Shown here in pieces: positions 1 to 64,000 of a stretch of DNA of 64,000 bases. Numbering within the stretch: position 1 is the first letter of the stretch; every line of letters begins with the position of its first letter. Both the position numbers and the translations under genes were made by a program. The notes under the pieces are model-generated. The model saw only the letters and a list, made by a program, of their open reading frames with translations. It was not told the DNA's origin and made no database searches. Location: the NCBI GenBank assembly GCA_021399345.1, contig JAAFKI010000059.1, forward strand, positions 1-64,000, given 5' to 3'. This stretch comes from Candidatus Heimdallarchaeota archaeon. GTDB taxonomy: Archaea; Asgardarchaeota; Heimdallarchaeia; Heimdallarchaeales; Heimdallarchaeaceae.

Positions 1-6
1 ATTCTT

Positions 7-35
7 AATCCAATATTTGCTTTCAAATAAGGATT
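7..35. repeat. Imperfect inverted repeat / hairpin
   Basis: The arms AATCC (7-11) and GGATT (31-35) pair. After a small internal loop, TATTTG (14-19) pairs with CAAATA (24-29) around a CTTT loop. It lies about 70 bases beyond the stop of the minus-strand PIN gene. It could be a 3'-end or processing structure of the aIF2-gamma/PIN transcript, or belong to whatever lies left of the window. No gene is seen in bases 1-104. Confidence 0.35.
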
Positions 36-104
36 GAAAAACACAATAACACAATCTAATTAAAATTTGTGATTTATACCGCGCTAAATCTTAGCTTCGT
101 TCTC

Positions 105-491
105 CTAGATATCACCGAACAAAGAAAGCTTATTCTTCCCACGTAAAGAAATAACTACAATCCCCTTCTCCCGTAACCTCAAACGCAGCTCAGTATCGTT
201 TGTGGCAACAATTGCTTTTTTTTCTAATGCCAACCGTAATATTTCTTCATCAGCATGGCAATTAGTGTTTGATTCTATTTTTACAAACCCGTTAGCCAAT
301 TCTAATGCTAGTTTTGCCTTTTGCCTAATAGAAGGGCTTTCTTTTTCTGATAATCTCTCTAATTCATCCAAAACAATTTGTGGTACAACAATTTCAAAAC
401 TTGTTTGCACCAATCGTTCAATCTCATAAGATAAATTTATCTTTTTTTCAAGAGGAAGCATTAGCATGCTAGAATCTATAATAATTAACAT
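105..491 (-). CDS. PIN-domain protein (FCF1/VapC9-like), probable ribonuclease
   Basis: 128-residue protein of the PIN fold. The N-terminal strand IIIDSSML carries the first metal-binding aspartate. DELERL supplies a conserved acidic residue mid-protein, and VATNDTELR near the C-terminus is the typical late PIN motif with two more acidic positions. PIN domains are Mg2+-dependent ribonucleases; archaeal members of this type resemble Fcf1/Nob1-like RNA-processing factors more than toxins. It starts with ATG 6 bases after the aIF2-gamma stop, so it is probably co-transcribed with it. That pairing is common in archaea and argues for a housekeeping RNA role. No antitoxin gene is adjacent. The substrate is unknown. 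Confidence 0.8.
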   Translation of the reverse strand: MLIIIDSSMLMLPLEKKINLSYEIERLVQTSFEIVVPQIVLDELERLSEKESPSIRQKAKLALELANGFVKIESNTNCHADEEILRLALEKKAIVATNDTELRLRLREKGIVVISLRGKNKLSLFGDI

Positions 492-497
492 GCGATT

Positions 498-1799
498 TCA
501 CGGCTTAAGTACTTCGCCAACCCCTATTAGACGGAATCTACCTGATATCCTTCTTGAGATAGCTACTTTGCTTTGTTCTCTTGCTGCTACTTCACGATTA
601 AGTTTTATGGAAGCTTCCTTCCCTTTAATTTCAGATATTACTCCTGCAGTTTTTGCAGTTCCAACATTTAACATCAAAGTCTCCCCTTGGGCTAATGGTT
701 GAACCTTTGTTATTTCTTCTGAGCCTACAACAAATTCCATTAACTGAAATTTCAATTTTAGTTCTGAAAGAATTTCAGGAGCATGACCTGGAGCAGTAAT
801 AATGTTGCCTGCCATTTTATCTGCCTTCACGAATGAGGGGTCTAATTCTGTTCCAATAGCAACAAGACCACCAGAATGGGCGCTTTCAACAAGACCCTGC
901 TCTCCTATTGCTATACTAGTAATTTTTGTCCTAATTGGGGTGTAAATTATTTTATTTGCCTTTTTGACAGGCAAACCAGGTACAATTTCAATTTCTTCAT
1001 TTACTTTGATTTGTCCTTTGATTATTGTTCCCCCAAGAGCTCCTCCCTTAATTTTATTGATTTTTGTTCCAGGTCTATTTATATCAAAAGATCTAGCAAC
1101 ATGCATTTCCAGAGGGCTGTCAATGTCTAAATCTGGTGTAGGAATATTTTTTTCAATTTCACAAATTAAAACATCTAGATTTGCTTTGTGCATTGCACTC
1201 ATAGGTATTATTGGGGCGTTTTCAGCAATAGTTCCTTTAATAAAGTCTTGAATTTCTTTATAATTTCTTTCGGCCTCTTCTTCACTAACAAGTTCAATTT
1301 TATTCTGAACAACGACTATATTTTGTATTTGAAGAATCTCCATCGCTGCAAGATGTTCTCTTGTTTGTGGTTGTGGGCATTTTGAGTTTGCAGCTATCAG
1401 AAGGATTGCCCCATTCATTAATGTTGCACCAGATAACAATGTTGCCATTAGAACCTCGTGTCCGGGACAATCAACAAAAGAAACTCTTCGCAAAAATTTA
1501 GAAGGTTTTCCACATTTTGGACATGTTTTTTCGACTGTATAAGCTTCAGGTTCAGGACACTTAGGGCACTTGCGAAATTCTGTATCAGCGTATCCTAATC
1601 TTATTGATATTCCTCTTTTAAGCTCCTCTGAGTGATCATCAGGGAATTTACCTGTTAAAGCTTGGACTAAAGTAGATTTACCATTGTCTACATGTCCAAT
1701 AGTCCCAATATTAACTACTGGTTGTCTGATGACTTTTTCTTCCTTTTTAGCTGCTGTGGGGGTGCTTTTTTGCTTTTCTGGGGAACTTTCTTCGCTCAT
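498..1799 (-). CDS. eif2g: Translation initiation factor aIF2 subunit gamma
   Basis: 433 residues. This is the GTP-binding core of archaeal/eukaryotic initiation factor 2, which with the alpha and beta subunits carries Met-tRNAi to the small ribosomal subunit. The GTPase motifs are clear: GHVDNGKST (P-loop), DCPGHE (G3) and QNKIELV (G4). Between G2 and G3 sits the family-typical zinc knuckle with CPKCPEP and TCPKCG cysteine pairs. EF-Tu-like domains II and III follow, ending in RFRLIGVGEV. The lysine-rich N-terminal extension of about 25 residues is variable. The gene heads a minus-strand pair with the PIN gene and is divergent from rpo7, so the roughly 290-base spacer holds promoters for both directions. 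Confidence 0.97.
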   Translation of the reverse strand: MSEESSPEKQKSTPTAAKKEEKVIRQPVVNIGTIGHVDNGKSTLVQALTGKFPDDHSEELKRGISIRLGYADTEFRKCPKCPEPEAYTVEKTCPKCGKPSKFLRRVSFVDCPGHEVLMATLLSGATLMNGAILLIAANSKCPQPQTREHLAAMEILQIQNIVVVQNKIELVSEEEAERNYKEIQDFIKGTIAENAPIIPMSAMHKANLDVLICEIEKNIPTPDLDIDSPLEMHVARSFDINRPGTKINKIKGGALGGTIIKGQIKVNEEIEIVPGLPVKKANKIIYTPIRTKITSIAIGEQGLVESAHSGGLVAIGTELDPSFVKADKMAGNIITAPGHAPEILSELKLKFQLMEFVVGSEEITKVQPLAQGETLMLNVGTAKTAGVISEIKGKEASIKLNREVAAREQSKVAISRRISGRFRLIGVGEVLKP

Positions 1800-2030
1800 T
1801 AATTTTTCCTCAATAGTTCTCTTAGTGCTTAAATGAAATTATTTTGCAGTTTTTAATGCTTATTTATTCAAGACTGATACCTAAGCAATACTAATACATC
1901 AAAAACTTTACGTTCAGCTAACTTTTATTCCAGTTAACTTTTTTTTCAGCCAACTTTGATAAAATCTAAATTTAGCTATTTTCCCCCCAGACTCTCTTTA
2001 ATTGTTTAGAAAAGATATTTAATATAACTA

Positions 2031-2040
2031 TATTTAAAAG
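2031..2040 (+). promoter_or_regulatory. Probable TATA box for the rpo7-S27ae operon
   Basis: TATTTAAAAG matches the archaeal TATA consensus and lies about 50 bases before the rpo7 TTG start, which implies a short leader. The surrounding intergenic region 1800-2086 is AT-rich and separates the divergent aIF2-gamma and rpo7 transcription units. No small gene is seen in it. Confidence 0.45.
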
Positions 2041-2086
2041 CAATAGATAAGAACGAGCACTGTAGAAGAAAGAGAGTGATGTTGTC

Positions 2087-2662
2087 TTGTATTACAGTGT
2101 TAAAGCAAAAGATACACTTAGAGTACCTCCAAACAGATTCGATGAAGATCTTTCTCAAGTTTTAGTAGAAATCGCAAGAGAAAGCTTCGAAGGTAAAATC
2201 GACCCTGATGTTGGTTTTATTGTTGCAGTTACAGAGATTAATAAAATATATCAAGGTAAATTGATTTCAGGAGATGGGGGAGCATATTATGAAACTGATT
2301 TCGGTTTATTATGCTATTTACCTGAAATTGGAGAAATCGTAACTGGAGAAGTTGTTGAATGTGTTGATTTTGGAGCATTTATAAGAATAGGAACAATTGA
2401 TGCTCTATGTCATGTTTCTCAAATTGCAGATGATTATTTCCGTTATATCCCAAAAAATGCTGTTTTAAGAGGGGATAAATCTAAACGTGATTTATTAGTT
2501 AATACAAAAGTTCGATCCAAAATAATCGCTGTAAGCATAGGTAAAACAGCAATTCGTGTTGGACTAACTATGCGTCAAGATTCTCTTGGAGCGATTGATT
2601 GGGTAGAAGAATGGAAAAGAGATTTGAAGAAGCCTAAAAAGAAAGATGAGGAGGCTGCATAA
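2087..2662 (+). CDS. rpo7: DNA-directed RNA polymerase subunit Rpo7 (RpoE1)
   Basis: 191 residues, homologous to eukaryotic Rpb7. Rpo7 and Rpo4 form the stalk of archaeal RNA polymerase, which helps open-complex formation and binds nascent RNA. The N-terminal RNP-like tip domain begins YYSVKAKDTLRVPP, and an S1/OB domain follows around residues 80-165, with the S1-type segment GEIVTGEVVECVDFGAFI. The start is TTG at 2087; no ATG lies in frame nearby, and the usual family N-terminus (M-Y-x-x) begins exactly there. First gene of a classic archaeal operon with spt4, dephospho-CoA kinase, S24e and S27ae. The tail is lysine-rich. Confidence 0.96.
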   Translation: MYYSVKAKDTLRVPPNRFDEDLSQVLVEIARESFEGKIDPDVGFIVAVTEINKIYQGKLISGDGGAYYETDFGLLCYLPEIGEIVTGEVVECVDFGAFIRIGTIDALCHVSQIADDYFRYIPKNAVLRGDKSKRDLLVNTKVRSKIIAVSIGKTAIRVGLTMRQDSLGAIDWVEEWKRDLKKPKKKDEEAA

Positions 2663-2663
2663 T

Positions 2664-2852
2664 ATGTCTAAAGCTTGTCGAGTATGTCACCATATTGTAG
2701 AGAAAACAGCCAATATCTGTCCAAGTTGTAAAACACAAGATCTCTCTTCTGAATACACTGGAGAAATTTTTATTTTAAACCCTGAAGACAGTGAAGTATC
2801 TCAAAGAATGAAAATTAGTAAGAAAGGACACTATGCACTAAGAGTTCGGTGA
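2664..2852 (+). CDS. spt4: Transcription elongation factor Spt4 (RpoE2)
   Basis: 62 residues. A small zinc-ribbon protein that binds Spt5 and stabilises elongating RNA polymerase. The zinc site is CRVCHHI...CPSC, and the C-terminal half has the Spt4 fold with the late glycine in ISKKGHYALRVR. I chose ATG 2664, one base after the rpo7 stop, because the family N-terminus begins just before the first CxxC. An in-frame upstream ATG at 2646 would add six residues encoded inside rpo7. A purine-rich GAGGAGG stretch precedes the start. Confidence 0.93.
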   Translation: MSKACRVCHHIVEKTANICPSCKTQDLSSEYTGEIFILNPEDSEVSQRMKISKKGHYALRVR

Positions 2853-3409
2853 AACTAGTGGATTTTTTCAATAAAGGCTATTACATCTTACCTGAAGATG
2901 AGAGAAATTACTTTAAAGAGCCCTTAGGTATTGTGCTGAGCACAGATGAGGAAATTGAGGATATCGTTCACGTTCTAAAAACAAGTCAAGAAGATTGTAA
3001 GATCGTTACAGTTGGAGATGTAAGTACTCAAACCCTTTTGAACAAAGGGCTTGTTCCTAATATTGCAATTATTGATGAACGTGTTCAAAGAAATAGATCT
3101 GATATGGTCGATATGTCCAAATTCACCGTGGTAGAAGCAAAAAATCCTGCAGGAACTATTACTTTAGAAGCATGGGATATGATTCAAAAAGTTCTAAAAA
3201 AGGATGATATCAAAATCATTATAAAAATAAGTGGTGAAGAGGATTTACTGGTGCTTCCAGCTATATATGAAACGCCTTATAATTCAAAAGTCTTATATGG
3301 ACAACCAAATGAAGGGCTAGTAATAGTCACAGTCACAGAAGAAGTTAAGAAAAAAGTGAAGAGTTTAATTCAGAAAATGGTGAAAATCAATGAAAATCAA
3401 AATCGTTAA
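2849..3409 (+). CDS. GTP-dependent dephospho-CoA kinase (DUF359 family)
   Basis: 186 residues of the archaeal DUF359 family, shown in Thermococcus to phosphorylate dephospho-CoA with GTP as the last step of CoA synthesis. Family features visible are the early glycine/acidic segment, VTVGDVSTQTLL (the conserved VGDVT-like motif), IAIIDERVQR and the later NPAGTIT and KISGEEDLLVLP motifs. The GTG start overlaps the spt4 stop by four bases, indicating translational coupling. The position between spt4 and S24e is the usual one in archaea. The 3' end overlaps the S24e start by 20 bases. Confidence 0.92.
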   Translation: MKLVDFFNKGYYILPEDERNYFKEPLGIVLSTDEEIEDIVHVLKTSQEDCKIVTVGDVSTQTLLNKGLVPNIAIIDERVQRNRSDMVDMSKFTVVEAKNPAGTITLEAWDMIQKVLKKDDIKIIIKISGEEDLLVLPAIYETPYNSKVLYGQPNEGLVIVTVTEEVKKKVKSLIQKMVKINENQNR

Positions 3410-3686
3410 GAAGACAGAAAATAAACTACTCGATAGGGTAGAACTTGATGTGGAGATAGAGCATCAAGGAGATCCTGTTCCTACAAGAGATGCTGTTCTT
3501 GGGAGAGTTGCAGCTGAGGTTAATAAAGAGAAAAACCAAGTTGTTCTTATTAAAATGCAAGCAAAATATGGAATTGGTATCAGTCACGCTATAATTCATG
3601 CTTATGATTCTCAAGAACGTGCCATTGCAGTTGAAAGAGAATATTTACTAAAAAGATCTGGAATTAGAGAAGAAAAAAAAGAATAG
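3390..3686 (+). CDS. rps24e: Ribosomal protein S24e
   Basis: 98 residues, the archaeal/eukaryotic-specific small-subunit protein S24e. The N-terminus KIKIVKKTENKLLDR and the central HQGDPVPTRDAVLGRVA are diagnostic, followed by a basic stretch and GIGISHAIIHAYDS (the conserved G-x-A-x-IYD region). It starts within the end of the dephospho-CoA kinase gene (20-base overlap) and is followed after 9 bases by S27ae, so all five genes of the operon are tightly packed. Confidence 0.96.
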   Translation: MKIKIVKKTENKLLDRVELDVEIEHQGDPVPTRDAVLGRVAAEVNKEKNQVVLIKMQAKYGIGISHAIIHAYDSQERAIAVEREYLLKRSGIREEKKE

Positions 3687-3695
3687 GTGCAAACT

Positions 3696-3863
3696 ATGAG
3701 CGAAATACACAAAAGGTACAAAGCTGAAGGAGACAAGATAGTTAGAACAAAAAAGATTTGCGAACGTTGTGGGGATGCAGTATATATGGCTGAACATCCA
3801 GATCGTCAAACTTGTGGAAAATGTGGTTTCACCCAGTATAAACGTGGTCGTAAAACCTCTTAA
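3696..3863 (+). CDS. rps27ae: Ribosomal protein S27ae (eS31)
   Basis: 55 residues. A zinc-ribbon protein of the 30S subunit; the eukaryotic homologue is synthesised as a ubiquitin fusion, but here no ubiquitin domain is attached. It reads MSEIHKRYKAEGDKIVRTKK and then CERCGDAVYMA...CGKCGFTQY, giving the two CxxC zinc pairs. It ends at TAA 3861-3863 and closes the rpo7 operon. Its length is typical of archaeal S27ae. Confidence 0.93.
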   Translation: MSEIHKRYKAEGDKIVRTKKICERCGDAVYMAEHPDRQTCGKCGFTQYKRGRKTS

Positions 3864-3918
3864 CAAAATTTTAAACTCTTACAGAAAAATTTATACTTCA
3901 TTCCCTTCTTAATATAAT

Positions 3919-4006
3919 TAGGCGAATGACTGATTGAGACGGCTTAGATGTGCTCTTCACACACATGATAGAAAGATCAAAGGACGCCATCATCAATATT
4001 TTTTTT
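3919..4006 (+). ncRNA. Candidate small structured RNA with its own promoter and poly-T end
   Basis: A TATA-like TTTATA at 3890-3895 lies about 26 bases before GGCG (3921-3924), which pairs with CGCC (3985-3988). An inner hairpin ATGTG (3948-3952) / CACAT (3962-3966) is present, and eight T residues (3999-4006) follow. Promoter spacing, terminal stem and T-tract together suggest an independent RNA of about 70-85 nt. An ATGATAG motif at 3965-3971 resembles a C' box, but no clean CTGA D box is positioned as in a C/D sRNA. A tRNA is unlikely: there is no seven-base acceptor stem and no GTTC T-loop. Function unknown. Confidence 0.4.
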
Positions 4007-4057
4007 ACATTTCTTTCTTAAGGCATCAATACCTAGATAAAAAAGATTTAAAACAGA

Positions 4058-4582
4058 ATGAAGAATATTTTAACGTCAAATACATTCAATAGGGCAAAAC
4101 ATATGAAATCTTTTGAAGCAAAAATCCCAGAAAAACTATATAAATATATTGAGAAACTCGTTAATGAGGAGAATTTTGAATCTATTGATTCATTTGTTAA
4201 TCATGCTATTCATTGGATAGCTGAATTATACGGTTTTGGTGAACAATCTGAAGGGAAGAGTTTGAAAGACTTAATTGCTGATGTTATGCATTCTAAGCCT
4301 AAGCCTAGAACTGGAGTCAAGGAAACACCAAAAGTAAAGGTTGCAGTTAAGGAACCTGATATTCCAAATAAGGACATAATTCTTGAATCCTATGGTTCCT
4401 CTAAATTCATGTTTGAAGATGCAATATTTGCTGCTTGTCAATTTTCTGCATTGAAGCAAGGAACGCCTCCAATTTCTAAGGAAGAATTTATCAAATCCTT
4501 AGAACAGATGACAGATGCTGGAATTCTTACTCAGATTCAACAGGGCGATAAAACAATGTGGAAGAGAATAGTAGAGAATTGA
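4058..4582 (+). CDS. Ribbon-helix-helix-like N-terminal domain protein, unknown function
   Basis: 174 residues. The segment from FEAKIPEKLYKYIEKLV to SIDSFVNHAIHWIAELYG looks like a CopG/Arc-type ribbon-helix-helix, that is a short strand followed by two helices. A basic, proline-containing linker (about 85-115) connects it to a C-terminal helical domain with PISKEEFIKSLEQMTDAGIL, which resembles a winged-helix or short HTH element. It may be a DNA-binding regulator. The start is uncertain: ATG 4058 or the in-frame ATG 4103, where the RHH-like strand begins. It stands alone between a candidate RNA and the convergent triosephosphate isomerase gene. Not matched to a named family. Confidence 0.6.
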   Translation: MKNILTSNTFNRAKHMKSFEAKIPEKLYKYIEKLVNEENFESIDSFVNHAIHWIAELYGFGEQSEGKSLKDLIADVMHSKPKPRTGVKETPKVKVAVKEPDIPNKDIILESYGSSKFMFEDAIFAACQFSALKQGTPPISKEEFIKSLEQMTDAGILTQIQQGDKTMWKRIVEN

Positions 4583-4612
4583 TTTTCTTAGATTTCTCTT
4601 ACTTACTGAAAT

Positions 4613-5290
4613 TTACAAAACTGCTTTTGCCATTTCTATTAGTACTTCTTTTGGGTCTTTAGCCTTCACAAAACCTGAAGCTAAAAGAACTCCTTTTGCT
4701 CCTAATTGCAAAGCTTCAAAAACATCTTTATTGGTCGAAACTCCAGCTCCCACTAAGGGTTGAATGTTTGAATTAATGTCAGAAATAGCTTTGATAGTGT
4801 CTTTAACCAAACTTGGTTGCGTAGTAACTGATACTCCGCTACCAATTAGTTCAGGTGGTTCCATGGCACACGCTACTGGATTAAGAGCGGCTATTGCTTT
4901 GCTTGTTTGGAGATTATTAGAACACACACAAGTGAAGAAATCTAGAGTATTTGCTTTATCAACTATTCTTTCAATATCAGCTAACTTTAATCTGTGTTCA
5001 GAATGGTTAACAAGAGAACCAATTGCTCCTGTTTCTATTACGGCTTGAATAAGATTATTTCCTGTATAACTCCCAGAATCATTTGCATCTACATGCTGTG
5101 CTAAAACTGGAATATCAACCTCTTCTGCGATTTTCCTTAAGTCAACGGTTTGAGGACAAACTGCAATTGACACACTTAACTCTCTAGCAACCTCTTCTGC
5201 AATCTTGGAAAGATGTAATCCCTTCTTCCCAATCGTTTGATCATAATTCTTAAAATTTAGTATAATAACGGGATAAGTTATCTTAATCAT
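4613..5290 (-). CDS. tpiA: Triosephosphate isomerase
   Basis: 225 residues, the short archaeal type of TIM-barrel isomerase that interconverts dihydroxyacetone phosphate and glyceraldehyde 3-phosphate. The catalytic residues are visible: Lys in LNFKNYDQ, His in LVNHSEHR and Glu in CAMEPPELIGSG; the phosphate-binding end is LVGAGVST and GVLLASGFVKA. I set the start at ATG 5290 (MIKITYPVII). A longer in-frame extension to 5437 would add about 49 residues without TIM similarity and would overlap the promoter and start of the divergent Roadblock gene. A TTTTTAAAC element about 20 bases upstream fits a TATA box. Confidence 0.95.
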   Translation of the reverse strand: MIKITYPVIILNFKNYDQTIGKKGLHLSKIAEEVARELSVSIAVCPQTVDLRKIAEEVDIPVLAQHVDANDSGSYTGNNLIQAVIETGAIGSLVNHSEHRLKLADIERIVDKANTLDFFTCVCSNNLQTSKAIAALNPVACAMEPPELIGSGVSVTTQPSLVKDTIKAISDINSNIQPLVGAGVSTNKDVFEALQLGAKGVLLASGFVKAKDPKEVLIEMAKAVL

Positions 5291-5345
5291 GTGGTTAATT
5301 TTTACGTCATGTTTAAAAAGTTTGCTTGGTAAAAATATTAACACT

Positions 5346-5360
5346 ACATATAAATATATT
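5346..5360 (+). promoter_or_regulatory. Probable TATA box of the Roadblock operon
   Basis: ATATAAATATATT lies 40-50 bases before the first candidate start codon of the Roadblock gene. It sits in the short divergent spacer shared with the triosephosphate isomerase promoter. Confidence 0.4.
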
Positions 5361-5397
5361 AAACAACAAATAGACATTAAGAGATGTCGTAAAATAC

Positions 5398-5922
5398 TTG
5401 GTGATATGCTTGTATGGTGCTGACCAAATAAATACAATACTTCATGAAATTATAACAAGTGATGCTAATATCAATCATGTAATATTAGCTGATAAGACAG
5501 GATTAACACTGGCTTACTCTTCAAGATTCGCTTTTGATGAATTTGAAACAGAAGCTCTTGGAGCTATAGCAAGCGCAGTTTACTTAGCTAGTGAACAGCA
5601 AGGTACAAATGTTGGATTAGCTGTGCTAGATATAATTATTTCTGAATTTACAGATGGTTTAATTTTAGTGGCAAGTTGTGGAAGTACTGTTGTGTGCTTA
5701 ATTACAGATGCTGGTGTAGCTCTTGGAATGGTTAGAAGAACCATGAAAATAGCAGCGGAAAAAATCAGAAATATATTGGACGTTGAAGCAAAACCTGTCC
5801 CAGCTCCGGAAGTTAAACCTGCAGTAGCTGCCCAACCGGTTGTTGTTGAAGAAGAGAAGAAGGTTCAAGATGAATTTATATCAGATTTAGAACTTGCATT
5901 ACGGGAGCTAGAACAATTTTAG
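5398..5922 (+). CDS. Roadblock/LC7 domain protein with proline/alanine-rich tail
   Basis: 174 residues. Residues 5-118 form one Roadblock/LC7 (MglB-like) domain: a helix, then VILADKTGLTLAYSS, a central helix with GAIASAVYLASEQQ, and strands DGLILVASCGSTVVCLITDAG, then helix MVRRTMKIAAEKI. Such proteins act as platforms or GAPs for small GTPases. A linker rich in Pro, Ala and Val (PVPAPEVKPAVAAQPV) leads to an acidic C-terminal helix that could be a docking peptide. The start is TTG 5398, GTG 5401 or TTG 5410; no ATG fits. It heads a three-gene unit with a KaiC-like protein and a coiled-coil protein, opposite a convergent Ras-type GTPase, a plausible partner. Confidence 0.85.
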   Translation: MVICLYGADQINTILHEIITSDANINHVILADKTGLTLAYSSRFAFDEFETEALGAIASAVYLASEQQGTNVGLAVLDIIISEFTDGLILVASCGSTVVCLITDAGVALGMVRRTMKIAAEKIRNILDVEAKPVPAPEVKPAVAAQPVVVEEEKKVQDEFISDLELALRELEQF

Positions 5923-5944
5923 CTAATTATTTGAGGAATGTTTA

Positions 5945-6775
5945 ATGGATATGAACTCACCATCTGGAGGGACAGAACGTATAGGAAAGTCAAACCCCTC
6001 AAAGGATGCAAGAGGCGATTTAGTTCAAACTGGTATTAGATCACTTGATCAAAAATTGGGGATGGAGATGTCCTCAAGAAAAGGGTTACCTCAAGGATCT
6101 CTTATACTGGTAAGTTATCCTTCAGAAACAGTTATACCAACATTATTTATACAAAGGATTCTTCTGAATTGGGCTCAAAACTCTGACAATGTAATTTTCT
6201 ATGTTCATAGTAGTCGTCCGTATTCTCATATTCTGAATTCATTCAACGCTTATGAGTGGGATGTGAAACCTTTCGAAGGAAAGAACTGGTATTTTGAAAA
6301 TATGTTTGATCTTTCAAGTTCTTCAATGGCTTCTTCTCTAAAACTAGGAAAGATTGAAGTAAAAAGAAAAACATATGTTAAGAAAATTATTGATAGAATG
6401 CTTCATGTAAAAGAAAATCAGAATAAACAATGTTTTAGTATTTTTGATGATTTATTGTGGATGAAAGAAGATAGATTGGATGAAGATTCAAATGCTCTAA
6501 TTACATTTCTAAAAGGAACAATAATGTCCTTAACAAAAATAGGTGGTGTGCATTTCTTTCTATTACCTCAAGATATACTAGATTCTGTAGCTGAAAGAAT
6601 AATCATGAATGCTGCTCAAGGGATATTTTATTTTTCAAGGAGCACTGTCGGAAGCAGAATAAAAGATACTTTTGCAATTACAAAATTAATGGGAGTGGCC
6701 TATGTAAGTGAAAACTTTGATCTTACACCCTCTGAATCCGAAGGCTTCAAGATTGAATCAACAGCAAAAATATAG
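5945..6775 (+). CDS. RecA/KaiC-like protein lacking a functional P-loop
   Basis: 276 residues. The layout matches the KaiC/RAD55/GvpD branch of RecA-like ATPases: TGIRSLDQKLG at the start, then GLPQGSLILVSYP where the P-loop should be, VIFYVHSSRPYSHI (strand and helix after the A site), and a Walker B-like strand CFSIFDDLLWM. The expected G-K-T/S of Walker A is replaced by SYPSETVIP, so it probably does not hydrolyse ATP. It lies 22 bases after the Roadblock gene and abuts the next gene. I infer a regulatory or scaffold role with those proteins. The fold assignment comes from the pattern, not from a search. Confidence 0.65.
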   Translation: MDMNSPSGGTERIGKSNPSKDARGDLVQTGIRSLDQKLGMEMSSRKGLPQGSLILVSYPSETVIPTLFIQRILLNWAQNSDNVIFYVHSSRPYSHILNSFNAYEWDVKPFEGKNWYFENMFDLSSSSMASSLKLGKIEVKRKTYVKKIIDRMLHVKENQNKQCFSIFDDLLWMKEDRLDEDSNALITFLKGTIMSLTKIGGVHFFLLPQDILDSVAERIIMNAAQGIFYFSRSTVGSRIKDTFAITKLMGVAYVSENFDLTPSESEGFKIESTAKI

Positions 6776-7582
6776 ATGATTTCGATGGAAAACCTTTATG
6801 AGAAAAAATCTGAGGATGATGATGAATTTCAAGAAATCGCTACAGAAATATCTAAGCTTTCTGAAGAAGTTGAAGAATTAAAGGAAAATCTCAAATCTCC
6901 AAGAAAAAAAGAAGCTAAAGCAGAAAAATCCAAGAAAAAAAATCAATCTTCAACTCTAGAACTAGATCCAGCAATACAGTATGTAAGTGAGCTTCTGGAA
7001 AACTCTTCAGATGTAGTAATAGCAGAAATGAAATCAGAATTCTTTCGATTGTTTAATTTCTTATCAAGCATGTTCTCAGTATCTCCCTATCAACAAGATC
7101 GAAGGATGATTCAAAGAAAAAATAGCGATGCTTCTGAAAGTAGCGAGAATATGGACGCTGGTTTTCTAGAGGAATTTCAAAAAGAAAAGGATATGCTAAA
7201 TCTACTTCTAGAAGAAAGAGAATCGTTAATTTACGAGTTATCAGATCAAGTTGTTGCGATTGAGTCAGAAAAAAAGAGATTAGAAGATGAGATGGAGAAA
7301 ATCAAAGAAGACATGGAGAAATGGATGAAACAAAAAAATATTCTAGAAAGAATAGTAACAACTGATCCAAGATTTAACGTCATAAATCTTCTTAGAAGGA
7401 TGGGCGTAATTGCTCCAATTCAGTTGTCTTTTGTACTTGGGGTTTCTCTTTCACAAACAAAGAAGTATATTTCAGAGCTAGAACAAATGAAAATATTGAA
7501 TGTAAATGAAGATGGAACAGTTTCTCTTCATGCTGAATTTGATGAGGATACAATGAATATACGAATCAACAATAATCAGTAA
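6776..7582 (+). CDS. Coiled-coil protein with C-terminal winged helix
   Basis: 268 residues. The N-terminus is acidic and predicted coiled coil (residues 15-45), followed by a lysine-rich linker. A second long coiled coil covers roughly residues 125-190 (heptad-rich EKDMLNLLLEERESLIYEL). Residues 195-255 resemble a winged helix: VINLLRRMGVIAPIQLSFVLGVSLSQTKKYISELEQMKIL, with a wing-like strand TVSLHAEF. It starts at ATG 6776 immediately after the stop of the KaiC-like gene, so the two are coupled. It may link the Roadblock/KaiC-like proteins to DNA or to each other. Not matched to a named family. Confidence 0.6.
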   Translation: MISMENLYEKKSEDDDEFQEIATEISKLSEEVEELKENLKSPRKKEAKAEKSKKKNQSSTLELDPAIQYVSELLENSSDVVIAEMKSEFFRLFNFLSSMFSVSPYQQDRRMIQRKNSDASESSENMDAGFLEEFQKEKDMLNLLLEERESLIYELSDQVVAIESEKKRLEDEMEKIKEDMEKWMKQKNILERIVTTDPRFNVINLLRRMGVIAPIQLSFVLGVSLSQTKKYISELEQMKILNVNEDGTVSLHAEFDEDTMNIRINNNQ

Positions 7583-7610
7583 AAAACAGAAGAAAAGGAA
7601 AAGAAATTAC

Positions 7611-8180
7611 TTATTGCTGAGCATATAATTTTTCGTAAAACAAAACAATATTTTTTAACAAGGTCTTAAATGCTTCATCAACATTTTCACCAGTTTTGGC
7701 AGAGGTTTCGATATAAGGAACAGTAAAACCTGACCAAGCTGAAAGACTGCGAGCATATTCTTCAGATTGTTCTCGCATAATTGGATCCTTAGCCGTAGCT
7801 CGAAGATCGCTTTTATTGCCTATGAGAACTATTGGTACAACTCTATTACTATTGTTCTTTAGAAGCTCTGCTATCCAAGATGGAATATTTTCAAAACTTG
7901 AACGTCGAGAAATATCAAAAACTAATAAGCATCCAGATGTTCCGCGATAGTAAACCTCACGAACAGCTGAGAATCTCTGTTGTCCTGCGAGATCCCAAAT
8001 CTGAGCAACAAAATCTTGGTCATCTATTCTTAATCGTTTAACAGCGAAGTCAGCCCCAATTGTCATGGAGTAGCCATCTTTAAAACCCTCACCTAGATAG
8101 GTTTTTCGAAGACTTGTCTTGCCAACTGCTCCGTCTCCAAGTAGTGTGATTTTGAAGATTTTCCGTTGTCCTGCGCCCAT
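7611..8180 (-). CDS. Ras/Rab-like small GTPase
   Basis: 189 residues from ATG 8180; a TTG at 8201 would add seven residues. All five G motifs are present: GDGAVGKTS (G1), the T of MTIGADF (G2), WDLAGQQRF (G3), GNKSD (G4) and ETSAKTG (G5). The catalytic glutamine after DLAG is kept, so intrinsic hydrolysis is expected. The Rab-like FDISRRSSFENIPSWI segment is present. The C-terminus ends LYAQQ with no cysteine, so it cannot be prenylated in the eukaryotic way, as is usual for Asgard GTPases. GGGG about 9 bases before the ATG fits a ribosome binding site, and TTTAAATAG near 8222-8230 fits a TATA box. It is convergent with the Roadblock cluster, a likely functional partner. Confidence 0.93.
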   Translation of the reverse strand: MGAGQRKIFKITLLGDGAVGKTSLRKTYLGEGFKDGYSMTIGADFAVKRLRIDDQDFVAQIWDLAGQQRFSAVREVYYRGTSGCLLVFDISRRSSFENIPSWIAELLKNNSNRVVPIVLIGNKSDLRATAKDPIMREQSEEYARSLSAWSGFTVPYIETSAKTGENVDEAFKTLLKNIVLFYEKLYAQQ

Positions 8181-8510
8181 TCTATATTCCCCTTTATACA
8201 ATTAATTTATAGTCTTGGATACTATTTAAACTATTTGATATTTCTTTGCGTATATGTTTCTTGGATATATCTAACACTATTTACAGCAATTTATGGCTTA
8301 GGTAAGAAAAAGAAAAAATAGTGCTATCTTTACTATTTTGGGAGTGAAAATACATCAATTCATGAATCTACTTGAGAGAACCTTATGAGATGATTGATGC
8401 TATTTTTATTTTCTTTTTTTAAAGTGTCAATTATTTTAAGAATTATATTAGTGATTTTTAGTTTCTGTCTTTTAAAAACATATAAATTACATATCTCTTC
8501 TTCTTCTTTG

Positions 8511-9161
8511 ATGAGCACTTCATTAAAGAAGAGAACTATATTGCTTTTAGGAAAACTAGAGGAATGCTATCCTACATTCAAAGGTGGATTAACTAATTAT
8601 ACTACTCCTTATCAGCTGTTAGTTGCTACTATTCTAAGTGCGCAGAGTACAGACAAACAAGTTAATTCTGTAACTAAGGAGTTATTTTTCACTTTTCCAG
8701 ACCCCCAAGCTTTTGCAAGTGCCTCTATTATAGAAATTGAACAAGCCATTTCTAAAGTTGGATTATATAAGAACAAAGCAAAATTCATTCATGAAATGTC
8801 AAAAGAATTGATCAAAGAACATGATTCTGAAATTCCAACATCCTTGCAGGAATTAACCAAATTAACTGGTGTAGGAAGGAAAACGGCTAATGTTCTTCTA
8901 AATGATTGGTTTGAAATTCATGAGGGAATTGCTGTTGATACCCACGTAAAACGCATATCCTTCAGATTGGGTCTGACAAATAATATTGGTCCTATCAAAA
9001 TAGAAAAGGATTTGATGGAAATAATTCCACAGGAGAAATGGGGGAAAATTACTCATTTACTTATCTCACATGGCAGAGCTATCTGCAAGGCACAAAAGCC
9101 CCAATGTATCGAATGTTTTTTGCAATCTTATTGTCCTAAAAATGGTGTGGAAATTGATTAA
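8511..9161 (+). CDS. nth: Endonuclease III (DNA glycosylase/AP lyase)
   Basis: 216 residues. Removes oxidised pyrimidines and cleaves the AP site in base excision repair. Seen are the helix-hairpin-helix LTGVGRKTANVLL with its catalytic lysine, the catalytic aspartate in VDTHVKRISFR, and the C-terminal [4Fe-4S] cysteines C-x6-C-x2-C-x5-C (CKAQKPQC, CFLQSYC). I chose ATG 8511 (MSTSLKKRT). The open frame extends to 8394, but the extra residues are a hydrophobic AT-rich translation unlike the family, and an ACATATAAAT element at about 8478-8487 sits at the right distance for a TATA box before 8511. Confidence 0.94.
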   Translation: MSTSLKKRTILLLGKLEECYPTFKGGLTNYTTPYQLLVATILSAQSTDKQVNSVTKELFFTFPDPQAFASASIIEIEQAISKVGLYKNKAKFIHEMSKELIKEHDSEIPTSLQELTKLTGVGRKTANVLLNDWFEIHEGIAVDTHVKRISFRLGLTNNIGPIKIEKDLMEIIPQEKWGKITHLLISHGRAICKAQKPQCIECFLQSYCPKNGVEID

Positions 9162-9283
9162 GCGATAAAAACGAGGTTGCCTTTTGTATATTCTTTTTAA
9201 GCAAGATAAATTATTTTTTTACTGCAATAAAATTTATGTAGTAAACTAAATCTAATTAGTATAATTAAAAAAAGGCTGATAAT

Positions 9284-11581
9284 ATGTCAAGAATTGAGAT
9301 ACTACCCCCACTATTAACTCGTATAGGTTTTAATGAAATTGATATAAAAGTGTATTCTGCTACACTTGGGTTAGGAAAAGTAACCATAGGTGAATTACTA
9401 GTAGTAACAGGTTTAGATCCCCTTACCCTCATTCAATCAGTTAAGAATTTGGAAGAATTGGGTTTCTTGAAGAAAACAGCAGGAAAAACCCCTCAGTACT
9501 TTGCTATGCTCCCCTTTCTTAAAGAATACATAATTATAGAAAAAGACGCCTTATACTCCTTAGATGGGGTAATAACTGCCTTAAAAGGTGCGAAGGAAGA
9601 GTATAGAGAAAAGAAAACCAAATTTGGGGGAACTTTAGAATTAACCGGTGAAGGTTCTGTTTTTGACATTCACGTAGTTAGTGGTTTAATTAAACAAGTG
9701 GTCGAAGCGCTATTCCAACAATATGTTGAGCATAGCGAACAAACTGAAAACTCAGCTTCTGGTTTCATAACAGAAACAGAACAAGAAGTAACTGGGTATC
9801 TGACTCAAGTGATGGATCAACCCTTCCTGTTTTCAACACAGTTGGAAACTTTTGTGCAAGAACTTAATGCTTTTGTAAAACAGTTCCATCACACAGCAAA
9901 ACATAATAGTGATGTTTTAGTCCAAACAACTGAAGAAAAAATACAAAGTTCTTTTGAAAATCTAACACAGATTATTAACAATGGTTTAGATTCACATACA
10001 GAGAATCATAAGGAGTTTCTAGAAAAACTAGCTCCGGATTTGGATAATGCACTCAAAGATCTTGTTAATGATGTGACTGAAATTCAAGAATCCTTCCTCG
10101 AGAATTATAATAGCATTTGGCAAGAATCTTATAGTGCATGGAACTTAGAGTCGAAAAAAGTAGTCGAAGAACTCTCTTCTGAAGTAAACAACATTTTCTC
10201 TGACCAAATTAAACAGACTCAAGAGCTTAGAAGAAGTGTTGAACAAATCGACAGACAAACAAACTTTTTGTCTTCAAAAATTGCTGAAGCTTTAAATGGT
10301 CTAGAAGGCTCTACTATGATGAAATTGGGTAAAGGGAAGAAGCTAATTGAGGCTCCTCTCCAAGATGCAAGAGATACTGTTCGAAACTTAGCTAATGATC
10401 TGAATGAGAGTGGTTTGCAATTGATAGATCAACATGTTTTATCCTTAAATGAAGTTAGGGAAGCGTTGCGTTCCAAATTGGACCACTTTCAGATAACAGG
10501 AGAAACAACCATTCGAACAAAGAAGAATGAACTAACTGATACAACCATAGATAAGATAGATTTGCTACCCAAGAATCTCTTGGAAACGCTCCAAAATCAA
10601 ACAGAAGTGTATGCCACTTCTTCATATGATTCTTGTTCAGAAGTGACAGAAAAATTAAAACAAAACACCGTGGATCAGCTAACTACTACTAAAGATCAAG
10701 TTCTAAAAGATTTTCAGTCTCATGATAACGAAAAAACTCAGATTATTAATAAAATTCAAAATGATACTATCAAAGAATTAAGCAAATCAAAACAAGATTC
10801 AGAGAAAATGGCACTTGAGTTAAAAGAAAAATTACAAGATTCTTTAAATCAATTTCAACAGAAATCAGAAGATAAACGAAACCAATTAGCTATGCAACTA
10901 ACTGAATTAAAACAGCATCTTAAGGATTATAAGGATGAACAAAAGGAACAAATTATAGAACAGATTTCAGAAGGCGAAGAAATCCAAGTCAACACTCTAG
11001 TATCTCAAGTTGCGGCTGTAATAAAGGATGTTGATGAAATTTTAGATTCTCAAATGGATTCTCTTTTGGAAAAAGCAATGACTTTCTATCAAGTTGTTAA
11101 TACAAGAGAAGATGAACTAAGGCAAGTTGATGGTGCTGCGTCATCATATTCATTTGATGGACAACATGATACATCTATTATTGTAGGCGAAGAAGCTATC
11201 AAAGCCAGTATTACAGACATCGCAATGAGGTCCAATTATGAACTCCTTCTTGTTACACCAGATGTTGATGAAGATCTTCTAAAAGAAATGATGCAATACA
11301 CCAAAGCTCAGCGAGTAACACTAGTTTCATATTTTGACAAAAGACATCAGTCTATCCTTAGACCGCTTTCAGAAAGGTTTACAGGATTGAAACTGAAACA
11401 CTATGATAAGAAGGATGTTTACTGTGGGATTTTAGATGGTAATAATGAAGCTGTATTCGCTTTCTTAACTGCTGATTCAATACCTATAGCTGTGAGAACT
11501 TCAAATGAGTTACTTCTAGGTCTCTTTAAATCAGCAATTAATAGGGATGTCTTATTCCATTCAAGTGATGTAGAGGTATAA
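9284..11581 (+). CDS. TrmB-like winged helix / long coiled coil / C-terminal effector-like domain protein
   Basis: 765 residues in three parts. Residues 1-85 are a TrmB-type winged helix (IGFNEIDIKVYSATLGLGKVTIGELL...SVKNLEELGFLKK). Residues about 95-625 are almost entirely Glu/Lys/Gln/Ser-rich helix with heptad character and few glycines, a long coiled coil. Residues about 635-765 form a compact alpha/beta domain beginning SIIVGEEAIKASITDIAMRS and including ELLLVTPDVDED, VTLVSYF and GILDGNNEAVFAF, resembling the PLD-like C-terminal domain of TrmB sensors. A second protein of the same design is encoded at 58094-60337. A weak AGG-type ribosome site (AAGGCTGATAATATG) precedes the ATG. Possibly a nucleoid or ligand-sensing structural regulator; function unknown. 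Confidence 0.75.
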   Translation: MSRIEILPPLLTRIGFNEIDIKVYSATLGLGKVTIGELLVVTGLDPLTLIQSVKNLEELGFLKKTAGKTPQYFAMLPFLKEYIIIEKDALYSLDGVITALKGAKEEYREKKTKFGGTLELTGEGSVFDIHVVSGLIKQVVEALFQQYVEHSEQTENSASGFITETEQEVTGYLTQVMDQPFLFSTQLETFVQELNAFVKQFHHTAKHNSDVLVQTTEEKIQSSFENLTQIINNGLDSHTENHKEFLEKLAPDLDNALKDLVNDVTEIQESFLENYNSIWQESYSAWNLESKKVVEELSSEVNNIFSDQIKQTQELRRSVEQIDRQTNFLSSKIAEALNGLEGSTMMKLGKGKKLIEAPLQDARDTVRNLANDLNESGLQLIDQHVLSLNEVREALRSKLDHFQITGETTIRTKKNELTDTTIDKIDLLPKNLLETLQNQTEVYATSSYDSCSEVTEKLKQNTVDQLTTTKDQVLKDFQSHDNEKTQIINKIQNDTIKELSKSKQDSEKMALELKEKLQDSLNQFQQKSEDKRNQLAMQLTELKQHLKDYKDEQKEQIIEQISEGEEIQVNTLVSQVAAVIKDVDEILDSQMDSLLEKAMTFYQVVNTREDELRQVDGAASSYSFDGQHDTSIIVGEEAIKASITDIAMRSNYELLLVTPDVDEDLLKEMMQYTKAQRVTLVSYFDKRHQSILRPLSERFTGLKLKHYDKKDVYCGILDGNNEAVFAFLTADSIPIAVRTSNELLLGLFKSAINRDVLFHSSDVEV

Positions 11582-11643
11582 AATCCTCTTCTACTTTATT
11601 AAAAATAAATATGATTAAAGCAATTAGATGAATCATTCTTGCT

Positions 11644-11898
11644 TTAATCAACATAAAATTTACATGATCTCATATCAAGTAAGTGAGGGAGTTTTTGAAT
11701 TAAACCAGCTCTGACTAACAATTTTAATCCATGACGAACAGTTCTTGGTGCTAAACTGCATAAATCGACTATTTCACAACTAGTAATAGGCCCTTTGCCA
11801 ATCACTATCTTATAAATTGTAACAGCACTAGGAGGTAAACCTGTTAGAAGATTTTGACTTAAATTTGGATTTTCAAGAGCTACAGCCACATTAACCAT
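11644..11898 (-). CDS. Small winged-helix DNA-binding protein
   Basis: 84 residues, essentially one winged helix: LLTGLPPSAVTIYKIVIGKG, then ITSCEIVDLCSLAPRTVRHGLKLLVRAGLI as the HTH, and LDMRSCKFYVD as the wing strand. It resembles stand-alone MarR/TrmB-type regulators without a ligand domain. It is monocistronic and convergent with the large coiled-coil protein. A strong inverted repeat 60 bases upstream (11960-11995) could be its operator or leader. Confidence 0.75.
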   Translation of the reverse strand: MVNVAVALENPNLSQNLLTGLPPSAVTIYKIVIGKGPITSCEIVDLCSLAPRTVRHGLKLLVRAGLIQKLPHLLDMRSCKFYVD

Positions 11899-11959
11899 TT
11901 CCTTGCTTGGTTAATCAATACTCGACAAGTTTCCTTTTTAAAGTTATTCAAAATGAATT

Positions 11960-11995
11960 CGGCAAAATTCAACTGATTTGTTGAATTAAAAGCCG
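11960..11995. repeat. Strong inverted repeat upstream of the winged-helix gene
   Basis: AATTCAAC (66-73 of the 11900s) pairs perfectly with GTTGAATT (11980-11987) around TGATTT. Outside a small internal loop, CGGC (11960-11963) pairs with GCCG (11992-11995), giving twelve base pairs in all. Its place 62 bases upstream of a small DNA-binding protein suggests an operator or a structured 5' leader. Confidence 0.5.
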
Positions 11996-12410
11996 TTTCC
12001 ACATTTTTTTAACTCCACAAAGAAAAACTACAAAAAAACAAAAGGCATAAACTACAAGTTTAATTAATTGCACTAATGCTTTTAAACTCCAAAACAATTC
12101 ATTTTCAGACCTTTTATGTTTTTTTGATTTTTTATCTAATGTTTTTCATAAACAAAGGAAGTTTTTGGTACATATTATTCTTCTCTGCATAAAAAAAGTT
12201 CAATATCTATCAAAACTTATGAATTTAGGTCTTTTGGGCGTTTTCCATAAATAAGTAACACAATAATGATAGTTAGCTTTTAAAATACAAATTTTATGAG
12301 TGTTTATTTTTTTGCCACAATTAGAAATTAGGATATAATGAAAACTTGAGGAGAGAAATTGAATTTGAGATATAAATTAAAAAAAGAAACGATTGATTCT
12401 TCAACTAAGT
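11996..12410. other. AT-rich intergenic region without recognisable gene
   Basis: About 415 bases with very high A+T, many homopolymer runs and no open frame above about 15 codons that looks coding. It holds the upstream sequences of the winged-helix gene (minus strand) and lies beyond the stop of endonuclease V. I see no tRNA, no C/D or H/ACA pattern and no repeat array in it. Confidence 0.5.
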
Positions 12411-13067
12411 TCAATGTTCTTTTCTAAATTCTGTAGCTAAGTTATGTGCTTTATGTAGTGGTTCTGGTAATTTGAAACGACTTTTGAAAAGATTCTGAAT
12501 AAATGTAAATGAGGATTTTACTGAAACCAAATTTCCTGGTGATATGAAAACTGGATTCCAATTTGTATTTGGCTGATATTTATATCCTACAACTTTCTCA
12601 TTTAAGAAAACTTGTTCTAAATACTTGACTTCAGATGATCTATATTCAAAGAATTTCAATGGTTTCTTCGCAACACCGATTGAAGGGATGTTTGCTAATA
12701 CACCAAAAACTGTTGCTGAGCCTGCGTTTTTTGGATGCGCAATGCCATGCCCATCAATTAATACTAAATCCGGTTTGATTGAAATCTTTGATAGTAGGGA
12801 AATAAAGGAAGGAACTTCACGTAAAAATAAGAAGGTTGGGATGTATGGAAATTGAATTTTGCTTACAATAACCTTTTCCTCCACGACTTCTTCAGTTGCA
12901 TTGTCAATAGTAATACCAGCTGTAAAAGCCATGTCTTGTTTATAGGATATATCAAAAGCTCCTATCGTTTTGATTTCAGATAACTTATCTTCCAAAATAA
13001 CTTCACTTGCTATTTCTTTTTGAAAATCCTTAGCTTCTTGAATTGTTTGAGGAAAGTGTGAGTTCAT
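12411..13067 (-). CDS. nfi: Endonuclease V (deoxyinosine repair)
   Basis: 218 residues from ATG 13067. Endonuclease V nicks DNA (or RNA) one base 3' to inosine. Diagnostic motifs are GAFDISYKQD with the first catalytic Asp, PYIPTFLFLREVP (the conserved PYxPG-like substrate loop and catalytic Glu), LVLIDGHGIAHP with the third metal ligand, and SIGVAKKPL. The upstream radical SAM gene ends at 13069, so the ATG follows its stop directly. A TTG at 13091 would add eight residues inside that gene. The two are probably co-transcribed. Confidence 0.93.
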   Translation of the reverse strand: MNSHFPQTIQEAKDFQKEIASEVILEDKLSEIKTIGAFDISYKQDMAFTAGITIDNATEEVVEEKVIVSKIQFPYIPTFLFLREVPSFISLLSKISIKPDLVLIDGHGIAHPKNAGSATVFGVLANIPSIGVAKKPLKFFEYRSSEVKYLEQVFLNEKVVGYKYQPNTNWNPVFISPGNLVSVKSSFTFIQNLFKSRFKLPEPLHKAHNLATEFRKEH

Positions 13068-13068
13068 C

Positions 13069-14682
13069 TCATTTGCAGTCCATAATCTCAAGATATTTCT
13101 TATATGAGGAAATAAGTGTTTTCTTATCTAAAGTGTGTGTAATGTGTTCCCAAGGAAGGGATTCATCTATATTGTATTTCCATTCAGCTTCTTTATCTAG
13201 AGTGCTGTCAAATTCTCTTAAAGCTATTTTCCAGCTACCTACTGTATTTCTTCCTTTTGCAATTTGATAAATAACAGGATAATACTCGTGATTTTGTAAG
13301 GACAAGACCCTTTGAATTATTGACCATTCAGGCGCATAAAGAGATAAATCGATATTTTTGATTTGGTATAAATTACTTTTGTACCACTTTTGTTCTTTTT
13401 TAGATTCCTTAACACCTATCATGGAGGTATACTGAAAAGGAGTGTGCGCCTTTGTAATAAACTGATTCATAGAAATTCCTATTCGGCCTGTAGGGAAATA
13501 TCTTTCTCTAATTGTACTCACAAAATCCTTTGTTACAACTTTTATTTCCTCTCCTTCACAAGGAAACCCATAAATCATGTATAATTTTAATTTCCTGAAA
13601 CCTGCATCCCAAGCTAGCTTAAGAGCTGAAAAAATGGTTTCGTCATCCATTCTTTTATTTAAAGCTAATCTGAGTTTTTCATCTCCTGTTTCAGGAGCAA
13701 GAGATATAGTTCGTTGTTTTCCTTTTTTGAGTGCCTTTAGTAATTTTTCAGTGAGATAATCTGCTCTAAATGATGAACATGATACTTCGTACCCCTTAGC
13801 TACTATATATTCTATTAAATCATCAAGAGTGCCGGATTGAGCAATTGCACTTCCGTAAAGAACAATTTTATCAAAATCGTTTACTTCACTTGCTTGGTCA
13901 ATTATGTCAATAAGACTGTCCAAACTTCTAGATGTTCTAGGAAATCTACAATGGCCCACATAACAGAATTTACATCTTTCAGAACATCCTCTATCTGTTT
14001 CTAGATAGTATGCTTTACCAAAAATTGGTTCATTCTTAGTGCCTTTAACACCCTCAGGTATAATCTGTTTAATTGGGAAGAACGAATTAGAAATGTCTTT
14101 CAGCTTAACACTTCTTACATTATCTCCTATCCAATCCCCTTTTTCTGAAAAATGATGAGCATAAGCTATGATTCCTGGAACCGAAGCTAATGCTTCTATT
14201 CTTTCTTTTTTACTACTATTCATTAAAGATGATATGAATGCCTTACTAACCGGTTCTATATCTCCTAAGAAAAAAATATCTCCCACAAATAAGACTGGAA
14301 AAGGATTTGCTGTGACTGATGGTCCTCCAAGAATAATGAGTGGATCTGCTTCTTTTCTTTGCCTAACATCTGGGTTTATTCCTCCTCTTATCAACAGCTC
14401 AATTGCTTGGATATAATCCTGCTCAAATTGACACGAGATCGCTAGAATATCGAAATCCGCTAGTTTTTTTTGGCTTTCCAGAGAATAAGGGGCTATTTTA
14501 TAATCAAGGGGTTTGAAAATTCGTTCACAGATTATCTCATCTCTTTCGTTAAATAGAAAATATAGTAACTGAACGCCCAAACTTGTCATAGCTACTCGGT
14601 AAGTGTTTGGATAAATTAAACCGATTTTGACTTTCTCATGGGTCCAATTTTTCTTTATTGCATTCAGTTCTTTAATCTGCAT
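13069..14682 (-). CDS. B12-binding-domain radical SAM protein
   Basis: 537 residues. The N-terminal third has the layout of a cobalamin-binding Rossmann domain (KIGLIYPNTYRVAMTSLGVQ, DILAISCQFEQDY, IILGGPSVTANP). The radical SAM core follows with the cluster motif CSERCKFC (C-x3-C-x2-C), YLETDRGC before it, and the SAM-contacting ISLAPETGDE and YMIYGFPCEGE later. Many archaea have such enzymes, used for methylation or tRNA modification, but the reaction cannot be read from sequence. Its start overlaps the end of the nucleotidyltransferase gene by 11 bases and its end meets endonuclease V, so these three form a unit. Confidence 0.85.
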   Translation of the reverse strand: MQIKELNAIKKNWTHEKVKIGLIYPNTYRVAMTSLGVQLLYFLFNERDEIICERIFKPLDYKIAPYSLESQKKLADFDILAISCQFEQDYIQAIELLIRGGINPDVRQRKEADPLIILGGPSVTANPFPVLFVGDIFFLGDIEPVSKAFISSLMNSSKKERIEALASVPGIIAYAHHFSEKGDWIGDNVRSVKLKDISNSFFPIKQIIPEGVKGTKNEPIFGKAYYLETDRGCSERCKFCYVGHCRFPRTSRSLDSLIDIIDQASEVNDFDKIVLYGSAIAQSGTLDDLIEYIVAKGYEVSCSSFRADYLTEKLLKALKKGKQRTISLAPETGDEKLRLALNKRMDDETIFSALKLAWDAGFRKLKLYMIYGFPCEGEEIKVVTKDFVSTIRERYFPTGRIGISMNQFITKAHTPFQYTSMIGVKESKKEQKWYKSNLYQIKNIDLSLYAPEWSIIQRVLSLQNHEYYPVIYQIAKGRNTVGSWKIALREFDSTLDKEAEWKYNIDESLPWEHITHTLDKKTLISSYKKYLEIMDCK

Positions 14683-15973
14683 CTTTTTTTTTCCTTTTTA
14701 CAGTATAGTTTTGAGTACTAAAATAAATAGAATCTGAGGGAACATCCTCTTTTACTATTGTTCCTGCCCCAATCCATGAGTTGCTCCCAATTTTTACCCC
14801 CGGCATTAGTAAAGCTCCAATGCCTATTTCCACACCCTTGCCTATTATTACGCCCAATTTCCTCCGTCCACTATCCTCTTTCTTTCCTTTTACAGTTACT
14901 GGAATGGATTTTTTATCTATGCGTAAATTTGCTGTAAGTGTTCCTGCTGCTATATTGCAATTATCATCGATAATTGAATCACCTATGTATGAAAGATGAG
15001 CTGCGTGAGTGTTATTGCCAATTATTGAATTCTTAACTTCACAACCATTACCAACTCTTGAATTCTTACCAAAGAAAGAAAATTTTCGAATGTAACAATT
15101 TGGACCAATATCTGCGTTTTCATCAAAGAAAGCAGGTCCTTCGATATAAGTTCCACTTCTTAGAATAGCTCCTTTTTTGAGAATAATATTGCCTTTGATT
15201 TGCACGTTTTCTTCGATTGTCCCTTCACGTAAATCATTGATTTTTGATAAAAGAGATTCATTTGCTTCTAGCAGAGACCAAGGACGACCTAAGTCAAACC
15301 AATAATCATCCTCATTAAGTTTCACTAAACTAGCTGGAATCTTTTTATTAGAAAGTAAGAAGTTTACAGCATCTGTAATCTCGTATTCTCCTCTAGAAGA
15401 AATCTCATTGTTTTTGTGTTGATTTTCAAGTATTTTGAATATATCTTTGTTTAAAGAATACAAACCAATATTTGCATATCCCTCTGGAACATCCTCTTTT
15501 GTTGGTTTTTCAATAATCTTGATAGGTTTTTCTTTTTCATCTACTATAATAATTCCAAAATTCTCTGTTTCTTTAGTGTGCTTCCCACCTAATGAGACAA
15601 AACCATTCCTTGCAGCGTCTACTGTCTGTTCCAGAAGGGATTCAGAATATATACAATCACCATTAACACCAATGAAAAAATCCTCTTTAATTTCGTTTTT
15701 AGCCAAAAGAAATGCATTCCCTGTCCCCTTTATCTCTTCTTGATGAATAAAAGTAAATTCTATATTCGGAAACTCCTTTGCTAAATAATCCTTAATCTTT
15801 TTTTCCATAAAGTGAGTGACAATTACAAATGAATTGATTCCAAATTTAAGAAACCCATTAATTGATTTTTTTAAAATTGGTTCTCCTAAAACCTTCAACA
15901 ATGGTTTTGGATTTGAATCGGTCAAAGGTTTTAATCTAATGCCTTCACCTGCTGCTAATATAACAACCTTCAT
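14672..15973 (-). CDS. Bifunctional sugar-1-phosphate nucleotidyltransferase / acetyltransferase (GlmU-like)
   Basis: 433 residues. The N-terminal nucleotidyltransferase begins VVILAAGEGIRLKPLTDSNPK, the pyrophosphorylase signature, with GVNGDCIYS at the metal site and EKPTKEDVP downstream. The second half is a left-handed beta helix of hexapeptide repeats (NVQIKGNIILKKGAIL, ANIGPNCYIR-type units and a final GIGALLMPGVKIGSNSWIGAG), as in archaeal ST0452-type enzymes that make UDP-GlcNAc or dTDP-glucose. The exact sugar is not decidable. It could feed the N-glycan pathway that includes the Alg7-like enzyme at 42902-43963. Confidence 0.9.
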   Translation of the reverse strand: MKVVILAAGEGIRLKPLTDSNPKPLLKVLGEPILKKSINGFLKFGINSFVIVTHFMEKKIKDYLAKEFPNIEFTFIHQEEIKGTGNAFLLAKNEIKEDFFIGVNGDCIYSESLLEQTVDAARNGFVSLGGKHTKETENFGIIIVDEKEKPIKIIEKPTKEDVPEGYANIGLYSLNKDIFKILENQHKNNEISSRGEYEITDAVNFLLSNKKIPASLVKLNEDDYWFDLGRPWSLLEANESLLSKINDLREGTIEENVQIKGNIILKKGAILRSGTYIEGPAFFDENADIGPNCYIRKFSFFGKNSRVGNGCEVKNSIIGNNTHAAHLSYIGDSIIDDNCNIAAGTLTANLRIDKKSIPVTVKGKKEDSGRRKLGVIIGKGVEIGIGALLMPGVKIGSNSWIGAGTIVKEDVPSDSIYFSTQNYTVKRKKKDAD

Positions 15974-16000
15974 CCTTTATTGTCACCTTTAGTGAAGTAA

Positions 16001-16333
16001 TTAAACTTCGAAAACGTCTCCTTCTGCTTCTTCAGGAGTTGCTGCTCTTGGAGCTCGCAAATTGTTAATACTTTGAATAAGATCAAAAGCTTTAGGATTG
16101 GAAAAAATTTCTTTAAATGCTTCCCATTGTTCAAGTGATGTAACAAATAATCCTTTACGCTTGAGTTGTGTTCCATCTTCTCTGACAGGAATAATTTCTA
16201 AACCAAAGTTAGTATCATCACCTTTTGTAGGTAGTTTAACAATGGTTACTCCTGAGACACTTGTCTTCTTTTTATCCCAGTCTTTCATTTCTTTACTAAA
16301 TTCTTTCAGTCTATCTGTTAGATCTGTTGTCAT
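16001..16333 (-). CDS. Conserved-looking hypothetical protein
   Basis: 110 residues from ATG 16333; a GTG at 16342 is an alternative. It begins MTTDLTDRLKEFSKEMK (helix), then strands with GVTIVKLPTKGD and FGLEIIPVRED, a LFVTSLEQWEAFKEIF helix, and an acidic C-terminus ending GDVFEV. No metal, membrane or nucleotide motif is visible. A TTTAAAAATTAAAT element on this strand (16359-16372) gives a leaderless start at or near the ATG. The nucleotidyltransferase gene follows after 27 bases and is probably co-transcribed. Family not recognised. Confidence 0.7.
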   Translation of the reverse strand: MTTDLTDRLKEFSKEMKDWDKKKTSVSGVTIVKLPTKGDDTNFGLEIIPVREDGTQLKRKGLFVTSLEQWEAFKEIFSNPKAFDLIQSINNLRAPRAATPEEAEGDVFEV

Positions 16334-16358
16334 AATATTCACTGTGGGTAAACAGATA

Positions 16359-16372
16359 ATTTAATTTTTAAA
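16359..16372 (-). promoter_or_regulatory. Probable TATA box of the 16.3 kb minus-strand unit
   Basis: Read on the minus strand it is TTTAAAAATTAAAT, centred about 33 bases before ATG 16333. This is the spacing expected for an archaeal leaderless or short-leader transcript. Confidence 0.45.
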
Positions 16373-16449
16373 CCCTCCTCTCTTTGAGGTTAGGAAAGCT
16401 ACATACGAATGAATCAGTTTAAGAATTCCTTTGAAAGAAGAAAATTAAG

Positions 16450-17664
16450 ATGAATTATGCAATTGTTAATGGTAAGATTTATACCGTAAATAAAAATGAA
16501 AAAATCATAGATAAGGGTACTATTTTAATCAAAGATGGTAAAATAGAGAACATTTTGGAAGGAGACACTTCTATACCTGAAGGCTATGAAATAATTGATG
16601 TAGAAGGAAAACATGTTTTCCCAGGATTCATAGATACTCATACTCATCAAGGTCTGTTTGATGGTAGTATTGGTTGGGCAGGATTTGATGGAAATGAAAT
16701 GACTGACCCAAACACAGCCCATGTTAGAGCACTAGACGCAATTAATCCTGAAGATCCTGGTTTAGAAGAAGCCAGAATTGGTGGAGTTACAACAATTCAA
16801 ACAGGACCTGGAAGTGGCAATGTTATTGGTGGAACTGATACTATAATCAAAACATACTGTAAGAGCAAGATAGTAGATGATATGATAGTTAAAACACCAT
16901 CATCTATGAAAGCCGCTCTAGGAGAAAATCCAAAAAGAGTTTATGGAACAGATAAGAAACTGCCCTCAACAAGGATGGGGACAGCTGCTGTGTTCAGGAA
17001 AGCCTTTGTAGATGCTCAGAACTACGGGAAGAAATGGGAAGAATACAAACTGAAGAAAAAGCAAGCAGAAGAAAAAGAGGAATTAGATAAGATACCTTCA
17101 GAACCAGATAGAGATTTAAACAATGAAGTGCTCCTAAAGGTTTTGAAAAAGGAAATACCCTTGAATTTTCATTGTCATCAAGCAAATGACATAGTAACTG
17201 CTATTCGTTTAGCTGAAGAATTTAATATAGATCTCATGCTTGTTCATGCTACTGAAGGACATAAAATTGCTGACTATATTGCTAAGAAAGGTGTTCCTGT
17301 TTCTGTAGGACCTTCTCTTGCTGGTTTTGAAAAAGTTGAACTTCGTAATATTAGTTTTGAAACTCCGGCTAAATTGTGGAAAGCTGGTGTCAAAATCTCA
17401 ATCCAAAGTGATTCCTTTACTCGCCTTAAGCATTTCCAAATACTCCCTTGCATGGCTATTAAGGAAGGACTTCCTGTTAATGAAGCATTAAAAGCCATTA
17501 CAATTAATGCAGCAGAAATGATTGGAGTAAGTGATCGTTTAGGAAGTCTTGATATTGGAAAAGATGCAGATTTAGTTATTTGGTCTGATCATCCTTTGGA
17601 GAATTTCTTTGCAGAAAATAAACTCGTATTAATAGATGGAGAAATCGCTTATAAGAAAGAATAA
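16450..17664 (+). CDS. Amidohydrolase-family metal-dependent hydrolase
   Basis: 404 residues of the amidohydrolase superfamily (imidazolonepropionase/dihydroorotase-like). The N-terminal beta-sandwich leads to the metal motif FIDTHTHQG (HxH). Later ligands are His in NFHCHQAND, His in LVHATEGH, and the catalytic Asp in ISIQSDSF. The C-terminal half ends GSLDIGKDADLVIWSDHPLE, which is typical of the superfamily. A lysine/glutamate-rich insertion (around residues 195-220) precedes the second metal-site strand. The substrate cannot be told from the sequence. It is monocistronic, followed by a convergent DUF2095 gene. Confidence 0.88.
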   Translation: MNYAIVNGKIYTVNKNEKIIDKGTILIKDGKIENILEGDTSIPEGYEIIDVEGKHVFPGFIDTHTHQGLFDGSIGWAGFDGNEMTDPNTAHVRALDAINPEDPGLEEARIGGVTTIQTGPGSGNVIGGTDTIIKTYCKSKIVDDMIVKTPSSMKAALGENPKRVYGTDKKLPSTRMGTAAVFRKAFVDAQNYGKKWEEYKLKKKQAEEKEELDKIPSEPDRDLNNEVLLKVLKKEIPLNFHCHQANDIVTAIRLAEEFNIDLMLVHATEGHKIADYIAKKGVPVSVGPSLAGFEKVELRNISFETPAKLWKAGVKISIQSDSFTRLKHFQILPCMAIKEGLPVNEALKAITINAAEMIGVSDRLGSLDIGKDADLVIWSDHPLENFFAENKLVLIDGEIAYKKE

Positions 17665-17685
17665 TATCCTTTTCTCTCTTTTTTT

Positions 17686-18039
17686 TCAAGCTTTTTCATA
17701 ATAACCTGGCTTTCGATGCTCACCAAAAAACTCTAAACCTTTTTCTTTTAATTGCTTTTTTAACTCATTTGCATGGCCTTCTGAAATATCGCCTTTCTTA
17801 AACATGTATTCGATTATTTCTAAAGCTTCTTCTTCAGTGGAACAACGACATATAAAATCTATTACACCAGGTGTGTGGCTTTTGAATTTTCTTACTTTCT
17901 TGGATCCAGCAGGAGTTCTTATCTCTTCTTCTTGATTTTTGTCCTCTCCTTCCATTATCTCTCTATATAGAACTGGAAAGTGACTTTGGAAATCTTCTTT
18001 ATCGTCCCCATCATCTCTGGATTCTTTTCTTTCAGACAT
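17686..18039 (-). CDS. DUF2095 family archaeal protein
   Basis: 117 residues. The C-terminal two-thirds matches the archaeal DUF2095 pattern as I remember it: TPGVIDFICRCSTEEEALEIIEY, then KKGDISEGHANELKKQLKEKGLEFFG and a final KPGYYEKA. The first 45 residues are acidic and low in complexity. The helical C-terminal part may bind a partner protein or nucleic acid; the function is unknown. It is divergent from the YchF-like GTPase. Confidence 0.75.
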   Translation of the reverse strand: MSERKESRDDGDDKEDFQSHFPVLYREIMEGEDKNQEEEIRTPAGSKKVRKFKSHTPGVIDFICRCSTEEEALEIIEYMFKKGDISEGHANELKKQLKEKGLEFFGEHRKPGYYEKA

Positions 18040-18156
18040 GATTCACTGAACATTGGTACCCTAAAAAAGATTGAGATTATGTATTATATTACCGGTTTAC
18101 TCAAAAAATGCTTCTTATACAAAAAGTCTTTATTTTTAGAAGTAACTGAAATAATA

Positions 18157-19356
18157 ATGTTAGTTGGAATAGTTGGTAAACCTAGTTGCGGAAAAAGTAC
18201 ATTTCTTAATGCCCTTACAATGGTTAATGCGAAAGTAGGTGATTATCCATTTACAACCGTAGATTCTAACAGAGGAACAGCTTATGTAAGAAGTCCTTGT
18301 GTCTGTAAAGATTTAGGAGTTGAAGATAATCCAAAAAACTCTTTATGTAAGGATGGAATTAGATATCTCCCCGTTCAGTTTTTAGATGTAGCAGGACTAG
18401 TTCCTGGAGCTTCTGAAGGAAGGGGTTTAGGTAACAAGTTCTTAGATGAATTAAGACAAGCTGATGTTCTTCTTCATGTAGTTGATACAAGTGGTTCATT
18501 GGATGCTGAAGGAAATCAAGTGGACAAGGGATCTTGGAACCCATTAGATGACGTAAAATTCTTGGAGGAGGAAATTGATGCTTGGATAAAAGCTATTGTT
18601 AGTAGAGATTATGCAACAATGAAAAAGAAGGCTTCTGCTGAGAAAATAAGATTTTCATTTCTATTGCATGAAAAACTAACGGGGCTGGCTATAAAGAAGC
18701 ATACGATTGAAGCATCTATTAGAGAAATTGGTTTAATTGACGATGATGCTAATACTTGGGATGATAAACTAGATGATTTAATTACGACGATAAGAAGAAA
18801 ATCCAAACCAATTATAATCGTTGCAAACAAAATTGATCAGCCTACATCCAACAAAAATTTCCTTAAGATGAAGGAAGAACTAGATGAGAACATTTTTCCA
18901 GCTTCAGCACTTGCAGAGGTTTTTCTGCGAACTGAGCAGGAAAATGCAACTATTTCTTACACCCCTGGTGATCCTGGTTTTAAAATCCTGAATCAAGAAA
19001 AACTGGGAGAGAAAAAGGTACAGCTTCTTGAAAGAATTAATACTGATTTACTTCAAAAATATGGTTCTTCTGGAATACAAGAAATACTGTCTCACGTTGT
19101 TTTTAACTTGTTCAATATGATTGTGGTCTTTCCTGTTGAAGATGCTACCAAATTTACCGATAAATCAGGAAACGTACTTCCTGATGCTTATCTTGTCCCC
19201 CAAGGTACAACTGCTAAAGAGTTTGCGGGAAAAGTACATACAGACTTTGCAAAGCATTTTATTCATGGCACATTAGCACCATCTGGTAGACGAGTAGGAG
19301 CTGATTACGAGTTACAAAATAATGACATAATAAAGATTGTATCAGCTGTAAAATAG
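18157..19356 (+). CDS. YchF/OLA1-family GTP-binding protein
   Basis: 399 residues of the Obg-related YchF group, archaeal/eukaryotic type. The P-loop is GIVGKPSCGKST, G2/G3 are YPFTTVDSNRG and FLDVAGLVPGASEGRGLGNKFLD, and G4 reads ANKIDQP. A helical insertion with MKKKASAEKIRFSF sits between the G4-G5 elements, and a TGS domain closes the protein (PDAYLVPQGTTAKEFAGKVH). These proteins associate with ribosomes and respond to stress. I chose ATG 18157 (MLVGIVGK). The frame opens upstream to 17980, but that stretch overlaps the DUF2095 gene and does not resemble the family. Confidence 0.93.
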   Translation: MLVGIVGKPSCGKSTFLNALTMVNAKVGDYPFTTVDSNRGTAYVRSPCVCKDLGVEDNPKNSLCKDGIRYLPVQFLDVAGLVPGASEGRGLGNKFLDELRQADVLLHVVDTSGSLDAEGNQVDKGSWNPLDDVKFLEEEIDAWIKAIVSRDYATMKKKASAEKIRFSFLLHEKLTGLAIKKHTIEASIREIGLIDDDANTWDDKLDDLITTIRRKSKPIIIVANKIDQPTSNKNFLKMKEELDENIFPASALAEVFLRTEQENATISYTPGDPGFKILNQEKLGEKKVQLLERINTDLLQKYGSSGIQEILSHVVFNLFNMIVVFPVEDATKFTDKSGNVLPDAYLVPQGTTAKEFAGKVHTDFAKHFIHGTLAPSGRRVGADYELQNNDIIKIVSAVK

Positions 19357-19396
19357 AGTCAAATTAAAAATAAAAAGAAGTGGAAGAATAAATCTT

Positions 19397-20056
19397 CTAA
19401 GCTGTTACAGTAGTTTCAGCGACTTGATGAGTTGATGCAGTGGCACCTGGTAGCAATAATACCTTGCTTTTTCTGATATCCACCATAACTATTGGGTATA
19501 TTTTACCAACAATTTTTTTCATCTCTCCAGCAATTGTTCCATTTATCATGTTTTGAGTAAATTCTACAAACATTTGAGCTCTAGCTGTTGTTTTTACTAA
19601 ATCTTCAATTGCTTTTCTAATAACTTTTTGTGTGCTTGCTCCACATCTAATAGGTGTGATAACAATAGATGAAACTCTTAATCTTGCTTTATCTTTTGTA
19701 ACAACATTTTGTATTGCTTCAACTTTAGAACGATTTCTTCGTATTTGAGATCTGATTTGTTCTTTAGCAATTTCATGACCATCAAATTCTGTTGTGCAAA
19801 TATTGCCTTCAACACTTGTAATTCGAAATCTGATCTTTAGGTTTATATCATAATAGATGTCCTCAGCAACTCCAAGTCTAGCCATCTCAATCACTCTATC
19901 AATTAGTTTTTCAGGCTCACTTGCAGGAGTTTCTCCTAAGGATTTATTAACAATATAACTTGCAGCAGTTACTTCGTACCAAGATTTTTCTTTCCATTTG
20001 TCTACTACTTTTGTTTTTCCTTTAGTTTTTCGTGTTGGTCTTTGAGATGATGACAA
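19397..20056 (-). CDS. rps3ae: Ribosomal protein S3Ae (eS1)
   Basis: 219 residues, the archaeal/eukaryotic 30S protein at the mRNA exit platform. Recognisable are DKWKEKSWYEVTAA near the N-terminus, KIRFRITSVEGN, CTTEFDGHEIAKEQIRS, and RVSSIVITPIRCGASTQK. The C-terminal Thr/Ala-rich end is longer than in many archaea. Upstream, AATATTTAAAAC on this strand provides its own promoter in the 112-base gap behind pcc1. It is the last gene of the RdgB-S15-RecJ-Pcc1-S3Ae series. Confidence 0.96.
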   Translation of the reverse strand: MSSSQRPTRKTKGKTKVVDKWKEKSWYEVTAASYIVNKSLGETPASEPEKLIDRVIEMARLGVAEDIYYDINLKIRFRITSVEGNICTTEFDGHEIAKEQIRSQIRRNRSKVEAIQNVVTKDKARLRVSSIVITPIRCGASTQKVIRKAIEDLVKTTARAQMFVEFTQNMINGTIAGEMKKIVGKIYPIVMVDIRKSKVLLLPGATASTHQVAETTVTA

Positions 20057-20168
20057 TGGTTTAACCTCTAATCTGTTGTTTTTCTTCTTCTTTAATTGAG
20101 TTTTAAATATTATGTTTGATTATAAACTTGAAAACTAGAGAAAATAGGTCTATGGGATAAGCTTAATA

Positions 20169-20426
20169 TCAGCTTTTCACGCTCTTGTAAACTGATTCAA
20201 TAGTACTTATTGTGCTAATTATGTCATCTGCTGTATTTCTTAAAGTTGAAATCGGAGATGAGGATTTAAGCTTTAGAATCAATTTATTATTTTCAATTTC
20301 CATAGTTATAGTTGTCTTGTTATCTACTTGCTTATTTTCAGGTTCCAAACTTTTAGCAATAATATTTGCCATATCATTATTCTTACATTCAATAACCATC
20401 GTAAAGCTAGATTCATGTGAGATCAT
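20169..20426 (-). CDS. pcc1: KEOPS complex subunit Pcc1
   Basis: 85 residues with the Pcc1/CTAG fold: strand FTMVIECKNNDMANIIAKSLEP, TTITMEIENNKLILKLKSSSP, and a last helix SPISTLRNTADDIISTISTIESV. In KEOPS, which makes t6A on tRNA, Pcc1 dimerises and binds Kae1 and tRNA. The gene overlaps the RecJ-like gene by 4 bases, the usual archaeal arrangement (S15-RecJ-Pcc1-S3Ae). A second Pcc1-like gene is at 52767-53054, so this organism has a Pcc1/Pcc2 pair. Confidence 0.9.
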   Translation of the reverse strand: MISHESSFTMVIECKNNDMANIIAKSLEPENKQVDNKTTITMEIENNKLILKLKSSSPISTLRNTADDIISTISTIESVYKSVKS

Positions 20427-21913
20427 TTATCGTCTTCCTTTTCTTTTGAATTAACTTCTGCTTTTGTACCTTCATGATGTTTCTCAAGAGCTTTTTCAAA
20501 CTCTTCAAGAACGACAGGATACTCCTCATCAGAGAGTGCTAATCTGAAAAACTCGCTTTCTCCTTTAAAACATGATTCAGCAATAGTTTTTTCTTTCACT
20601 AAATCCTTAAAGAAGTGATATATTAGGAATCCTTTTTGAATCTGAGTTGGTGAATCATGCATATACAAATAGTTCGTGTTTGCCTCTTTTAGGTGAAGAA
20701 GAAGCGGTATTTCTATCGTTATGATATTACTCTCTACAAGGGCTTTAATTACAAGAGGGGCTGATTCTAAATCAAAAATTTCTTGATTTTTTATGATCCT
20801 ATAATATTCTTTGTTTTCAACAATTCCTGCGTCTTGAGCAATTTTTTCAATTATTTGTGCTGCTTTTCCGTGATAATTTTCCATTTTTCGTTTAAGCTCA
20901 TCATATAAATTGGTTCTGTCTCCTAAAATAACTGCAAGAGCTAAGCCATATTTCTTTATTTGACATGCTCCTTCTAACAGCCATAAATACTCTTCTGCAT
21001 CTCTTGTTTGACTTTTACTTGTTTCTGTAAGAATAATATAATTGGTACCGAACAACGATTCTGTCCTGAATTGGGCATTCCTCTCTACAAGAAGAATAGT
21101 CAATTTTTCAAACAATATCTGAGTTTCATTTTTTGCAAGCGATGAAAACGTTCTCCAGTCGCCATCTTTTTTCATTGGGATCTTCAGTTTAGACACGAAA
21201 GATGTGCAAGCTTCTTCATTTCCAGTTAGCCCTGGAAAATATGGATTGATTGAATATTTCAATGCTAAATGAATAGGAAGACTCTCTCTACCTGATATTT
21301 TTGTTCCCTTTGATTCTTCAAGTATTTCTTCTTCCTTCCCTTCATCTAGAATAAATCTGTTTATACCAATCAGCTCTTGGCTCTTTGAGTCAACTTGCTT
21401 GTTTGCTAAACCACCTACTACAGCTAATCCTGAGAATTTTGGATAATCTTCTGTAAAATCTTTTGCAATGAAGTACGCTAGTCCTGCATTTGATAAGGCT
21501 ATAACTGGAATTTCTATTTCCTTTAATGAAAGTGTTAAGATATTATCCCAAGGCAGCTTTAATCTCTTATCAATTGTAATTCTATTACCTATTATGATAA
21601 AATTCTTTGCTTCATCTTTGAGAAGTTTACTAGGTAATTCTTTTAGCTGAAAACCAATAAATATGTATGTTAAATAGTTGATTTTGTTAATTCGTTCATC
21701 CAAATCTGAGTTGTTATCAATAAAGATTATGTGACACCCTAAACCTATTTCTCTTAAACAGGATACCAGAATACCGGCTGCACATAAATTATCAGGGTTA
21801 ACCTTGCAGATTATTACAAGATTTTCTTCTAAACCTTTAAGCAACTCAGAAATTTTGCCTGCCTTGTCCTTAAGGTCTTGAATTTTTTCATAGGGAACTT
21901 CTATAGATGACAC
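20423..21913 (-). CDS. RecJ/Cdc45-like DHH-family protein with degenerate catalytic motifs
   Basis: 496 residues. Its place between S15 and pcc1 is that of archaeal RecJ homologues (GAN/Cdc45-like), which bind GINS in the replicative helicase or act as exonucleases. The fold pattern fits: ICKVNPDNLCAAGILVSCLRE corresponds to the motif I region, but the D-x-D/DHH catalytic aspartates and histidines are absent. Further segments are LAVVGGLANKQ and a C-terminal helical acidic tail with lysines (about 460-496). Loss of catalysis makes it resemble Cdc45 more than an active nuclease. It overlaps pcc1 by 4 bases and follows S15. The identification rests on context plus fold pattern. Confidence 0.7.
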   Translation of the reverse strand: MSSIEVPYEKIQDLKDKAGKISELLKGLEENLVIICKVNPDNLCAAGILVSCLREIGLGCHIIFIDNNSDLDERINKINYLTYIFIGFQLKELPSKLLKDEAKNFIIIGNRITIDKRLKLPWDNILTLSLKEIEIPVIALSNAGLAYFIAKDFTEDYPKFSGLAVVGGLANKQVDSKSQELIGINRFILDEGKEEEILEESKGTKISGRESLPIHLALKYSINPYFPGLTGNEEACTSFVSKLKIPMKKDGDWRTFSSLAKNETQILFEKLTILLVERNAQFRTESLFGTNYIILTETSKSQTRDAEEYLWLLEGACQIKKYGLALAVILGDRTNLYDELKRKMENYHGKAAQIIEKIAQDAGIVENKEYYRIIKNQEIFDLESAPLVIKALVESNIITIEIPLLLHLKEANTNYLYMHDSPTQIQKGFLIYHFFKDLVKEKTIAESCFKGESEFFRLALSDEEYPVVLEEFEKALEKHHEGTKAEVNSKEKEDDK

Positions 21914-21971
21914 TAGTTACCAATATCCTACAAAATAAAATAAATATAAAAAGATAAAAGAATATCGTAAC

Positions 21972-22424
21972 TTAGAGTAAAAGACCAGCAGTTTTTGGAT
22001 CATATTTCCATTTTGTTGGAAAAACACCTTTCTTCTTATAGAATTTAACTAACCTTCGAATCTTTGATTCGATTAATTGTAATCCCCTTTTACTGTGAAG
22101 ATCCTTCCTATTTTCTTCTAAATGTTTTCTTAGATGAGAAGCTTGTCTAACAAGATTAACTAAATCTTCAGGATATTTTGGCTTTAAATTCAAATCTTCT
22201 ACAATTTTGCTCATTTTTGTGCCAAAAACTTCCTTTACATTGGAAATACCATATTGGTCTCGTAGGATTACTCCAATCATTGCAGAAGATTGACCTTGTC
22301 TTCGAAGTTCTTCAATTTTCTTAACTACAAAATCCTTATCGTAAGGCGTCCATTCTGGGGGTTGATTCCTATAAGGTCGAGTTGAACTCGCTTGTCCTCT
22401 TTTTCTTGCGTGCATTCTTGCCAT
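21972..22424 (-). CDS. rps15: Ribosomal protein S15 (uS15)
   Basis: 150 residues from ATG 22424; the frame is open four residues further. It is an archaeal S15 with the N-terminal extension [17 protein letters not shown] and [12 protein letters not shown], followed by the conserved helices ([22 protein letters not shown]) and [25 protein letters not shown]. It binds 16S rRNA in the platform. It is part of the RdgB-S15-RecJ-Pcc1 series, 13 bases after the RdgB stop. Confidence 0.96.
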
Positions 22425-22437
22425 TAATTTCACCATT

Positions 22438-23010
22438 TCATTGCTTTGCGAAGGCGGTTAAGGAGGTGAATAATATTCGAAGTGACTTTTGGCGGTGAGA
22501 ATATAAATTCTTGGTTGCTAGTGTCATTTCAGCAAAAGTTTGTTCATTATCTTTTGGTTTAAAAATTGGATCAAATCCAAATCCTTCATCACCGATAGTA
22601 GAGTGAATTATTGAACCCTTTGTTATTCCTGTAAAGGTCTCTATAGACTCTCCATTGTGAAATGCTATCACTGATTTAAAATACGCTCTCCTATTTTCTT
22701 TACCATCCATTAGCTTTAGTATTCCATCATTGCTTATAGTTTTGAACACATATGCGGAATAAGGCCCAGGAAAACCATTCAGAGCTTCTATGAACAACCC
22801 TGCATCTTCAAGAAAGAAATTAAGTGCTTTGAGTTCAGGTTTCTCTTGAATTACTCTAGAACAGCTTTTTCGTGCTATAATTTCAAGCGAATCTTCTTGA
22901 GGTTCTTCGTATTCATGATCATACCATTTAACTAACAAGTTGTACTCTTTAGCAATACTCGAAGCTTCTTCGTATTTTGAAGAATTGTGAGTTACAAAAT
23001 GAATTTCCAT
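22438..23010 (-). CDS. XTP/dITP diphosphatase (RdgB/HAM1 family)
   Basis: 190 residues. Hydrolyses ITP, dITP and XTP to the monophosphates, keeping deaminated purines out of nucleic acids. Typical motifs are [13 protein letters not shown] (THN-x-x-K, the nucleotide site), [25 protein letters not shown], and [12 protein letters not shown] with [10 protein letters not shown] and SHRQKSL near the end. It is the first gene of the S15 operon, with the usual archaeal neighbours. It fits functionally with endonuclease V and deoxyinosine metabolism encoded nearby. Confidence 0.96.
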
Positions 23011-23134
23011 TACTATAACTTTTCTAGGTTTTTATTAGTCTTTTTCTATGAAAGAGTTTAAATGCAAAAACTATTGATTTATATATGTTAGAAGTATAGG
23101 ACGATATCCAAAAACTATAGCTTGGTGAAACTAT

Positions 23135-23548
23135 ATGGAAGAATTAACCCATTCAACAATTTACAATTCTGCAGAGGATGTAACAATTGAAAAAGAAATT
23201 TTAAGTACTCTCTCTGAAGTCTCAGAGACAAATAGCATACTAAGCATTTATTCTATGAATGCCCGTGCAATTTACTTCTTTCCTGTAGCTTCTGATGTCT
23301 TTAAACTGAGTATTCAAATTTTTCCGCTGACTCCTGAAATCGTTGCAAAAATTATGAATAACATTTCAAAAATATCTACAAAGGTAGTTTACAGTACCGG
23401 GTTATGTTTAGTTGAAAACAGGTGTTTTTGGGAAGGTTTTTTGCAAGAAAAGGATTTAACTGTAGAAGTAGATGAAATTGAATCTAGTTTAAGTTCAATT
23501 GCTGAAGTAACAGGAATCACAATTGAAAAAGTGATTAAAACAGGTTAG
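23135..23548 (+). CDS. Hypothetical protein, unknown
   Basis: 137 residues. Alternating helices and strands (AIYFFPVASDVFKLSIQIFP, KISTKVVYSTGLCLVE) suggest a small alpha/beta sensor-like domain, but no family is recognised. No signal peptide, metal site or nucleotide motif. The gene is convergent with TFB, overlapping its stop by four bases, and divergent from RdgB; an ATTTATATATG element (about 23076-23086) is a possible TATA box, leaving a leader of roughly 25 bases. Confidence 0.65.
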   Translation: MEELTHSTIYNSAEDVTIEKEILSTLSEVSETNSILSIYSMNARAIYFFPVASDVFKLSIQIFPLTPEIVAKIMNNISKISTKVVYSTGLCLVENRCFWEGFLQEKDLTVEVDEIESSLSSIAEVTGITIEKVIKTG

Positions 23549-24492
23549 TTTAAACTAACTTTTAGATTAAGCACCCGAATAAATTCTTTGTATCTATTTC
23601 TCAATGTCACTTCAGTAATTTGACATGTTTTAGCAATTTCATTCTGAGGACACTTTGTTTTGTTTTGCAATGCAGCTATATATAATGCAGCTGCAGCAAG
23701 AGAATTAGGATTTTTTCCAGCTGTAATTTTAGCAGCTTTCGCTTTAGTGAGAATTATTTGGGCATCATTAAGTATTTTAGTTGAGAAATTAAGAACTGAT
23801 GCGGACTTAGCAATACTACTTTCAGGACTTGCTAGAGGCATTTTCAAGTCTAAATGCTTTAAAAGAAGTCGGAAGTTCTTTGCTAGCTTTTTCTTACTTA
23901 ATCTTGTTTTATCTGCAACGTCTTCCAATGTCTCAGGTTGTTTATGTAGTCTGCAAGAAAGATATAGTGCTGCTGATACAAGAGCTTCAGTAGATCTCCC
24001 TCTAACTAAACCAGTTTTTAGAATCTTTCTATAAATCATTGCTGCTGTTTCTCGAACCTTAACTGTTAGATTTAGTTGACTACTTATTCGTTTAATTTCG
24101 TTCAAGGCTCTAAGCAGATTTCTTTCAGTTCCATATTGCAAAACTGCCCTACGTTGTAAAGTACGTAATCTAAACATTTGGCTAGCTTTTTCTGGAGATA
24201 TTGAATTTCCAAAAATATCTTTGTTCGAATAATCTATCAGTGTTCCATAATGATCATAAGTAAGAAGATTTTTTGGAGTTCCTGTTCTAGCTCTTTTGAC
24301 ATGTTGTTCTTTGGAATAAGCTCTCCATTCAGCAGTTTGATCAATATAAGAATCCTCAACTACTAATCCACAGCTACCGCAGCTCACCTCGCCTCTAGTG
24401 GCATCAAAAGTAAGTTTCAATGAGTTGCAGTCAGGACACCTTGGAAGTGAAGCTTCAGTACTGGTTGTAATGTTAATAGGTTTCGGAGCCAT
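23545..24492 (-). CDS. tfb: Transcription initiation factor IIB (TFB)
   Basis: 315 residues. Bridges TBP/TATA DNA and RNA polymerase. The N-terminal zinc ribbon is CPDCNSLKL...CGSCGLVV, followed by the B-reader-like linker and two cyclin folds. The first contains ALNEIKRISSQLNLTVKVRETAA, and the second ends IAKTCQITEVTLRNRYKEFIR. The size and layout are standard archaeal TFB. The ATG is followed by a short PKPINITTSTEA leader before the zinc ribbon. Asgard genomes often hold several TFBs; only one is in this window. Confidence 0.96.
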   Translation of the reverse strand: MAPKPINITTSTEASLPRCPDCNSLKLTFDATRGEVSCGSCGLVVEDSYIDQTAEWRAYSKEQHVKRARTGTPKNLLTYDHYGTLIDYSNKDIFGNSISPEKASQMFRLRTLQRRAVLQYGTERNLLRALNEIKRISSQLNLTVKVRETAAMIYRKILKTGLVRGRSTEALVSAALYLSCRLHKQPETLEDVADKTRLSKKKLAKNFRLLLKHLDLKMPLASPESSIAKSASVLNFSTKILNDAQIILTKAKAAKITAGKNPNSLAAAALYIAALQNKTKCPQNEIAKTCQITEVTLRNRYKEFIRVLNLKVSLN

Positions 24493-24728
24493 AATAACAC
24501 CCTAGGGCAGTCTGGATATAGCTTAACTATTGAGTATTTAAATTTGGCTGAACTTTCCTACTCATTTTTTGGTAACTCAAAGTGGTGAAAAATGTAGAAA
24601 ATTCGAATGAAAATTCCTTACAAAGGACATAAATAAATAAGTTAATGATGAAAACTGTTAAAAACATCACATTTGGCTAATAATTTAGTAATAAGATACA
24701 ACAGTCCCTTAATTATGGAGTGCAAAAA

Positions 24729-25136
24729 ATGTCACAAAAAGCAGGACAACTTGAGTTTAAATTAAATATAGGCGATCAAAAAGGTAAATGCCACACCAAA
24801 ATCGTTAGAGATGCTCAGGCAAATTCTCTAATTGGCTTAAAGCTTGGAGCTAAAATTGAAGGGAATTTAATTGGTTTGCCTTCTTGGGAATTTACAATCA
24901 CTGGTGGGAGCGATAGAGATGGATTTCCCCACAGAGCAAGTATTGATGGTGCTAGTAGAAGAAAATACCTATTAAAGGGCGGCGTCGGATACAAAGTTCC
25001 ACGCAAAGGTAAGCGTGTAAGAAAAGCAGTCCGTGGGAATACTATTTCTGAAGCATCATATCAAATCAATATGAAAGTTTTAAAAGCTGGTTCTAAGGCT
25101 TTAGAAGAATTAATCTCAGAAGTTAGTTCTAGTTAA
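24729..25136 (+). CDS. rps6e: Ribosomal protein S6e (eS6)
   Basis: 135 residues, the short archaeal S6e without the eukaryotic phosphorylated tail. Seen are EFKLNIGDQKGKCHTKIV at the start, IGLKLGAKIEG, WEFTITGGSDRDGFPHR and the basic YLLKGGVGYKVPRKGKRVRK. The ATG at 24729 is chosen: GGAG eight bases upstream is a good ribosome site, and an in-frame GTG at 24720 overlaps it. The divergent gap to TFB (about 230 bases) holds AT-rich promoter sequence and no gene that I can see. Confidence 0.95.
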   Translation: MSQKAGQLEFKLNIGDQKGKCHTKIVRDAQANSLIGLKLGAKIEGNLIGLPSWEFTITGGSDRDGFPHRASIDGASRRKYLLKGGVGYKVPRKGKRVRKAVRGNTISEASYQINMKVLKAGSKALEELISEVSSS

Positions 25137-25162
25137 TAAAATGAAGGGAATTTATCCCTTAA

Positions 25163-25642
25163 CTACTTCTTTTTTTCCTCTTCATCAGGAGATTCTGTGA
25201 AGAAAATATATACAATTGAGAGAATGATTGTCAAAATGAGCATTCCAAAAATGGTCCATTGCATTGCTGTAGTGTAATTGGTTTCTTGAGCTAATCCTGG
25301 TCTAATTGAAGTAATTATCCAAGTAATCAATATGGCAATTATGGAAGAACTAACAAATGAACCCCAAGACGGTAAACTAGCTCTGATTTCCCTAAGAGTT
25401 GCTAGAGCTAACATTAGGAAGAAGTAGAAAATTGAAACAAGAAAACCAACTAGAATTGTCAAACCAACATTGTATGTTTCTGTTGGATCTTCCAAATATA
25501 ATCCTTTTAACCAACTTGGAGCACTATTTAGATTCCAACCTGAAAAAATAAAAGCTAATATTAGAACTGTTAATGCAACTATTGAACCTATGAGAAGTGT
25601 TCTGTTCTTTTCATCTTTCCAAATTCTTTCGTATAAACCCAT
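25163..25642 (-). CDS. Four-helix membrane protein, unknown
   Basis: 159 residues with four clear hydrophobic segments: about 18-38 (LLIGSIVALTVLILAFIF), 57-80 (VGLTILVGFLVSIFYFFLML), 95-115 and 128-148 (TIFGMLILTIILSIVYIFF). The first loop is long and the C-terminus is acidic then lysine-rich. No catalytic motif. It is convergent with S6e. Family not recognised. Confidence 0.7.
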   Translation of the reverse strand: MGLYERIWKDEKNRTLLIGSIVALTVLILAFIFSGWNLNSAPSWLKGLYLEDPTETYNVGLTILVGFLVSIFYFFLMLALATLREIRASLPSWGSFVSSSIIAILITWIITSIRPGLAQETNYTTAMQWTIFGMLILTIILSIVYIFFTESPDEEEKKK

Positions 25643-25927
25643 TTGAATTTGACACCTATTCTGTTTTCTCCATTTTAGCAGGTTGCGTATAATGAAGTTT
25701 TATGACGAGGTTTCATAATCCAAGCAGTTTATTAACTTTTGGCTTTCTGATTTTATTACTGCAATAAAATCTTTCTTCTGAGAGATAGATGTTAGAGTAT
25801 TTTATCCTTTATACATTCAATCTATTGAAGCATATTAGTAAGTTTACGAGCTGTGAGTACTAACGACTAAGAAGGAAGATTTTTGAAGAAAGTAAAAAAT
25901 TAAAGATTAGTTGAAAGTGAAAATAAC

Positions 25928-26773
25928 ATGTCAAACAGAGAGAATCATGTCAATAACGTTCAGCTTTCTTTTGAAAGCAATGTATCCTTGATTGGCGGTT
26001 TCACAATACTAGATTTTATCGAAATTGCTAACATAACCAAGATACCTATTATGGCGATTGATAATCTAACAATTGATGAAAGAAACAAGTTGATTGATGA
26101 TGCTAGCATTTCAAAGTTTTCTTTAGTCTCTCCAACACACATGTATGATTTGTACTGTGATACAAGTTACAATTTAGAACAAGCCATAACCGTTCTTCGA
26201 AACCGTTTAATAGATATGGACTCAAATCAACACATCATTGTGACAAGAAAAAACATATCTGGTAAAAATATAGATGAAATAAAAAGGAATCTACCAAAAA
26301 TTCGCTTTCAATATGAACTAATAGGTATTTTTTCAGAAACAAAAAATATACTGAAATGGGCAGCTAATGACAGAAGAATTGATTTTTTTGCAGTAGACCT
26401 TAGTTCAAACATTTCTTCAATTGATGCCGCTCTTTGTTCCCTTATAAAACAAAATAACAAATTTGTGGAATTATCTTTGGCCTCTTTGTTAACTTCAGGC
26501 GATGATAAAAAATTTAGTCAATCATTACGAAACGGTAAGAAGTTGATGAAATTATTAATACAGAATCGCATCCCCTTCATATTCTCAATGAATCCAAAAT
26601 CCCCATTACATTTACGTAATGGCTCTCAAATGAGATTCTTAGGGGAATTATTAGGTGTTTCATATAATCAAACCAAGAAAGCTGTTTTTGAAAATCAATT
26701 TTCTGCCTTAATTTCAAATATTATAAAACTCCATGATTCGTCAATTTTTGAAGGGGTAAAGGAGGGTATATAG
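25928..26773 (+). CDS. rnp3: RNase P protein component Rpp30 (RNP3)
   Basis: 281 residues. Rpp30 forms a heterotetramer with Pop5 that activates the catalytic RNase P RNA, which removes tRNA 5' leaders. The TIM-barrel pattern is recognisable: LVSPTHMYD, FQYELIGIFSETKNILKWAANDRRIDFFAVD with the conserved NDRRID-x-x-x-VD motif, VELSLASLL, and IPFIFSMNPKSPLHLRN. The first 40 residues are less conserved. The Pop5 gene begins immediately after the stop. The roughly 285 bases upstream hold a promoter and a TTAGTA/TACTAA inverted repeat but no gene that I can see. Confidence 0.85.
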   Translation: MSNRENHVNNVQLSFESNVSLIGGFTILDFIEIANITKIPIMAIDNLTIDERNKLIDDASISKFSLVSPTHMYDLYCDTSYNLEQAITVLRNRLIDMDSNQHIIVTRKNISGKNIDEIKRNLPKIRFQYELIGIFSETKNILKWAANDRRIDFFAVDLSSNISSIDAALCSLIKQNNKFVELSLASLLTSGDDKKFSQSLRNGKKLMKLLIQNRIPFIFSMNPKSPLHLRNGSQMRFLGELLGVSYNQTKKAVFENQFSALISNIIKLHDSSIFEGVKEGI

Positions 26774-27094
26774 TTGGTAATTATTACTAGAGATAGATAC
26801 GTTGTTGTTAATGTTATAACTGATGAATCATGTGTCAGTATGAATTTAATTAAAACCAAGGTTTGGCAAACCTATCAAAATGTTTTTGGTATTTCTGAAT
26901 CTTCAAGCGCTGGTCTATATTTTGAGCATTTTGATGAAAAGAAAAAGAGTGGAATTATTAGGTGTTCTCATGATTCTCTTTCATCTTTACTTACTGTTTT
27001 AGCTCTTATTACAGAAATAGATGGTATAGATGTAATCCTTCATCCAATCTATGTTAGTGGAGTAATTAACAAAGCCAAGAAGTATCTTACATAG
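26774..27094 (+). CDS. rnp2: RNase P protein component Pop5 (RNP2)
   Basis: 106 residues with the Pop5/Rpp14 pattern: RDRYVVVNVITD at the N-terminus, LIKTKVWQTYQNVFG, then KSGIIRCSHDSLSSLLTVLALI with the conserved G-I-I-R-C motif, and a short C-terminal helix. It starts at TTG 26774 directly after the Rpp30 stop, which shows co-translation of the two subunits that also dimerise in the RNase P holoenzyme. Confidence 0.85.
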   Translation: MVIITRDRYVVVNVITDESCVSMNLIKTKVWQTYQNVFGISESSSAGLYFEHFDEKKKSGIIRCSHDSLSSLLTVLALITEIDGIDVILHPIYVSGVINKAKKYLT

Positions 27095-27147
27095 TCATAA
27101 ACCAAGACAACAATATTGATTAAATCCAACTTCAGATTTAGCTTAGA

Positions 27148-27633
27148 ATGAATAATACCGATGATTCTTTGATTAAGGAACTGAATAGACCTTCTTGGGA
27201 TGAATATTTTATGGGGATAGCAGAAATAGCTAAAACTAGATCTTCATGCATTAGACGACAAGTGGGGGCAGTTCTTGTCAATGATAAGCACCAAATTATT
27301 TCTACAGGTTATAATGGAGTTCCTCGTGGAATTGTTCATTGCACAAAAGAAACCTGTACTAAATTATACGAAAAGTCTGGTGAAAAAAATGAGGTGTGTC
27401 CAGCAGTTCATGCTGAGTTAAACGCAATAATACAGGCAGCTACTGCTGGAATTAGCTCTGAAGGAACAACACTTTATTCCACAACAAGACCTTGTGGAAA
27501 CTGTACAATGGCTATAATTAATGCTGGTATACGAAAAGTCATTTACATTGAGGATTATTCTGATTCTATATTACGTTCAGGTTGGTTAGATTCCTCAGAT
27601 GTTATTTTTGAGAAATATGATGAAAGTAAGTAG
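27148..27633 (+). CDS. Deoxycytidylate (dCMP) deaminase
   Basis: 161 residues. Converts dCMP to dUMP, supplying dTMP synthesis. The zinc-dependent cytidine deaminase motif HAELNAIIQAA (His plus catalytic Glu) is followed by TRPCGNCTMAIINAGI (two Cys zinc ligands). N-terminal features include WDEYFMGIAEIAKTRSSC and an allosteric-like NGVPRGI. The length and the TKETC insertion with extra Cys/His fit the dCMP deaminase group (ComEB-like) rather than tRNA adenosine deaminase. Confidence 0.93.
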   Translation: MNNTDDSLIKELNRPSWDEYFMGIAEIAKTRSSCIRRQVGAVLVNDKHQIISTGYNGVPRGIVHCTKETCTKLYEKSGEKNEVCPAVHAELNAIIQAATAGISSEGTTLYSTTRPCGNCTMAIINAGIRKVIYIEDYSDSILRSGWLDSSDVIFEKYDESK

Positions 27634-27653
27634 TGTAAGATTATTTTTTGAAT

Positions 27654-29237
27654 CTACTTATCTTTAGAGAATTTTAATTTCTCGGAAATAATTATATTTT
27701 TAGTTTGTTGTTTGTAAAATGTTTTCTCTTTTGCTTTCGAAAGCTTTCTTAGAGAATTCACTATTTTGCCTTTGTACAAAGAATCTAGTTCTTTTTCTTC
27801 TAATTTTTGAAGAATCTGATTTTTTATTTTGATTCTTATATCTCCTTTTATTAATTCAAAATCTATGGGGTAAATTCTCTCTATTTCATCATCTGTTTCT
27901 TGTGAAATTTCACCTTTAATTATCTCGTCTTTTCGGAGATCTAATACATGATTAGGAGTTAGGGAAATATAATGCTTAATTTGACGAGGATTGGTAATTT
28001 TGTGCTTAAAATCAATTTCCTTAATTATTTTCAGATCACCATCTAGAATTACTACTCTTTTATCTTCCCCGATGGAGATTAATTTGTTATTGTAATAGAA
28101 AAGACCTAGAACGTTCTTGTCATGTATCCTCTGTTTCTTTGTTATTTCTAAGTCCTCATTATCTAATAAAACAATATGTCCTGAATTTAGAGCAAAAGCA
28201 AGATTATCAGGAGTTATCGCTGTTCCTGTTATTAGACTTATTTCTTTATGATGTCCCTTTTTTTCAAGTTGTGTGTCAAAAATTATTAGTTCACCAGTCT
28301 CTAAACCTACCACAAAATCGCTATTTGATGTTTTTAATAGTGAAAAGGGTTTTGATGTAAGGTTAATTGATTTGATGATTTTTGATGATTCAATATTGAA
28401 CATAGAAATTGTTGAATCTAATGAAGTAGTGTACAAAATGTTGTTTATTATTTCTAATCCTGTAATGTGTTTTCCATGAACAAAGAAAACCTTTGATATT
28501 TTTAAATTATCTTTTTTCCAGATGGAAACAAATCCAAATTCATGTCCTAGAATGATGCTATCTTCAGTAATCGTACTTACTATTGCAGGAAACCCATTTC
28601 TCCTGGAAATCTTAAAAAGCAAAGCATAAGGATCTTTTTTCTCAAAATCCTTCAGATATTTGGATGCCTTTCTAATAGCTTTAACAACTTTTGAGTCTTT
28701 AATGAAAAATGCTCTTCCTTCTTTAAAACTTTCAACATCAAAAATAAATTTGTCTCCTTCTTGACATGAAATCAATAATCGGTTATCTAAAGAGAGAATT
28801 TGACTCATTGTAACAATTTTTGTCTTCGAAAGAAGTTTGAATTTGCCATCCTTAATTATCCATTTCCTTAGTTGTTCATCTCTTCCTGCAGTTATGATGA
28901 ATCCCTTCAAAGGTTTAGCTCCGATAATAGAGGATATGTGAGCTTTTGGTCTTTCAATTTTACTAAAGTCAGTCAATGACCATGCTTTCAAATCTAGTTC
29001 CCAAGCTGTAGAAATTATTAAGTCCATATTTTCTAATTTCTGAATATCTGTAATAGCTGCTTTATGTGCAAAAATACACCCAAGTTCTTTTTCTAAATTA
29101 AGATCCCATATACAGATTCTCCCATCTTGCCCCCCAGTTAGCAAATATCCATCAACTTCCCTAATGACATTGACACCTCTAAGATGGCCTGGTTGATGAT
29201 AAAGAATTTCTGTAAAATTGGTATCTTGATTGTTCAC
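27654..29237 (-). CDS. WD40 beta-propeller protein, cytoplasmic
   Basis: 527 residues. Residues 1-400 consist of WD40-type repeats: NVIREVDGYLLTGGQDGRICIWDL is the first; others are LIISTAWELDLKAWSL, FIITAGRDEQLRKWII, LYTTSLDSTISMFNI and DFVVGLETGELIIFDT, with the D-(G/x)-x-(I/L)-x-(I/V)-(W/F/L) endings. No signal peptide or membrane segment. The last 100 residues are lysine/glutamate-rich and helical. WD40 repeats serve as protein-protein platforms; they are unusual in archaea but common in Asgard lineages. Transcribed alone on the minus strand, downstream of the convergent dCMP deaminase. Confidence 0.85.
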   Translation of the reverse strand: MNNQDTNFTEILYHQPGHLRGVNVIREVDGYLLTGGQDGRICIWDLNLEKELGCIFAHKAAITDIQKLENMDLIISTAWELDLKAWSLTDFSKIERPKAHISSIIGAKPLKGFIITAGRDEQLRKWIIKDGKFKLLSKTKIVTMSQILSLDNRLLISCQEGDKFIFDVESFKEGRAFFIKDSKVVKAIRKASKYLKDFEKKDPYALLFKISRRNGFPAIVSTITEDSIILGHEFGFVSIWKKDNLKISKVFFVHGKHITGLEIINNILYTTSLDSTISMFNIESSKIIKSINLTSKPFSLLKTSNSDFVVGLETGELIIFDTQLEKKGHHKEISLITGTAITPDNLAFALNSGHIVLLDNEDLEITKKQRIHDKNVLGLFYYNNKLISIGEDKRVVILDGDLKIIKEIDFKHKITNPRQIKHYISLTPNHVLDLRKDEIIKGEISQETDDEIERIYPIDFELIKGDIRIKIKNQILQKLEEKELDSLYKGKIVNSLRKLSKAKEKTFYKQQTKNIIISEKLKFSKDK

Positions 29238-29311
29238 AATTATCCGAATTTCAAAGAACTAATTAACTTTTATATTCAAGTCTAACGTATTTAGATTAAG
29301 AAAAAATTATG

Positions 29312-29371
29312 GTGGCTCATATCGTCGTGAGAACATCACATTTCAGTCTGGGACGGTTAAATCATCGCCAC
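29312..29371 (-). ncRNA. C/D box sRNA with a guide matching conserved 23S rRNA
   Basis: On the minus strand a 60-nt unit starts and ends with a GTGGC/GCCAC terminal stem (29371-29367 with 29316-29312). C box ATGATTT (29365-29359), D' CTGA (29346-29343), C' GTGATGT (29339-29333) and D ATGA (29320-29317) are spaced as in archaeal C/D sRNAs. The guide before D (29333-29321) is complementary to CGTCGTGAGA, a strongly conserved 23S rRNA segment in domain V. A TATA-like AATAAATAAAAAC lies about 27 bases upstream, and a TTTTTT tract (29306-29301) follows. The C and D boxes are imperfect. Confidence 0.6.
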
Positions 29372-29451
29372 ATGTAGGTTAAACTTCGAAGTTTTTATTT
29401 ATTACTCTTACTGAGTTTAAATTAGAAAAAATGTGTGAAGGGGAGAAAGAA

Positions 29452-32400
29452 TTAGAGAGGTTCTATACCAATTGTTACTTTAAACCCATCAAATTCCCAT
29501 TCTTTGAAGTGTCCTTCTGATGGTTTTTTGAATTGCAAATTCTTACTTAGTGTTTCTTCTTTGATATATTCTTCATGTTTTTTAATAGCTTCTAGACCAA
29601 ATTCGTCAGTTTCTATGGATAGAACAATTTGTTGTGTATATTCCAAATCCAAATCTTTTCTCATTGTTTGGACACGTCTTATTATGTCTCTTACATATCC
29701 TTCTTGCTTTAGTTCATTAGTTATTGTTAAATTGAAAAGTAACAAATAACCTTCTGCTTCTTCACCTGCAAAACCTTCTTGAACCTCTATTTTGTATTCT
29801 AAATCTTCTGGAGAGAGTTGAAATTCAGTTCCCTCTACGCTTAATACAATTGAATCCCCTTTAGCTAACAATTCCACATATTCTCTCGATTGATTGGAAT
29901 CTAATTTTTCCAATTGTGCTCCTATGCCTTTTACTGCAGATTTTACTTTTGGAGCTAAAACCTTGAAATTGGGTTTTATTCTATAACTCACTAATTCTTT
30001 AGAACTCTTACTAAGTGTTATCTTCTTAACATTTAGTTCTTCTTTGAATACAGTTTCATATTTTTCTATCAAATCCTTTTTTCCAAGTGGAGATATCAAT
30101 ATAAGCTCTGAAAGAGGTTGTCTTAGTTTTATATTTGCTGAGGAACGTATACTTCTTCCAGCAATAACGAGTGAAAGAACCTTGTTCATATCTCTTGAAA
30201 GATTGGGATCCAACTCTTTCTTATTTAGAACGGGATAGGGTAGAAGATGCACACTTAATGGTGCCTCAGAGTCTAATCGTTTAACTAGATTTTGATGTAA
30301 TTGCTCTGCTATAAATGGGATGAAAGGAGCTAATAGTTTAGATAATTTAACAAGTACTTCATAGGTTGTTACATATGCTGATTTTTTGTCCTTATCAAGC
30401 CCGTTTTTCCAAAACCGACGACGAGATTGTCTAAGATACCAATTACTGAATTTGTCTATTACAAATTTTTCAAACGCTTGTACAGCTAAATGAACAGTCA
30501 TGTTTTCAAGAGCATCCTCAATGGATTTTATCAGATAATTAACTTCGCTTATTAACCATTTGTCAAGTTCTGGTCTTTCCTCCAGAGGAACCTTGAATGT
30601 TGTTGGATTAAAATTATCTACATTCGCATTAGATACGAAGAAACTGTAACCATTCCATAATGTAAGGATGAATTTTTTCATTGAATCATATATCTGTTCA
30701 GGATCAACTCTTACACTATTCCATGTAGGATATGAATAAAGAAACCATCTAACTGCATCTGCACCATACTTTGGTATGACATCCCCTGCAACTATCATAT
30801 TTCCCTTACTCTTGCTCATTTTCTTTCCCTTTTCATCAAGAGTGTGACCCATAGTTAAACAATTCATATACGCGGGTTTGTCAAATAGGACTGTACTAAT
30901 GGCCAGTGAAGTGTAAAACCATCCTCTTGTCTGATCAATTGCTTCTGTTATGAAATCAAATGGAAAATGTTCTTTGAACAACTCCTTATTTTCAAAAGGG
31001 TAATGATACTGTGCAAAAAATGCACTTCCCGCATCATACCAACAATCTATGACATAGGGTACTCTCTCGCAGATCTTCTGACATTCAGGACAATCAAAAG
31101 TTATTTCGTCAACCCATGGTCTATGCAGACTAAAATCTTCAGCTAAAGGCTTTCCATATAAATCTTCTAGTTCCTTTCTACTTCCTACCACTGTTCTGTG
31201 ATTGTTTTCACATAACCAAATTGGAAGCGGAGTTCCCCAAAACCTGTTGCGTGATAAAGCCCAATCTCTTACTTCTTCTATGAAATTACCAAATCTTCCT
31301 GTCTTAAGGTGTGCAGGTTGCCATCTTACTTGTTTGTTATTAGCTACTAACCTATCACGCATCTTAGACATCTCAATGTACCAAGCTTCTATAGAATAAT
31401 AGAGAAGAGGACCATCACAACGATAACAGAAGGGATAGGTGTGCTTATACACTCCCTTTTTGAAAAGCAATCCTCTTTCCTTTAAATTATCCATTATCTT
31501 GGGATCTGCTGTTTTGACAAATAATCCGGCAAAATCTGTAATTTCCTCTGAGAAACTACCATCTTCAAGAACTGGATTCATAGCCGGTAGCCCGTATTTT
31601 TTCCCAATTTCAGCGTCATCTTCTCCAAAAGCTGGAGCTGAATGAACTATTCCTGTTCCTTCTTCTGTTGTTACATAATTAGCGAGAGTTACATAGAAAG
31701 CATCCTCTTCAGGAACTATAAAGGGAAAGAGTTGTTCATACTTCTTATATTCTAAATCCTTACCTTTCAGTTTCTGCAGAATTGTATAATCATCTAGAAG
31801 TTCTTCCGCTTTACTTTCAGCTAGAATTAATTTTTCTCCATTATACTCTACTTGAACATAATCAATCTCTGGATGCACAGTCAAACATGCATTTGATATT
31901 AGAGTCCATGGTGTTGTTGTCCAGGCTAAATAGTACGTATCTTCAAAATCAAGTGATTTAAATTTCACATGAACTGAGGGGTCTGTTGTTTCCATCATTC
32001 CTTGTCCTACTTCGTGAGAAGACAATGGTGTTCCACATCTAGGACAATAAGGAACTACTTTATACCCTAAATATAACAATCCTTTTTTGTGAATCTCCTT
32101 CAATGACCACCAAACGCTTTCAACATAGTTTTCATCCATGGTTGAATATCTGTTCTCAAAATCAAGCCAGAAACCTATTCGTTTGGACATATCTTGCCAT
32201 TCTTTAACATATTTGAAGACAGATTTTCTGCACTCTGCATTGAAGTTTACCATTCCAAATTCTTCAATTTGGCTCTTATCTGAAAATCCAAGGGTTTTTT
32301 CTACTTCTAATTCTACTGGGAGTCCATGACAATCCCATCCTGCAACCCAAGGTACAACATCAAATCCGTGCATTGATTTATGTCGAAGGAATACATCTTT

Positions 32401-32610
32401 GATAGCTCTAGTTAAAGCATGACCTATATGAGGAAGGCCATTTGCTGTAGGGGGACCTTCTAGCCATCTGAATAGAGGACCTCCCTTTCTCATTTCTCGT
32501 AATTTATCAAAAACCTCATTTTTCTTCCAGAAGTCTAATACTTTCTCTTCTTCTTCAGAAAATGAAGGCAAGGCTTTAACTGATTCAAATATCTGTTTCT
32601 CATTAACCAC
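29452..32610 (-). CDS. ileS: Isoleucyl-tRNA synthetase
   Basis: 1052 residues, class I synthetase. The HIGH motif is in GLPHIGHALTRA and the KMSKS motif in KGKKMSKSKGN at about residue 600. The editing domain TTTPWTL with the conserved Thr-rich loop is present, as are the zinc-type CPECQ region and a long anticodon-binding C-terminus. The length matches the archaeal/eukaryotic type. A GCGAATTTCGC inverted repeat lies 78 bases before the start, beside a TATTTAAAAAA element. Confidence 0.97.
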   Translation of the reverse strand: MVNEKQIFESVKALPSFSEEEEKVLDFWKKNEVFDKLREMRKGGPLFRWLEGPPTANGLPHIGHALTRAIKDVFLRHKSMHGFDVVPWVAGWDCHGLPVELEVEKTLGFSDKSQIEEFGMVNFNAECRKSVFKYVKEWQDMSKRIGFWLDFENRYSTMDENYVESVWWSLKEIHKKGLLYLGYKVVPYCPRCGTPLSSHEVGQGMMETTDPSVHVKFKSLDFEDTYYLAWTTTPWTLISNACLTVHPEIDYVQVEYNGEKLILAESKAEELLDDYTILQKLKGKDLEYKKYEQLFPFIVPEEDAFYVTLANYVTTEEGTGIVHSAPAFGEDDAEIGKKYGLPAMNPVLEDGSFSEEITDFAGLFVKTADPKIMDNLKERGLLFKKGVYKHTYPFCYRCDGPLLYYSIEAWYIEMSKMRDRLVANNKQVRWQPAHLKTGRFGNFIEEVRDWALSRNRFWGTPLPIWLCENNHRTVVGSRKELEDLYGKPLAEDFSLHRPWVDEITFDCPECQKICERVPYVIDCWYDAGSAFFAQYHYPFENKELFKEHFPFDFITEAIDQTRGWFYTSLAISTVLFDKPAYMNCLTMGHTLDEKGKKMSKSKGNMIVAGDVIPKYGADAVRWFLYSYPTWNSVRVDPEQIYDSMKKFILTLWNGYSFFVSNANVDNFNPTTFKVPLEERPELDKWLISEVNYLIKSIEDALENMTVHLAVQAFEKFVIDKFSNWYLRQSRRRFWKNGLDKDKKSAYVTTYEVLVKLSKLLAPFIPFIAEQLHQNLVKRLDSEAPLSVHLLPYPVLNKKELDPNLSRDMNKVLSLVIAGRSIRSSANIKLRQPLSELILISPLGKKDLIEKYETVFKEELNVKKITLSKSSKELVSYRIKPNFKVLAPKVKSAVKGIGAQLEKLDSNQSREYVELLAKGDSIVLSVEGTEFQLSPEDLEYKIEVQEGFAGEEAEGYLLLFNLTITNELKQEGYVRDIIRRVQTMRKDLDLEYTQQIVLSIETDEFGLEAIKKHEEYIKEETLSKNLQFKKPSEGHFKEWEFDGFKVTIGIEPL

Positions 32611-32663
32611 TGTAATCTACTCCAAAATGTTCTTTAGGAAATCTATAAGGCACGCTATAAGGG

Positions 32664-32698
32664 TATTTAAAAAAGAATTTCTTTTTAGCGAATTTCGC
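32664..32698 (-). promoter_or_regulatory. IleRS promoter with adjacent inverted repeat
   Basis: The TATA-like TATTTAAAAAAG (32664-32675) sits about 60 bases before the IleRS ATG. The perfect short inverted repeat GCGAA-T-TTCGC (32688-32698) lies directly upstream of it, at the position of a regulator or BRE-side operator. The gap 32611-32813 contains no gene that I can see. Confidence 0.35.
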
Positions 32699-32813
32699 GA
32701 TCCATCCTAATTCCTCTGTGCCTATTCTTTCTCCTCATTTCACATTTTAAAACTTTCTGTCAACTACTTGTTGAAAAATTCTGAAAAACAAAAAAAAGGA
32801 AGAAAAGAGAAAA

Positions 32814-35291
32814 TTATATCTTAAAGCGCTTTCTTATGAGTAAAATGCTAATACCGATTATAACTGGAAAGATTGTAATTAGTATTGTTTTATTGAACTC
32901 TCCAACAATAACATTATTGAATAGAATATCTTCGTTTAAATCTACAGTTGTTAAATCATTCCAATCTGTTACAGTTACATTGAAATCATAATAACCGTTT
33001 TCGTAGAGTGTAGTATCAAGCTCAATTCGTAAGAAGTTGGAACTTATTACCCATTCTTGATTCCAAGAAGCATTCTCCATTCTAACTCTAATCTCTTTAA
33101 TTCCAGCGAAGTCTTCAGCAGAAACATCTATGTTAATACTGCCTGAAACTATAGTGCTTGGGAAAGTAACAGTAACAGAAGGAGCCCTATCATCATAGTT
33201 TGGATCATAGATGTTGATTCCTTGAAAACTTCCAATCCATGGTTCATCAGTTGTTGGAACGTAATCCATTCTACGAACGAATAAAGTAGAAAGTCCATCG
33301 GCTTCAGTTTCAATTTTAAGTACTTGATTTGTCCTATTGTATACATAAAGGCCTGAGTTTGCCAGAATGTATGTTTCATTTCTGGAATCAAGGTAGAAGA
33401 TGTCATTTATAGAAGGAAATGTGATTTGATCTGCTTTATCCCATTCAATGATATTTTCAGAAACTGGATCGAATATTCTTATATTTGGATAGGGTTCCAT
33501 ACCTAACCAGAGTTTTCCATCAATCCACTCAAGAGATTGAATTTCCCAATTCTCAACATCTCTAAATCGTTTAATTTCTGAAAGACTTGTTAAGTTATAA
33601 AGTATTAATCCTGTATTTGTTGCTACATAAAGAACGTCTCTATCTAGATCTTGCAAGATGGAATTTACTTCTAATTGGGTTATTTCTTCAGTGAAGTTTT
33701 CAACGTGATATGTACCTAGTTCCCAATTATAAATTATCATAGAACCGTTTCCACCTACACCTGCATTTTGAGCTGCAGTTGAATAATAAATCAAACTCTC
33801 ATTGTATGATGATGATATATCTGAAACATATCTGTATTCACTCAATGGAAGTATGAGTTCGATATTTGTTGTAGTGCTAGTGTCAATATTATACATGTAT
33901 CTATGATGGAACATAAGTCGTGCATTTACAAGTAATTCTCCAGCAGTGTCTCCTCCAGCACCACCAATTCCAGTGATAAGATGTTCTACTGTAAGAGGAT
34001 TTAATCGGTCTGGATCTGTTGTATCGATCCTATCCAAGCCTAGCAGAGTAGAAATGTAAGCATACCCATCAACCGGATCATAGTTGACATCTGTTGCCAT
34101 ATTATGAGCTAAACCTAATATTTGGGATTGTTCAGTAATGGCTGTACTGGGTGCAGTATAATCTATTTTTTGTATTCTTTGAACTGTTCCAATAATGAGT
34201 TCTCTTGTAATTGAATCTAATCGTATAGATGCAAGCATACTTTCGATTGGGTAAGGCGCCCCAGTTACAGTGGTTAGCGGATATCCAGGTAAAGAACCAT
34301 AATAAGATTTAGCTACAGCTTCCATACTTGTTGTATTGAAAACTAATAAACCGGATTCAGCGTTTGTGGAATATGGAGATACAATAAAACCTAATTTCTC
34401 TTCAGTATCACACACTAAATCAAGAAATGATCTTGAATAATATGGTGTCTGAGTATAAGTATAAGTTTTAACTGTATCATTATCTGGAAAAATTACACTT
34501 AAACCATCACAGATATTGGTACTTTCATCAAATGTTGCAACAAAGATTTTCCCTAAGATAGGATAATATTTAACAAGTCTGGAATAATCATTAGGAAGTC
34601 CATCACTTGTAGTATACCATCTTGTAGAATTCTCCGAAATATCGATTTTATAGACTCCTACTGATGTACCAATGAAAGCAAATGATTCAGAGGAATTAAC
34701 ATCGACTGTAAGCATTTTTACACTTGAAGCAGGAGGGTTATAACCACTAATATCTACTTGTCTATCATTGATGGGATCATAAACAATCAATCCATGAGAC
34801 TGTGTTACAATCCAGACATAGTGGGTAATTAGGTCTACATCTATAAAATCACCTAATTCAAAATTTGTTGCAACCCCTGTTAGAATCGGAGTAGCTGAAA
34901 GTGGTGTAATGGAATAGTTTACAACATCTACTCCTTGTACTGAACCTATGTATAGCAATTTAAGTTCTTTATCAATTTCTATGTTTTGTATTTGAACATC
35001 AGTTAAACCTATCTCATCCATATATACTGTTTGATTAGTTAAATCATCTAATTGTATTAATGCTAACCCTTCAGGAGCGTTTGTAAAGATTAAGTTATCA
35101 TCTTCTGCTACTGCCAATGCCACGTGACCAGGAGGACCAAATATGTGATCAAATTCTGGCGTATCAACATCGAATGTAGAAACACTACCCACGCTAGATT
35201 CAAAACTTGCTAAGTTTAAGTTTGATGAATTAATGAACAGAATCGATGTAAGCATTAAGAACAAGATAGCTAAGGTTAACTTCTTTTTCAT
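32814..35291 (-). CDS. Surface-anchored beta-propeller protein
   Basis: 825 residues. A signal peptide at the N-terminus (LTLAILFLMLTSILFIN) is followed by repeated propeller blades resembling the two-component-regulator propeller (Reg_prop) type, for example VGVYKIDISENSTRWYTTSDGLPNDY and DKIFYLDSRNETYILANSGLYVYN-like units. An Ig-like region near VTFPSTIVSGSINIDVSAEDFAG precedes a C-terminal membrane helix (TILITIFPVIIGISILLI) with a basic RKRFKI end. So it is a type I protein, mostly outside the cell. There are many N-x-S/T sequons. The ligand is unknown; polysaccharide or peptide sensing is possible. Monocistronic. Confidence 0.8.
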   Translation of the reverse strand: MKKKLTLAILFLMLTSILFINSSNLNLASFESSVGSVSTFDVDTPEFDHIFGPPGHVALAVAEDDNLIFTNAPEGLALIQLDDLTNQTVYMDEIGLTDVQIQNIEIDKELKLLYIGSVQGVDVVNYSITPLSATPILTGVATNFELGDFIDVDLITHYVWIVTQSHGLIVYDPINDRQVDISGYNPPASSVKMLTVDVNSSESFAFIGTSVGVYKIDISENSTRWYTTSDGLPNDYSRLVKYYPILGKIFVATFDESTNICDGLSVIFPDNDTVKTYTYTQTPYYSRSFLDLVCDTEEKLGFIVSPYSTNAESGLLVFNTTSMEAVAKSYYGSLPGYPLTTVTGAPYPIESMLASIRLDSITRELIIGTVQRIQKIDYTAPSTAITEQSQILGLAHNMATDVNYDPVDGYAYISTLLGLDRIDTTDPDRLNPLTVEHLITGIGGAGGDTAGELLVNARLMFHHRYMYNIDTSTTTNIELILPLSEYRYVSDISSSYNESLIYYSTAAQNAGVGGNGSMIIYNWELGTYHVENFTEEITQLEVNSILQDLDRDVLYVATNTGLILYNLTSLSEIKRFRDVENWEIQSLEWIDGKLWLGMEPYPNIRIFDPVSENIIEWDKADQITFPSINDIFYLDSRNETYILANSGLYVYNRTNQVLKIETEADGLSTLFVRRMDYVPTTDEPWIGSFQGINIYDPNYDDRAPSVTVTFPSTIVSGSINIDVSAEDFAGIKEIRVRMENASWNQEWVISSNFLRIELDTTLYENGYYDFNVTVTDWNDLTTVDLNEDILFNNVIVGEFNKTILITIFPVIIGISILLIRKRFKI

Positions 35292-35348
35292 ACTGCGTCA
35301 TATTTATCTAAAAATATAAACAGTCTCTTTGAGGCGGGATAATTATTC

Positions 35349-35807
35349 TCACTTTTTTAATAATAGATCTTCATCTATTAGGAATTGCATATAATCTACA
35401 TCCTTAATATATGATCTCAATTTAATTTCTATTTTGATAACGTTGGTTGCTGAACTAATGATTAGTTGATTATTGTATATCCCTTGCTTGTCTATTCTAA
35501 TGTGGAAAGATTTTTTATTTTGATTGAATCTTTCCTCGAATTCATTGTAAAGCTGCATTTTCTGTTCTTTTGAGAGTTTAGATACTATGTGTTTGAGAAT
35601 TTTAGTAACTAACTTCTTATTACTAAAGGAAGTTACAACATATTCAATTGGATTTTCATATCCTCCCTCAAGTTCTTCTACAACTATCTCTGTTTCTTCT
35701 ATAAGTTCATCAGGAATAAGATTTTCCAGTGCTTCCATGTTTTTATCAAAATTTTCAGTAGCATGAACTGAAAAACTACATTCAACTTTGCTAATAGTGA
35801 TGTCCAT
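35349..35807 (-). CDS. Archaeal RNA-binding protein, COG1325/DUF54 (exosome-associated)
   Basis: 152 residues matching the archaeal COG1325 family, annotated as an exosome-related RNA-binding protein. Markers are the N-terminal strand SKVECSFSVHATENFDKNMEALENLIP, GYENPIEYVVTSFSNKK and HIRIDKQGIYNNQLIISS, with a basic/acidic C-terminus. It follows L15e by 60 bases on the same strand; the L15e-COG1325 pair is conserved in archaea. Its exact function is not established. Confidence 0.8.
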   Translation of the reverse strand: MDITISKVECSFSVHATENFDKNMEALENLIPDELIEETEIVVEELEGGYENPIEYVVTSFSNKKLVTKILKHIVSKLSKEQKMQLYNEFEERFNQNKKSFHIRIDKQGIYNNQLIISSATNVIKIEIKLRSYIKDVDYMQFLIDEDLLLKK

Positions 35808-35866
35808 CTTATTCCCTTTTTTTTCTTAAAATTAGGCAGTAATGTAAAAAAGAGATAAATTAGAGG

Positions 35867-36496
35867 TCAGTTACCTCTTCGTCCATGTCTTCTTAAAGAT
35901 GGTCTGACTTTTTCAGCACCTTTTCCTTTTGTTCGGAGTCCCCTTGATTTCTTACCTGCGCTTGTCAATCCACGATGAACCCTTCCTCTATGAACTGGGT
36001 TCTTGAGATAAACTAAGTCATCGCCACGATATTCTTTAATTGAAATCCAGCTAGTTCTTGGATCTTTTGCAATAACAGGATGTTGAGGATCTATTAAAAT
36101 CACTTCAAAGAATTTGTGTCTTCCATCTTGACCTACCCAATAGGAATTTAGAACTTCAAGATTAGAATATCTTCTTGCTACTCTTTCTTCGGCTATGAGT
36201 TTAATGCTTTTCTTAGGAGTTATTTTATTGACACCCATATTACGAGACTTTCTTCCTCTTACAGGTCTTTTCTTTCTCCTTCCCCCTCTCCTAACCTTGG
36301 CTCTTACAATTACATACCCTTGTTTAGCCTTATATCCAAGAGTTCTTGCTCTATCAAGTCTTGTTGGTTTTTCAACTCTTTCAACTGCTCCCTCTCTTCT
36401 CCATTGAATAAGTCTACTTCGCATAAGCTCCTTAAACTCAGGAGTTTCGCGATTTCTCCAAAATTCTCCAATATACTTATACATACTTTTGGTCAT
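35867..36496 (-). CDS. rpl15e: Ribosomal protein L15e (eL15)
   Basis: 209 residues from ATG 36496; the frame is open three residues more to 36505. It is the archaeal/eukaryotic large-subunit protein. Diagnostic segments are [76 protein letters not shown] and the basic C-terminus [24 protein letters not shown] seven bases before the ATG is a fair ribosome site. Confidence 0.96.
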
Positions 36497-36827
36497 GATA
36501 ATCACCTAACGATTCCCGGGTGGACATCTCGTCGGTATGTTCCCAAACAAAGAATTAGTTTTAAAAGTTGTGATTTTGATGATTTTTTATTAAAAAGAAA
36601 ATATAAAGAACATATCTCCTTTTATTGTGATTGTAAATGGACGTGCGTCATCTGATACCAAGAGCTTTGATTTCACTTATGTTATAGTATACTTTAGCAA
36701 TTTTTGGAAATACAATGTGTGCATTAGTATTCCCAATCAGGTCTTTTTTGATTAAATATTCATATCTCTAGAACTAAGTGATAAAGAAAAATTCAAAAGA
36801 AGGACAACCTATTGATGATTGGTTATA
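36497..36827. promoter_or_regulatory. Divergent promoter region of L15e and TrmO
   Basis: For L15e, TTTTAAAA (36559-36566, minus strand) would place the start of transcription near 36537, leaving a leader of about 40 nt that contains the unusually GC-rich 36514-36544 segment, which can form an imperfect GGG/CCC-closed stem. For TrmO, sequence before ATG 36828 has only weak TATA-like tracts. No small gene, tRNA or clear C/D pattern is seen in the remaining AT-rich sequence. Confidence 0.4.
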
Positions 36828-37256
36828 ATGACATCTTTTGGAATTCATCAAATTGGTGTAGTAAAAATAGAAAAAGAAGCTTGTTATATTGAGATATCTC
36901 AGCTATATACTACTGGTTTGCGTCATATTGAACAATTCAGCCACATTTACGTCTTGTGGTGGATATCGATGAGAGATAATCCTTCGGATAGATCTAAGAT
37001 GCTAGCCACACCCCCTAAATTGAAAACTTCTATAGAAACTGGCGTTTTTTCTTCTAGAAGTCCAAATCGACCTAATCCAATTGGTTTAACCAAAGTAAAA
37101 CTACTAAGGGTAGAAAATACTAAACTGTACATAGATAGGATTGATGCGATTGATGGAACGCCTATTCTAGATATTAAGCCATATTTACCTGGAGATAGCG
37201 TTTCTGCCGATGAAATTAAACTTCCAGAATGGTTTGACCACTTGAAGGAAGAATAA
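36828..37256 (+). CDS. trmO: TrmO-type tRNA (adenine-N6)-methyltransferase, UPF0066/YaeB family
   Basis: 142 residues from ATG 36828. The UPF0066 beta-barrel family (TsaA/TrmO) methylates t6A37 to m6t6A in tRNA. Motifs seen are HIEQFSHIYVLWW, TGVFSSRSPNRPNPIGLT (the SPNRPNPIGL signature) and IDAIDGTPILDIKPYLPG, ending EWFDHL. A TTG at 36819 adds three residues. KEOPS subunits Pcc1 and Pcc2 of the t6A pathway are also in this window. Confidence 0.92.
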   Translation: MTSFGIHQIGVVKIEKEACYIEISQLYTTGLRHIEQFSHIYVLWWISMRDNPSDRSKMLATPPKLKTSIETGVFSSRSPNRPNPIGLTKVKLLRVENTKLYIDRIDAIDGTPILDIKPYLPGDSVSADEIKLPEWFDHLKEE

Positions 37257-37322
37257 GGTTTAATTTCTTTTTCTCTCTTTTTTTGAGTTTTTATAAGAAT
37301 ATTTAGAAACATTCTTGATATT

Positions 37323-38219
37323 ATGAAGAAAAGAGCTCAATATTCTAACAACGCATTTATTGATGAAAGCAAAGTCATCATTATTACTGGAGCCTCCTCA
37401 GGAATTGGTAAGGCTGTATCTCTAGCCCTAGTTAAATACAAACCAAAACTTGTTCTTGTTGCTAGGAGAAAGAAAAAACTGTTGCAAACTGCAAGTTTAT
37501 TGAAAAAACATAAAATCAAAACTTTATCCATTGTTGGTGATGTAAGAAATCGAGATGACAGAATGAAGATTATAGATCTTACTTTGAAGACATTTGGAAG
37601 AATTGATGTTCTAATAAATAATGCAGGAGTTGGAAAAGCAAACTTGTTTTTAGAACAGCCTGAAGAAGAAATTGATCAATTAATAGAAACAAATATTCTG
37701 TCCTTAATTAAGATGACACATGCAGTTGTACCTATTATGGAACAACAAGGCGAAGGTAACATTATCAACATATCTTCATCTCTTGCAATGCTTCCCGTTT
37801 ATCCTTTTGCAGTTTATTGTGCAACAAAGTCTGCAGTTAAAGTATTTAGTGATAGCGTAAGACAAGAGCTCAAAAATTATGGGATATCAGTTTCAACCGT
37901 TTTACCAGGTCCATATAAAACAGAATTTAACAAAATATCTGGGTTAAGTGATAAACTTGTGAATGGAAGTGAGGTTGACAAACTTGCTAGGAATATTGCA
38001 CATCTCATAACTAAGCCAAAAAACAACCTGATTCGACCTAAATCATTTATTCCACTCTTGTGGATAACCACTAGATTTAGTTCGTTTAAGGAAAAAATTA
38101 CTTTTCAAATAGCAGAGCAAATAAATAGAGCAAGATTAGCCAATCTCAAGAAATTGGAATTGGAAAAATCCTTATTAAAAGAAAAAGAAAAAGAAATTAT
38201 TGTTGAAGTAAAAGCCTAA
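37323..38219 (+). CDS. Short-chain dehydrogenase/reductase
   Basis: 298 residues, classic SDR. The NAD(P) fingerprint is VIIITGASSGIGKAV, followed by LVLVARRKKKL (basic residues here favour NADPH), DVLINNAGVG, the catalytic Ser in INISSS, and YCATKSA (Tyr-x-x-x-Lys). The extension after residue 245 is lysine-rich and helical. The substrate cannot be read. It is convergent with the ABCE1 remnant and has a TTTTTATAAG promoter-like element about 25 bases upstream. Confidence 0.9.
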   Translation: MKKRAQYSNNAFIDESKVIIITGASSGIGKAVSLALVKYKPKLVLVARRKKKLLQTASLLKKHKIKTLSIVGDVRNRDDRMKIIDLTLKTFGRIDVLINNAGVGKANLFLEQPEEEIDQLIETNILSLIKMTHAVVPIMEQQGEGNIINISSSLAMLPVYPFAVYCATKSAVKVFSDSVRQELKNYGISVSTVLPGPYKTEFNKISGLSDKLVNGSEVDKLARNIAHLITKPKNNLIRPKSFIPLLWITTRFSSFKEKITFQIAEQINRARLANLKKLELEKSLLKEKEKEIIVEVKA

Positions 38220-38221
38220 AT

Positions 38222-38497
38222 CTAAGCTGCTAAGAAGTAATTTCCATTAGATTTCTGTTTCTTATCTAGTTGGGAATCCTTTTTATTGACTCTAGGTCGA
38301 AGAGTTCGAGGGTCTTGCCTGAAAGTTATACCCATCTTTCTCAAAAAATTATTCATACCATTCTGTAATGTACCAATTCTTTTGCTTGACCCCTTTTCTC
38401 CTGAAATCCCATCAAAAACCATTAGTCTATCAGAAGTGAAATTAAGCATCATAACGTCATGTTCTACTACTATTGGAAGTATCAAAAGAAAACTCAA
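38222..38497 (-). pseudogene. Truncated ABCE1/Rli1 copy (C-terminal fragment)
   Basis: An open frame of 91 codons whose last 82 residues match the C-terminus of the intact ABCE1 at 39531-41393 at about three residues in four. The homologous part begins at VVEHD, the H-switch of nucleotide-binding domain 2, and runs to the end. Everything upstream (FeS domain, first ATPase domain, both Walker motifs) is missing. The first nine residues have no ABCE1 match, so the break is near 38470. The reading frame is still open and most DNA differences are synonymous, so the copy was long under selection before truncation. It may have been a second functional ABCE1. Confidence 0.75.
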
Positions 38498-38721
38498 AAA
38501 TAAGAGAAAGCACTTTAGATGGAAAAAAATTCAGTATAAATAATAAAGCTAAGAATTGACAAAAAACAGATTCATTAAGGCTATCATCTATTAATGCTAA
38601 CTTAGCTTATGGGAGAGCATATACGGAGGGGAGATTAGCAACCTAAATGGTTTTATGTGTTATTGTACTAGTATAATTAAAAATCAGTTGTTAGAATTAG
38701 AGAGTAAGGAGGAAGGATAAT
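38498..38721. other. Intergenic region between the ABCE1 remnant and the membrane-protein gene
   Basis: AT-rich; no gene is seen in it. It contains the upstream break of the ABCE1 copy and, near 38670, an AGTATAATTAAAAA element that may be the promoter of the next gene. I could not find further ABCE1 sequence here. Confidence 0.4.
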
Positions 38722-39384
38722 ATGAATAAAAAAATAGGTAAATTCTTGACTATATCGCTAATAGTGCTTACACTTTTATTCCCATATACGATGGTAGTGG
38801 AAGGGGAAGAATCAACTATTGCTTCTAGAATCTCAGAAATTTCTGAAGTTTCTGTACTTCACAATTCATATTTTAGTGAACCCAATACCACTTTGTTTGG
38901 TATAAATGTAACAGTAGAAATTTTAAATAAAGAAGCTGAAAATCAAACAGTCACTGAAATATCTGATTATATTCCAAAGGTTTTCATTAATGCATCACTT
39001 GAGAACCAATCATTGGAATTTGAACGATTAGGATATGTACACTCAACAGTTATGAAATATACTTATCAACCGAGCATTACAGTTGAATATAGTTATGTTG
39101 TGTTCTATATTAATCAAACAGACTTACCTTATCTTCCAAATGGCAATTACACCCTTTGGAGACCAATCAATACTGCTTATCAGTGGTTAAATACTACTAA
39201 AGCAGAAGTTTTAATGACTATAATCACTGTGACTTCTGGTGTGTTGAACATTACATACCCTAGCTTTAACTATGGTCCTACTGACAATGTAACATTTTCA
39301 AGCATATCATCACTAGTATTTCTTTCACTGTGTTTGTATCCAATAATTAGATTTAGAAGAAGAAGAAAACCGAGAATTGTCTGA
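38722..39384 (+). CDS. Secreted type I membrane protein, unknown
   Basis: 220 residues. An N-terminal signal peptide (KIGKFLTISLIVLTLLFPYTMVV) is followed by an extracellular, Asn/Thr-rich region with many N-x-S/T sequons (NTTLFGINVTVEIL, ENQTVT, NITYPS) and a C-terminal membrane helix VFLSLCLYPIIRF ending in RRRRKPR. The architecture suggests a small glycosylated surface protein. No recognised domain. It sits between the two ABCE1 copies on the opposite strand. Confidence 0.75.
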   Translation: MNKKIGKFLTISLIVLTLLFPYTMVVEGEESTIASRISEISEVSVLHNSYFSEPNTTLFGINVTVEILNKEAENQTVTEISDYIPKVFINASLENQSLEFERLGYVHSTVMKYTYQPSITVEYSYVVFYINQTDLPYLPNGNYTLWRPINTAYQWLNTTKAEVLMTIITVTSGVLNITYPSFNYGPTDNVTFSSISSLVFLSLCLYPIIRFRRRRKPRIV

Positions 39385-39388
39385 AATA

Positions 39389-39415
39389 CTATCATTACAA
39401 ATCAGCAGATGATAG
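39389..39415. repeat. Inverted repeat after the secreted membrane protein gene
   Basis: CTATCAT (39389-39395) and ATGATAG (39409-39415) are perfect seven-base arms around 13 bases, four bases past the stop of the gene at 38722-39384. It may be a transcript-end or processing structure. Confidence 0.3.
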
Positions 39416-39530
39416 CGACTATTAATAGAATGGATTTCTTAATTTGTGTACTAAGAGACTTGATCTATTAATATTGTTTATTGGCAACAACCTCAAATCT
39501 ATTCTTTTATAAAAACATAGAATCAACTTA

Positions 39531-41393
39531 CTATGCCACAGTAAAGTATTTCCCTTCTGCTTTTTGTTTTTTGTCTAGCTGAGAACCCTTTTTGTTGACC
39601 CTAGGACGGAGATTATGAGGATCTTGTCTAAAAGTAATATCCATCCTTCTTAGAAAGTTATTCATTCCAGCTTGTACTCTTGCGATTCTCTTAGCTTTTC
39701 CTTCAATACCAGAAATTCCATCAAAAACCATTAAACGATCAGAAAAGAAATTCAACATCATAATATCATGTTCAACAACCAAACATCCCATCCCATAATG
39801 TGAAACTACTCTTTTAATTACTTTAGCTACATTTACTCTATCCTCAGAAGAAATGAAGGCCGAAGGTTCATCTATAAGATACAAATGAGCTTTTCTTCCT
39901 AGACATGCTGCAATTGAAACTTTTTGAAGTTCTCCACCTGAAAGATCACATAAACTGGAATCTAGAAGTTTAGAGAATTTTAAAGGCTCAATAATTTCTG
40001 ATTTGTGCCAACCGCTTGTTAACATTACTGGATTAATTTCACTTAAATAATCTACTACTGTTTGTTCTGATTCAGTATAGAGATATTGGGGTTTATGGCT
40101 TACTTTCAATTTTTCATTGATTCCACCATCTTGATTCTTCTCTTGAAGATCAATTGATTCTTTGTCTCTAGTTGCCATCTGAACTAACAATTCAGTAGGT
40201 TCAGATATTGTTGTAGGTTCAAGAATACCCGCTAGCATTTTTACAAAAGTTGTTTTTCCAATCCCATTGGGTCCAATGATTCCCACTACTTCTCCTTTGT
40301 AGAGTTCTCCACCTTTAACTGAAAGCTCAAAAGTATCAAATTTTTTGGTCATGTCACCATATCTTATTGCTAATCTCTGAGATGTGACCTTATCTTCGTG
40401 ACTGGCTTTTTTGAAGATAATTGGTTCAGATCTGAAGCGCATATTTTCTGAAGGAATATATCCATCTAGAAAAATATTGATACCCTCTCTCACAGAATAA
40501 GGATGACTTACAATACCGTAAACTCCAGCATCTCCATAGTACATATGTACCTGATCACTCAGATAGTCTAGCATAGCTAAATCGTGTTCAACTACAATAA
40601 GAGTGTGATTTGGTGATTTCATTTCATTGATATATTGGGCAATCTTGACTCTTTCGTGAACATCTAAATATGAGGTCGGTTCATCAAAGAGATACACATC
40701 TGCTTCTCTAACTACAGTGGCTGCAATTGCTAATTTTTGTAGTTCCCCCCCACTCAATTGTGAAATACTTCTGTCCCAAACCTTGGTTAGAGAGAAAATC
40801 TCTTTGACTTCATCTTTTAACCCACGTTCGTCAACTTTTGAAATTAAATCAGAAACATTTCCCTTAGTAACTCTAGGTAATTTGTCTACATTTTGCGGTT
40901 TTAGGATAATTGTTAACTCTTCATTTGCTATTTTTTCAAAATAGGATTGAGCTTCTGTTCCTCTGTAATTTTCTATAATTTCATCCCAGTTTGGTGGTTG
41001 ATCAAATTTTCCTAAATTTGGTTGTAATTTTCCTTGTAAAATATTGAGAGTTGTACTTTTACCAGAACCATTTTGTCCAACTAAACCAATAACCTTGCTT
41101 AGTTTTGGCATTGGTAATCTGTGAAGTTTGAATCCATTTATTCCATATCTATGTGTAACCTCTTTATCTAATTCTTCAGGAAGATTAACAACAGTAATAC
41201 AATGGAAAGGACATTTCTTAACACAAATTGCAACCCCTGAGCATAATGATTCATGAATAACAGCTTTATTGCTAGGAGGTTCAAAAGTAATAGTTTCTCT
41301 TCCCGCTCGAACAGAAGGACAAACTTTGTAACATAAATGCCCACATTTATCGGGTCTGCATTTCTCTTGATTAATCACAGCTACTCGAGTCAT
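39531..41393 (-). CDS. abce1: ABCE1/Rli1, ribosome recycling ATPase
   Basis: 620 residues, essential ribosome-splitting factor of archaea and eukaryotes. The N-terminus binds two [4Fe-4S] clusters (CRPDKCGHLCYKVCP and CSGVAICVKKCPF). NBD1 has the P-loop GQNGSGKST, signature LSGGELQK and FDEPTS, and EHD. NBD2 has GPNGIGKTT, LSGGELQKVS, DEPSAFI and VVEHD. The length is typical. A truncated copy of its last 82 residues is 1 kb downstream on the same strand, with the secreted protein gene between. Confidence 0.97.
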   Translation of the reverse strand: MTRVAVINQEKCRPDKCGHLCYKVCPSVRAGRETITFEPPSNKAVIHESLCSGVAICVKKCPFHCITVVNLPEELDKEVTHRYGINGFKLHRLPMPKLSKVIGLVGQNGSGKSTTLNILQGKLQPNLGKFDQPPNWDEIIENYRGTEAQSYFEKIANEELTIILKPQNVDKLPRVTKGNVSDLISKVDERGLKDEVKEIFSLTKVWDRSISQLSGGELQKLAIAATVVREADVYLFDEPTSYLDVHERVKIAQYINEMKSPNHTLIVVEHDLAMLDYLSDQVHMYYGDAGVYGIVSHPYSVREGINIFLDGYIPSENMRFRSEPIIFKKASHEDKVTSQRLAIRYGDMTKKFDTFELSVKGGELYKGEVVGIIGPNGIGKTTFVKMLAGILEPTTISEPTELLVQMATRDKESIDLQEKNQDGGINEKLKVSHKPQYLYTESEQTVVDYLSEINPVMLTSGWHKSEIIEPLKFSKLLDSSLCDLSGGELQKVSIAACLGRKAHLYLIDEPSAFISSEDRVNVAKVIKRVVSHYGMGCLVVEHDIMMLNFFSDRLMVFDGISGIEGKAKRIARVQAGMNNFLRRMDITFRQDPHNLRPRVNKKGSQLDKKQKAEGKYFTVA

Positions 41394-41915
41394 TAAAAAT
41401 AAACAAATGGGCCAATTTAAAAATTTAGAGATGAGATAGAATATTGAAGATTTGAAAGCGAATCTATGATTTTTTTGTCATTTTTAGTCATGTTGTGGGT
41501 TCAGTTATAGAGCTCATCATACCAACTATCAGATGACTCGCTTACAGTTGAATATTTACTCTATTGGATAAATCACGTATCCTCCTACCCCGTTCACATT
41601 TCGTTTGGGAAATGCTTTCGGATTGCTTTAAATGACTGCTATTTCTTCTTCTATCTCATCAATTATTTGAATAACAAGGTAATTCTTTCATGCCTGACCT
41701 AAATCACTCTCTGATGAGGTCACCAAGGTTCATGGTAAGCCGTGTTGATTCACTTTTATAATTAAAACATAATATTTAAACACAAAACATGCTGAATAGG
41801 TGCTAGGTGTTTTCTACTTCAACAAATGAGTTTACGAAGGTTTTTAAGGTACAATTTGTTCTAATTATTTGAAATTAATCTATAGAAATAGATTATCGAA
41901 AGAAAGGTGTAAAAT
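41394..41915. other. Structured intergenic region, possible small RNA locus
   Basis: About 520 bases without an open frame that looks coding. Several inverted repeats are present: GAG-C-TCATC (41510-41518) with GATGA-CTC (41532-41539); GGATA (41566-41570) with TATCC (41578-41582); and TGACCT (41695-41700) with AGGTCA (41717-41722). On the minus strand, ATGATGA (41520-41514) followed by CTGA (41504-41501) and preceded by CTGA (41532-41529) looks like a C'/D and D' box arrangement, but the C' to D spacing of 9 is short and a C box is missing. Candidate only. I rule out SRP RNA and RNase P RNA, whose conserved motifs I cannot find. Confidence 0.3.
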
Positions 41916-42572
41916 ATGCCTATTCCAGATAGTGTCCTAGCAAAAGAATATAGTCTTGTAATGGAGAGAGCTTATGCTTTCGAGCCAAAAGATGGTGATC
42001 TAACAACTTGGAAAGGTTTTGTTCCAGTAATCACAAATGAAGGAGAAATATTCGTAGATGTTGAAATAAAATTACCAGAAAATTATCCCGAATCTCCGCC
42101 AGTAGTTCAAATTCTTAGTCCAATCACTCATCCAAATATGACCACAGAAGGCATTCTCGAGATGAGAATGTTAGCACGTTGGAGAGACAGTTATCGCTTA
42201 TTCCAAGTGATAGTGGAACTACTAAGACTCTTCTCAAAAGTTCCTGCAAGATGTATTGAAGAAAAACCTCAAACTGTAGATTCTCAAGAACAACTTAATC
42301 CGATAATTACTCAGAAAGAGCAACTAGTTGTAATTCTCGAAGATAAGAAAAGAATCTTGAATGAAATTAAAAACAAGAAATCTCAACAGCTTACTAACAG
42401 AGCTTTGGAACAAGAAAAACAAAAACACCTTGATGACGAGATTTTGAATGTTGAAAGTGAACTTTTCGCGATTGAACAACAATTTGAGGATTACGATATT
42501 TCAAGTTTAGAATTTGCTAAAAGGTTCTATAATTTGAAGAAAAGACTATATCTCTTAGAGACTAAAGTGTAA
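41916..42572 (+). CDS. UEV (E2-fold, no catalytic Cys) protein with Vps23/Vps37-like C-terminus: ESCRT-I candidate
   Basis: 218 residues. Residues 5-115 follow the E2/UEV fold: WKGFVPVIT and GEIFVDVEIKLPENYPESPPVVQILSPITHPNM (the Y-P-x-x-P-P-x-V and H-P-N motifs), then GILEMRMLARWRDSYRLFQVIVELLRLF. Where an E2 has its active-site cysteine, two residues into the HPN-G-x segment, there is Leu, so conjugation is not expected. Residues 125-180 are a coiled coil, and the C-terminal LEFAKRFYNLKKRLYLLETK resembles the Vps37/steadiness-box helical end. I infer an Asgard ESCRT-I (Vps23-like) subunit. Other ESCRT genes are not in the window. An AAGGTGT ribosome-site-like stretch precedes the ATG. Confidence 0.75.
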   Translation: MPIPDSVLAKEYSLVMERAYAFEPKDGDLTTWKGFVPVITNEGEIFVDVEIKLPENYPESPPVVQILSPITHPNMTTEGILEMRMLARWRDSYRLFQVIVELLRLFSKVPARCIEEKPQTVDSQEQLNPIITQKEQLVVILEDKKRILNEIKNKKSQQLTNRALEQEKQKHLDDEILNVESELFAIEQQFEDYDISSLEFAKRFYNLKKRLYLLETKV

Positions 42573-42575
42573 GAT

Positions 42576-42905
42576 TCATTCGTTTTCTTCTTTTTCCTTA
42601 TTTTCTTTTCTATCATTTTTCATGAGTCTTTTTGTTAAATAATACCATACACCTAGCCATAGCCCAATTAGGAGCAGACTAATCCCTACTTTCAATGCTG
42701 CAAACAAGAAATTTAATCCTGGTTTTGGGGAATCAGGTATTTTCATAATCCCTTCACTAATCACCACACAAATGGCAATAAAAGTTCCAAAAACAAAGAT
42801 TTCTAAACCTATTAACTTCGCAAGTCTTGGTGTAAGTCTAAAATAGCTTATTATTCCTGAACCAATATTTTTTACAAAATTCGATGTTGATTGAATAAAA
42901 TTCAT
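42576..42905 (-). CDS. Small two-helix membrane protein
   Basis: 109 residues with two membrane segments: about 30-52 (LIGLEIFVFGTFIAICVVIS) and 65-88 (LFAALKVGISLLLIGLWLGVWYYL), and a highly charged, Lys/Glu-rich C-terminus. Its start overlaps the stop of the Alg7-like gene by 4 bases, so it is probably its translationally coupled partner. Family not recognised; convergent with the UEV gene. Confidence 0.7.
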   Translation of the reverse strand: MNFIQSTSNFVKNIGSGIISYFRLTPRLAKLIGLEIFVFGTFIAICVVISEGIMKIPDSPKPGLNFLFAALKVGISLLLIGLWLGVWYYLTKRLMKNDRKENKEKEENE

Positions 42906-43963
42906 GATACTACCCCCGATAGATTAGTTAAAACAGCAATCACTATTGCAAGAATAGCACTGACTATTGTTAAAACATTGAATGTTTTCACAACATCCTT
43001 TTCATGAAGCGGTTCCTTTTGTATAACTAAACCTACTAGTGTGATTGGTGCTTTTCTATCTCTTGTTGATTCTATTTTCCAATCTTTAGTCATTTTTGTG
43101 GGGCGCGCCATTTCTCTTCTTTCTAATAACCCTTTAACACTGCCAATAATTCCGAAAGCATTCATGATGAAAGGTATCATAGCAATGATCACAACTACCT
43201 CTAACCTTCCCATCACTGCAATAGCTCCTAGTGCTCCACCTATTGCAAGGCTGCCAGTATCTCCTCCAAAAACCTTAGCTGGATATTTATTAAAAATCCA
43301 AAAAGCCAATATTGTACCAACCAAAATTAGAATGAAAATATAAGTTAGCCCTGAATCTGATAGTCCTGCATCATTAAGAGGATCTAATCCGTTACCAAAT
43401 ATAATCAAATTGGAAAACAATATTGCGATCAGTACAATAATTGTAGTAGTTGCCATTGAACCATTAAATACATCTAGCATATTGACAGAATTTGCAGGTA
43501 CTGCAATAATGAATGGTAAAAGTATAATATAAGCAATAGTTAATCTTGTTTTTCCAATGAATGGTAAAATTGGTTCAGGCTTATACCTTTTAGATGCAAT
43601 TATAGGAATTGAAGCAAATAAAAGTAGAAACGGCTTAAGTAATGCGCTTAAGTTGAAAATATCATCAGCTAATCCTATTAAACCAGCTATTGTAACTGTT
43701 ATGCAAAATATCCCAATTGATAATCTTAATTCTGGGTCATTAATTAAAATGATCATTAACACCGAAGATAGCACAATGGCTATTAATATCACAATTCCTC
43801 CCCTTTCTGCAACCTTTGGTTTCTCTTTTTTATGAACATCTACACCACTGATTCCTCTTTTGTGCATCAGTCGTATATGAAACGGTAATCCTACCAATGT
43901 AATAATAAAAGGGGTAAAAAATGATAAAATATAAATGACGATTGGAGCTATGGTAGGAGCCAT
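42902..43963 (-). CDS. GlcNAc-1-phosphate transferase-like protein (Alg7/MraY family)
   Basis: 353 residues, about 10 hydrophobic helices, a polyprenol-phosphate N-acetylhexosamine-1-phosphate transferase. Seen are IGLADDIFNL (the conserved DD), NSVNMLDVFNG, VFGGDTGSLAIGG (cytoplasmic catalytic loop) and the RKAPIT segment. In archaea and eukaryotes such enzymes start N-glycan lipid carriers (AglH/Alg7). It shares the window with a GlmU-like nucleotidyltransferase that could make the sugar nucleotide donor, and with surface proteins rich in N-glycosylation sequons. Confidence 0.85.
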   Translation of the reverse strand: MAPTIAPIVIYILSFFTPFIITLVGLPFHIRLMHKRGISGVDVHKKEKPKVAERGGIVILIAIVLSSVLMIILINDPELRLSIGIFCITVTIAGLIGLADDIFNLSALLKPFLLLFASIPIIASKRYKPEPILPFIGKTRLTIAYIILLPFIIAVPANSVNMLDVFNGSMATTTIIVLIAILFSNLIIFGNGLDPLNDAGLSDSGLTYIFILILVGTILAFWIFNKYPAKVFGGDTGSLAIGGALGAIAVMGRLEVVVIIAMIPFIMNAFGIIGSVKGLLERREMARPTKMTKDWKIESTRDRKAPITLVGLVIQKEPLHEKDVVKTFNVLTIVSAILAIVIAVLTNLSGVVS

Positions 43964-44010
43964 TAAGCAAAAATCTACAATCGCTATATGAAATTTGCTG
44001 TTGATTAGAT

Positions 44011-44883
44011 TTACAAATCTTCCAATTTCTTCAAAGCTTTTAGAAGTTCAGCTTTGTCTCCACTTACAGCCTCTCCAAATAGTTCTGCTGATTTTTTCTC
44101 TTCTGGAGCTACAGCTTCTATTTCATCTGCTTTTGGTACTGGAGGTTGTACAGCTTGTGGCTGCAGTGTAGATGAATCATCTTGTGATGGAGGCGGCATT
44201 GGTATGCTACCTGATACTTCTTTAGAAATTGGACTCACATCTCTTTCAGCTGGTTCAGTGACTTGAGTCGCAGGTTTAGGAAATGCTGCGGGTGTTGGAA
44301 TATCAGGTTTTGCAGGAATGGTTGCAGGTTCTGGCATTTCGATTGGTTGAGGTATTTCAGGTTCTGGAGTACTACGAATTGGAGATGGAGGTGCAGGTGT
44401 GGGTATTGATGGAGCTTCAACTGTTGGAGGTACAGGTTGTTTTTCAACATCAGGTTCTGGTGCTGAGGTTATAACCTCTGGTGTAGGTGGTGGAATTGTA
44501 GGTGCTGTAGGCATTTCAATGACAGATTCAGGTTTTGTTTCTTTTTCAGCAATGTCTTTTAGAGCTTGAACGTCCGCTGGCTCAACCACTGTCTCTTGTT
44601 GCACACTTCTAGCTGCTTCAATCAAAAGAATTCTTTCATTGAGACCATCTAATCTTTTTTCTAGTCGAGAAACTTGATCTGGAGAACTAGGTGCTCCTGC
44701 TGGAACTCCTGATTGCTCAAGTACAGATATTTTATTCTCTAAATTCTCTATTTTTTCTTTTAGAGATACAACAACATTATCGTAATCTTTGAATCTTTCT
44801 TGGACGGCTGAAACTATACTTTCAACCATATTTTTTACCATATTGACAGAATTCACCAATGATTTTACTTCATCTTTTGCCAT
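44011..44883 (-). CDS. Coiled-coil protein with long proline-rich linker
   Basis: 290 residues from ATG 44883; the frame extends upstream to 44949 but that part contains no conserved feature. N-terminal residues 1-75 are a coiled coil (LVNSVNMVKNMVESIV to LENKISVLEQ). Residues about 105-240 are extraordinarily rich in Pro, Glu, Ala, Thr and Ile (PPTPEVITSAPEPD and similar), with many PxxP motifs. A short helix LFGEAVSGDKAELLKALKKLEDL ends the protein. PxxP tracts of this sort recruit SH3/WW-like domains or UEV PTAP-type peptides in eukaryotes; an APTIPPP-like segment is present, but no exact PTAP is seen. Function unknown. Confidence 0.7.
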   Translation of the reverse strand: MAKDEVKSLVNSVNMVKNMVESIVSAVQERFKDYDNVVVSLKEKIENLENKISVLEQSGVPAGAPSSPDQVSRLEKRLDGLNERILLIEAARSVQQETVVEPADVQALKDIAEKETKPESVIEMPTAPTIPPPTPEVITSAPEPDVEKQPVPPTVEAPSIPTPAPPSPIRSTPEPEIPQPIEMPEPATIPAKPDIPTPAAFPKPATQVTEPAERDVSPISKEVSGSIPMPPPSQDDSSTLQPQAVQPPVPKADEIEAVAPEEKKSAELFGEAVSGDKAELLKALKKLEDL

Positions 44884-45012
44884 CTTAAATCTACAAGTTA
44901 CTTTTGTTTTTATACATATAAAACCATTGCTAAAGGTAGGAAGTTCCAACTAAGGTCGTTTTAACGTTAATTGATATTTGAAGGCTAAAAACGGTCTACA
45001 CAAATTTAATAG

Positions 45013-47004
45013 TTAAAAACTTATAACCTCCAATTTTCTCATCAATTCTATAAAACTTCCAACAATTTTTATATCAATAATTTTCCACTCAACTAAGCTC
45101 AGATATAATACAATTTCTAAAACATTTCTTTCATCATTAATGAGATTAATTGTGTCAAACATTAGTCCTCCATAATTTGCCATCATGCTTTGCGATAGTT
45201 TTTTGATATCCATAATCTGATTTTCAGAGAGTTTTATTTCATCTTTTAACGAATCTAGATTACTCATAGATTTGTAAATTATACTAGCATTAAATGGTCC
45301 TTTCCACAATCGTTTTGGTATCTTATCTAGTAGTTGTTGAGTTGTTTTGCTTATTATTCCGCTAGCTAATTCTCTCGTTAAGGTATGAACTGAACTTTCA
45401 AAATGATTTAAACCATTTCTTTGTAAATCACTTATTTCTGTATTCAAACTCCCAAATAGATCTTCAATCGATTGCAAGATCCTTCTTTCGTACTTCAAAT
45501 ACGGCTGATGAACATACCGAATCAGATATTCTCTTTCTTCTTTTTCTTCCTTATCTAGATTGTTCACTAGTTTCATTTCCTTTAATATCATATTGAGGAA
45601 TGAACCCTTCCTTTTTTCTAATCCTTTAAGAAAACTACCTTGAATTTCTTCTGAAAATTTGTTCTTATAGCAACAAGAAATAATTGTACTTGCTGCAACT
45701 GCTCCTACTCTCTTCAATGTTGTTGGATCTACTTTTTCAATTGTGTCAAGATTTGTGTGATGAAAAGTATCGGAATGACCAAACATAACTGAGGGAATTC
45801 TTAGAGGTGCATCATTAAACAACAAATGGTCTGAACCACCTGCAAAGGGTTTAATTCTATAATTCCAAGGAAACTGCCATCCTCCTTGTTCTATAATTAG
45901 AGGATTGTCTTTGACATTTTCTATACACTCTGATATTAAATCATTAAGAAAAGATGGTGTTGAAATGCTTGTTTTATTTACAGTAAAAGGAAAACCTACG
46001 AGAGAAGGATGTTCTCCAACCATATCTAGATTTATACAGAAAATTGGTTTGAAATTTTCTCTTTTTTCTTGTTCTACAATCCAAGGAATGGTTCCACTAA
46101 ATTCTGGTACCCATAAGAATCTGATTGTACGTTCAGGACGATCAATCTCTTTCTTTTCAATTAATGCTTTAATTGTTCTATATATCTCAAACAGTAATGC
46201 ACTTCCTGAAGCATTATCATTTGCTGAAGGCGCTGGATGACAGATGTGTGCAATGGTTATAATTTCTTCTTCTGGATACTTACTTCCCTCAATTTTAGTG
46301 GATAATACGTGCATTTTTCCCTCATATAGTTCAGCTTTGATTTTCCCCCTTATCATAACTTTCTTTCCCTTATTCAAGAAATCAATAAGTTCCAAGGCTT
46401 GTTTTCTGGAAAGAGAAAACCCAAATGTTGACTTCTCAACATTCTCTGCATTAGGCCATAGACCTACATATTGTATCATTTCTTGATGTCCCTGAGCTCT
46501 TTGTTCAGAAGGGTATGCAATGACACCAATAGATCCATGTTTGGCTAGTCTTTCAATCATTGTTCTTGGGCTTGCAGATGTTAAAACAACTTTCCCCTTT
46601 ACGTCTATGTTTTCAAAATCTTCTTCTTTACCTGCTCCAACATGAACTACCTCAGAAGTTAGATTTACTGATTTTGAATGAGTACAAATACTCTCAGGAA
46701 CTTCTGAAAAACGACAAAGTACCTTTTTGATGGGTTCAACAAGATATAATGACCCATCCTCAATATCCCAAGAAATTGGTGTTTCCCATTCAGAATATCG
46801 CTTTGTACCGTCAGCTATGTATTCGTGTATATACGAATTTTCATCTCCAAGCTTTAATAGTTCCTTCTGTAGAAATTCAGCAGCTGTATGAAATTCCTTA
46901 CTAGCTTGAATTCGATGATACAAGCTCAAGAAACTAGTCATCCGTTTTGTTTTTTCTCCCGACAATTCATGAGCGACCTTGTTAATAAGTTCCTGTAGAT
47001 CCAT
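45013..47004 (-). CDS. M28-family zinc aminopeptidase with PA-domain insertion
   Basis: 663 residues. The M28 catalytic core is visible: IITIAHICHPAPSANDNASGSALLFEI (zinc His and Asp), IRFLWVPEFSGTIPW (catalytic Glu pair), CINLDMVGEH (Asp) and DTFHHTNLDTIEKV (His). Between N-terminal residues 100 and 230 an inserted domain has the protease-associated pattern (VKGKVVLTSASPRTMIERLAKHGSIGVIAYPSE). The last 230 residues are helical. No signal peptide, so it is cytoplasmic. Overall it resembles the DUF4910-like aminopeptidases. Peptide degradation is likely; substrate unknown. Confidence 0.85.
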   Translation of the reverse strand: MDLQELINKVAHELSGEKTKRMTSFLSLYHRIQASKEFHTAAEFLQKELLKLGDENSYIHEYIADGTKRYSEWETPISWDIEDGSLYLVEPIKKVLCRFSEVPESICTHSKSVNLTSEVVHVGAGKEEDFENIDVKGKVVLTSASPRTMIERLAKHGSIGVIAYPSEQRAQGHQEMIQYVGLWPNAENVEKSTFGFSLSRKQALELIDFLNKGKKVMIRGKIKAELYEGKMHVLSTKIEGSKYPEEEIITIAHICHPAPSANDNASGSALLFEIYRTIKALIEKKEIDRPERTIRFLWVPEFSGTIPWIVEQEKRENFKPIFCINLDMVGEHPSLVGFPFTVNKTSISTPSFLNDLISECIENVKDNPLIIEQGGWQFPWNYRIKPFAGGSDHLLFNDAPLRIPSVMFGHSDTFHHTNLDTIEKVDPTTLKRVGAVAASTIISCCYKNKFSEEIQGSFLKGLEKRKGSFLNMILKEMKLVNNLDKEEKEEREYLIRYVHQPYLKYERRILQSIEDLFGSLNTEISDLQRNGLNHFESSVHTLTRELASGIISKTTQQLLDKIPKRLWKGPFNASIIYKSMSNLDSLKDEIKLSENQIMDIKKLSQSMMANYGGLMFDTINLINDERNVLEIVLYLSLVEWKIIDIKIVGSFIELMRKLEVISF

Positions 47005-47059
47005 AAAGAAAAAAAGAAAATCCTAATTATATCTCTTTTGCACTCAGCTTAACAAATTC

Positions 47060-47908
47060 CTAAACTTGACATTTTTCGCAATAGAAGGTACTTCTTTTAT
47101 CCTGTACGATTCTTATGATTTCATTGCCACAGCTTTCACAATCAATCCCTGCTTTTGCATACACCTTATGCCATTTCTGAGCAGAACCTTCTTCTCCAGT
47201 AAATGTTCTAAATGATTGTATTGAACTTCCCATGGAATCAACAGCTTTGTGAAGAATAATTGAAATCGAGAATCCCAACCTTTCTATTTCTTCAGGTTTG
47301 AGTTTTTTTACTAATCTTAAAGGGTTTATTTTTGCTAATGCTAAAGCTTCTGATTTGTAGATATTCCCTATTCCTGCGATTAAAGTTTGATCAAGAAGAA
47401 TTCTTCCAATTTCTTTGTTTGCATTTTTTTTCAGTTTAAGCTTCTCAGCAAATGCTTCTTGGGGGAAAGGAACTTTCAGTCCATTAGAGCCTAAATTTCT
47501 AATAGGTAAATAGTTTATTACATCTTGATAGGTATCATAAATTCTGAACTGTCCAAAATTTCTTGCGTCTTCAAAAATAGCTATCTTATTTTCGTTTTTA
47601 AATAGAATTTTTATCTTGGGGTGAATAATCTGAGTTGGAACATCTGCCCCTTCAGAGATAATCCAATGTCCAGACATGCCTAAATGATTTAGAATGACTT
47701 TTGAGAAATCAAAATTCCAAATAAGAAATTTCCCTTTTCTTTCAATTTTTGTTATTGTTTTTCCAATAAATACGTCGAATATCTTTTGCTTTCCCTCATA
47801 TTTTTTGTATTTTTGTGAAAGTTTAGTTAATTCTATTTTCACTATTTTCTTGCCTTCAAACCTTCTTAAAGAAAGTCTTGTGCATTCAACTTCTGGACCT
47901 TCTGGCAT
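47060..47908 (-). CDS. Formamidopyrimidine-DNA glycosylase / endonuclease VIII family (Fpg/Nei)
   Basis: 282 residues. The N-terminal catalytic proline and glutamate are in MPEGPEVE, with ILNHLGMSGHW (helix and void-filling loop), the H2TH DNA-binding region IGRILLDQTLIAGIGNIYKSE, and the zinc finger C-x2-C...C-x2-C (CESCGNEI and FYCEKC). Repairs oxidised purines or pyrimidines. This family is common in bacteria and plants but rare in archaea, so transfer is plausible. It is 3 bases from the THEP1 gene on the same strand. Confidence 0.92.
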   Translation of the reverse strand: MPEGPEVECTRLSLRRFEGKKIVKIELTKLSQKYKKYEGKQKIFDVFIGKTITKIERKGKFLIWNFDFSKVILNHLGMSGHWIISEGADVPTQIIHPKIKILFKNENKIAIFEDARNFGQFRIYDTYQDVINYLPIRNLGSNGLKVPFPQEAFAEKLKLKKNANKEIGRILLDQTLIAGIGNIYKSEALALAKINPLRLVKKLKPEEIERLGFSISIILHKAVDSMGSSIQSFRTFTGEEGSAQKWHKVYAKAGIDCESCGNEIIRIVQDKRSTFYCEKCQV

Positions 47909-48421
47909 TTAAATCATCAACTTAATAATGTCTTTTGCAGCTTGAGATCTATTTTTTTCTGTGAGCTGATAAACAATTGTATCTAATCTATTTTTAGTTT
48001 TACTAGTGAAATCATTATCTCTCTTCATAATTGTACCTAAAACACATTTTTGTTCTAAACACTTCTCAACAAATTGTTTGAATTTAGTGGAAAAAAGTTC
48101 CATTTTTCCGATTTCATCCAATATAATCCATTCATAGCTAAACTTTTCCATATCCTGTTTGATTTGATCGACAATTGCGTCAACATTTTCCAGATAAACA
48201 CCATAGCTGGCTACACGATACAAACTTTGTCGATTTTCCTTTGAGGCTAATGGTAGCTTAAGACCTGAAAATGATTCAATATTAAACCCCACTCTTCTAT
48301 TGTTTAACTTAATCTCACTAGTAACAAATCCTACAACTTCTATTTTTGTTGTTTCTACAATTCTATTAATTAAGGTGGTTTTTCCTACTCTTGGATATCC
48401 CGTTATCAAGATATTTGGCAT
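47909..48421 (-). CDS. THEP1-like nucleoside-triphosphatase
   Basis: 170 residues from ATG 48421; the open frame extends to 48502 but those residues are basic and unlike the family. P-loop ILITGYPRVGKTTLINR; Walker B-like WIILDEIGKMELFS, and the conserved VGFVTSEIK after the first strand. Archaeal THEP1 proteins are kinase-like NTPases of unclear biological role. It is upstream of Fpg on the same strand and divergent from SBDS. Confidence 0.9.
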   Translation of the reverse strand: MPNILITGYPRVGKTTLINRIVETTKIEVVGFVTSEIKLNNRRVGFNIESFSGLKLPLASKENRQSLYRVASYGVYLENVDAIVDQIKQDMEKFSYEWIILDEIGKMELFSTKFKQFVEKCLEQKCVLGTIMKRDNDFTSKTKNRLDTIVYQLTEKNRSQAAKDIIKLMI

Positions 48422-48549
48422 GATTGTCCTCCGTGTAATCTTAATTTTTCTCTTTCTTATTAAGTTCTCAATCTTGAAAAATCTTATAAATCTGGCTTTC
48501 AATGTTCTAAAAATCAGCGAAGTTAATATGTTACACGAGAGTGGTAAAA

Positions 48550-49293
48550 ATGAGCAAAGATTTTAGAGGTGTTACAATAGATAGGCGAATAGATTTACGA
48601 GGAAAATCTATTGTTCGTTTTGAAAAACATGGGAGGCGATATGAATTACTTGTCAATCCTGAACCAGCTTGGAAGTTATTACAAGGGGAAGAGGTTGAAA
48701 TAGACGATATATTTGAGGTATTTGATGTATATGAAAATTTATCGCGGGGAGTTAAAGCAACAAAAGATGATTTAGAAGTTGCTTTTGAAGGATTGACAGA
48801 AAGAGAAATAGCAGTTAAGATTTTGAAAGAAGGTAAACTTCAATTAACTGCTGACCAGAGAAATGAAATTCTTAAGGAAAAGAGAATTGAAATTGTTGCC
48901 TTCATTCATATTCACTGTATAAATCCACGAGAAAATGTTCCTATCCCGAAGGATAGGATAGAAAAGGCCATTCTTGATTTGGGAGTTAATATTGATTACA
49001 AGGAAGAAGCAAAAAATCAAGCTTTAGAAATTATTAATCAACTAAAGCCTATTATGCCTATTCGGCTGGAATCAGTTAAATTAGCAATAAAAATACCTCC
49101 AAATTATACTGGACCACTTTATGGTTTTATACTATCTGCAGGCAATTTAATTCAAGAAGAATGGTTATCAGATGGTAGTTTAGCTATGGTAACCCAAATA
49201 CCATCTGGAACTCAAGCAGATTTCTTGGAACAAGTAACTTCGCGAACTAAAGGAAAAGCGCAAGTCAAAATATTAGAAAGACTTGCTGAATAA
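48550..49293 (+). CDS. sdo1: SBDS/Sdo1 ribosome maturation protein
   Basis: 247 residues from ATG 48550; a GTG at 48541 is an in-frame alternative, and the GGTG there can also serve as the ribosome site. Archaeal SBDS homologue that acts in 60S maturation. Markers are FRGVTIDRRIDLRGKSIVRFEKHGRR, the central helical domain with LTEREIAVKILKEGKLQLTADQRNEILKEKR and a ferredoxin-like C-terminus IPPNYTGPLYGFI. First gene of the exosome superoperon. Confidence 0.95.
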   Translation: MSKDFRGVTIDRRIDLRGKSIVRFEKHGRRYELLVNPEPAWKLLQGEEVEIDDIFEVFDVYENLSRGVKATKDDLEVAFEGLTEREIAVKILKEGKLQLTADQRNEILKEKRIEIVAFIHIHCINPRENVPIPKDRIEKAILDLGVNIDYKEEAKNQALEIINQLKPIMPIRLESVKLAIKIPPNYTGPLYGFILSAGNLIQEEWLSDGSLAMVTQIPSGTQADFLEQVTSRTKGKAQVKILERLAE

Positions 49294-49315
49294 ATAACAA
49301 AGATTGTGATTAATA

Positions 49316-50017
49316 ATGTCCGTTATTAAAGTAAAGAATCATGAAATAGTTATTCCAGGTGATTTACTAGCAGAAGGTAATTTCAAATATGGCGAAGGCG
49401 TCATAAAAAAGGGAAATGTCTATTACTCTACACTTGTAGGTCTTTTTCAAGATAAAGGAGAGCTTATTCAGGTAAAATCTCTGAAAGGTAAATATATCCC
49501 TAGACCTGGTGATCTAGTAATCGGTAAGATAGTTGAAGTTGGATTAACTAATTGGATTGTTGATGTTGGCGCCCCTTATTCGGCGGTATTACTAGCCAAT
49601 AATGCAACAGAGAAACGATTTGATCCAGTGAAGGATGATACCAGAAAAATATTTGATATTGGGGATATTATCCTAACAAAAATTGCAAGTTTTGACAGAA
49701 CCAGAGATCCTTCATTACTCACAAACGAGAGGGGATTAGGTAAATTAAGAGGGGGAAGAGTGATAGAGATTGAAGCAGCTCATATTCCTCGAGTTATTGG
49801 AAAGAAAGGAACTATGATTAATATGGTTAAAAGACTTACAAGAACACAAATTATAACTGGTCAAAATGGAAGAATCTGGATTCATGGAAAGAAGCCTGAA
49901 GATGAAATAAAGGCTATTGAATCAATTACAAAAATAGAGTTAGAAGCACATACACAGGGATTAACTGACAGAATACGCGATATGCTATCTAACGGTCAAA
50001 CAGAAAATGAGAAGTGA
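49316..50017 (+). CDS. rrp4: Exosome RNA-binding subunit Rrp4
   Basis: 233 residues. The cap protein of the archaeal exosome. N-terminal strand domain (NHEIVIPGDLLAEGNFKYGEG), an S1 domain with VIGKIVEVGLTNWIVDVGAPY, and a KH domain HIPRVIGKKGTMINMVKRLT with GRIWIHG. The glycine-rich G-x-x-G loop is intact. It is 22 bases after SBDS and overlaps the region just before Rrp41. Confidence 0.96.
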   Translation: MSVIKVKNHEIVIPGDLLAEGNFKYGEGVIKKGNVYYSTLVGLFQDKGELIQVKSLKGKYIPRPGDLVIGKIVEVGLTNWIVDVGAPYSAVLLANNATEKRFDPVKDDTRKIFDIGDIILTKIASFDRTRDPSLLTNERGLGKLRGGRVIEIEAAHIPRVIGKKGTMINMVKRLTRTQIITGQNGRIWIHGKKPEDEIKAIESITKIELEAHTQGLTDRIRDMLSNGQTENEK

Positions 50018-50021
50018 TATT

Positions 50022-51014
50022 ATGGCAGGAGATGGAACAGTCCAACTAATCGATGAAAAAGGAAAAAGAGTAGATGGACGAGATTTAGACGAATTACGTC
50101 CTTTAAGTATTAAAATTGGTGTATTAAAAAATGCAGATGGTTCTGCAGAAATTCGCATGGGAAAGAACATTATTGTTGCTGCGGTCTACGGACCTAGAGA
50201 ACTGCATCCAAAACACAGAGCATTACCAGATAGAGCATTAATTCAATGCTTTTATCGAATGTCAACTTTTTCAGTTAATGACAGAAAAAGCCCAGCTCCC
50301 TCAAGGAGAGAAAAGGAAATTTCTATGATTCTTGCAAATTCCTTATCTTCAGTTGTTCTAACTGAGAAGTATCCAAGAACAGCTATAGATGTATATATGC
50401 AAGTACTTCAAGCTGATGGTGGTACTCGTTGTGCCAGTTTAATAGCTGCTTCTGTTGCTCTAGCTGATGCTGGAGTTCCAATGAGAGGTATAGTTTCCTC
50501 AGTAGCTGCAGGATTAATTAATGACAAAGTTGCTCTAGATTTATATGATTTAGAAGACCAAAAGGGTTCGGGTGATATGCCTGTAGCATATGCTCCTACT
50601 TTAGATGAAATTTCATTACTTCAGCTAGACGGAGTCTTCACCATAGATCAATTTGAAGAAAGCTTAGATTTGGCTGTCAAAGGTGCAAAAGAAATATTCG
50701 AAATTCAAAAAAACGCCTTAAAACAGAAATATACAGATATTAGAGCTGAAGTTAAGGAAAAACCTAAAGCTGAAGTCAAGGAAGTACCTAAAGCTGAAGT
50801 CAAGGAAGTACCTAAAGCTGAAGTTAAGGAAGTACCTAAAGCTGAAGTCAAGGAAGTACCTAAAGCTGAAGTCAAGGAAGTACCTAAAACTGAAGTCAAG
50901 GAAGTACCTAAAGCTGAAGTTAAGGAAGTACCTAAAGCTGAAGTCAAGGAAGTACCTAAAACTGAAGTCAAGGAAAAACCTAAAGCTGAAGCCAAAGAAG
51001 AAGGAGTAGAGTAA
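50022..51014 (+). CDS. rrp41: Exosome catalytic subunit Rrp41 with C-terminal 8-residue repeats
   Basis: 330 residues from ATG 50022 (ATG 50007 in frame would add five). The RNase PH core to about residue 240 is standard: RPLSIKIGVLKNADGSAEIRMG, VYGPRELHPKHRALPDRA, the catalytic-side LQADGGTRCASL, GDMPVAYAP and a DGVFTIDQFEESLDL end. Rrp41 pairs with Rrp42 to make the phosphorolytic hexamer. The last 85 residues are ten units of the A/T-EVKE-V/K-P-K type encoded by 24-base repeats, an extension not part of the archaeal family as I know it. It sits between Rrp4 and Rrp42. Confidence 0.95.
   Translation: MAGDGTVQLIDEKGKRVDGRDLDELRPLSIKIGVLKNADGSAEIRMGKNIIVAAVYGPRELHPKHRALPDRALIQCFYRMSTFSVNDRKSPAPSRREKEISMILANSLSSVVLTEKYPRTAIDVYMQVLQADGGTRCASLIAASVALADAGVPMRGIVSSVAAGLINDKVALDLYDLEDQKGSGDMPVAYAPTLDEISLLQLDGVFTIDQFEESLDLAVKGAKEIFEIQKNALKQKYTDIRAEVKEKPKAEVKEVPKAEVKEVPKAEVKEVPKAEVKEVPKAEVKEVPKTEVKEVPKAEVKEVPKAEVKEVPKTEVKEKPKAEAKEEGVE
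50745..50984 (+). repeat. Ten tandem 24-base repeats encoding the Rrp41 tail
   Basis: Ten consecutive 24-base units (consensus GCT-GAA-GTC-AAG-GAA-GTA-CCT-AAA) with only a few substitutions: GTC/GTT, GCT/ACT and GTA/AAA. Units 2-9 are nearly identical; the first and tenth have KP in place of VP. The near identity of the units indicates recent slippage or unequal exchange. Confidence 0.9.
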
Positions 51015-51015
51015 A

Positions 51016-51831
51016 ATGGGAGATAATTATGTTATTAGTGAAATAGAGAAAGATCACATTCTATCCCTTTTGGAACAGAATAAGAGAACCGATAATCGAG
51101 AATTGAATCAGATTAGAGAGGTTAATATTGAAACACATTATGTAGGAAAAGCTGAGGGATCAGCGGTTGTAACACTTGGAGATACCAAACTGATTGTTGG
51201 AGTTAAAGCAATTTTAGGAACCCCTTATCCAGATACTCCAAACACAGGTGTTATTACAACAAGTGCAGAACTTTCTCCCTTAGCATCACAATATTTTGAG
51301 AGTGGTCCTCCCTCAAACAATGCAATAGAACTTGCAAGGGTAACAGATAGAGCAATAAGAGAATCTCATTGTATAGATTTATCGAAACTATGTATTATTC
51401 CTGAAAAATCTGTTTGGATATTGTTTATAGATTTTTACATTTTAAATGATGATGGAAATCTATTTGATGCTGCCACACTTGGCGCATTAGCCGCTTTAGC
51501 AACTACTGAAATACCTAAAACCAAAGTTGGAGAAGATGGTGTGGTTGAGGTTTTAGAAGAAAAAGAACCACTAAAAATAAACCATTATCCTGTTTCAGTA
51601 ACATCGTATAAAGTAGATAAATTCAATATTTTTGATGCTAGCTTCAAGGAAGAAAGAGTTGGTAACTCTAGAATAACCTTTGGATTCGATGAAGAAGACC
51701 ATGTTGTATCAGTTCAAAAGGGAAAACAAGGAGTTTATACACCTGAAGAAATAAAGAAAATACTTCGCGAAAGCTTACTTGTATCGAAAACTTTAAGGAA
51801 AGAGCTAATGAAAGCGCTTTCGAAGAAATAA
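51016..51831 (+). CDS. rrp42: Exosome subunit Rrp42
   Basis: 271 residues, the RNase PH-like partner of Rrp41 lacking its phosphate-binding catalytic residues but required for RNA binding. Visible are REVNIETHYVGKAEGSAVVTLGDTKLIVGVKAI, NTGVITTSAELSPLASQYF, and RAIRESHCIDLSKLCIIPEKSVWILFIDFYILNDDGNLFDAAT. It starts one base past the Rrp41 stop and is followed by L37Ae after 12 bases, the usual archaeal order. Confidence 0.95.
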   Translation: MGDNYVISEIEKDHILSLLEQNKRTDNRELNQIREVNIETHYVGKAEGSAVVTLGDTKLIVGVKAILGTPYPDTPNTGVITTSAELSPLASQYFESGPPSNNAIELARVTDRAIRESHCIDLSKLCIIPEKSVWILFIDFYILNDDGNLFDAATLGALAALATTEIPKTKVGEDGVVEVLEEKEPLKINHYPVSVTSYKVDKFNIFDASFKEERVGNSRITFGFDEEDHVVSVQKGKQGVYTPEEIKKILRESLLVSKTLRKELMKALSKK

Positions 51832-51843
51832 GTGGTGTAAAAA

Positions 51844-52125
51844 ATGCCCAAAACAAAAAAAGTTGGCTCAACAGGACGTTACGGTGCTAGGTATGGTAGT
51901 ACAATTAGAAAACGAGTAAGAGAGATAGAAAACAAAAGTAAAGCTGTTTATAAATGTCCCGTTTGTCAAATGAAGACATTAAAAAGAGCTGGTCTTGGTA
52001 TATGGGAGTGTTCTAAATGCGGTGAAAAACTCGCAGGTGGAGCATGGGAACCCAACACTAGTGCAGGGCGAAGTATAACACGAAGAGTTACTCGTATTTC
52101 TGAAGGATTAAAAGACGATTTTTAA
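51844..52125 (+). CDS. rpl37ae: Ribosomal protein L37Ae (eL43)
   Basis: 93 residues. Zinc-ribbon 60S protein. N-terminal basic stretch (KVGSTGRYGARYGSTIRKRVREIE), zinc site CPVCQMK...ECSKCGEKL, and AGGAWEPNTSAGRSITR at the end. It follows Rrp42 in the exosome operon. In many archaea RpoP follows L37Ae at this place, but here the next gene is the Brix protein, and no RpoP is seen in the 76-base gap. Confidence 0.96.
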   Translation: MPKTKKVGSTGRYGARYGSTIRKRVREIENKSKAVYKCPVCQMKTLKRAGLGIWECSKCGEKLAGGAWEPNTSAGRSITRRVTRISEGLKDDF

Positions 52126-52201
52126 TCCCTCCTATTTTTTATTTTATTTGTTTTTGGTTTAGCATACTTACATTTTAAAACTCTAAAACGTCGTGAACTT
52201 A

Positions 52202-52780
52202 ATGACTAAAATTGGTTATACTACATCACGCTCTCCAACTAACAAAACTAGAACCTTCATCCATGAAATGGTCAGTGTGGTTCCTCGTTCTTCAAGGATT
52301 CCAAGAGGATCAGCAAACGAATTTTTTTGTTTGAATTCTATGAAAAATCAAGGCTTTGGAACAGCTATTATAATTAACTCGGTAAAAGGTAATCCAAATT
52401 TTGTTAGATTGTTCAACTTAGCAGATAAAATAGAAGAAATCCCCTATGCTATAAAGATTAGAGGTTTAACGTTATCTAGGGATTATCAAAAAAAAGGTAG
52501 AGATCGAAAACCTGCTGTTTCAATATTGATTTCAACTCTTGAAAATCCTGTTGAAGAGGAAATTCTAAAGAAATTTTTAGGTATAACTAACGAATCAATC
52601 GAGAAAATCAAAGATAAGGAATATGTAACTGTTTATGCAGATTATCTGGATAAAGATGATGGTATTATCTTCTTAGAATTTTTAGATAAAAACAACAAAC
52701 AGACCGGGCCTCGCATAAAATTGAGAATAATAGAAAGGCAGATTCAAGACAATAATACGAAAAAAATTGCTGGTGATTGA
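52202..52780 (+). CDS. Brix-domain RNA-binding protein (Imp4-like)
   Basis: 192 residues from ATG 52202 (a GTG at 52193 is possible). The Brix domain is involved in ribosome biogenesis; Imp4/Brx1-type proteins bind pre-rRNA. It begins KIGYTTSRSPTNKTRTFIHEMVSVVPRSSRIPRG and continues NEFFCLNSMKNQGFGTAIIINSVKGNPNFV, with IKIRGLTLSRD. TTTTAAAAC upstream (near 52172-52180) is a TATA-like element giving this gene its own promoter. The 3' end overlaps the Pcc1-like gene by 14 bases. Confidence 0.9.
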   Translation: MTKIGYTTSRSPTNKTRTFIHEMVSVVPRSSRIPRGSANEFFCLNSMKNQGFGTAIIINSVKGNPNFVRLFNLADKIEEIPYAIKIRGLTLSRDYQKKGRDRKPAVSILISTLENPVEEEILKKFLGITNESIEKIKDKEYVTVYADYLDKDDGIIFLEFLDKNNKQTGPRIKLRIIERQIQDNNTKKIAGD

Positions 52781-53054
52781 CATTCAAGAAAAAACCATTT
52801 CAAAAATAGATATTCTTTTTGAGATTAAACTATCTGATGTTGAAATCTGCAATCAAATATATTCCAACTTACTTCTAGAAACTGATTTTGATTCAAACGA
52901 AAGGTCTGTTGCTACCATTGAGCAGCAAGACTCAACATTGATTTTGAGAATTAATGCGAAAGATTCTATCTCAGCAAGAGCTACAGTTAACTCATATCTC
53001 AAATGGATTGATTTATCCTTTCAGTTAATGACATATATTAAGAAAAAATCTTAA
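52767..53054 (+). CDS. Pcc1-like protein (second copy, Pcc2 type)
   Basis: 95 residues starting at TTG 52767 (GTG 52773 possible) inside the Brix gene. The pattern matches Pcc1: ILFEIKLSDVEICNQIYSNLLLETDFD, STLILRINAKDSISARATVNSYLKWIDLS. In many archaea a Pcc1 gene follows Brix in the exosome operon; the S3Ae-linked gene at 20169-20426 is the other. Some archaea have Pcc1 and Pcc2, which form a heterodimer. Which one serves KEOPS here cannot be told. Confidence 0.8.
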   Translation: MLVIDIQEKTISKIDILFEIKLSDVEICNQIYSNLLLETDFDSNERSVATIEQQDSTLILRINAKDSISARATVNSYLKWIDLSFQLMTYIKKKS

Positions 53055-53062
53055 AGATAGAA

Positions 53063-53890
53063 TTATGTAATATCGGCTTTTTTCAGCTTTTTCTGAACTA
53101 AAGGTTTAACAAAAACTTGCCTTGCTGTAACCTTGAGATATAGTCGCTTCTTGAAATATTTAGCAACTTCTCGGTAAGAATCAATTGCACTCCATACGCT
53201 AGGATAGGCATCAATCTCATTCACAATTATTTTATTGAATCCTCTCTTTTTAATCTCCTGAAGAATTTTTTTTACTGGAAGAATTCCTGCTCCGAATGAG
53301 TAATGAGAATCTTCACCTTCTGTGCAATCTGATAAATGAATTTCTTCTAATTCATCAAATGGCATTTTATCCAATAAATCAAGATATTTTTCTGGGCCAT
53401 TACGTAAATAAGAATGAGCAACGTCAAATAACCATCCTTTTAGTTGACTCCCTAATTCTTTTTTGAATAGATTATATACTTCAATAAATTCCTCATCAGA
53501 AGTTAATACTATATTCTCTACGACCAAAGGAATTTTCAATTGTTTAATATTTTTCAATAACGTTTCTAGGTTACCATGAGTCTCGACAGGATGAAAAACC
53601 CCTAAGATGATATTCAGATCCTTTCCATAATCATTTACTAACTTAATAATATCTTGAATTTCCTTTTCCTTTTCAGGATAAGCGAAATCGAATCCTTCTA
53701 TTCCTTCCACAGGTAAATGGAATGTAGTTTTCATCTTTCCCACAGCTTCTATTATTCTATCTATGTTTTCCAAATTTACTCCTTGAGGGTTTATTTCACA
53801 TGATTCGATTCCTAGTGATTTAGCTAGACGTATGATGTGTTCGCAACCAAGCCCCTTATACGCTTGAACTGTCTGACCTATTAGTTCCAT
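53063..53890 (-). CDS. TIM-barrel sugar phosphate isomerase/epimerase family protein
   Basis: 275 residues, xylose isomerase-like TIM barrel (AP endonuclease 2 superfamily). Likely metal ligands are the Glu in LVVENIVL, Asp/His in FDVAHSYL, Glu/His in EEIHLSD and the Glu in VNEIDAYP. It has a C-terminal basic tail (LVQKKLKKADIT). The reaction cannot be read. It is monocistronic, convergent with the exosome operon and divergent from the DDAH gene. Confidence 0.85.
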   Translation of the reverse strand: MELIGQTVQAYKGLGCEHIIRLAKSLGIESCEINPQGVNLENIDRIIEAVGKMKTTFHLPVEGIEGFDFAYPEKEKEIQDIIKLVNDYGKDLNIILGVFHPVETHGNLETLLKNIKQLKIPLVVENIVLTSDEEFIEVYNLFKKELGSQLKGWLFDVAHSYLRNGPEKYLDLLDKMPFDELEEIHLSDCTEGEDSHYSFGAGILPVKKILQEIKKRGFNKIIVNEIDAYPSVWSAIDSYREVAKYFKKRLYLKVTARQVFVKPLVQKKLKKADIT

Positions 53891-53950
53891 ACTAGCTGAT
53901 GCGATGGAGAAATATTTAAACTCATCCCCAAATTATGCTTTGAAATCTAA

Positions 53951-54706
53951 ATGAATGCAAAGAGAGCAATAGTTCGTGAACCAGGTAAGAGTTATATTAA
54001 TTGTATAACTTCTCATCCAATGGGTCATACTGTAAATTTATCTTTGGCAAAAGAGCAGCATGGCCGATATTGTGAGACTCTAAGAGAATTAGGTTTAGAT
54101 CTCATAAAGCTGCCACCAAAGGACCGCCTTCCAGATTCGTGCTTTGTGGAAGATAATGCTATTGTACATGGTAAGAAAGCTCTGGTAACACGAATGGCAT
54201 TAGAAAGCCGAAGGGGCGAGGATGAAGATGTACAGAAAACATTGCTGAACTATTTCTCTGTAAAAAGAGCTACAGCTCCAGCTATTATAGAGGGTGGAGA
54301 TGTTGTTCATCTCCCAGATAAGTTAATTTGTGGAATTACTCAAAGGACAAACCAACAAGGTGTGAATCAATTAAGATCTTGGTTAGATATTGAGATTTCA
54401 TCAATAACTAACTCTAATATTGTTCACTTAAAGAGCTACATAAAATATCTTGGAAAGAATACTGCTATTACAACAACTGAATATGATAACCACCCCCTAC
54501 TGAAGAATCTCGAATTGGTTATAGTTCCAGAGGAAGAATACTATTCTGTAAACTGTTTAGCTGTAGCTGATTCAGTTATTATGTCTGATAAGTTTTCATA
54601 CGCACAAAAAGCAGTAGAAAATGCTGGCTTTGATGTTATCTCATTGAACATGAGTGAATTTGAGAAATGTCAAGCATCTTTAACCTGTCTATCAATCTTA
54701 TTCTAA
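53951..54706 (+). CDS. DDAH-like amidinohydrolase (dimethylarginine dimethylaminohydrolase family)
   Basis: 251 residues. DDAH converts methylarginine to citrulline; related enzymes include arginine deiminases. The signature is seen in SHPMGHTVNL, the acidic site CFVEDNAIV, the catalytic histidine at VHLKSYIKYLG, and the catalytic cysteine near the C-terminus in CQASLTCLSILF. The length is slightly under that of most DDAHs. In an archaeon it may act on arginine derivatives from protein turnover or on a metabolite of its own. Monocistronic. Confidence 0.88.
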   Translation: MNAKRAIVREPGKSYINCITSHPMGHTVNLSLAKEQHGRYCETLRELGLDLIKLPPKDRLPDSCFVEDNAIVHGKKALVTRMALESRRGEDEDVQKTLLNYFSVKRATAPAIIEGGDVVHLPDKLICGITQRTNQQGVNQLRSWLDIEISSITNSNIVHLKSYIKYLGKNTAITTTEYDNHPLLKNLELVIVPEEEYYSVNCLAVADSVIMSDKFSYAQKAVENAGFDVISLNMSEFEKCQASLTCLSILF

Positions 54707-54778
54707 TTTCTGAGAATTGTTTCTTCAAAATAAATACAAAGGTCTAAATAAGAAAATATCCAATTTAGTTTGATTGAT

Positions 54779-55366
54779 ATGTTCTTCCTTAGGCGTATTT
54801 ACAAATCTATAATAGGTTTTATTACCTGTACAATTGTTGTTGTCCTTCTAATGTTAGTACTCTGGCCAACACTTGGTATCGAAGCTTTAGATATTGCAAA
54901 TACCGCACTAGTTGCCGATCATGGCTCTGGTGGTCATTTCTGGTTAATGCTTCTGATTCTCTTAGTAGTCAACATATTTATCAAAATGAATCTACCTATT
55001 CCGATTCCAATTCTGGAAACTTATGGTCTTGATAATACCTTGGGTAATGGAGGAGTATATGTTTTGATACTAGTTATTTGGCTAATCGGTTCTTTTGTTG
55101 GAGGTTTAGTTTCCAGAGGAGGATTAAGGTCTGGTGCTTGGTCTGCAATGTTATCTTTCCTATTTCTAGATTTCATTTTTGCTACAATGACTTCTTCGTT
55201 TTTTGGCTCTGGAGGTCTATTTTTTAGTACTTTCTTTGCAACATTGATTTTAGGCTCGTTCATTTTTGTGCCATTAATAGGACTTATAGGTGGAATAACA
55301 GGGGGAATTTTAGGGAAAATGCTCTTTACTAAATCTAAAGATAAAAAGAAAGATCCAGAAGAGTAA
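54779..55366 (+). CDS. Multi-pass membrane protein, unknown
   Basis: 195 residues from ATG 54779 (a TTG at 54770 would add three). Four or five hydrophobic segments: about 13-32 (IIGFITCTIVVVLLMLVLW), 55-75, 90-110 (VYVLILVIWLIGSFVGGLV) and a C-terminal glycine-rich pair (LFLDFIFATMT and FIFVPLIGLIGGITGGIL). A cytoplasmic lysine-rich tail ends the protein. Family not recognised. It precedes RfcL by about 68 bases. Confidence 0.7.
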   Translation: MFFLRRIYKSIIGFITCTIVVVLLMLVLWPTLGIEALDIANTALVADHGSGGHFWLMLLILLVVNIFIKMNLPIPIPILETYGLDNTLGNGGVYVLILVIWLIGSFVGGLVSRGGLRSGAWSAMLSFLFLDFIFATMTSSFFGSGGLFFSTFFATLILGSFIFVPLIGLIGGITGGILGKMLFTKSKDKKKDPEE

Positions 55367-55434
55367 TATAAATAACATTTTCCCATTACCCACATATTTT
55401 TTATATTGAAACATTTATGGTCTAAATGACATTA

Positions 55435-57030
55435 ATGGCTAGTAAGAAAGATAATCAAGTTGTGCCTTGGGTTGAAAAATATCGTCCTGAGCGATTAGAA
55501 GATTTTGTTGGAAACAAGGAGGCAATTCAGAAGTTAGAAAATTGGTTGAAAAGCTGGAACCAACAGAGAAAGAAAGTTGTTCTATTAGCAGGACCTGCCG
55601 GAGTAGGCAAAACTAGTGTTGTATATTATCTGATAAAGAAATATGATTATGAGTTTGTTGAAGTAAATGCTAGCGATAAAAGAAATAAAAAAGCCGTTGA
55701 GCTACTTGTTGGAAGATCATCAACTGAAGGAACTGTACTTCAAGGGGCGAGAGTCAGAAAATTGGTTTTAGTTGATGAAGCGGATGGTCTTTTTGGAAAT
55801 GAAGATAGAGGTGGAGGGAGTGCTTTAACGAAAGCTGTATCTGCGACAAGAATCCCGATAATATGTACCGCCAATGATCCTTCAGCTTCCTCGTTGAAAT
55901 CTGCTAAAAAAAATATGTTAGTAATAGAATTTCACCGTTTGAAAGAAGAGGAAATTCTCACTCTTCTCAAAAAGATTGTTAAAGAGGAAAAACTAGACAT
56001 TAACGATGAAACACTAATTGCTATAACCAAAAATAGTAGTGGTGATGCGAGGTCTGCTATCAATGATTTAGAAGGAGCTTCCTTTGGTACAAAAGGTGTT
56101 AAAATTATTTTTGATCCGAGAAATCAAAAACACAGTTTGGATTCAGCCCTTAATACTATCTTTGGAGCTAAGGATTTTGCTTCTGCTAGAAGGGCTTTAG
56201 ACGGGGTGGATGTTGATTATAGGGAATTACTTACTTATGTTTACGAACATGCCTATAAACAAGCAGATTCATCTGAAGAGTTATTTAGTATTTATCAGCT
56301 AATTGCTGAAGCGGATATGTATTTACAGAGATGTTATATCAAACAAGATTGGAAATTTCTCAAATACTTCTTCACTTTTATTTCTTCAGTGGGATTAGTG
56401 AAAACATCATCTTTTAAATATACTAAATATGGTTTTCCAAGCTATTGGTCATTGATGGGAAGGTTAAGAGGTAGAAATACTAGTTTAATGGGAATAGCAA
56501 ATAAAAGTATAAAACAACTTCATTGTTCAAAAAAAGCTTTTCAGGTTGATTATTATCCATTTATTCGTGTAATCTTCAATACTGACCCAAAAATGGCTGC
56601 TGGTTTAGTCGCTTGGTTTCAGTATGATGAACCAGATGTCTTCTTCTTAACTGATAAATCCAGCAAATTGACTAAAAGAATTTTAGAATACTCAGAAGAA
56701 GCTTATCTGCAAATGGCAGAAAAATGGATAAGCAAAGCTAAAGAAATGGATCAAAGTTTGATTTTTTATACACAGAAAACAACAAAGCCAGTTCAAAAAT
56801 CATCACAAAAACCAAAAAGAGTAACTAAAGCAGAAACAACTGGGAAAGTTGTTAAAGAAAAATCTACAAAAACTGATAATAGAAAAGAAAAAAGCAAAAA
56901 ATCACAAGATGAATTAAAAAAGAAGAAAGTAGATGATTCTAAAACAGAAGAAAAGAAAGAGAAACAATTAACAGATAATAAAATCAAAAAAGATTCTCAA
57001 ACCTCATTGGAAACATTTCTAGGGGAATAA
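55435..57030 (+). CDS. rfcL: Replication factor C large subunit
   Basis: 531 residues from ATG 55435; ATG 55426 three codons earlier is in frame. Part of the clamp loader that places PCNA on DNA. Motifs: PWVEKYRPERLEDFVGNKEA (RFC box), P-loop GPAGVGKTSV, Walker B LVDEADGLFG and sensor TANDPSASSLKSA, then SSGDARSAINDLEG. The tail of about 80 residues is Lys/Glu-rich, and the last residues QTSLETFL form a PIP-like box for PCNA binding. The small subunit is not in the window. Confidence 0.96.
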   Translation: MASKKDNQVVPWVEKYRPERLEDFVGNKEAIQKLENWLKSWNQQRKKVVLLAGPAGVGKTSVVYYLIKKYDYEFVEVNASDKRNKKAVELLVGRSSTEGTVLQGARVRKLVLVDEADGLFGNEDRGGGSALTKAVSATRIPIICTANDPSASSLKSAKKNMLVIEFHRLKEEEILTLLKKIVKEEKLDINDETLIAITKNSSGDARSAINDLEGASFGTKGVKIIFDPRNQKHSLDSALNTIFGAKDFASARRALDGVDVDYRELLTYVYEHAYKQADSSEELFSIYQLIAEADMYLQRCYIKQDWKFLKYFFTFISSVGLVKTSSFKYTKYGFPSYWSLMGRLRGRNTSLMGIANKSIKQLHCSKKAFQVDYYPFIRVIFNTDPKMAAGLVAWFQYDEPDVFFLTDKSSKLTKRILEYSEEAYLQMAEKWISKAKEMDQSLIFYTQKTTKPVQKSSQKPKRVTKAETTGKVVKEKSTKTDNRKEKSKKSQDELKKKKVDDSKTEEKKEKQLTDNKIKKDSQTSLETFLGE

Positions 57031-57044
57031 TGTTTCTTTTTCTT

Positions 57045-57359
57045 CTAATCCTTAGTTTTTGAAATTTGATCACTAATTGGAAACATTAAACCTGAAGACA
57101 GTAAGAATTGAAGCATTTTCTTGAAATTAGAAACATAGTAGATATCTGTATTCAATCTTTGTCGAACCATTCTATGATGAATTAAAAATTCCAGATTTTT
57201 CATTACATCATTTTCTCTTATCCCCGTTACTTCAATCAGTTCTCCTAAACTCATCCCTTCTTCATATAAGCTTAAAGAGACTGCAACAACACCAACATTT
57301 ACTCTATCAATAACATCACTAGGCAATTCAACGTTGTCTTCGGAATTTTCTTCACTCAT
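57045..57359 (-). CDS. Small winged-helix-like protein
   Basis: 104 residues. An acidic start is followed by a HTH: GVVAVSLSLYEEGMSLGELIEVTGIRENDVMKNLEFLIHHRMV, and a wing strand with TDIYYVSNFKKML. It overlaps the end of the phosphoribosyltransferase gene by 8 bases, so the two are co-transcribed. It may regulate purine salvage or bind elsewhere. Family not recognised. Confidence 0.65.
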   Translation of the reverse strand: MSEENSEDNVELPSDVIDRVNVGVVAVSLSLYEEGMSLGELIEVTGIRENDVMKNLEFLIHHRMVRQRLNTDIYYVSNFKKMLQFLLSSGLMFPISDQISKTKD

Positions 57360-57960
57360 TATCTATCCTCTTCTTATTTGTTTTATCTAAAATCAGAGAA
57401 AAAAAAGCATTCACTAATGGAGGTGGAATTCCAATGTCTTTTAATTTCCTTCTAATTTCTTTAATAGACATCTTCTCATTTAGTTGATCATATTGAAAAG
57501 CTGCAAACTCTCCATATTCCCATGGATAAACTATCCAAGCTTCAGTTTCTTTGATATAATACTCGGGTTTTATGATGCTGTGCTTTTTGTAATATAGTGT
57601 AGAGGTCCTAATCTCCTTGGCTCCCATTTCTTTTATATGTTCAATAGCTGCCATTAGACTTTTTCCTGAATCTGCAACATCATCAACGATTAAAACAATT
57701 TTACCTTCAACTTTCTCTGAAATTTCTTGGGTTATAATAGGATTCTCTGTGGCCCTTGAAGTATTATTGTAGAATTCTATCTTTATATTAGCAGTCCTTC
57801 GGTTACCATAAAAATCTGCTAATAATCTTGCTGGAATCCATCCACCTCTAGCAATACCCACTATGATATCAGGGTAGAAATTGTCGTCTGTCATTTTTTC
57901 AAATAAGTAAAAAGTCATCTGGTAACTTTGATCCCATGAGACTATTTCATATTCAGTCAT
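57352..57960 (-). CDS. Purine phosphoribosyltransferase-like protein (Gpt/HPRT group)
   Basis: 202 residues of the type I PRTase fold. The PRPP motif is KIVLIVDDVADSGKSL, and the N-terminal DIIVGIARGGWIPARLLADF (loop with conserved Gly-Gly) and AWIVYPWEYGEF are typical of the xanthine/guanine group. Likely acts in purine salvage; the base specificity is not decidable. Followed by the winged-helix gene with an 8-base overlap. Confidence 0.88.
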   Translation of the reverse strand: MTEYEIVSWDQSYQMTFYLFEKMTDDNFYPDIIVGIARGGWIPARLLADFYGNRRTANIKIEFYNNTSRATENPIITQEISEKVEGKIVLIVDDVADSGKSLMAAIEHIKEMGAKEIRTSTLYYKKHSIIKPEYYIKETEAWIVYPWEYGEFAAFQYDQLNEKMSIKEIRRKLKDIGIPPPLVNAFFSLILDKTNKKRIDNE

Positions 57961-58093
57961 AAGTTTACCACATCAGCAATAGTATTGCGCTTGTTAAAAA
58001 AGATTCTCAAAGATACTAGTGGCATGTGCCTTTTAAGAAACCTTATTAATTTAACTTGAGAGAAAGAGCTTTGAAATTAATAGGTGATTAAAA

Positions 58094-60337
58094 ATGTCAT
58101 TCATTGAAAGATTAGAACTAACACTAGAAGAAAAACAAGTTTATTCTCTTTTATTAGGGTCAGGTCAATTAACGGCTTTTGAAATAGCTCAATTTGGAAA
58201 TCTTCATTTTTCAAAAGTTCAAGTTGCTCTTGATGCATTGCAGAAAAAAGGTGCTGTAGGTGTATCTGAAGGGTATCTCGAGAAATATTTCGTTAGAATA
58301 CCTTTAGAATATCTTGCTGAAAGCAGCGATCAAATTGGTGCAAGTGTAAAGAATAATTTGACAAACACTTCAACTTTCATGGAGAGCAAGAAAACTGAGT
58401 TTAATGAGCTAAGGACCAATCTTGTAACACAGTTAAATGAATCTGTTTCAAGAAAAGAAGCTGAGTTAGATCAAAAATTAGCGAGTTCATCCTCAGAATT
58501 AGAGAATATCCGTAATCAGAAAAAGGAATTTATAGCATCAAAATCAAATGAAATTAAACGCGAATTATCTGCCATTCAAGATGGACAGAAACAGAGTTTA
58601 ACGAATTTTGTTCAAGAAACATTACAGAATAATACAGATAGTATTTCAAGTGCTAAATCATCAATAGATTCAGCCGAAGCAATAATATCTCAAAATAATA
58701 CTGGAAGTGCTTCCACTTCAAGTAGCCAAGTAGATCAAAATGTTAATCAAACGTTGACATCAATTGAGGAAATATCTCAAACCCTAAAACCAAAGTTGGA
58801 ATTATTAGGGGAGAATTATTCAGCCCATATAGGGGAAATTCCACAACTTCTGGAAGAAAGTATTGATTTAACAAAAATCGATGTTAGAGCGTTTAATAAA
58901 AGTCAAACAGATAAGAATCTCAGTTTTTCAACTGAAACTGTAAGAACAACAGGAGAAACTGTTGATAAAATTTCAGAAACAGTCTCTGGTTCTCTAAATG
59001 AATTAAATAACTCACTTGAAATGCTTCTAAACAGAAAAGTAGAAGAATTGTCACTTCAGGTTCAAGAAGCTGTATCTGCTCTAAATGATAAGGTTTCAGA
59101 GATTAAACAATCTTTATCTGATGAACTAATTCAACAGAAAAACCTTGCCTTATCAAATACTGTGTCACAAATAAAAGAAGATATGAATCTTAAGTATACT
59201 AATCTTCAAAACAGTGAGCAAATACATCGTAACAACTTAACAAGTGAAAGAGACATGTTTGCTCAAAAACTTGATGCTCAATATAATGAAACATTACAGA
59301 ACTACAACAATAAGATTCAAGAAATACAGGAAACTGCAAGAACAAGACTAAGTAATTTTGAGGAGAACTTTTCAACTCAATTTAGTGATATTGTGACAGG
59401 CATTGTTGACAATTTAAACAATCATGTTCAATCTTTTAGGGATCTTGCTACAAAACTAAATGAGAATATTAACCAAACACTAGGAACAGAAACTGACAAC
59501 CTAAAGGAAAAATGGTCTGATTTAGCAAGTCAAATGCAAGCAATAGCTCAAGAGAATGAAGTAGCGATAAATTCAAAGTACCAAGAAGCTGTTAATTTGA
59601 TTAATTCTTCAACTTCTGCTATTTCCTCTGAATTATCAACTTATTTGGATCAATCCTTAGAATCTACCCGTAACATAACAAACGATATAGTAACAACATC
59701 AAAGGCTCAAATAACTGATAGTAAAAATCAACTTGCTGGAAATCTAACTGAAGAAGTAGATGCCGCAGCAAGATTTCTTGCTGAGACTGAAGGAAAGTTC
59801 ACAGATACAGCTAATCATCTTTTAACAGTAGCTATGAAATTGAAGAACGATTTCAGAACACTAGAAGCAACAACTAGAGAATCACCCATACCTAGAGTCG
59901 AAACAACATCAATAACAGGATTAGAAGCTACAAAAGATCATATGGATAGAATAGTCAGAGCTGCAAAAAGAAGTGTAACAATAATGTCCCCAAATCCAGA
60001 CTATATACCGCTAGATGCAGTGAAAACCTTACCTTCAACAGTAAGAGTTACTATAGTAACAAAACTAGATGAAACGATAAATAGAGAATGGATCGATTCA
60101 GCTTATACAGCAGAAGCAAATGTTGAGGTAAGAAAGTTCAGAGATGTGGGTACAGGAGTAGAATTGCCAAAGTTCATAGGAGTTGAAAGAGAAAACGAGG
60201 AAGTTCTGATTGGAGCTGTAGATGAAGCAACAAATGAAGTTGTTGGAATCTTAAGTAGTTCTACAGAATTTGCAAAAATAGTTTCCTACATTGTTATCGC
60301 TGATTTTGCTAGAGGAAGATCAACACAAATAAAATAA
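58094..60337 (+). CDS. Second TrmB-like winged helix / long coiled coil / effector-like protein
   Basis: 747 residues with the design of the protein at 9284-11581. Residues 1-70 are a TrmB-type winged helix (LTLEEKQVYSLLLGSGQLTAFEIAQFG...ALDALQKKGAV). Residues about 80-600 are a Ser/Gln/Asn/Glu-rich coiled coil that looks like methyl-accepting or apolipoprotein-like helices. From about residue 610 comes a small alpha/beta domain with TGLEATKDHMDRIVRAAKRSVTIMSPNP, RVTIVTKLDETINREW and VLIGAVDEATNEVVGILS. AGGTGATTAAAAATG provides a good ribosome site. The two proteins share little direct identity except in plan. Function unknown. Confidence 0.75.
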   Translation: MSFIERLELTLEEKQVYSLLLGSGQLTAFEIAQFGNLHFSKVQVALDALQKKGAVGVSEGYLEKYFVRIPLEYLAESSDQIGASVKNNLTNTSTFMESKKTEFNELRTNLVTQLNESVSRKEAELDQKLASSSSELENIRNQKKEFIASKSNEIKRELSAIQDGQKQSLTNFVQETLQNNTDSISSAKSSIDSAEAIISQNNTGSASTSSSQVDQNVNQTLTSIEEISQTLKPKLELLGENYSAHIGEIPQLLEESIDLTKIDVRAFNKSQTDKNLSFSTETVRTTGETVDKISETVSGSLNELNNSLEMLLNRKVEELSLQVQEAVSALNDKVSEIKQSLSDELIQQKNLALSNTVSQIKEDMNLKYTNLQNSEQIHRNNLTSERDMFAQKLDAQYNETLQNYNNKIQEIQETARTRLSNFEENFSTQFSDIVTGIVDNLNNHVQSFRDLATKLNENINQTLGTETDNLKEKWSDLASQMQAIAQENEVAINSKYQEAVNLINSSTSAISSELSTYLDQSLESTRNITNDIVTTSKAQITDSKNQLAGNLTEEVDAAARFLAETEGKFTDTANHLLTVAMKLKNDFRTLEATTRESPIPRVETTSITGLEATKDHMDRIVRAAKRSVTIMSPNPDYIPLDAVKTLPSTVRVTIVTKLDETINREWIDSAYTAEANVEVRKFRDVGTGVELPKFIGVERENEEVLIGAVDEATNEVVGILSSSTEFAKIVSYIVIADFARGRSTQIK

Positions 60338-60357
60338 TCTAATTCAGATTATTTTTT
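60335..60357 (+). terminator. Hairpin with T-tract at the end of the TrmB/coiled-coil gene
   Basis: TAATCT (60335-60340, including the TAA stop) pairs with AGATTA (60346-60351) around AATTC, and is followed by six T. This resembles an intrinsic-type terminator, although archaea often need only the T-tract. Confidence 0.45.
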
Positions 60358-60583
60358 CTATTTTTTATTTGCATGATTACTATAAAACATAGTTAGATTT
60401 ATTGTAAACAGAAGCTAACTGTTCTTTATACGAAGAGAGGATAGAAAAAATTGATTTGGTGTGAACAAATTGACATAGGAATGAGTAACTTGAAATGCAG
60501 AAGAATGCTGGGAGACATGGCTTGAGAGAAGAGTTTAAAAAGAGGAGTAAAAAAAGGATTTCAAACACTAGGTGAAAGAAAAA

Positions 60584-60757
60584 ATGCCAACAGTAGTAGA
60601 TGCAGAATGTTGTATAGCATGCGGTGCTTGTGTGGACATCTGTCCAGAGAATGTATATGATTTGAAAGATGTTGCAGTGACAACAAGAAAAGAAGAATGT
60701 ACAGATTGCGGATTATGCATAGATGAATGTCCAAGCGAATGTATAGATTACGAGTGA
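60584..60757 (+). CDS. Small 2[4Fe-4S] ferredoxin
   Basis: 57 residues from ATG 60584. GGTGA at 60571-60575 is its ribosome site; the frame also opens at a GTG inside it. The two cluster motifs C-x2-C-x2-C-x3-C-P are CIACGACVDICP and CTDCGLCIDECP, with a classic bacterial-type dicluster layout. It is a soluble electron carrier. It is strongly acidic. The neighbours do not reveal its partner enzyme. Confidence 0.94.
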   Translation: MPTVVDAECCIACGACVDICPENVYDLKDVAVTTRKEECTDCGLCIDECPSECIDYE

Positions 60758-60782
60758 ATCGGTAATTCTTCTCACTTTTTTT

Positions 60783-61259
60783 CTATTTATGCTTATATTT
60801 CTTAAACAGTCTTTTCCATCCTCGCACTTTTTCTCCCAAATTTATCATACCCATTGGTTTAGATTTGACAACGTTCAAATTATATAGGACTTCATCAAAT
60901 CCATCAAAGACTGCAGGTTCTGAATATCCTCTTCCTATTTGGTCCTCATACATTTCAAGAAATGCTCCGTAAGTCATTTCCATTTGATTTTTCACTTCTT
61001 CGTCTGTTTCACTCATTGGTGTAGTAAATACAACTATCACATCTCTTTCGTTATCTACTCTGAAATGCAATTTTAAGTCTGAAAAGACAACTGTCTGTAT
61101 TTCCTGTTGTCCATATGATTCTTTTGAAAACGCATATAACGCCGCTAGAAAGCCTGTTTGTAGTGTATAATCCGGTCTCATTTTACAAGTTTCTCCTCCA
61201 AAACATCTACTATAATAAGGAATTCCACTACTATCAATAATAAAAACATCATCTGCCAT
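60783..61259 (-). CDS. Longin-like domain protein, candidate
   Basis: 158 residues. The pattern FIIDSSGIPYYSRCFGG, a helix TGFLAALYAFSKESY, strands QTVVFSDLKLHFRVDNERDVIVVF and a final helix EVKNQMEMTYGAFLEMYED resembles a longin/roadblock-like fold, as in eukaryotic trafficking proteins and Asgard longin proteins. The C-terminal end is lysine-rich (RLFKKYKHK). It is divergent from Dna2, and its nearest neighbours are a ferredoxin and Dna2, not GTPase genes. A fold search is needed; the family is not certain. Confidence 0.55.
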   Translation of the reverse strand: MADDVFIIDSSGIPYYSRCFGGETCKMRPDYTLQTGFLAALYAFSKESYGQQEIQTVVFSDLKLHFRVDNERDVIVVFTTPMSETDEEVKNQMEMTYGAFLEMYEDQIGRGYSEPAVFDGFDEVLYNLNVVKSKPMGMINLGEKVRGWKRLFKKYKHK

Positions 61260-61411
61260 TTTTATTCACTTTATTACTTTTTGTTCTTCAAATCAAATAG
61301 TGTTTGTTGATACCTTTTAAAATTTGGTTTCAACAAAAATCCTTGATACATTTTTCTTTCCTCATTTTTACCCACATGTTTATTTATTATTTTCTAGATT
61401 TAGTATCAACC

Positions 61412-64000
61412 ATGCTTAATCTAGACTGTGTGTTCTTGAAAACTCTCTCTCAAAAAGAAGGCAACAATCCTCTTTCTACCATACTTATTGATGTAGACAA
61501 AGAACACTTCATACTTAATCTTTGGTCTCCTTGGCATGAGATTGGAGATTATCTCCCACCATATACTCCTTTGAAGATTTTTAATGTTGAAAAGATAGTA
61601 GATGATGAATCTTACTATTTTTCAGCAGGTTCTAAATCCATTGTAGTAGTTGACCCTGATATCTTAATGTATGCCACAGCTGCCAACAGCGTATCCTTTT
61701 GCCCTCGAAGCTATTATATTAATGAAATCGTTGGTGATACTCCTTCTCCTTACATAGCTATTAGGGGTTCCATTGTTCATGATGCCCTTAGTTTAGCTGT
61801 TTCTAACAATTCTAAACCCTCTGAAGAACTATCTAAAGTCCTAGATAATTTTTCTCTTCAGTATGAGCATTATGGATACAAGAAAGAGACCGTATTTCAA
61901 GATGTTAGAAAAATGACAGAAAGTCTAGATTCTTTTGTTGAAAATCTTCCCCCAAATGCTTTACCTGAAATCTTATTTCTTTCTCCTTTCTTCGGAATCA
62001 GAGGTAGAATCGATCTTTTTAGTGATAACAAAATCATCGAGTTAAAAACCGGAAAAGTTTCTGAAGAGAAGGACATTCGCTTTTCTGATCTCCTTCAGGT
62101 TTCTCTCTATCGTTATGGTCTTCAAACTGATATAGATGAATCTCCTCCTGAAGAAGGAAGTGTTCTCTATGTTGGTACAAATACACTTGTTCAAAAAACT
62201 GCTAATCCTAATTGGGGTCTCCTGAGATATGGTATGCAACATAGAAACATCGCTTACCGAATCTCCTATCTGGGGTATATTCCTCCAATTCTTCCTGAAT
62301 CTCAACATAACAGATGTAGAAATTGTTTTGTGAAGCATTATTGTGCTTTAGTTTGTGCAGGCTTGAATCAAGAACGTAGCTGTTCAACATGTCCCCACGA
62401 GCAGCTTTGTACAAAAAAATCTCTTCCTGATACTCACATCGGGTATTTTAACAAATTCTCGAAACTAATTAGATTTGACAAAAGTGAATCAGCAAGAAAT
62501 CTTTCTGATTTGTGGAAACTCTCAATTGATCAACGAGTTGCCAAAGGAAAAGCCATTACCGATTTATCTTTGGAAAATGAAATAAAAGAAGGTAGTACAA
62601 CTAGGTTGTTATATTCTTGCAAGAATAACAGTGAGCTTCGTGAAGGTGATATTGTTATTTTGAGCAAAGGACGAATCAAACAAGGTTTTGTAAGTACTGG
62701 TGTGATTTCAGGCATATCAAATACATCGATAGAAATTGAAACCAGAGCAACTCAAGAATCAGTTTCAACAATTGATATGTACTCAATAGACGTTGGTTTT
62801 AGAAGACAACAAAGAGGTTTGTTTAGTCTTCTTTTCAAAAGAAATCCTTTCCGTGAATTAGTTATTCAAGCTAGTAAATCTGAAACCGAACCTATAAAGG
62901 GAAAATATATTCCAAGTAATCCAACACAAAATGAAGCTGTAGAAAAGATTCTTGGAACAATAAATTATTCTCTTATTCAAGGTCCTGCAGGAACAGGAAA
63001 AACTTATGTGATAGCAAAATCAGCCATTGAGCTAGCTAAACAAGGACAAACAATTCTGATTACAGCATTTACAAATAGAGCTGTAGATAATGTTTGCAAA
63101 TATCTACTAGAAAATGAATTTCATAATTTTATCAGAATTGGTTCTTCTCATTCGATTCAAAAAGATATTCGAAATTACACTATAGACTTTTACAAAAAGC
63201 AAAATCCTGAGAAGTCTACTAAAGAAATTTTAAGAGAGTATCCAATTATTGTAGCAACCACCACCACTATATCTAATCCAGTTTATGAAAAATTAGGAAT
63301 CCAAACAATTATCATTGATGAAGCGAGTCAGATGACTGAACCAACGGTTTTATCTTCTTTGCTTGAAGGAAATAGGTTCATTTTGGTGGGTGATCATAAA
63401 CAACTTCCTCCTGTGGTTCAAAGTCCTCAAGCTCAAAAGGAAAATATGAGTATTTCCTTATTTGAACGTTTAGCAGAGCGAAATCCTGCTTCCATACATC
63501 TTCTAACTCACCAGTTTAGAATGAATGAAAAGCTTATTGATTTTTCTAATAGTCGATTTTATGAAAATAAACTCAAATCTTTTGATGATCTTGTTAGATA
63601 TCAGAATCTTCTGGAATTACCTAATTACAAAGGTGATTATTCTAAATTTAGTTGTCCTGAAATATATGATCCAAAACACCCCCTGATTTTCATCCCAGTA
63701 AACGGTATTTTCGATCACCAGAAAAAGTATAATGTAGAAGAAGCTAAGGTAGTAAGTGAAATAATAACTAATTTCTTAGATCTTGGGTTAACAACAGATC
63801 AACTAGGGGTAATCTGTCCTTACCGAGGACAAGTGGCGGAAATCAGAAGAAATCTCTCGCCAACTATAACCGTTGATACTGTTGATCGCTTTCAAGGGAG
63901 TGATCGTGAATTAATTGTTCTTTCTTTAACCGAAACCACTACAAAGAGTAAGAGAGGTTTTGCTGATGCTAGACGATTAAATGTTGCAGCCACAAGGGCA
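61412..64000 (+). CDS. dna2: Dna2-like nuclease-helicase, right end cut by the window
   Basis: 863 codons are present without a stop; only a short C-terminal stretch is missing. The N-terminal RecB/Cas4-type nuclease has RGRIDLF (Asp201) and IIELKTGK (Glu210, Lys212). Four cysteines, 97, 302, 305 and 311, make the Dna2/Cas4-type [4Fe-4S] site; extra cysteines follow. After a beta-rich region, the SF1B helicase starts with GPAGTGKT (about 524-531), then DEASQM (motif II, about 636), VGDHKQLPP, HQFRMNE and VDTVDRFQGSDRE, with LNVAATRA (motif VI) at the very edge. Dna2 processes Okazaki flaps and resects DNA ends. Start ATG 61412; TTTATTTATTATT about 30 bases upstream fits a TATA box. Confidence 0.9.
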   Translation, partial: MLNLDCVFLKTLSQKEGNNPLSTILIDVDKEHFILNLWSPWHEIGDYLPPYTPLKIFNVEKIVDDESYYFSAGSKSIVVVDPDILMYATAANSVSFCPRSYYINEIVGDTPSPYIAIRGSIVHDALSLAVSNNSKPSEELSKVLDNFSLQYEHYGYKKETVFQDVRKMTESLDSFVENLPPNALPEILFLSPFFGIRGRIDLFSDNKIIELKTGKVSEEKDIRFSDLLQVSLYRYGLQTDIDESPPEEGSVLYVGTNTLVQKTANPNWGLLRYGMQHRNIAYRISYLGYIPPILPESQHNRCRNCFVKHYCALVCAGLNQERSCSTCPHEQLCTKKSLPDTHIGYFNKFSKLIRFDKSESARNLSDLWKLSIDQRVAKGKAITDLSLENEIKEGSTTRLLYSCKNNSELREGDIVILSKGRIKQGFVSTGVISGISNTSIEIETRATQESVSTIDMYSIDVGFRRQQRGLFSLLFKRNPFRELVIQASKSETEPIKGKYIPSNPTQNEAVEKILGTINYSLIQGPAGTGKTYVIAKSAIELAKQGQTILITAFTNRAVDNVCKYLLENEFHNFIRIGSSHSIQKDIRNYTIDFYKKQNPEKSTKEILREYPIIVATTTTISNPVYEKLGIQTIIIDEASQMTEPTVLSSLLEGNRFILVGDHKQLPPVVQSPQAQKENMSISLFERLAERNPASIHLLTHQFRMNEKLIDFSNSRFYENKLKSFDDLVRYQNLLELPNYKGDYSKFSCPEIYDPKHPLIFIPVNGIFDHQKKYNVEEAKVVSEIITNFLDLGLTTDQLGVICPYRGQVAEIRRNLSPTITVDTVDRFQGSDRELIVLSLTETTTKSKRGFADARRLNVAATRA

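Follow-up and report, generated by a model that had tools for sequence, protein, structure and literature searches.

A predicted second UEV-stalk-steadiness-box protein in Heimdallarchaeia, a candidate subunit of ESCRT-I

Background

Is an archaeal protein that carries a UEV domain, a coiled coil and a steadiness-box-like end in a single chain the Vps23 of its host, or another member of the same complex? The question is raised by one gene, called here gene A (product: A), in a stretch of 64,000 nucleotides (the window) that belongs to a Candidatus Heimdallarchaeota genome of 3.27 Mb. The initial annotation had read A as a minimal Vps23 and, more broadly, as an ESCRT-I candidate of the Vps23/37 type.

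For Odinarchaeota, Hatano et al. 2022 (PMC9192718) reported that Vps23 and Vps28 assemble 2:1, as a Vps23 homodimer, and that ubiquitin binds the UEV. The fusion of Vps23 with Vps28 is reported in the same work to dimerise by itself. Vps37 was described as absent from Asgard archaea, ESCRT-I being either the Vps23 homodimer with Vps28 or the self-dimerising fusion. The same paper lists two E2-like proteins without the cysteine in AB_125, HeimAB125_14070 and HeimAB125_11700. Only the UEV part of the latter was modelled there, residues 91 to the end being dropped for low confidence, and the protein may have been included in the two-hybrid set. An ESCRT-I-like C-terminal half of 11700 or of A is described neither in that paper nor in Makarova et al. 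2024 (PMC10936438), supplements aside.

Contig 66 of AB_125 carries a protein 93% identical to A. In all probability this is HeimAB125_11700, for which no more than a candidate UEV had been noted before; the identification was made by elimination, 11700 being the sole Cys-less protein of UBC fold listed in PMC9192718 besides 14070, and by contig order.

Results

Gene A and its distribution

The open reading frame was present exactly as annotated, with an ATG start and a plausible ribosome-binding sequence, aaaggtg, directly 5' of it. The following features were assigned in the window, all on the + strand:

41916..42572, +: gene A, second UEV-stalk-steadiness-box protein, 218 amino acids (open reading frame and orthologues)
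41916..42245, +: UEV domain, residues 1-110 (Pfam UQ_con/UEV, AlphaFold2 model, Foldseek)
42129..42137, +: HPN motif, residues 72-74 (sequence)
42159..42161, +: codon of Glu82, at the position of the E2 catalytic Cys (alignment with E2K, family column)
42282..42374, +: stalk (coiled-coil) helix, residues 123-153 (AlphaFold2 models)
42396..42566, +: steadiness-box-like helical hairpin, residues 161-217 (AlphaFold2 models, Foldseek to ESCRT-I Vps23, profile match to Asgard Vps23 hairpins)

Orthologues of A are kept in 42 of the 45 genomes of five family-level groups of Heimdallarchaeia (f1 to f4 and f6; one orthologue is cut by a contig edge), which shows that the frame is a real gene. The three genomes of these groups that have no A are 64 to 80% complete. 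A is absent from the 12 f5 and two f7 genomes, which belong to the same class. Among the 228 genomes of the phylum no further member was recognised; the relatives there are Vps23-type proteins or E2s. The gap in score is clear: full-length A proteins have E <= 6e-62 and other Vps23s E >= 9e-49. Nearly all genomes with A also encode a Vps23. Named relatives range from 99% identity (MAG CSMAG_2184) down to 49% (Ca. Heimdallarchaeum endolithica PR6), and no family for A was found in NCBIfam.

A UEV domain without catalytic cysteine

Both Pfam UQ_con (3.2e-13) and UEV (1.9e-6) matched A above their curated cut-offs. The AlphaFold2 model, made with 35 relatives (pLDDT 86.2), has a helix at residues 5-18, a beta sheet and a helix at 95-108, that is, the layout of a UEV. 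Foldseek against the PDB returned 383 chains at E <= 1e-3, of which the 50 best were UBC-fold chains or fusions with one. The E2 fold proposed for the N-terminal half is thus borne out, the predicted structure having E2/UEV topology, and the two motifs on which the proposal had drawn, YPESPP and HPN, are both found in the sequence.

At the catalytic position, for which leucine had been given, the assignment was wrong by one residue: Glu82 occupies it (HPN+10, and also by alignment with E2K). E2s have their catalytic Cys after HPN, where A has this glutamate. No cysteine occurs at position 82 or within residues 78-86 in any of the 35 rows of the family alignment. A UBC fold without the catalytic Cys makes A a UEV, as had been claimed, and since it lacks the Cys it cannot conjugate ubiquitin.

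A UEV may also serve outside ESCRT. When the UEV of A was compared with PDB sequences, UBE2V2/Mms2 chains ranked among the best matches, the UBC fold is catalytically dead in both, and the host genome encodes a functional-looking E2 of 155 amino acids. A could then be a cofactor like Mms2/UBE2V, the UEV cofactors of Ubc13, pairing with the host E2 in ubiquitin chain building, with its helical tail as a mere dimerisation arm. We consider this very unlikely: the UEV matches of A are general to the fold, its C-terminal half is homologous to the stalk and steadiness box of Vps23, and A sides with Vps23s against E2s in a tree of A, Vps23 and E2 rows (see below). Mms2/UBE2V proteins are not known to have a stalk or a steadiness box.

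A C-terminal half resembling the ESCRT-I headpiece

In the model, the UEV is followed by a stalk helix (residues 123-153) and a hairpin of two helices (161-191 and 197-217), so that the coiled coil and the steadiness-box-like C-terminus first read from the sequence are both recovered. When the C-terminal half was modelled alone the same shape was obtained, and most hairpin residues had a pLDDT of about 95-97. Compared with HeimAB125_11700 as published, the C-terminal part of A is, with 27-35 relatives, confidently predicted as stalk plus hairpin.

The C-terminal half was compared by Foldseek with 350,542 PDB chains. Ranks 1 and 2 were Vps23 of yeast ESCRT-I, superposed with an rmsd of 0.6 and 0.8 Å over 47 residues at a non-significant E of about 1; further ESCRT-I chains were in the top 25, and no chain identifiable as Vps37 was in the top 50. 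With E-values about 1, rank and rmsd are suggestive only. The stronger evidence, which lies in sequence profiles, came from canonical Asgard Vps23s: their C-terminal halves aligned with that of A over 91-92 columns with a probability of 97.1-97.5% and E of 6e-11 to 6e-12. The hairpins alone gave 96-97%, in a gap-free alignment. When PDB sequences were searched with the C-terminal profile (A3) by hmmsearch, coiled-coil noise alone was returned (best E 0.011, a prefoldin). By homology and by model, the stalk helix and hairpin of A are of the ESCRT-I headpiece kind; the resemblance to ESCRT-I helices, whose absence would have counted against the first reading, was found at 97% in the profile comparison.

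The Vps23 of the host is another gene

A full ubiquitin-ESCRT locus (L033, 61000-73936 of contig 123) lies on a separate contig of the host genome, in keeping with the statement that Asgard archaea have ESCRT components. It holds genes for ubiquitin, a ThiF-type E1, a UEV-Vps23_core-VPS28 fusion, a 104-amino-acid open reading frame, Vps22 (EAP30), Vps25, Vps4 and two Snf7 proteins; Pfam confirms every product except that of the 104-amino-acid frame. The gene most relevant here is:

L033:7892-9340: UEV-Vps23-Vps28 fusion, adjoining ubiquitin and E1, matching Vps23_core

Its published counterpart is HeimAB125_14070 (PMC9192718). The fused form was seen in family group f1; the other groups encode Vps23 and Vps28 separately, in genes that adjoin each other. 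A and the fusion are homologous along the whole of A (27% identity), but the fusion adds Vps28, adjoins ubiquitin and E1, and matches Vps23_core. The Vps23 of the host is this fusion in the ESCRT locus, not A. The idea of a minimal Vps23 is not supported as it stood, on this ground and also because A has no Vps23 hairpin signature and lies outside all ESCRT clusters examined.

The 104-amino-acid frame (L033:7513-7827), between Vps22 and the fusion, is kept in f1, f2 and f6. The idea that it is a free steadiness box found no support: it had no Pfam match, and an alignment with the C-terminal part of Vps28, although rightly placed, reached a probability of 1.6%.

Hairpin signatures of Vps23 and Vps37

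A resembles Asgard and eukaryotic Vps23/TSG101 in having a UEV without Cys, a stalk and a steadiness-box hairpin in a single chain. It differs in the details by which Vps23 is recognised. Vps23_core had no match in A proteins even at E <= 10 in 57 genomes, whereas it matched 17 of 33 Heimdall Vps23s at E <= 0.1. The hairpin residues A-x-x-D, also present in TSG101 and yeast Vps23, were found in 14 of 20 Heimdall Vps23s, in all 16 other Asgard Vps23s and in none of 21 A proteins. In the hairpins of canonical Asgard Vps23s, A178, L203 and Y207 hardly vary and D181 is present in most, while A proteins have A178 in 0 of 35, Y207 in 0 of 35 and L203 in 1 of 35. Nor does A have the long proline-rich linker of Vps23/TSG101. 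Replacement of the Vps23-invariant residues throughout the family is what one would expect if A fills a different place in the headpiece.

Could that place be held by descent? A would then be the true orthologue of the eukaryotic Vps37 proteins, and VPS37A would have kept the ancestral arrangement of UEV and Mod(r). VPS37A has the same domain order, with helices after a UEV-like domain. Mod(r) (PF07200, the Vps37 domain) matched 10 of 35 A members at E <= 0.1 (best 1.8e-5), all below the Pfam cut-off, and in the six divergent members whose coordinates were checked these sub-threshold alignments lay at the hairpin in one constant register. Over the 228 genomes, ten Mod(r) matches at E <= 1e-3 included A proteins and no Heimdall Vps23. 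In a whole-genome comparison at E <= 10, just two Heimdall Vps23s were among the matches listed. Mod(r) also matches unrelated coiled coils over whole genomes, so it is no proof alone, and the member of the family in the window has no Mod(r) match.

The direct comparisons did not favour orthology. The hairpin profile of A had no direct match to VPS37B, TSG101 or yeast Vps23 (hhalign to VPS37B, 0.5%), and the single-sequence A hairpin scored at shuffle level against all three, whereas the single-sequence hairpin of Heimdall Vps23 clearly matched TSG101 and yeast Vps23. The eukaryotic query sequences agree letter for letter with the PDB chains over the stretches used. In a tree with eukaryotic rows, VPS37A joined TSG101 and not A, although on a branch of 3.8 changes per column that carries a long-branch warning. 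With A also missing from f5 and f7 of the same class, true orthology to Vps37 seems highly improbable. We conclude from these comparisons that A is, on its predicted sequence features, a Vps23 paralogue departed from the Vps23 pattern and Vps37-like at most by hint. As for the first label, Vps23/37-like, its ESCRT-I ancestry is supported by profile and model, the minimal Vps23 is not supported as stated, and a Vps37-like role is possible.

Phylogeny

A tree of 61 rows was made with A, the Heimdall Vps23s, other Asgard Vps23s and E2s as the out-group. Support was 95/85 for the A clade, 98/96 for the Heimdall Vps23s and, weaker, 81/74 for the other Asgard Vps23s. A grouped with the canonical Vps23s, apart from the E2s. 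In the best tree A fell outside all Vps23s; joining it to the Heimdall Vps23s, to the other Asgard Vps23s or to the Heimdall Vps23s of its order was not rejected (AU p 0.44, 0.41 and 0.18). Eukaryotic rows had branches too long for them to be placed. As judged by sequence phylogeny, A is a separate, well-supported paralogue clade of Vps23.

Gene surroundings

In f1, gene A is divergent to ABCE1, and a conserved set lies 3' of it: a small membrane protein, an MraY/GPT-type transferase, a coiled-coil proline-rich protein, an M28-like peptidase, Fpg and SBDS. Most of this synteny is gone in the other families, where A stands beside ribosomal, polymerase or other housekeeping genes. Gene A was seen inside none of the ESCRT clusters examined, and it is neither fused with nor adjoining vps28 or other ESCRT genes. 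One linked gene provides a lead:

44014..44883, -: coiled-coil proline-rich protein with conserved C-terminal GDKAELLKALKKLEDL, near A in other families too (lead only)

This protein, with its conserved C-terminal helix, is encoded no more than about 2 kb from A in the majority of f1 genomes that have both. The same distance holds in one f2 genome (G023) and two f3 genomes (G024 and G032), and in genome G026 the two genes are 11 kb apart; the f2 and G032 matches are weak (E 6e-4 and 7e-6), and the G024 protein is part of the query profile. It is a possible functional partner of A. The idea that it carries a UEV-binding motif P[TS]AP found no support, the motif being present in some orthologues only and with no significant excess over shuffles.

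Two other features of the window were recorded. A 91-amino-acid frame (38222-38497, -), directly downstream of the full ABCE1 gene (39531-41393), repeats the C-terminal end of ABCE1 and is apparently a truncated duplicate of it. The Fpg/MutM DNA glycosylase (47060-47908, -), which scores above the NCBIfam cut-off in an archaeon, lies between the M28-like peptidase and an NTPase gene.

Discussion

That A has an ESCRT-I function of some kind appears likely. To the narrower proposal, that this old and diverged Vps23 paralogue acts as a second UEV subunit of ESCRT-I in the Vps37 position, we give about an even chance. The UEV of A would probably recognise membrane cargo that carries ubiquitin or a tag like it. 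Its stalk and hairpin would probably dock on the corresponding stalk and hairpins in the Vps23-Vps28 fusion. Of the two positions for a Vps23-like chain in archaeal ESCRT-I, A would in this way fill one, that of the second Vps23 in Odinarchaeota and of Vps37 in eukaryotes. The Vps23 homodimer would become a heteromer, in which two different ubiquitin readers feed ESCRT-II, ESCRT-III and Vps4.

The position of the gene outside all ESCRT clusters examined speaks against a place at the Vps37 position, and since the fusion is reported to self-dimerise (PMC9192718), a third ESCRT-I subunit is not required. A might instead be a second adaptor of the Vps23 type, forming its own homodimer and an alternative, cargo-selected ESCRT-I with Vps28. 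It shares the UEV-stalk-hairpin architecture of Vps23 and is homologous to it along its whole length, Foldseek prefers Vps23 hairpins for it, and its own place in the genome would suit an independent role. Against this stand the replacement of the Vps23-invariant hairpin positions in nearly every A and the match to Vps23_core in no A, and we regard such an adaptor as conceivable but doubtful.

A larger claim would be that A is the archaeal Vps37, and that one ancestor with UEV, stalk and steadiness box had already given rise in Asgard archaea, before there were eukaryotes, to both Vps23 and a partner of the Vps37 type. We think this unlikely. If it were true, the heteromeric core of ESCRT-I would predate the eukaryotic cell, and the UEV-bearing VPS37A would be the ancestral form. 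As a second UEV subunit, conserved and diverged in Heimdallarchaeia, A is a concrete candidate for the missing third ESCRT-I subunit of Asgard archaea, and the origin of heteromeric ESCRT-I becomes directly testable with two recombinant proteins.
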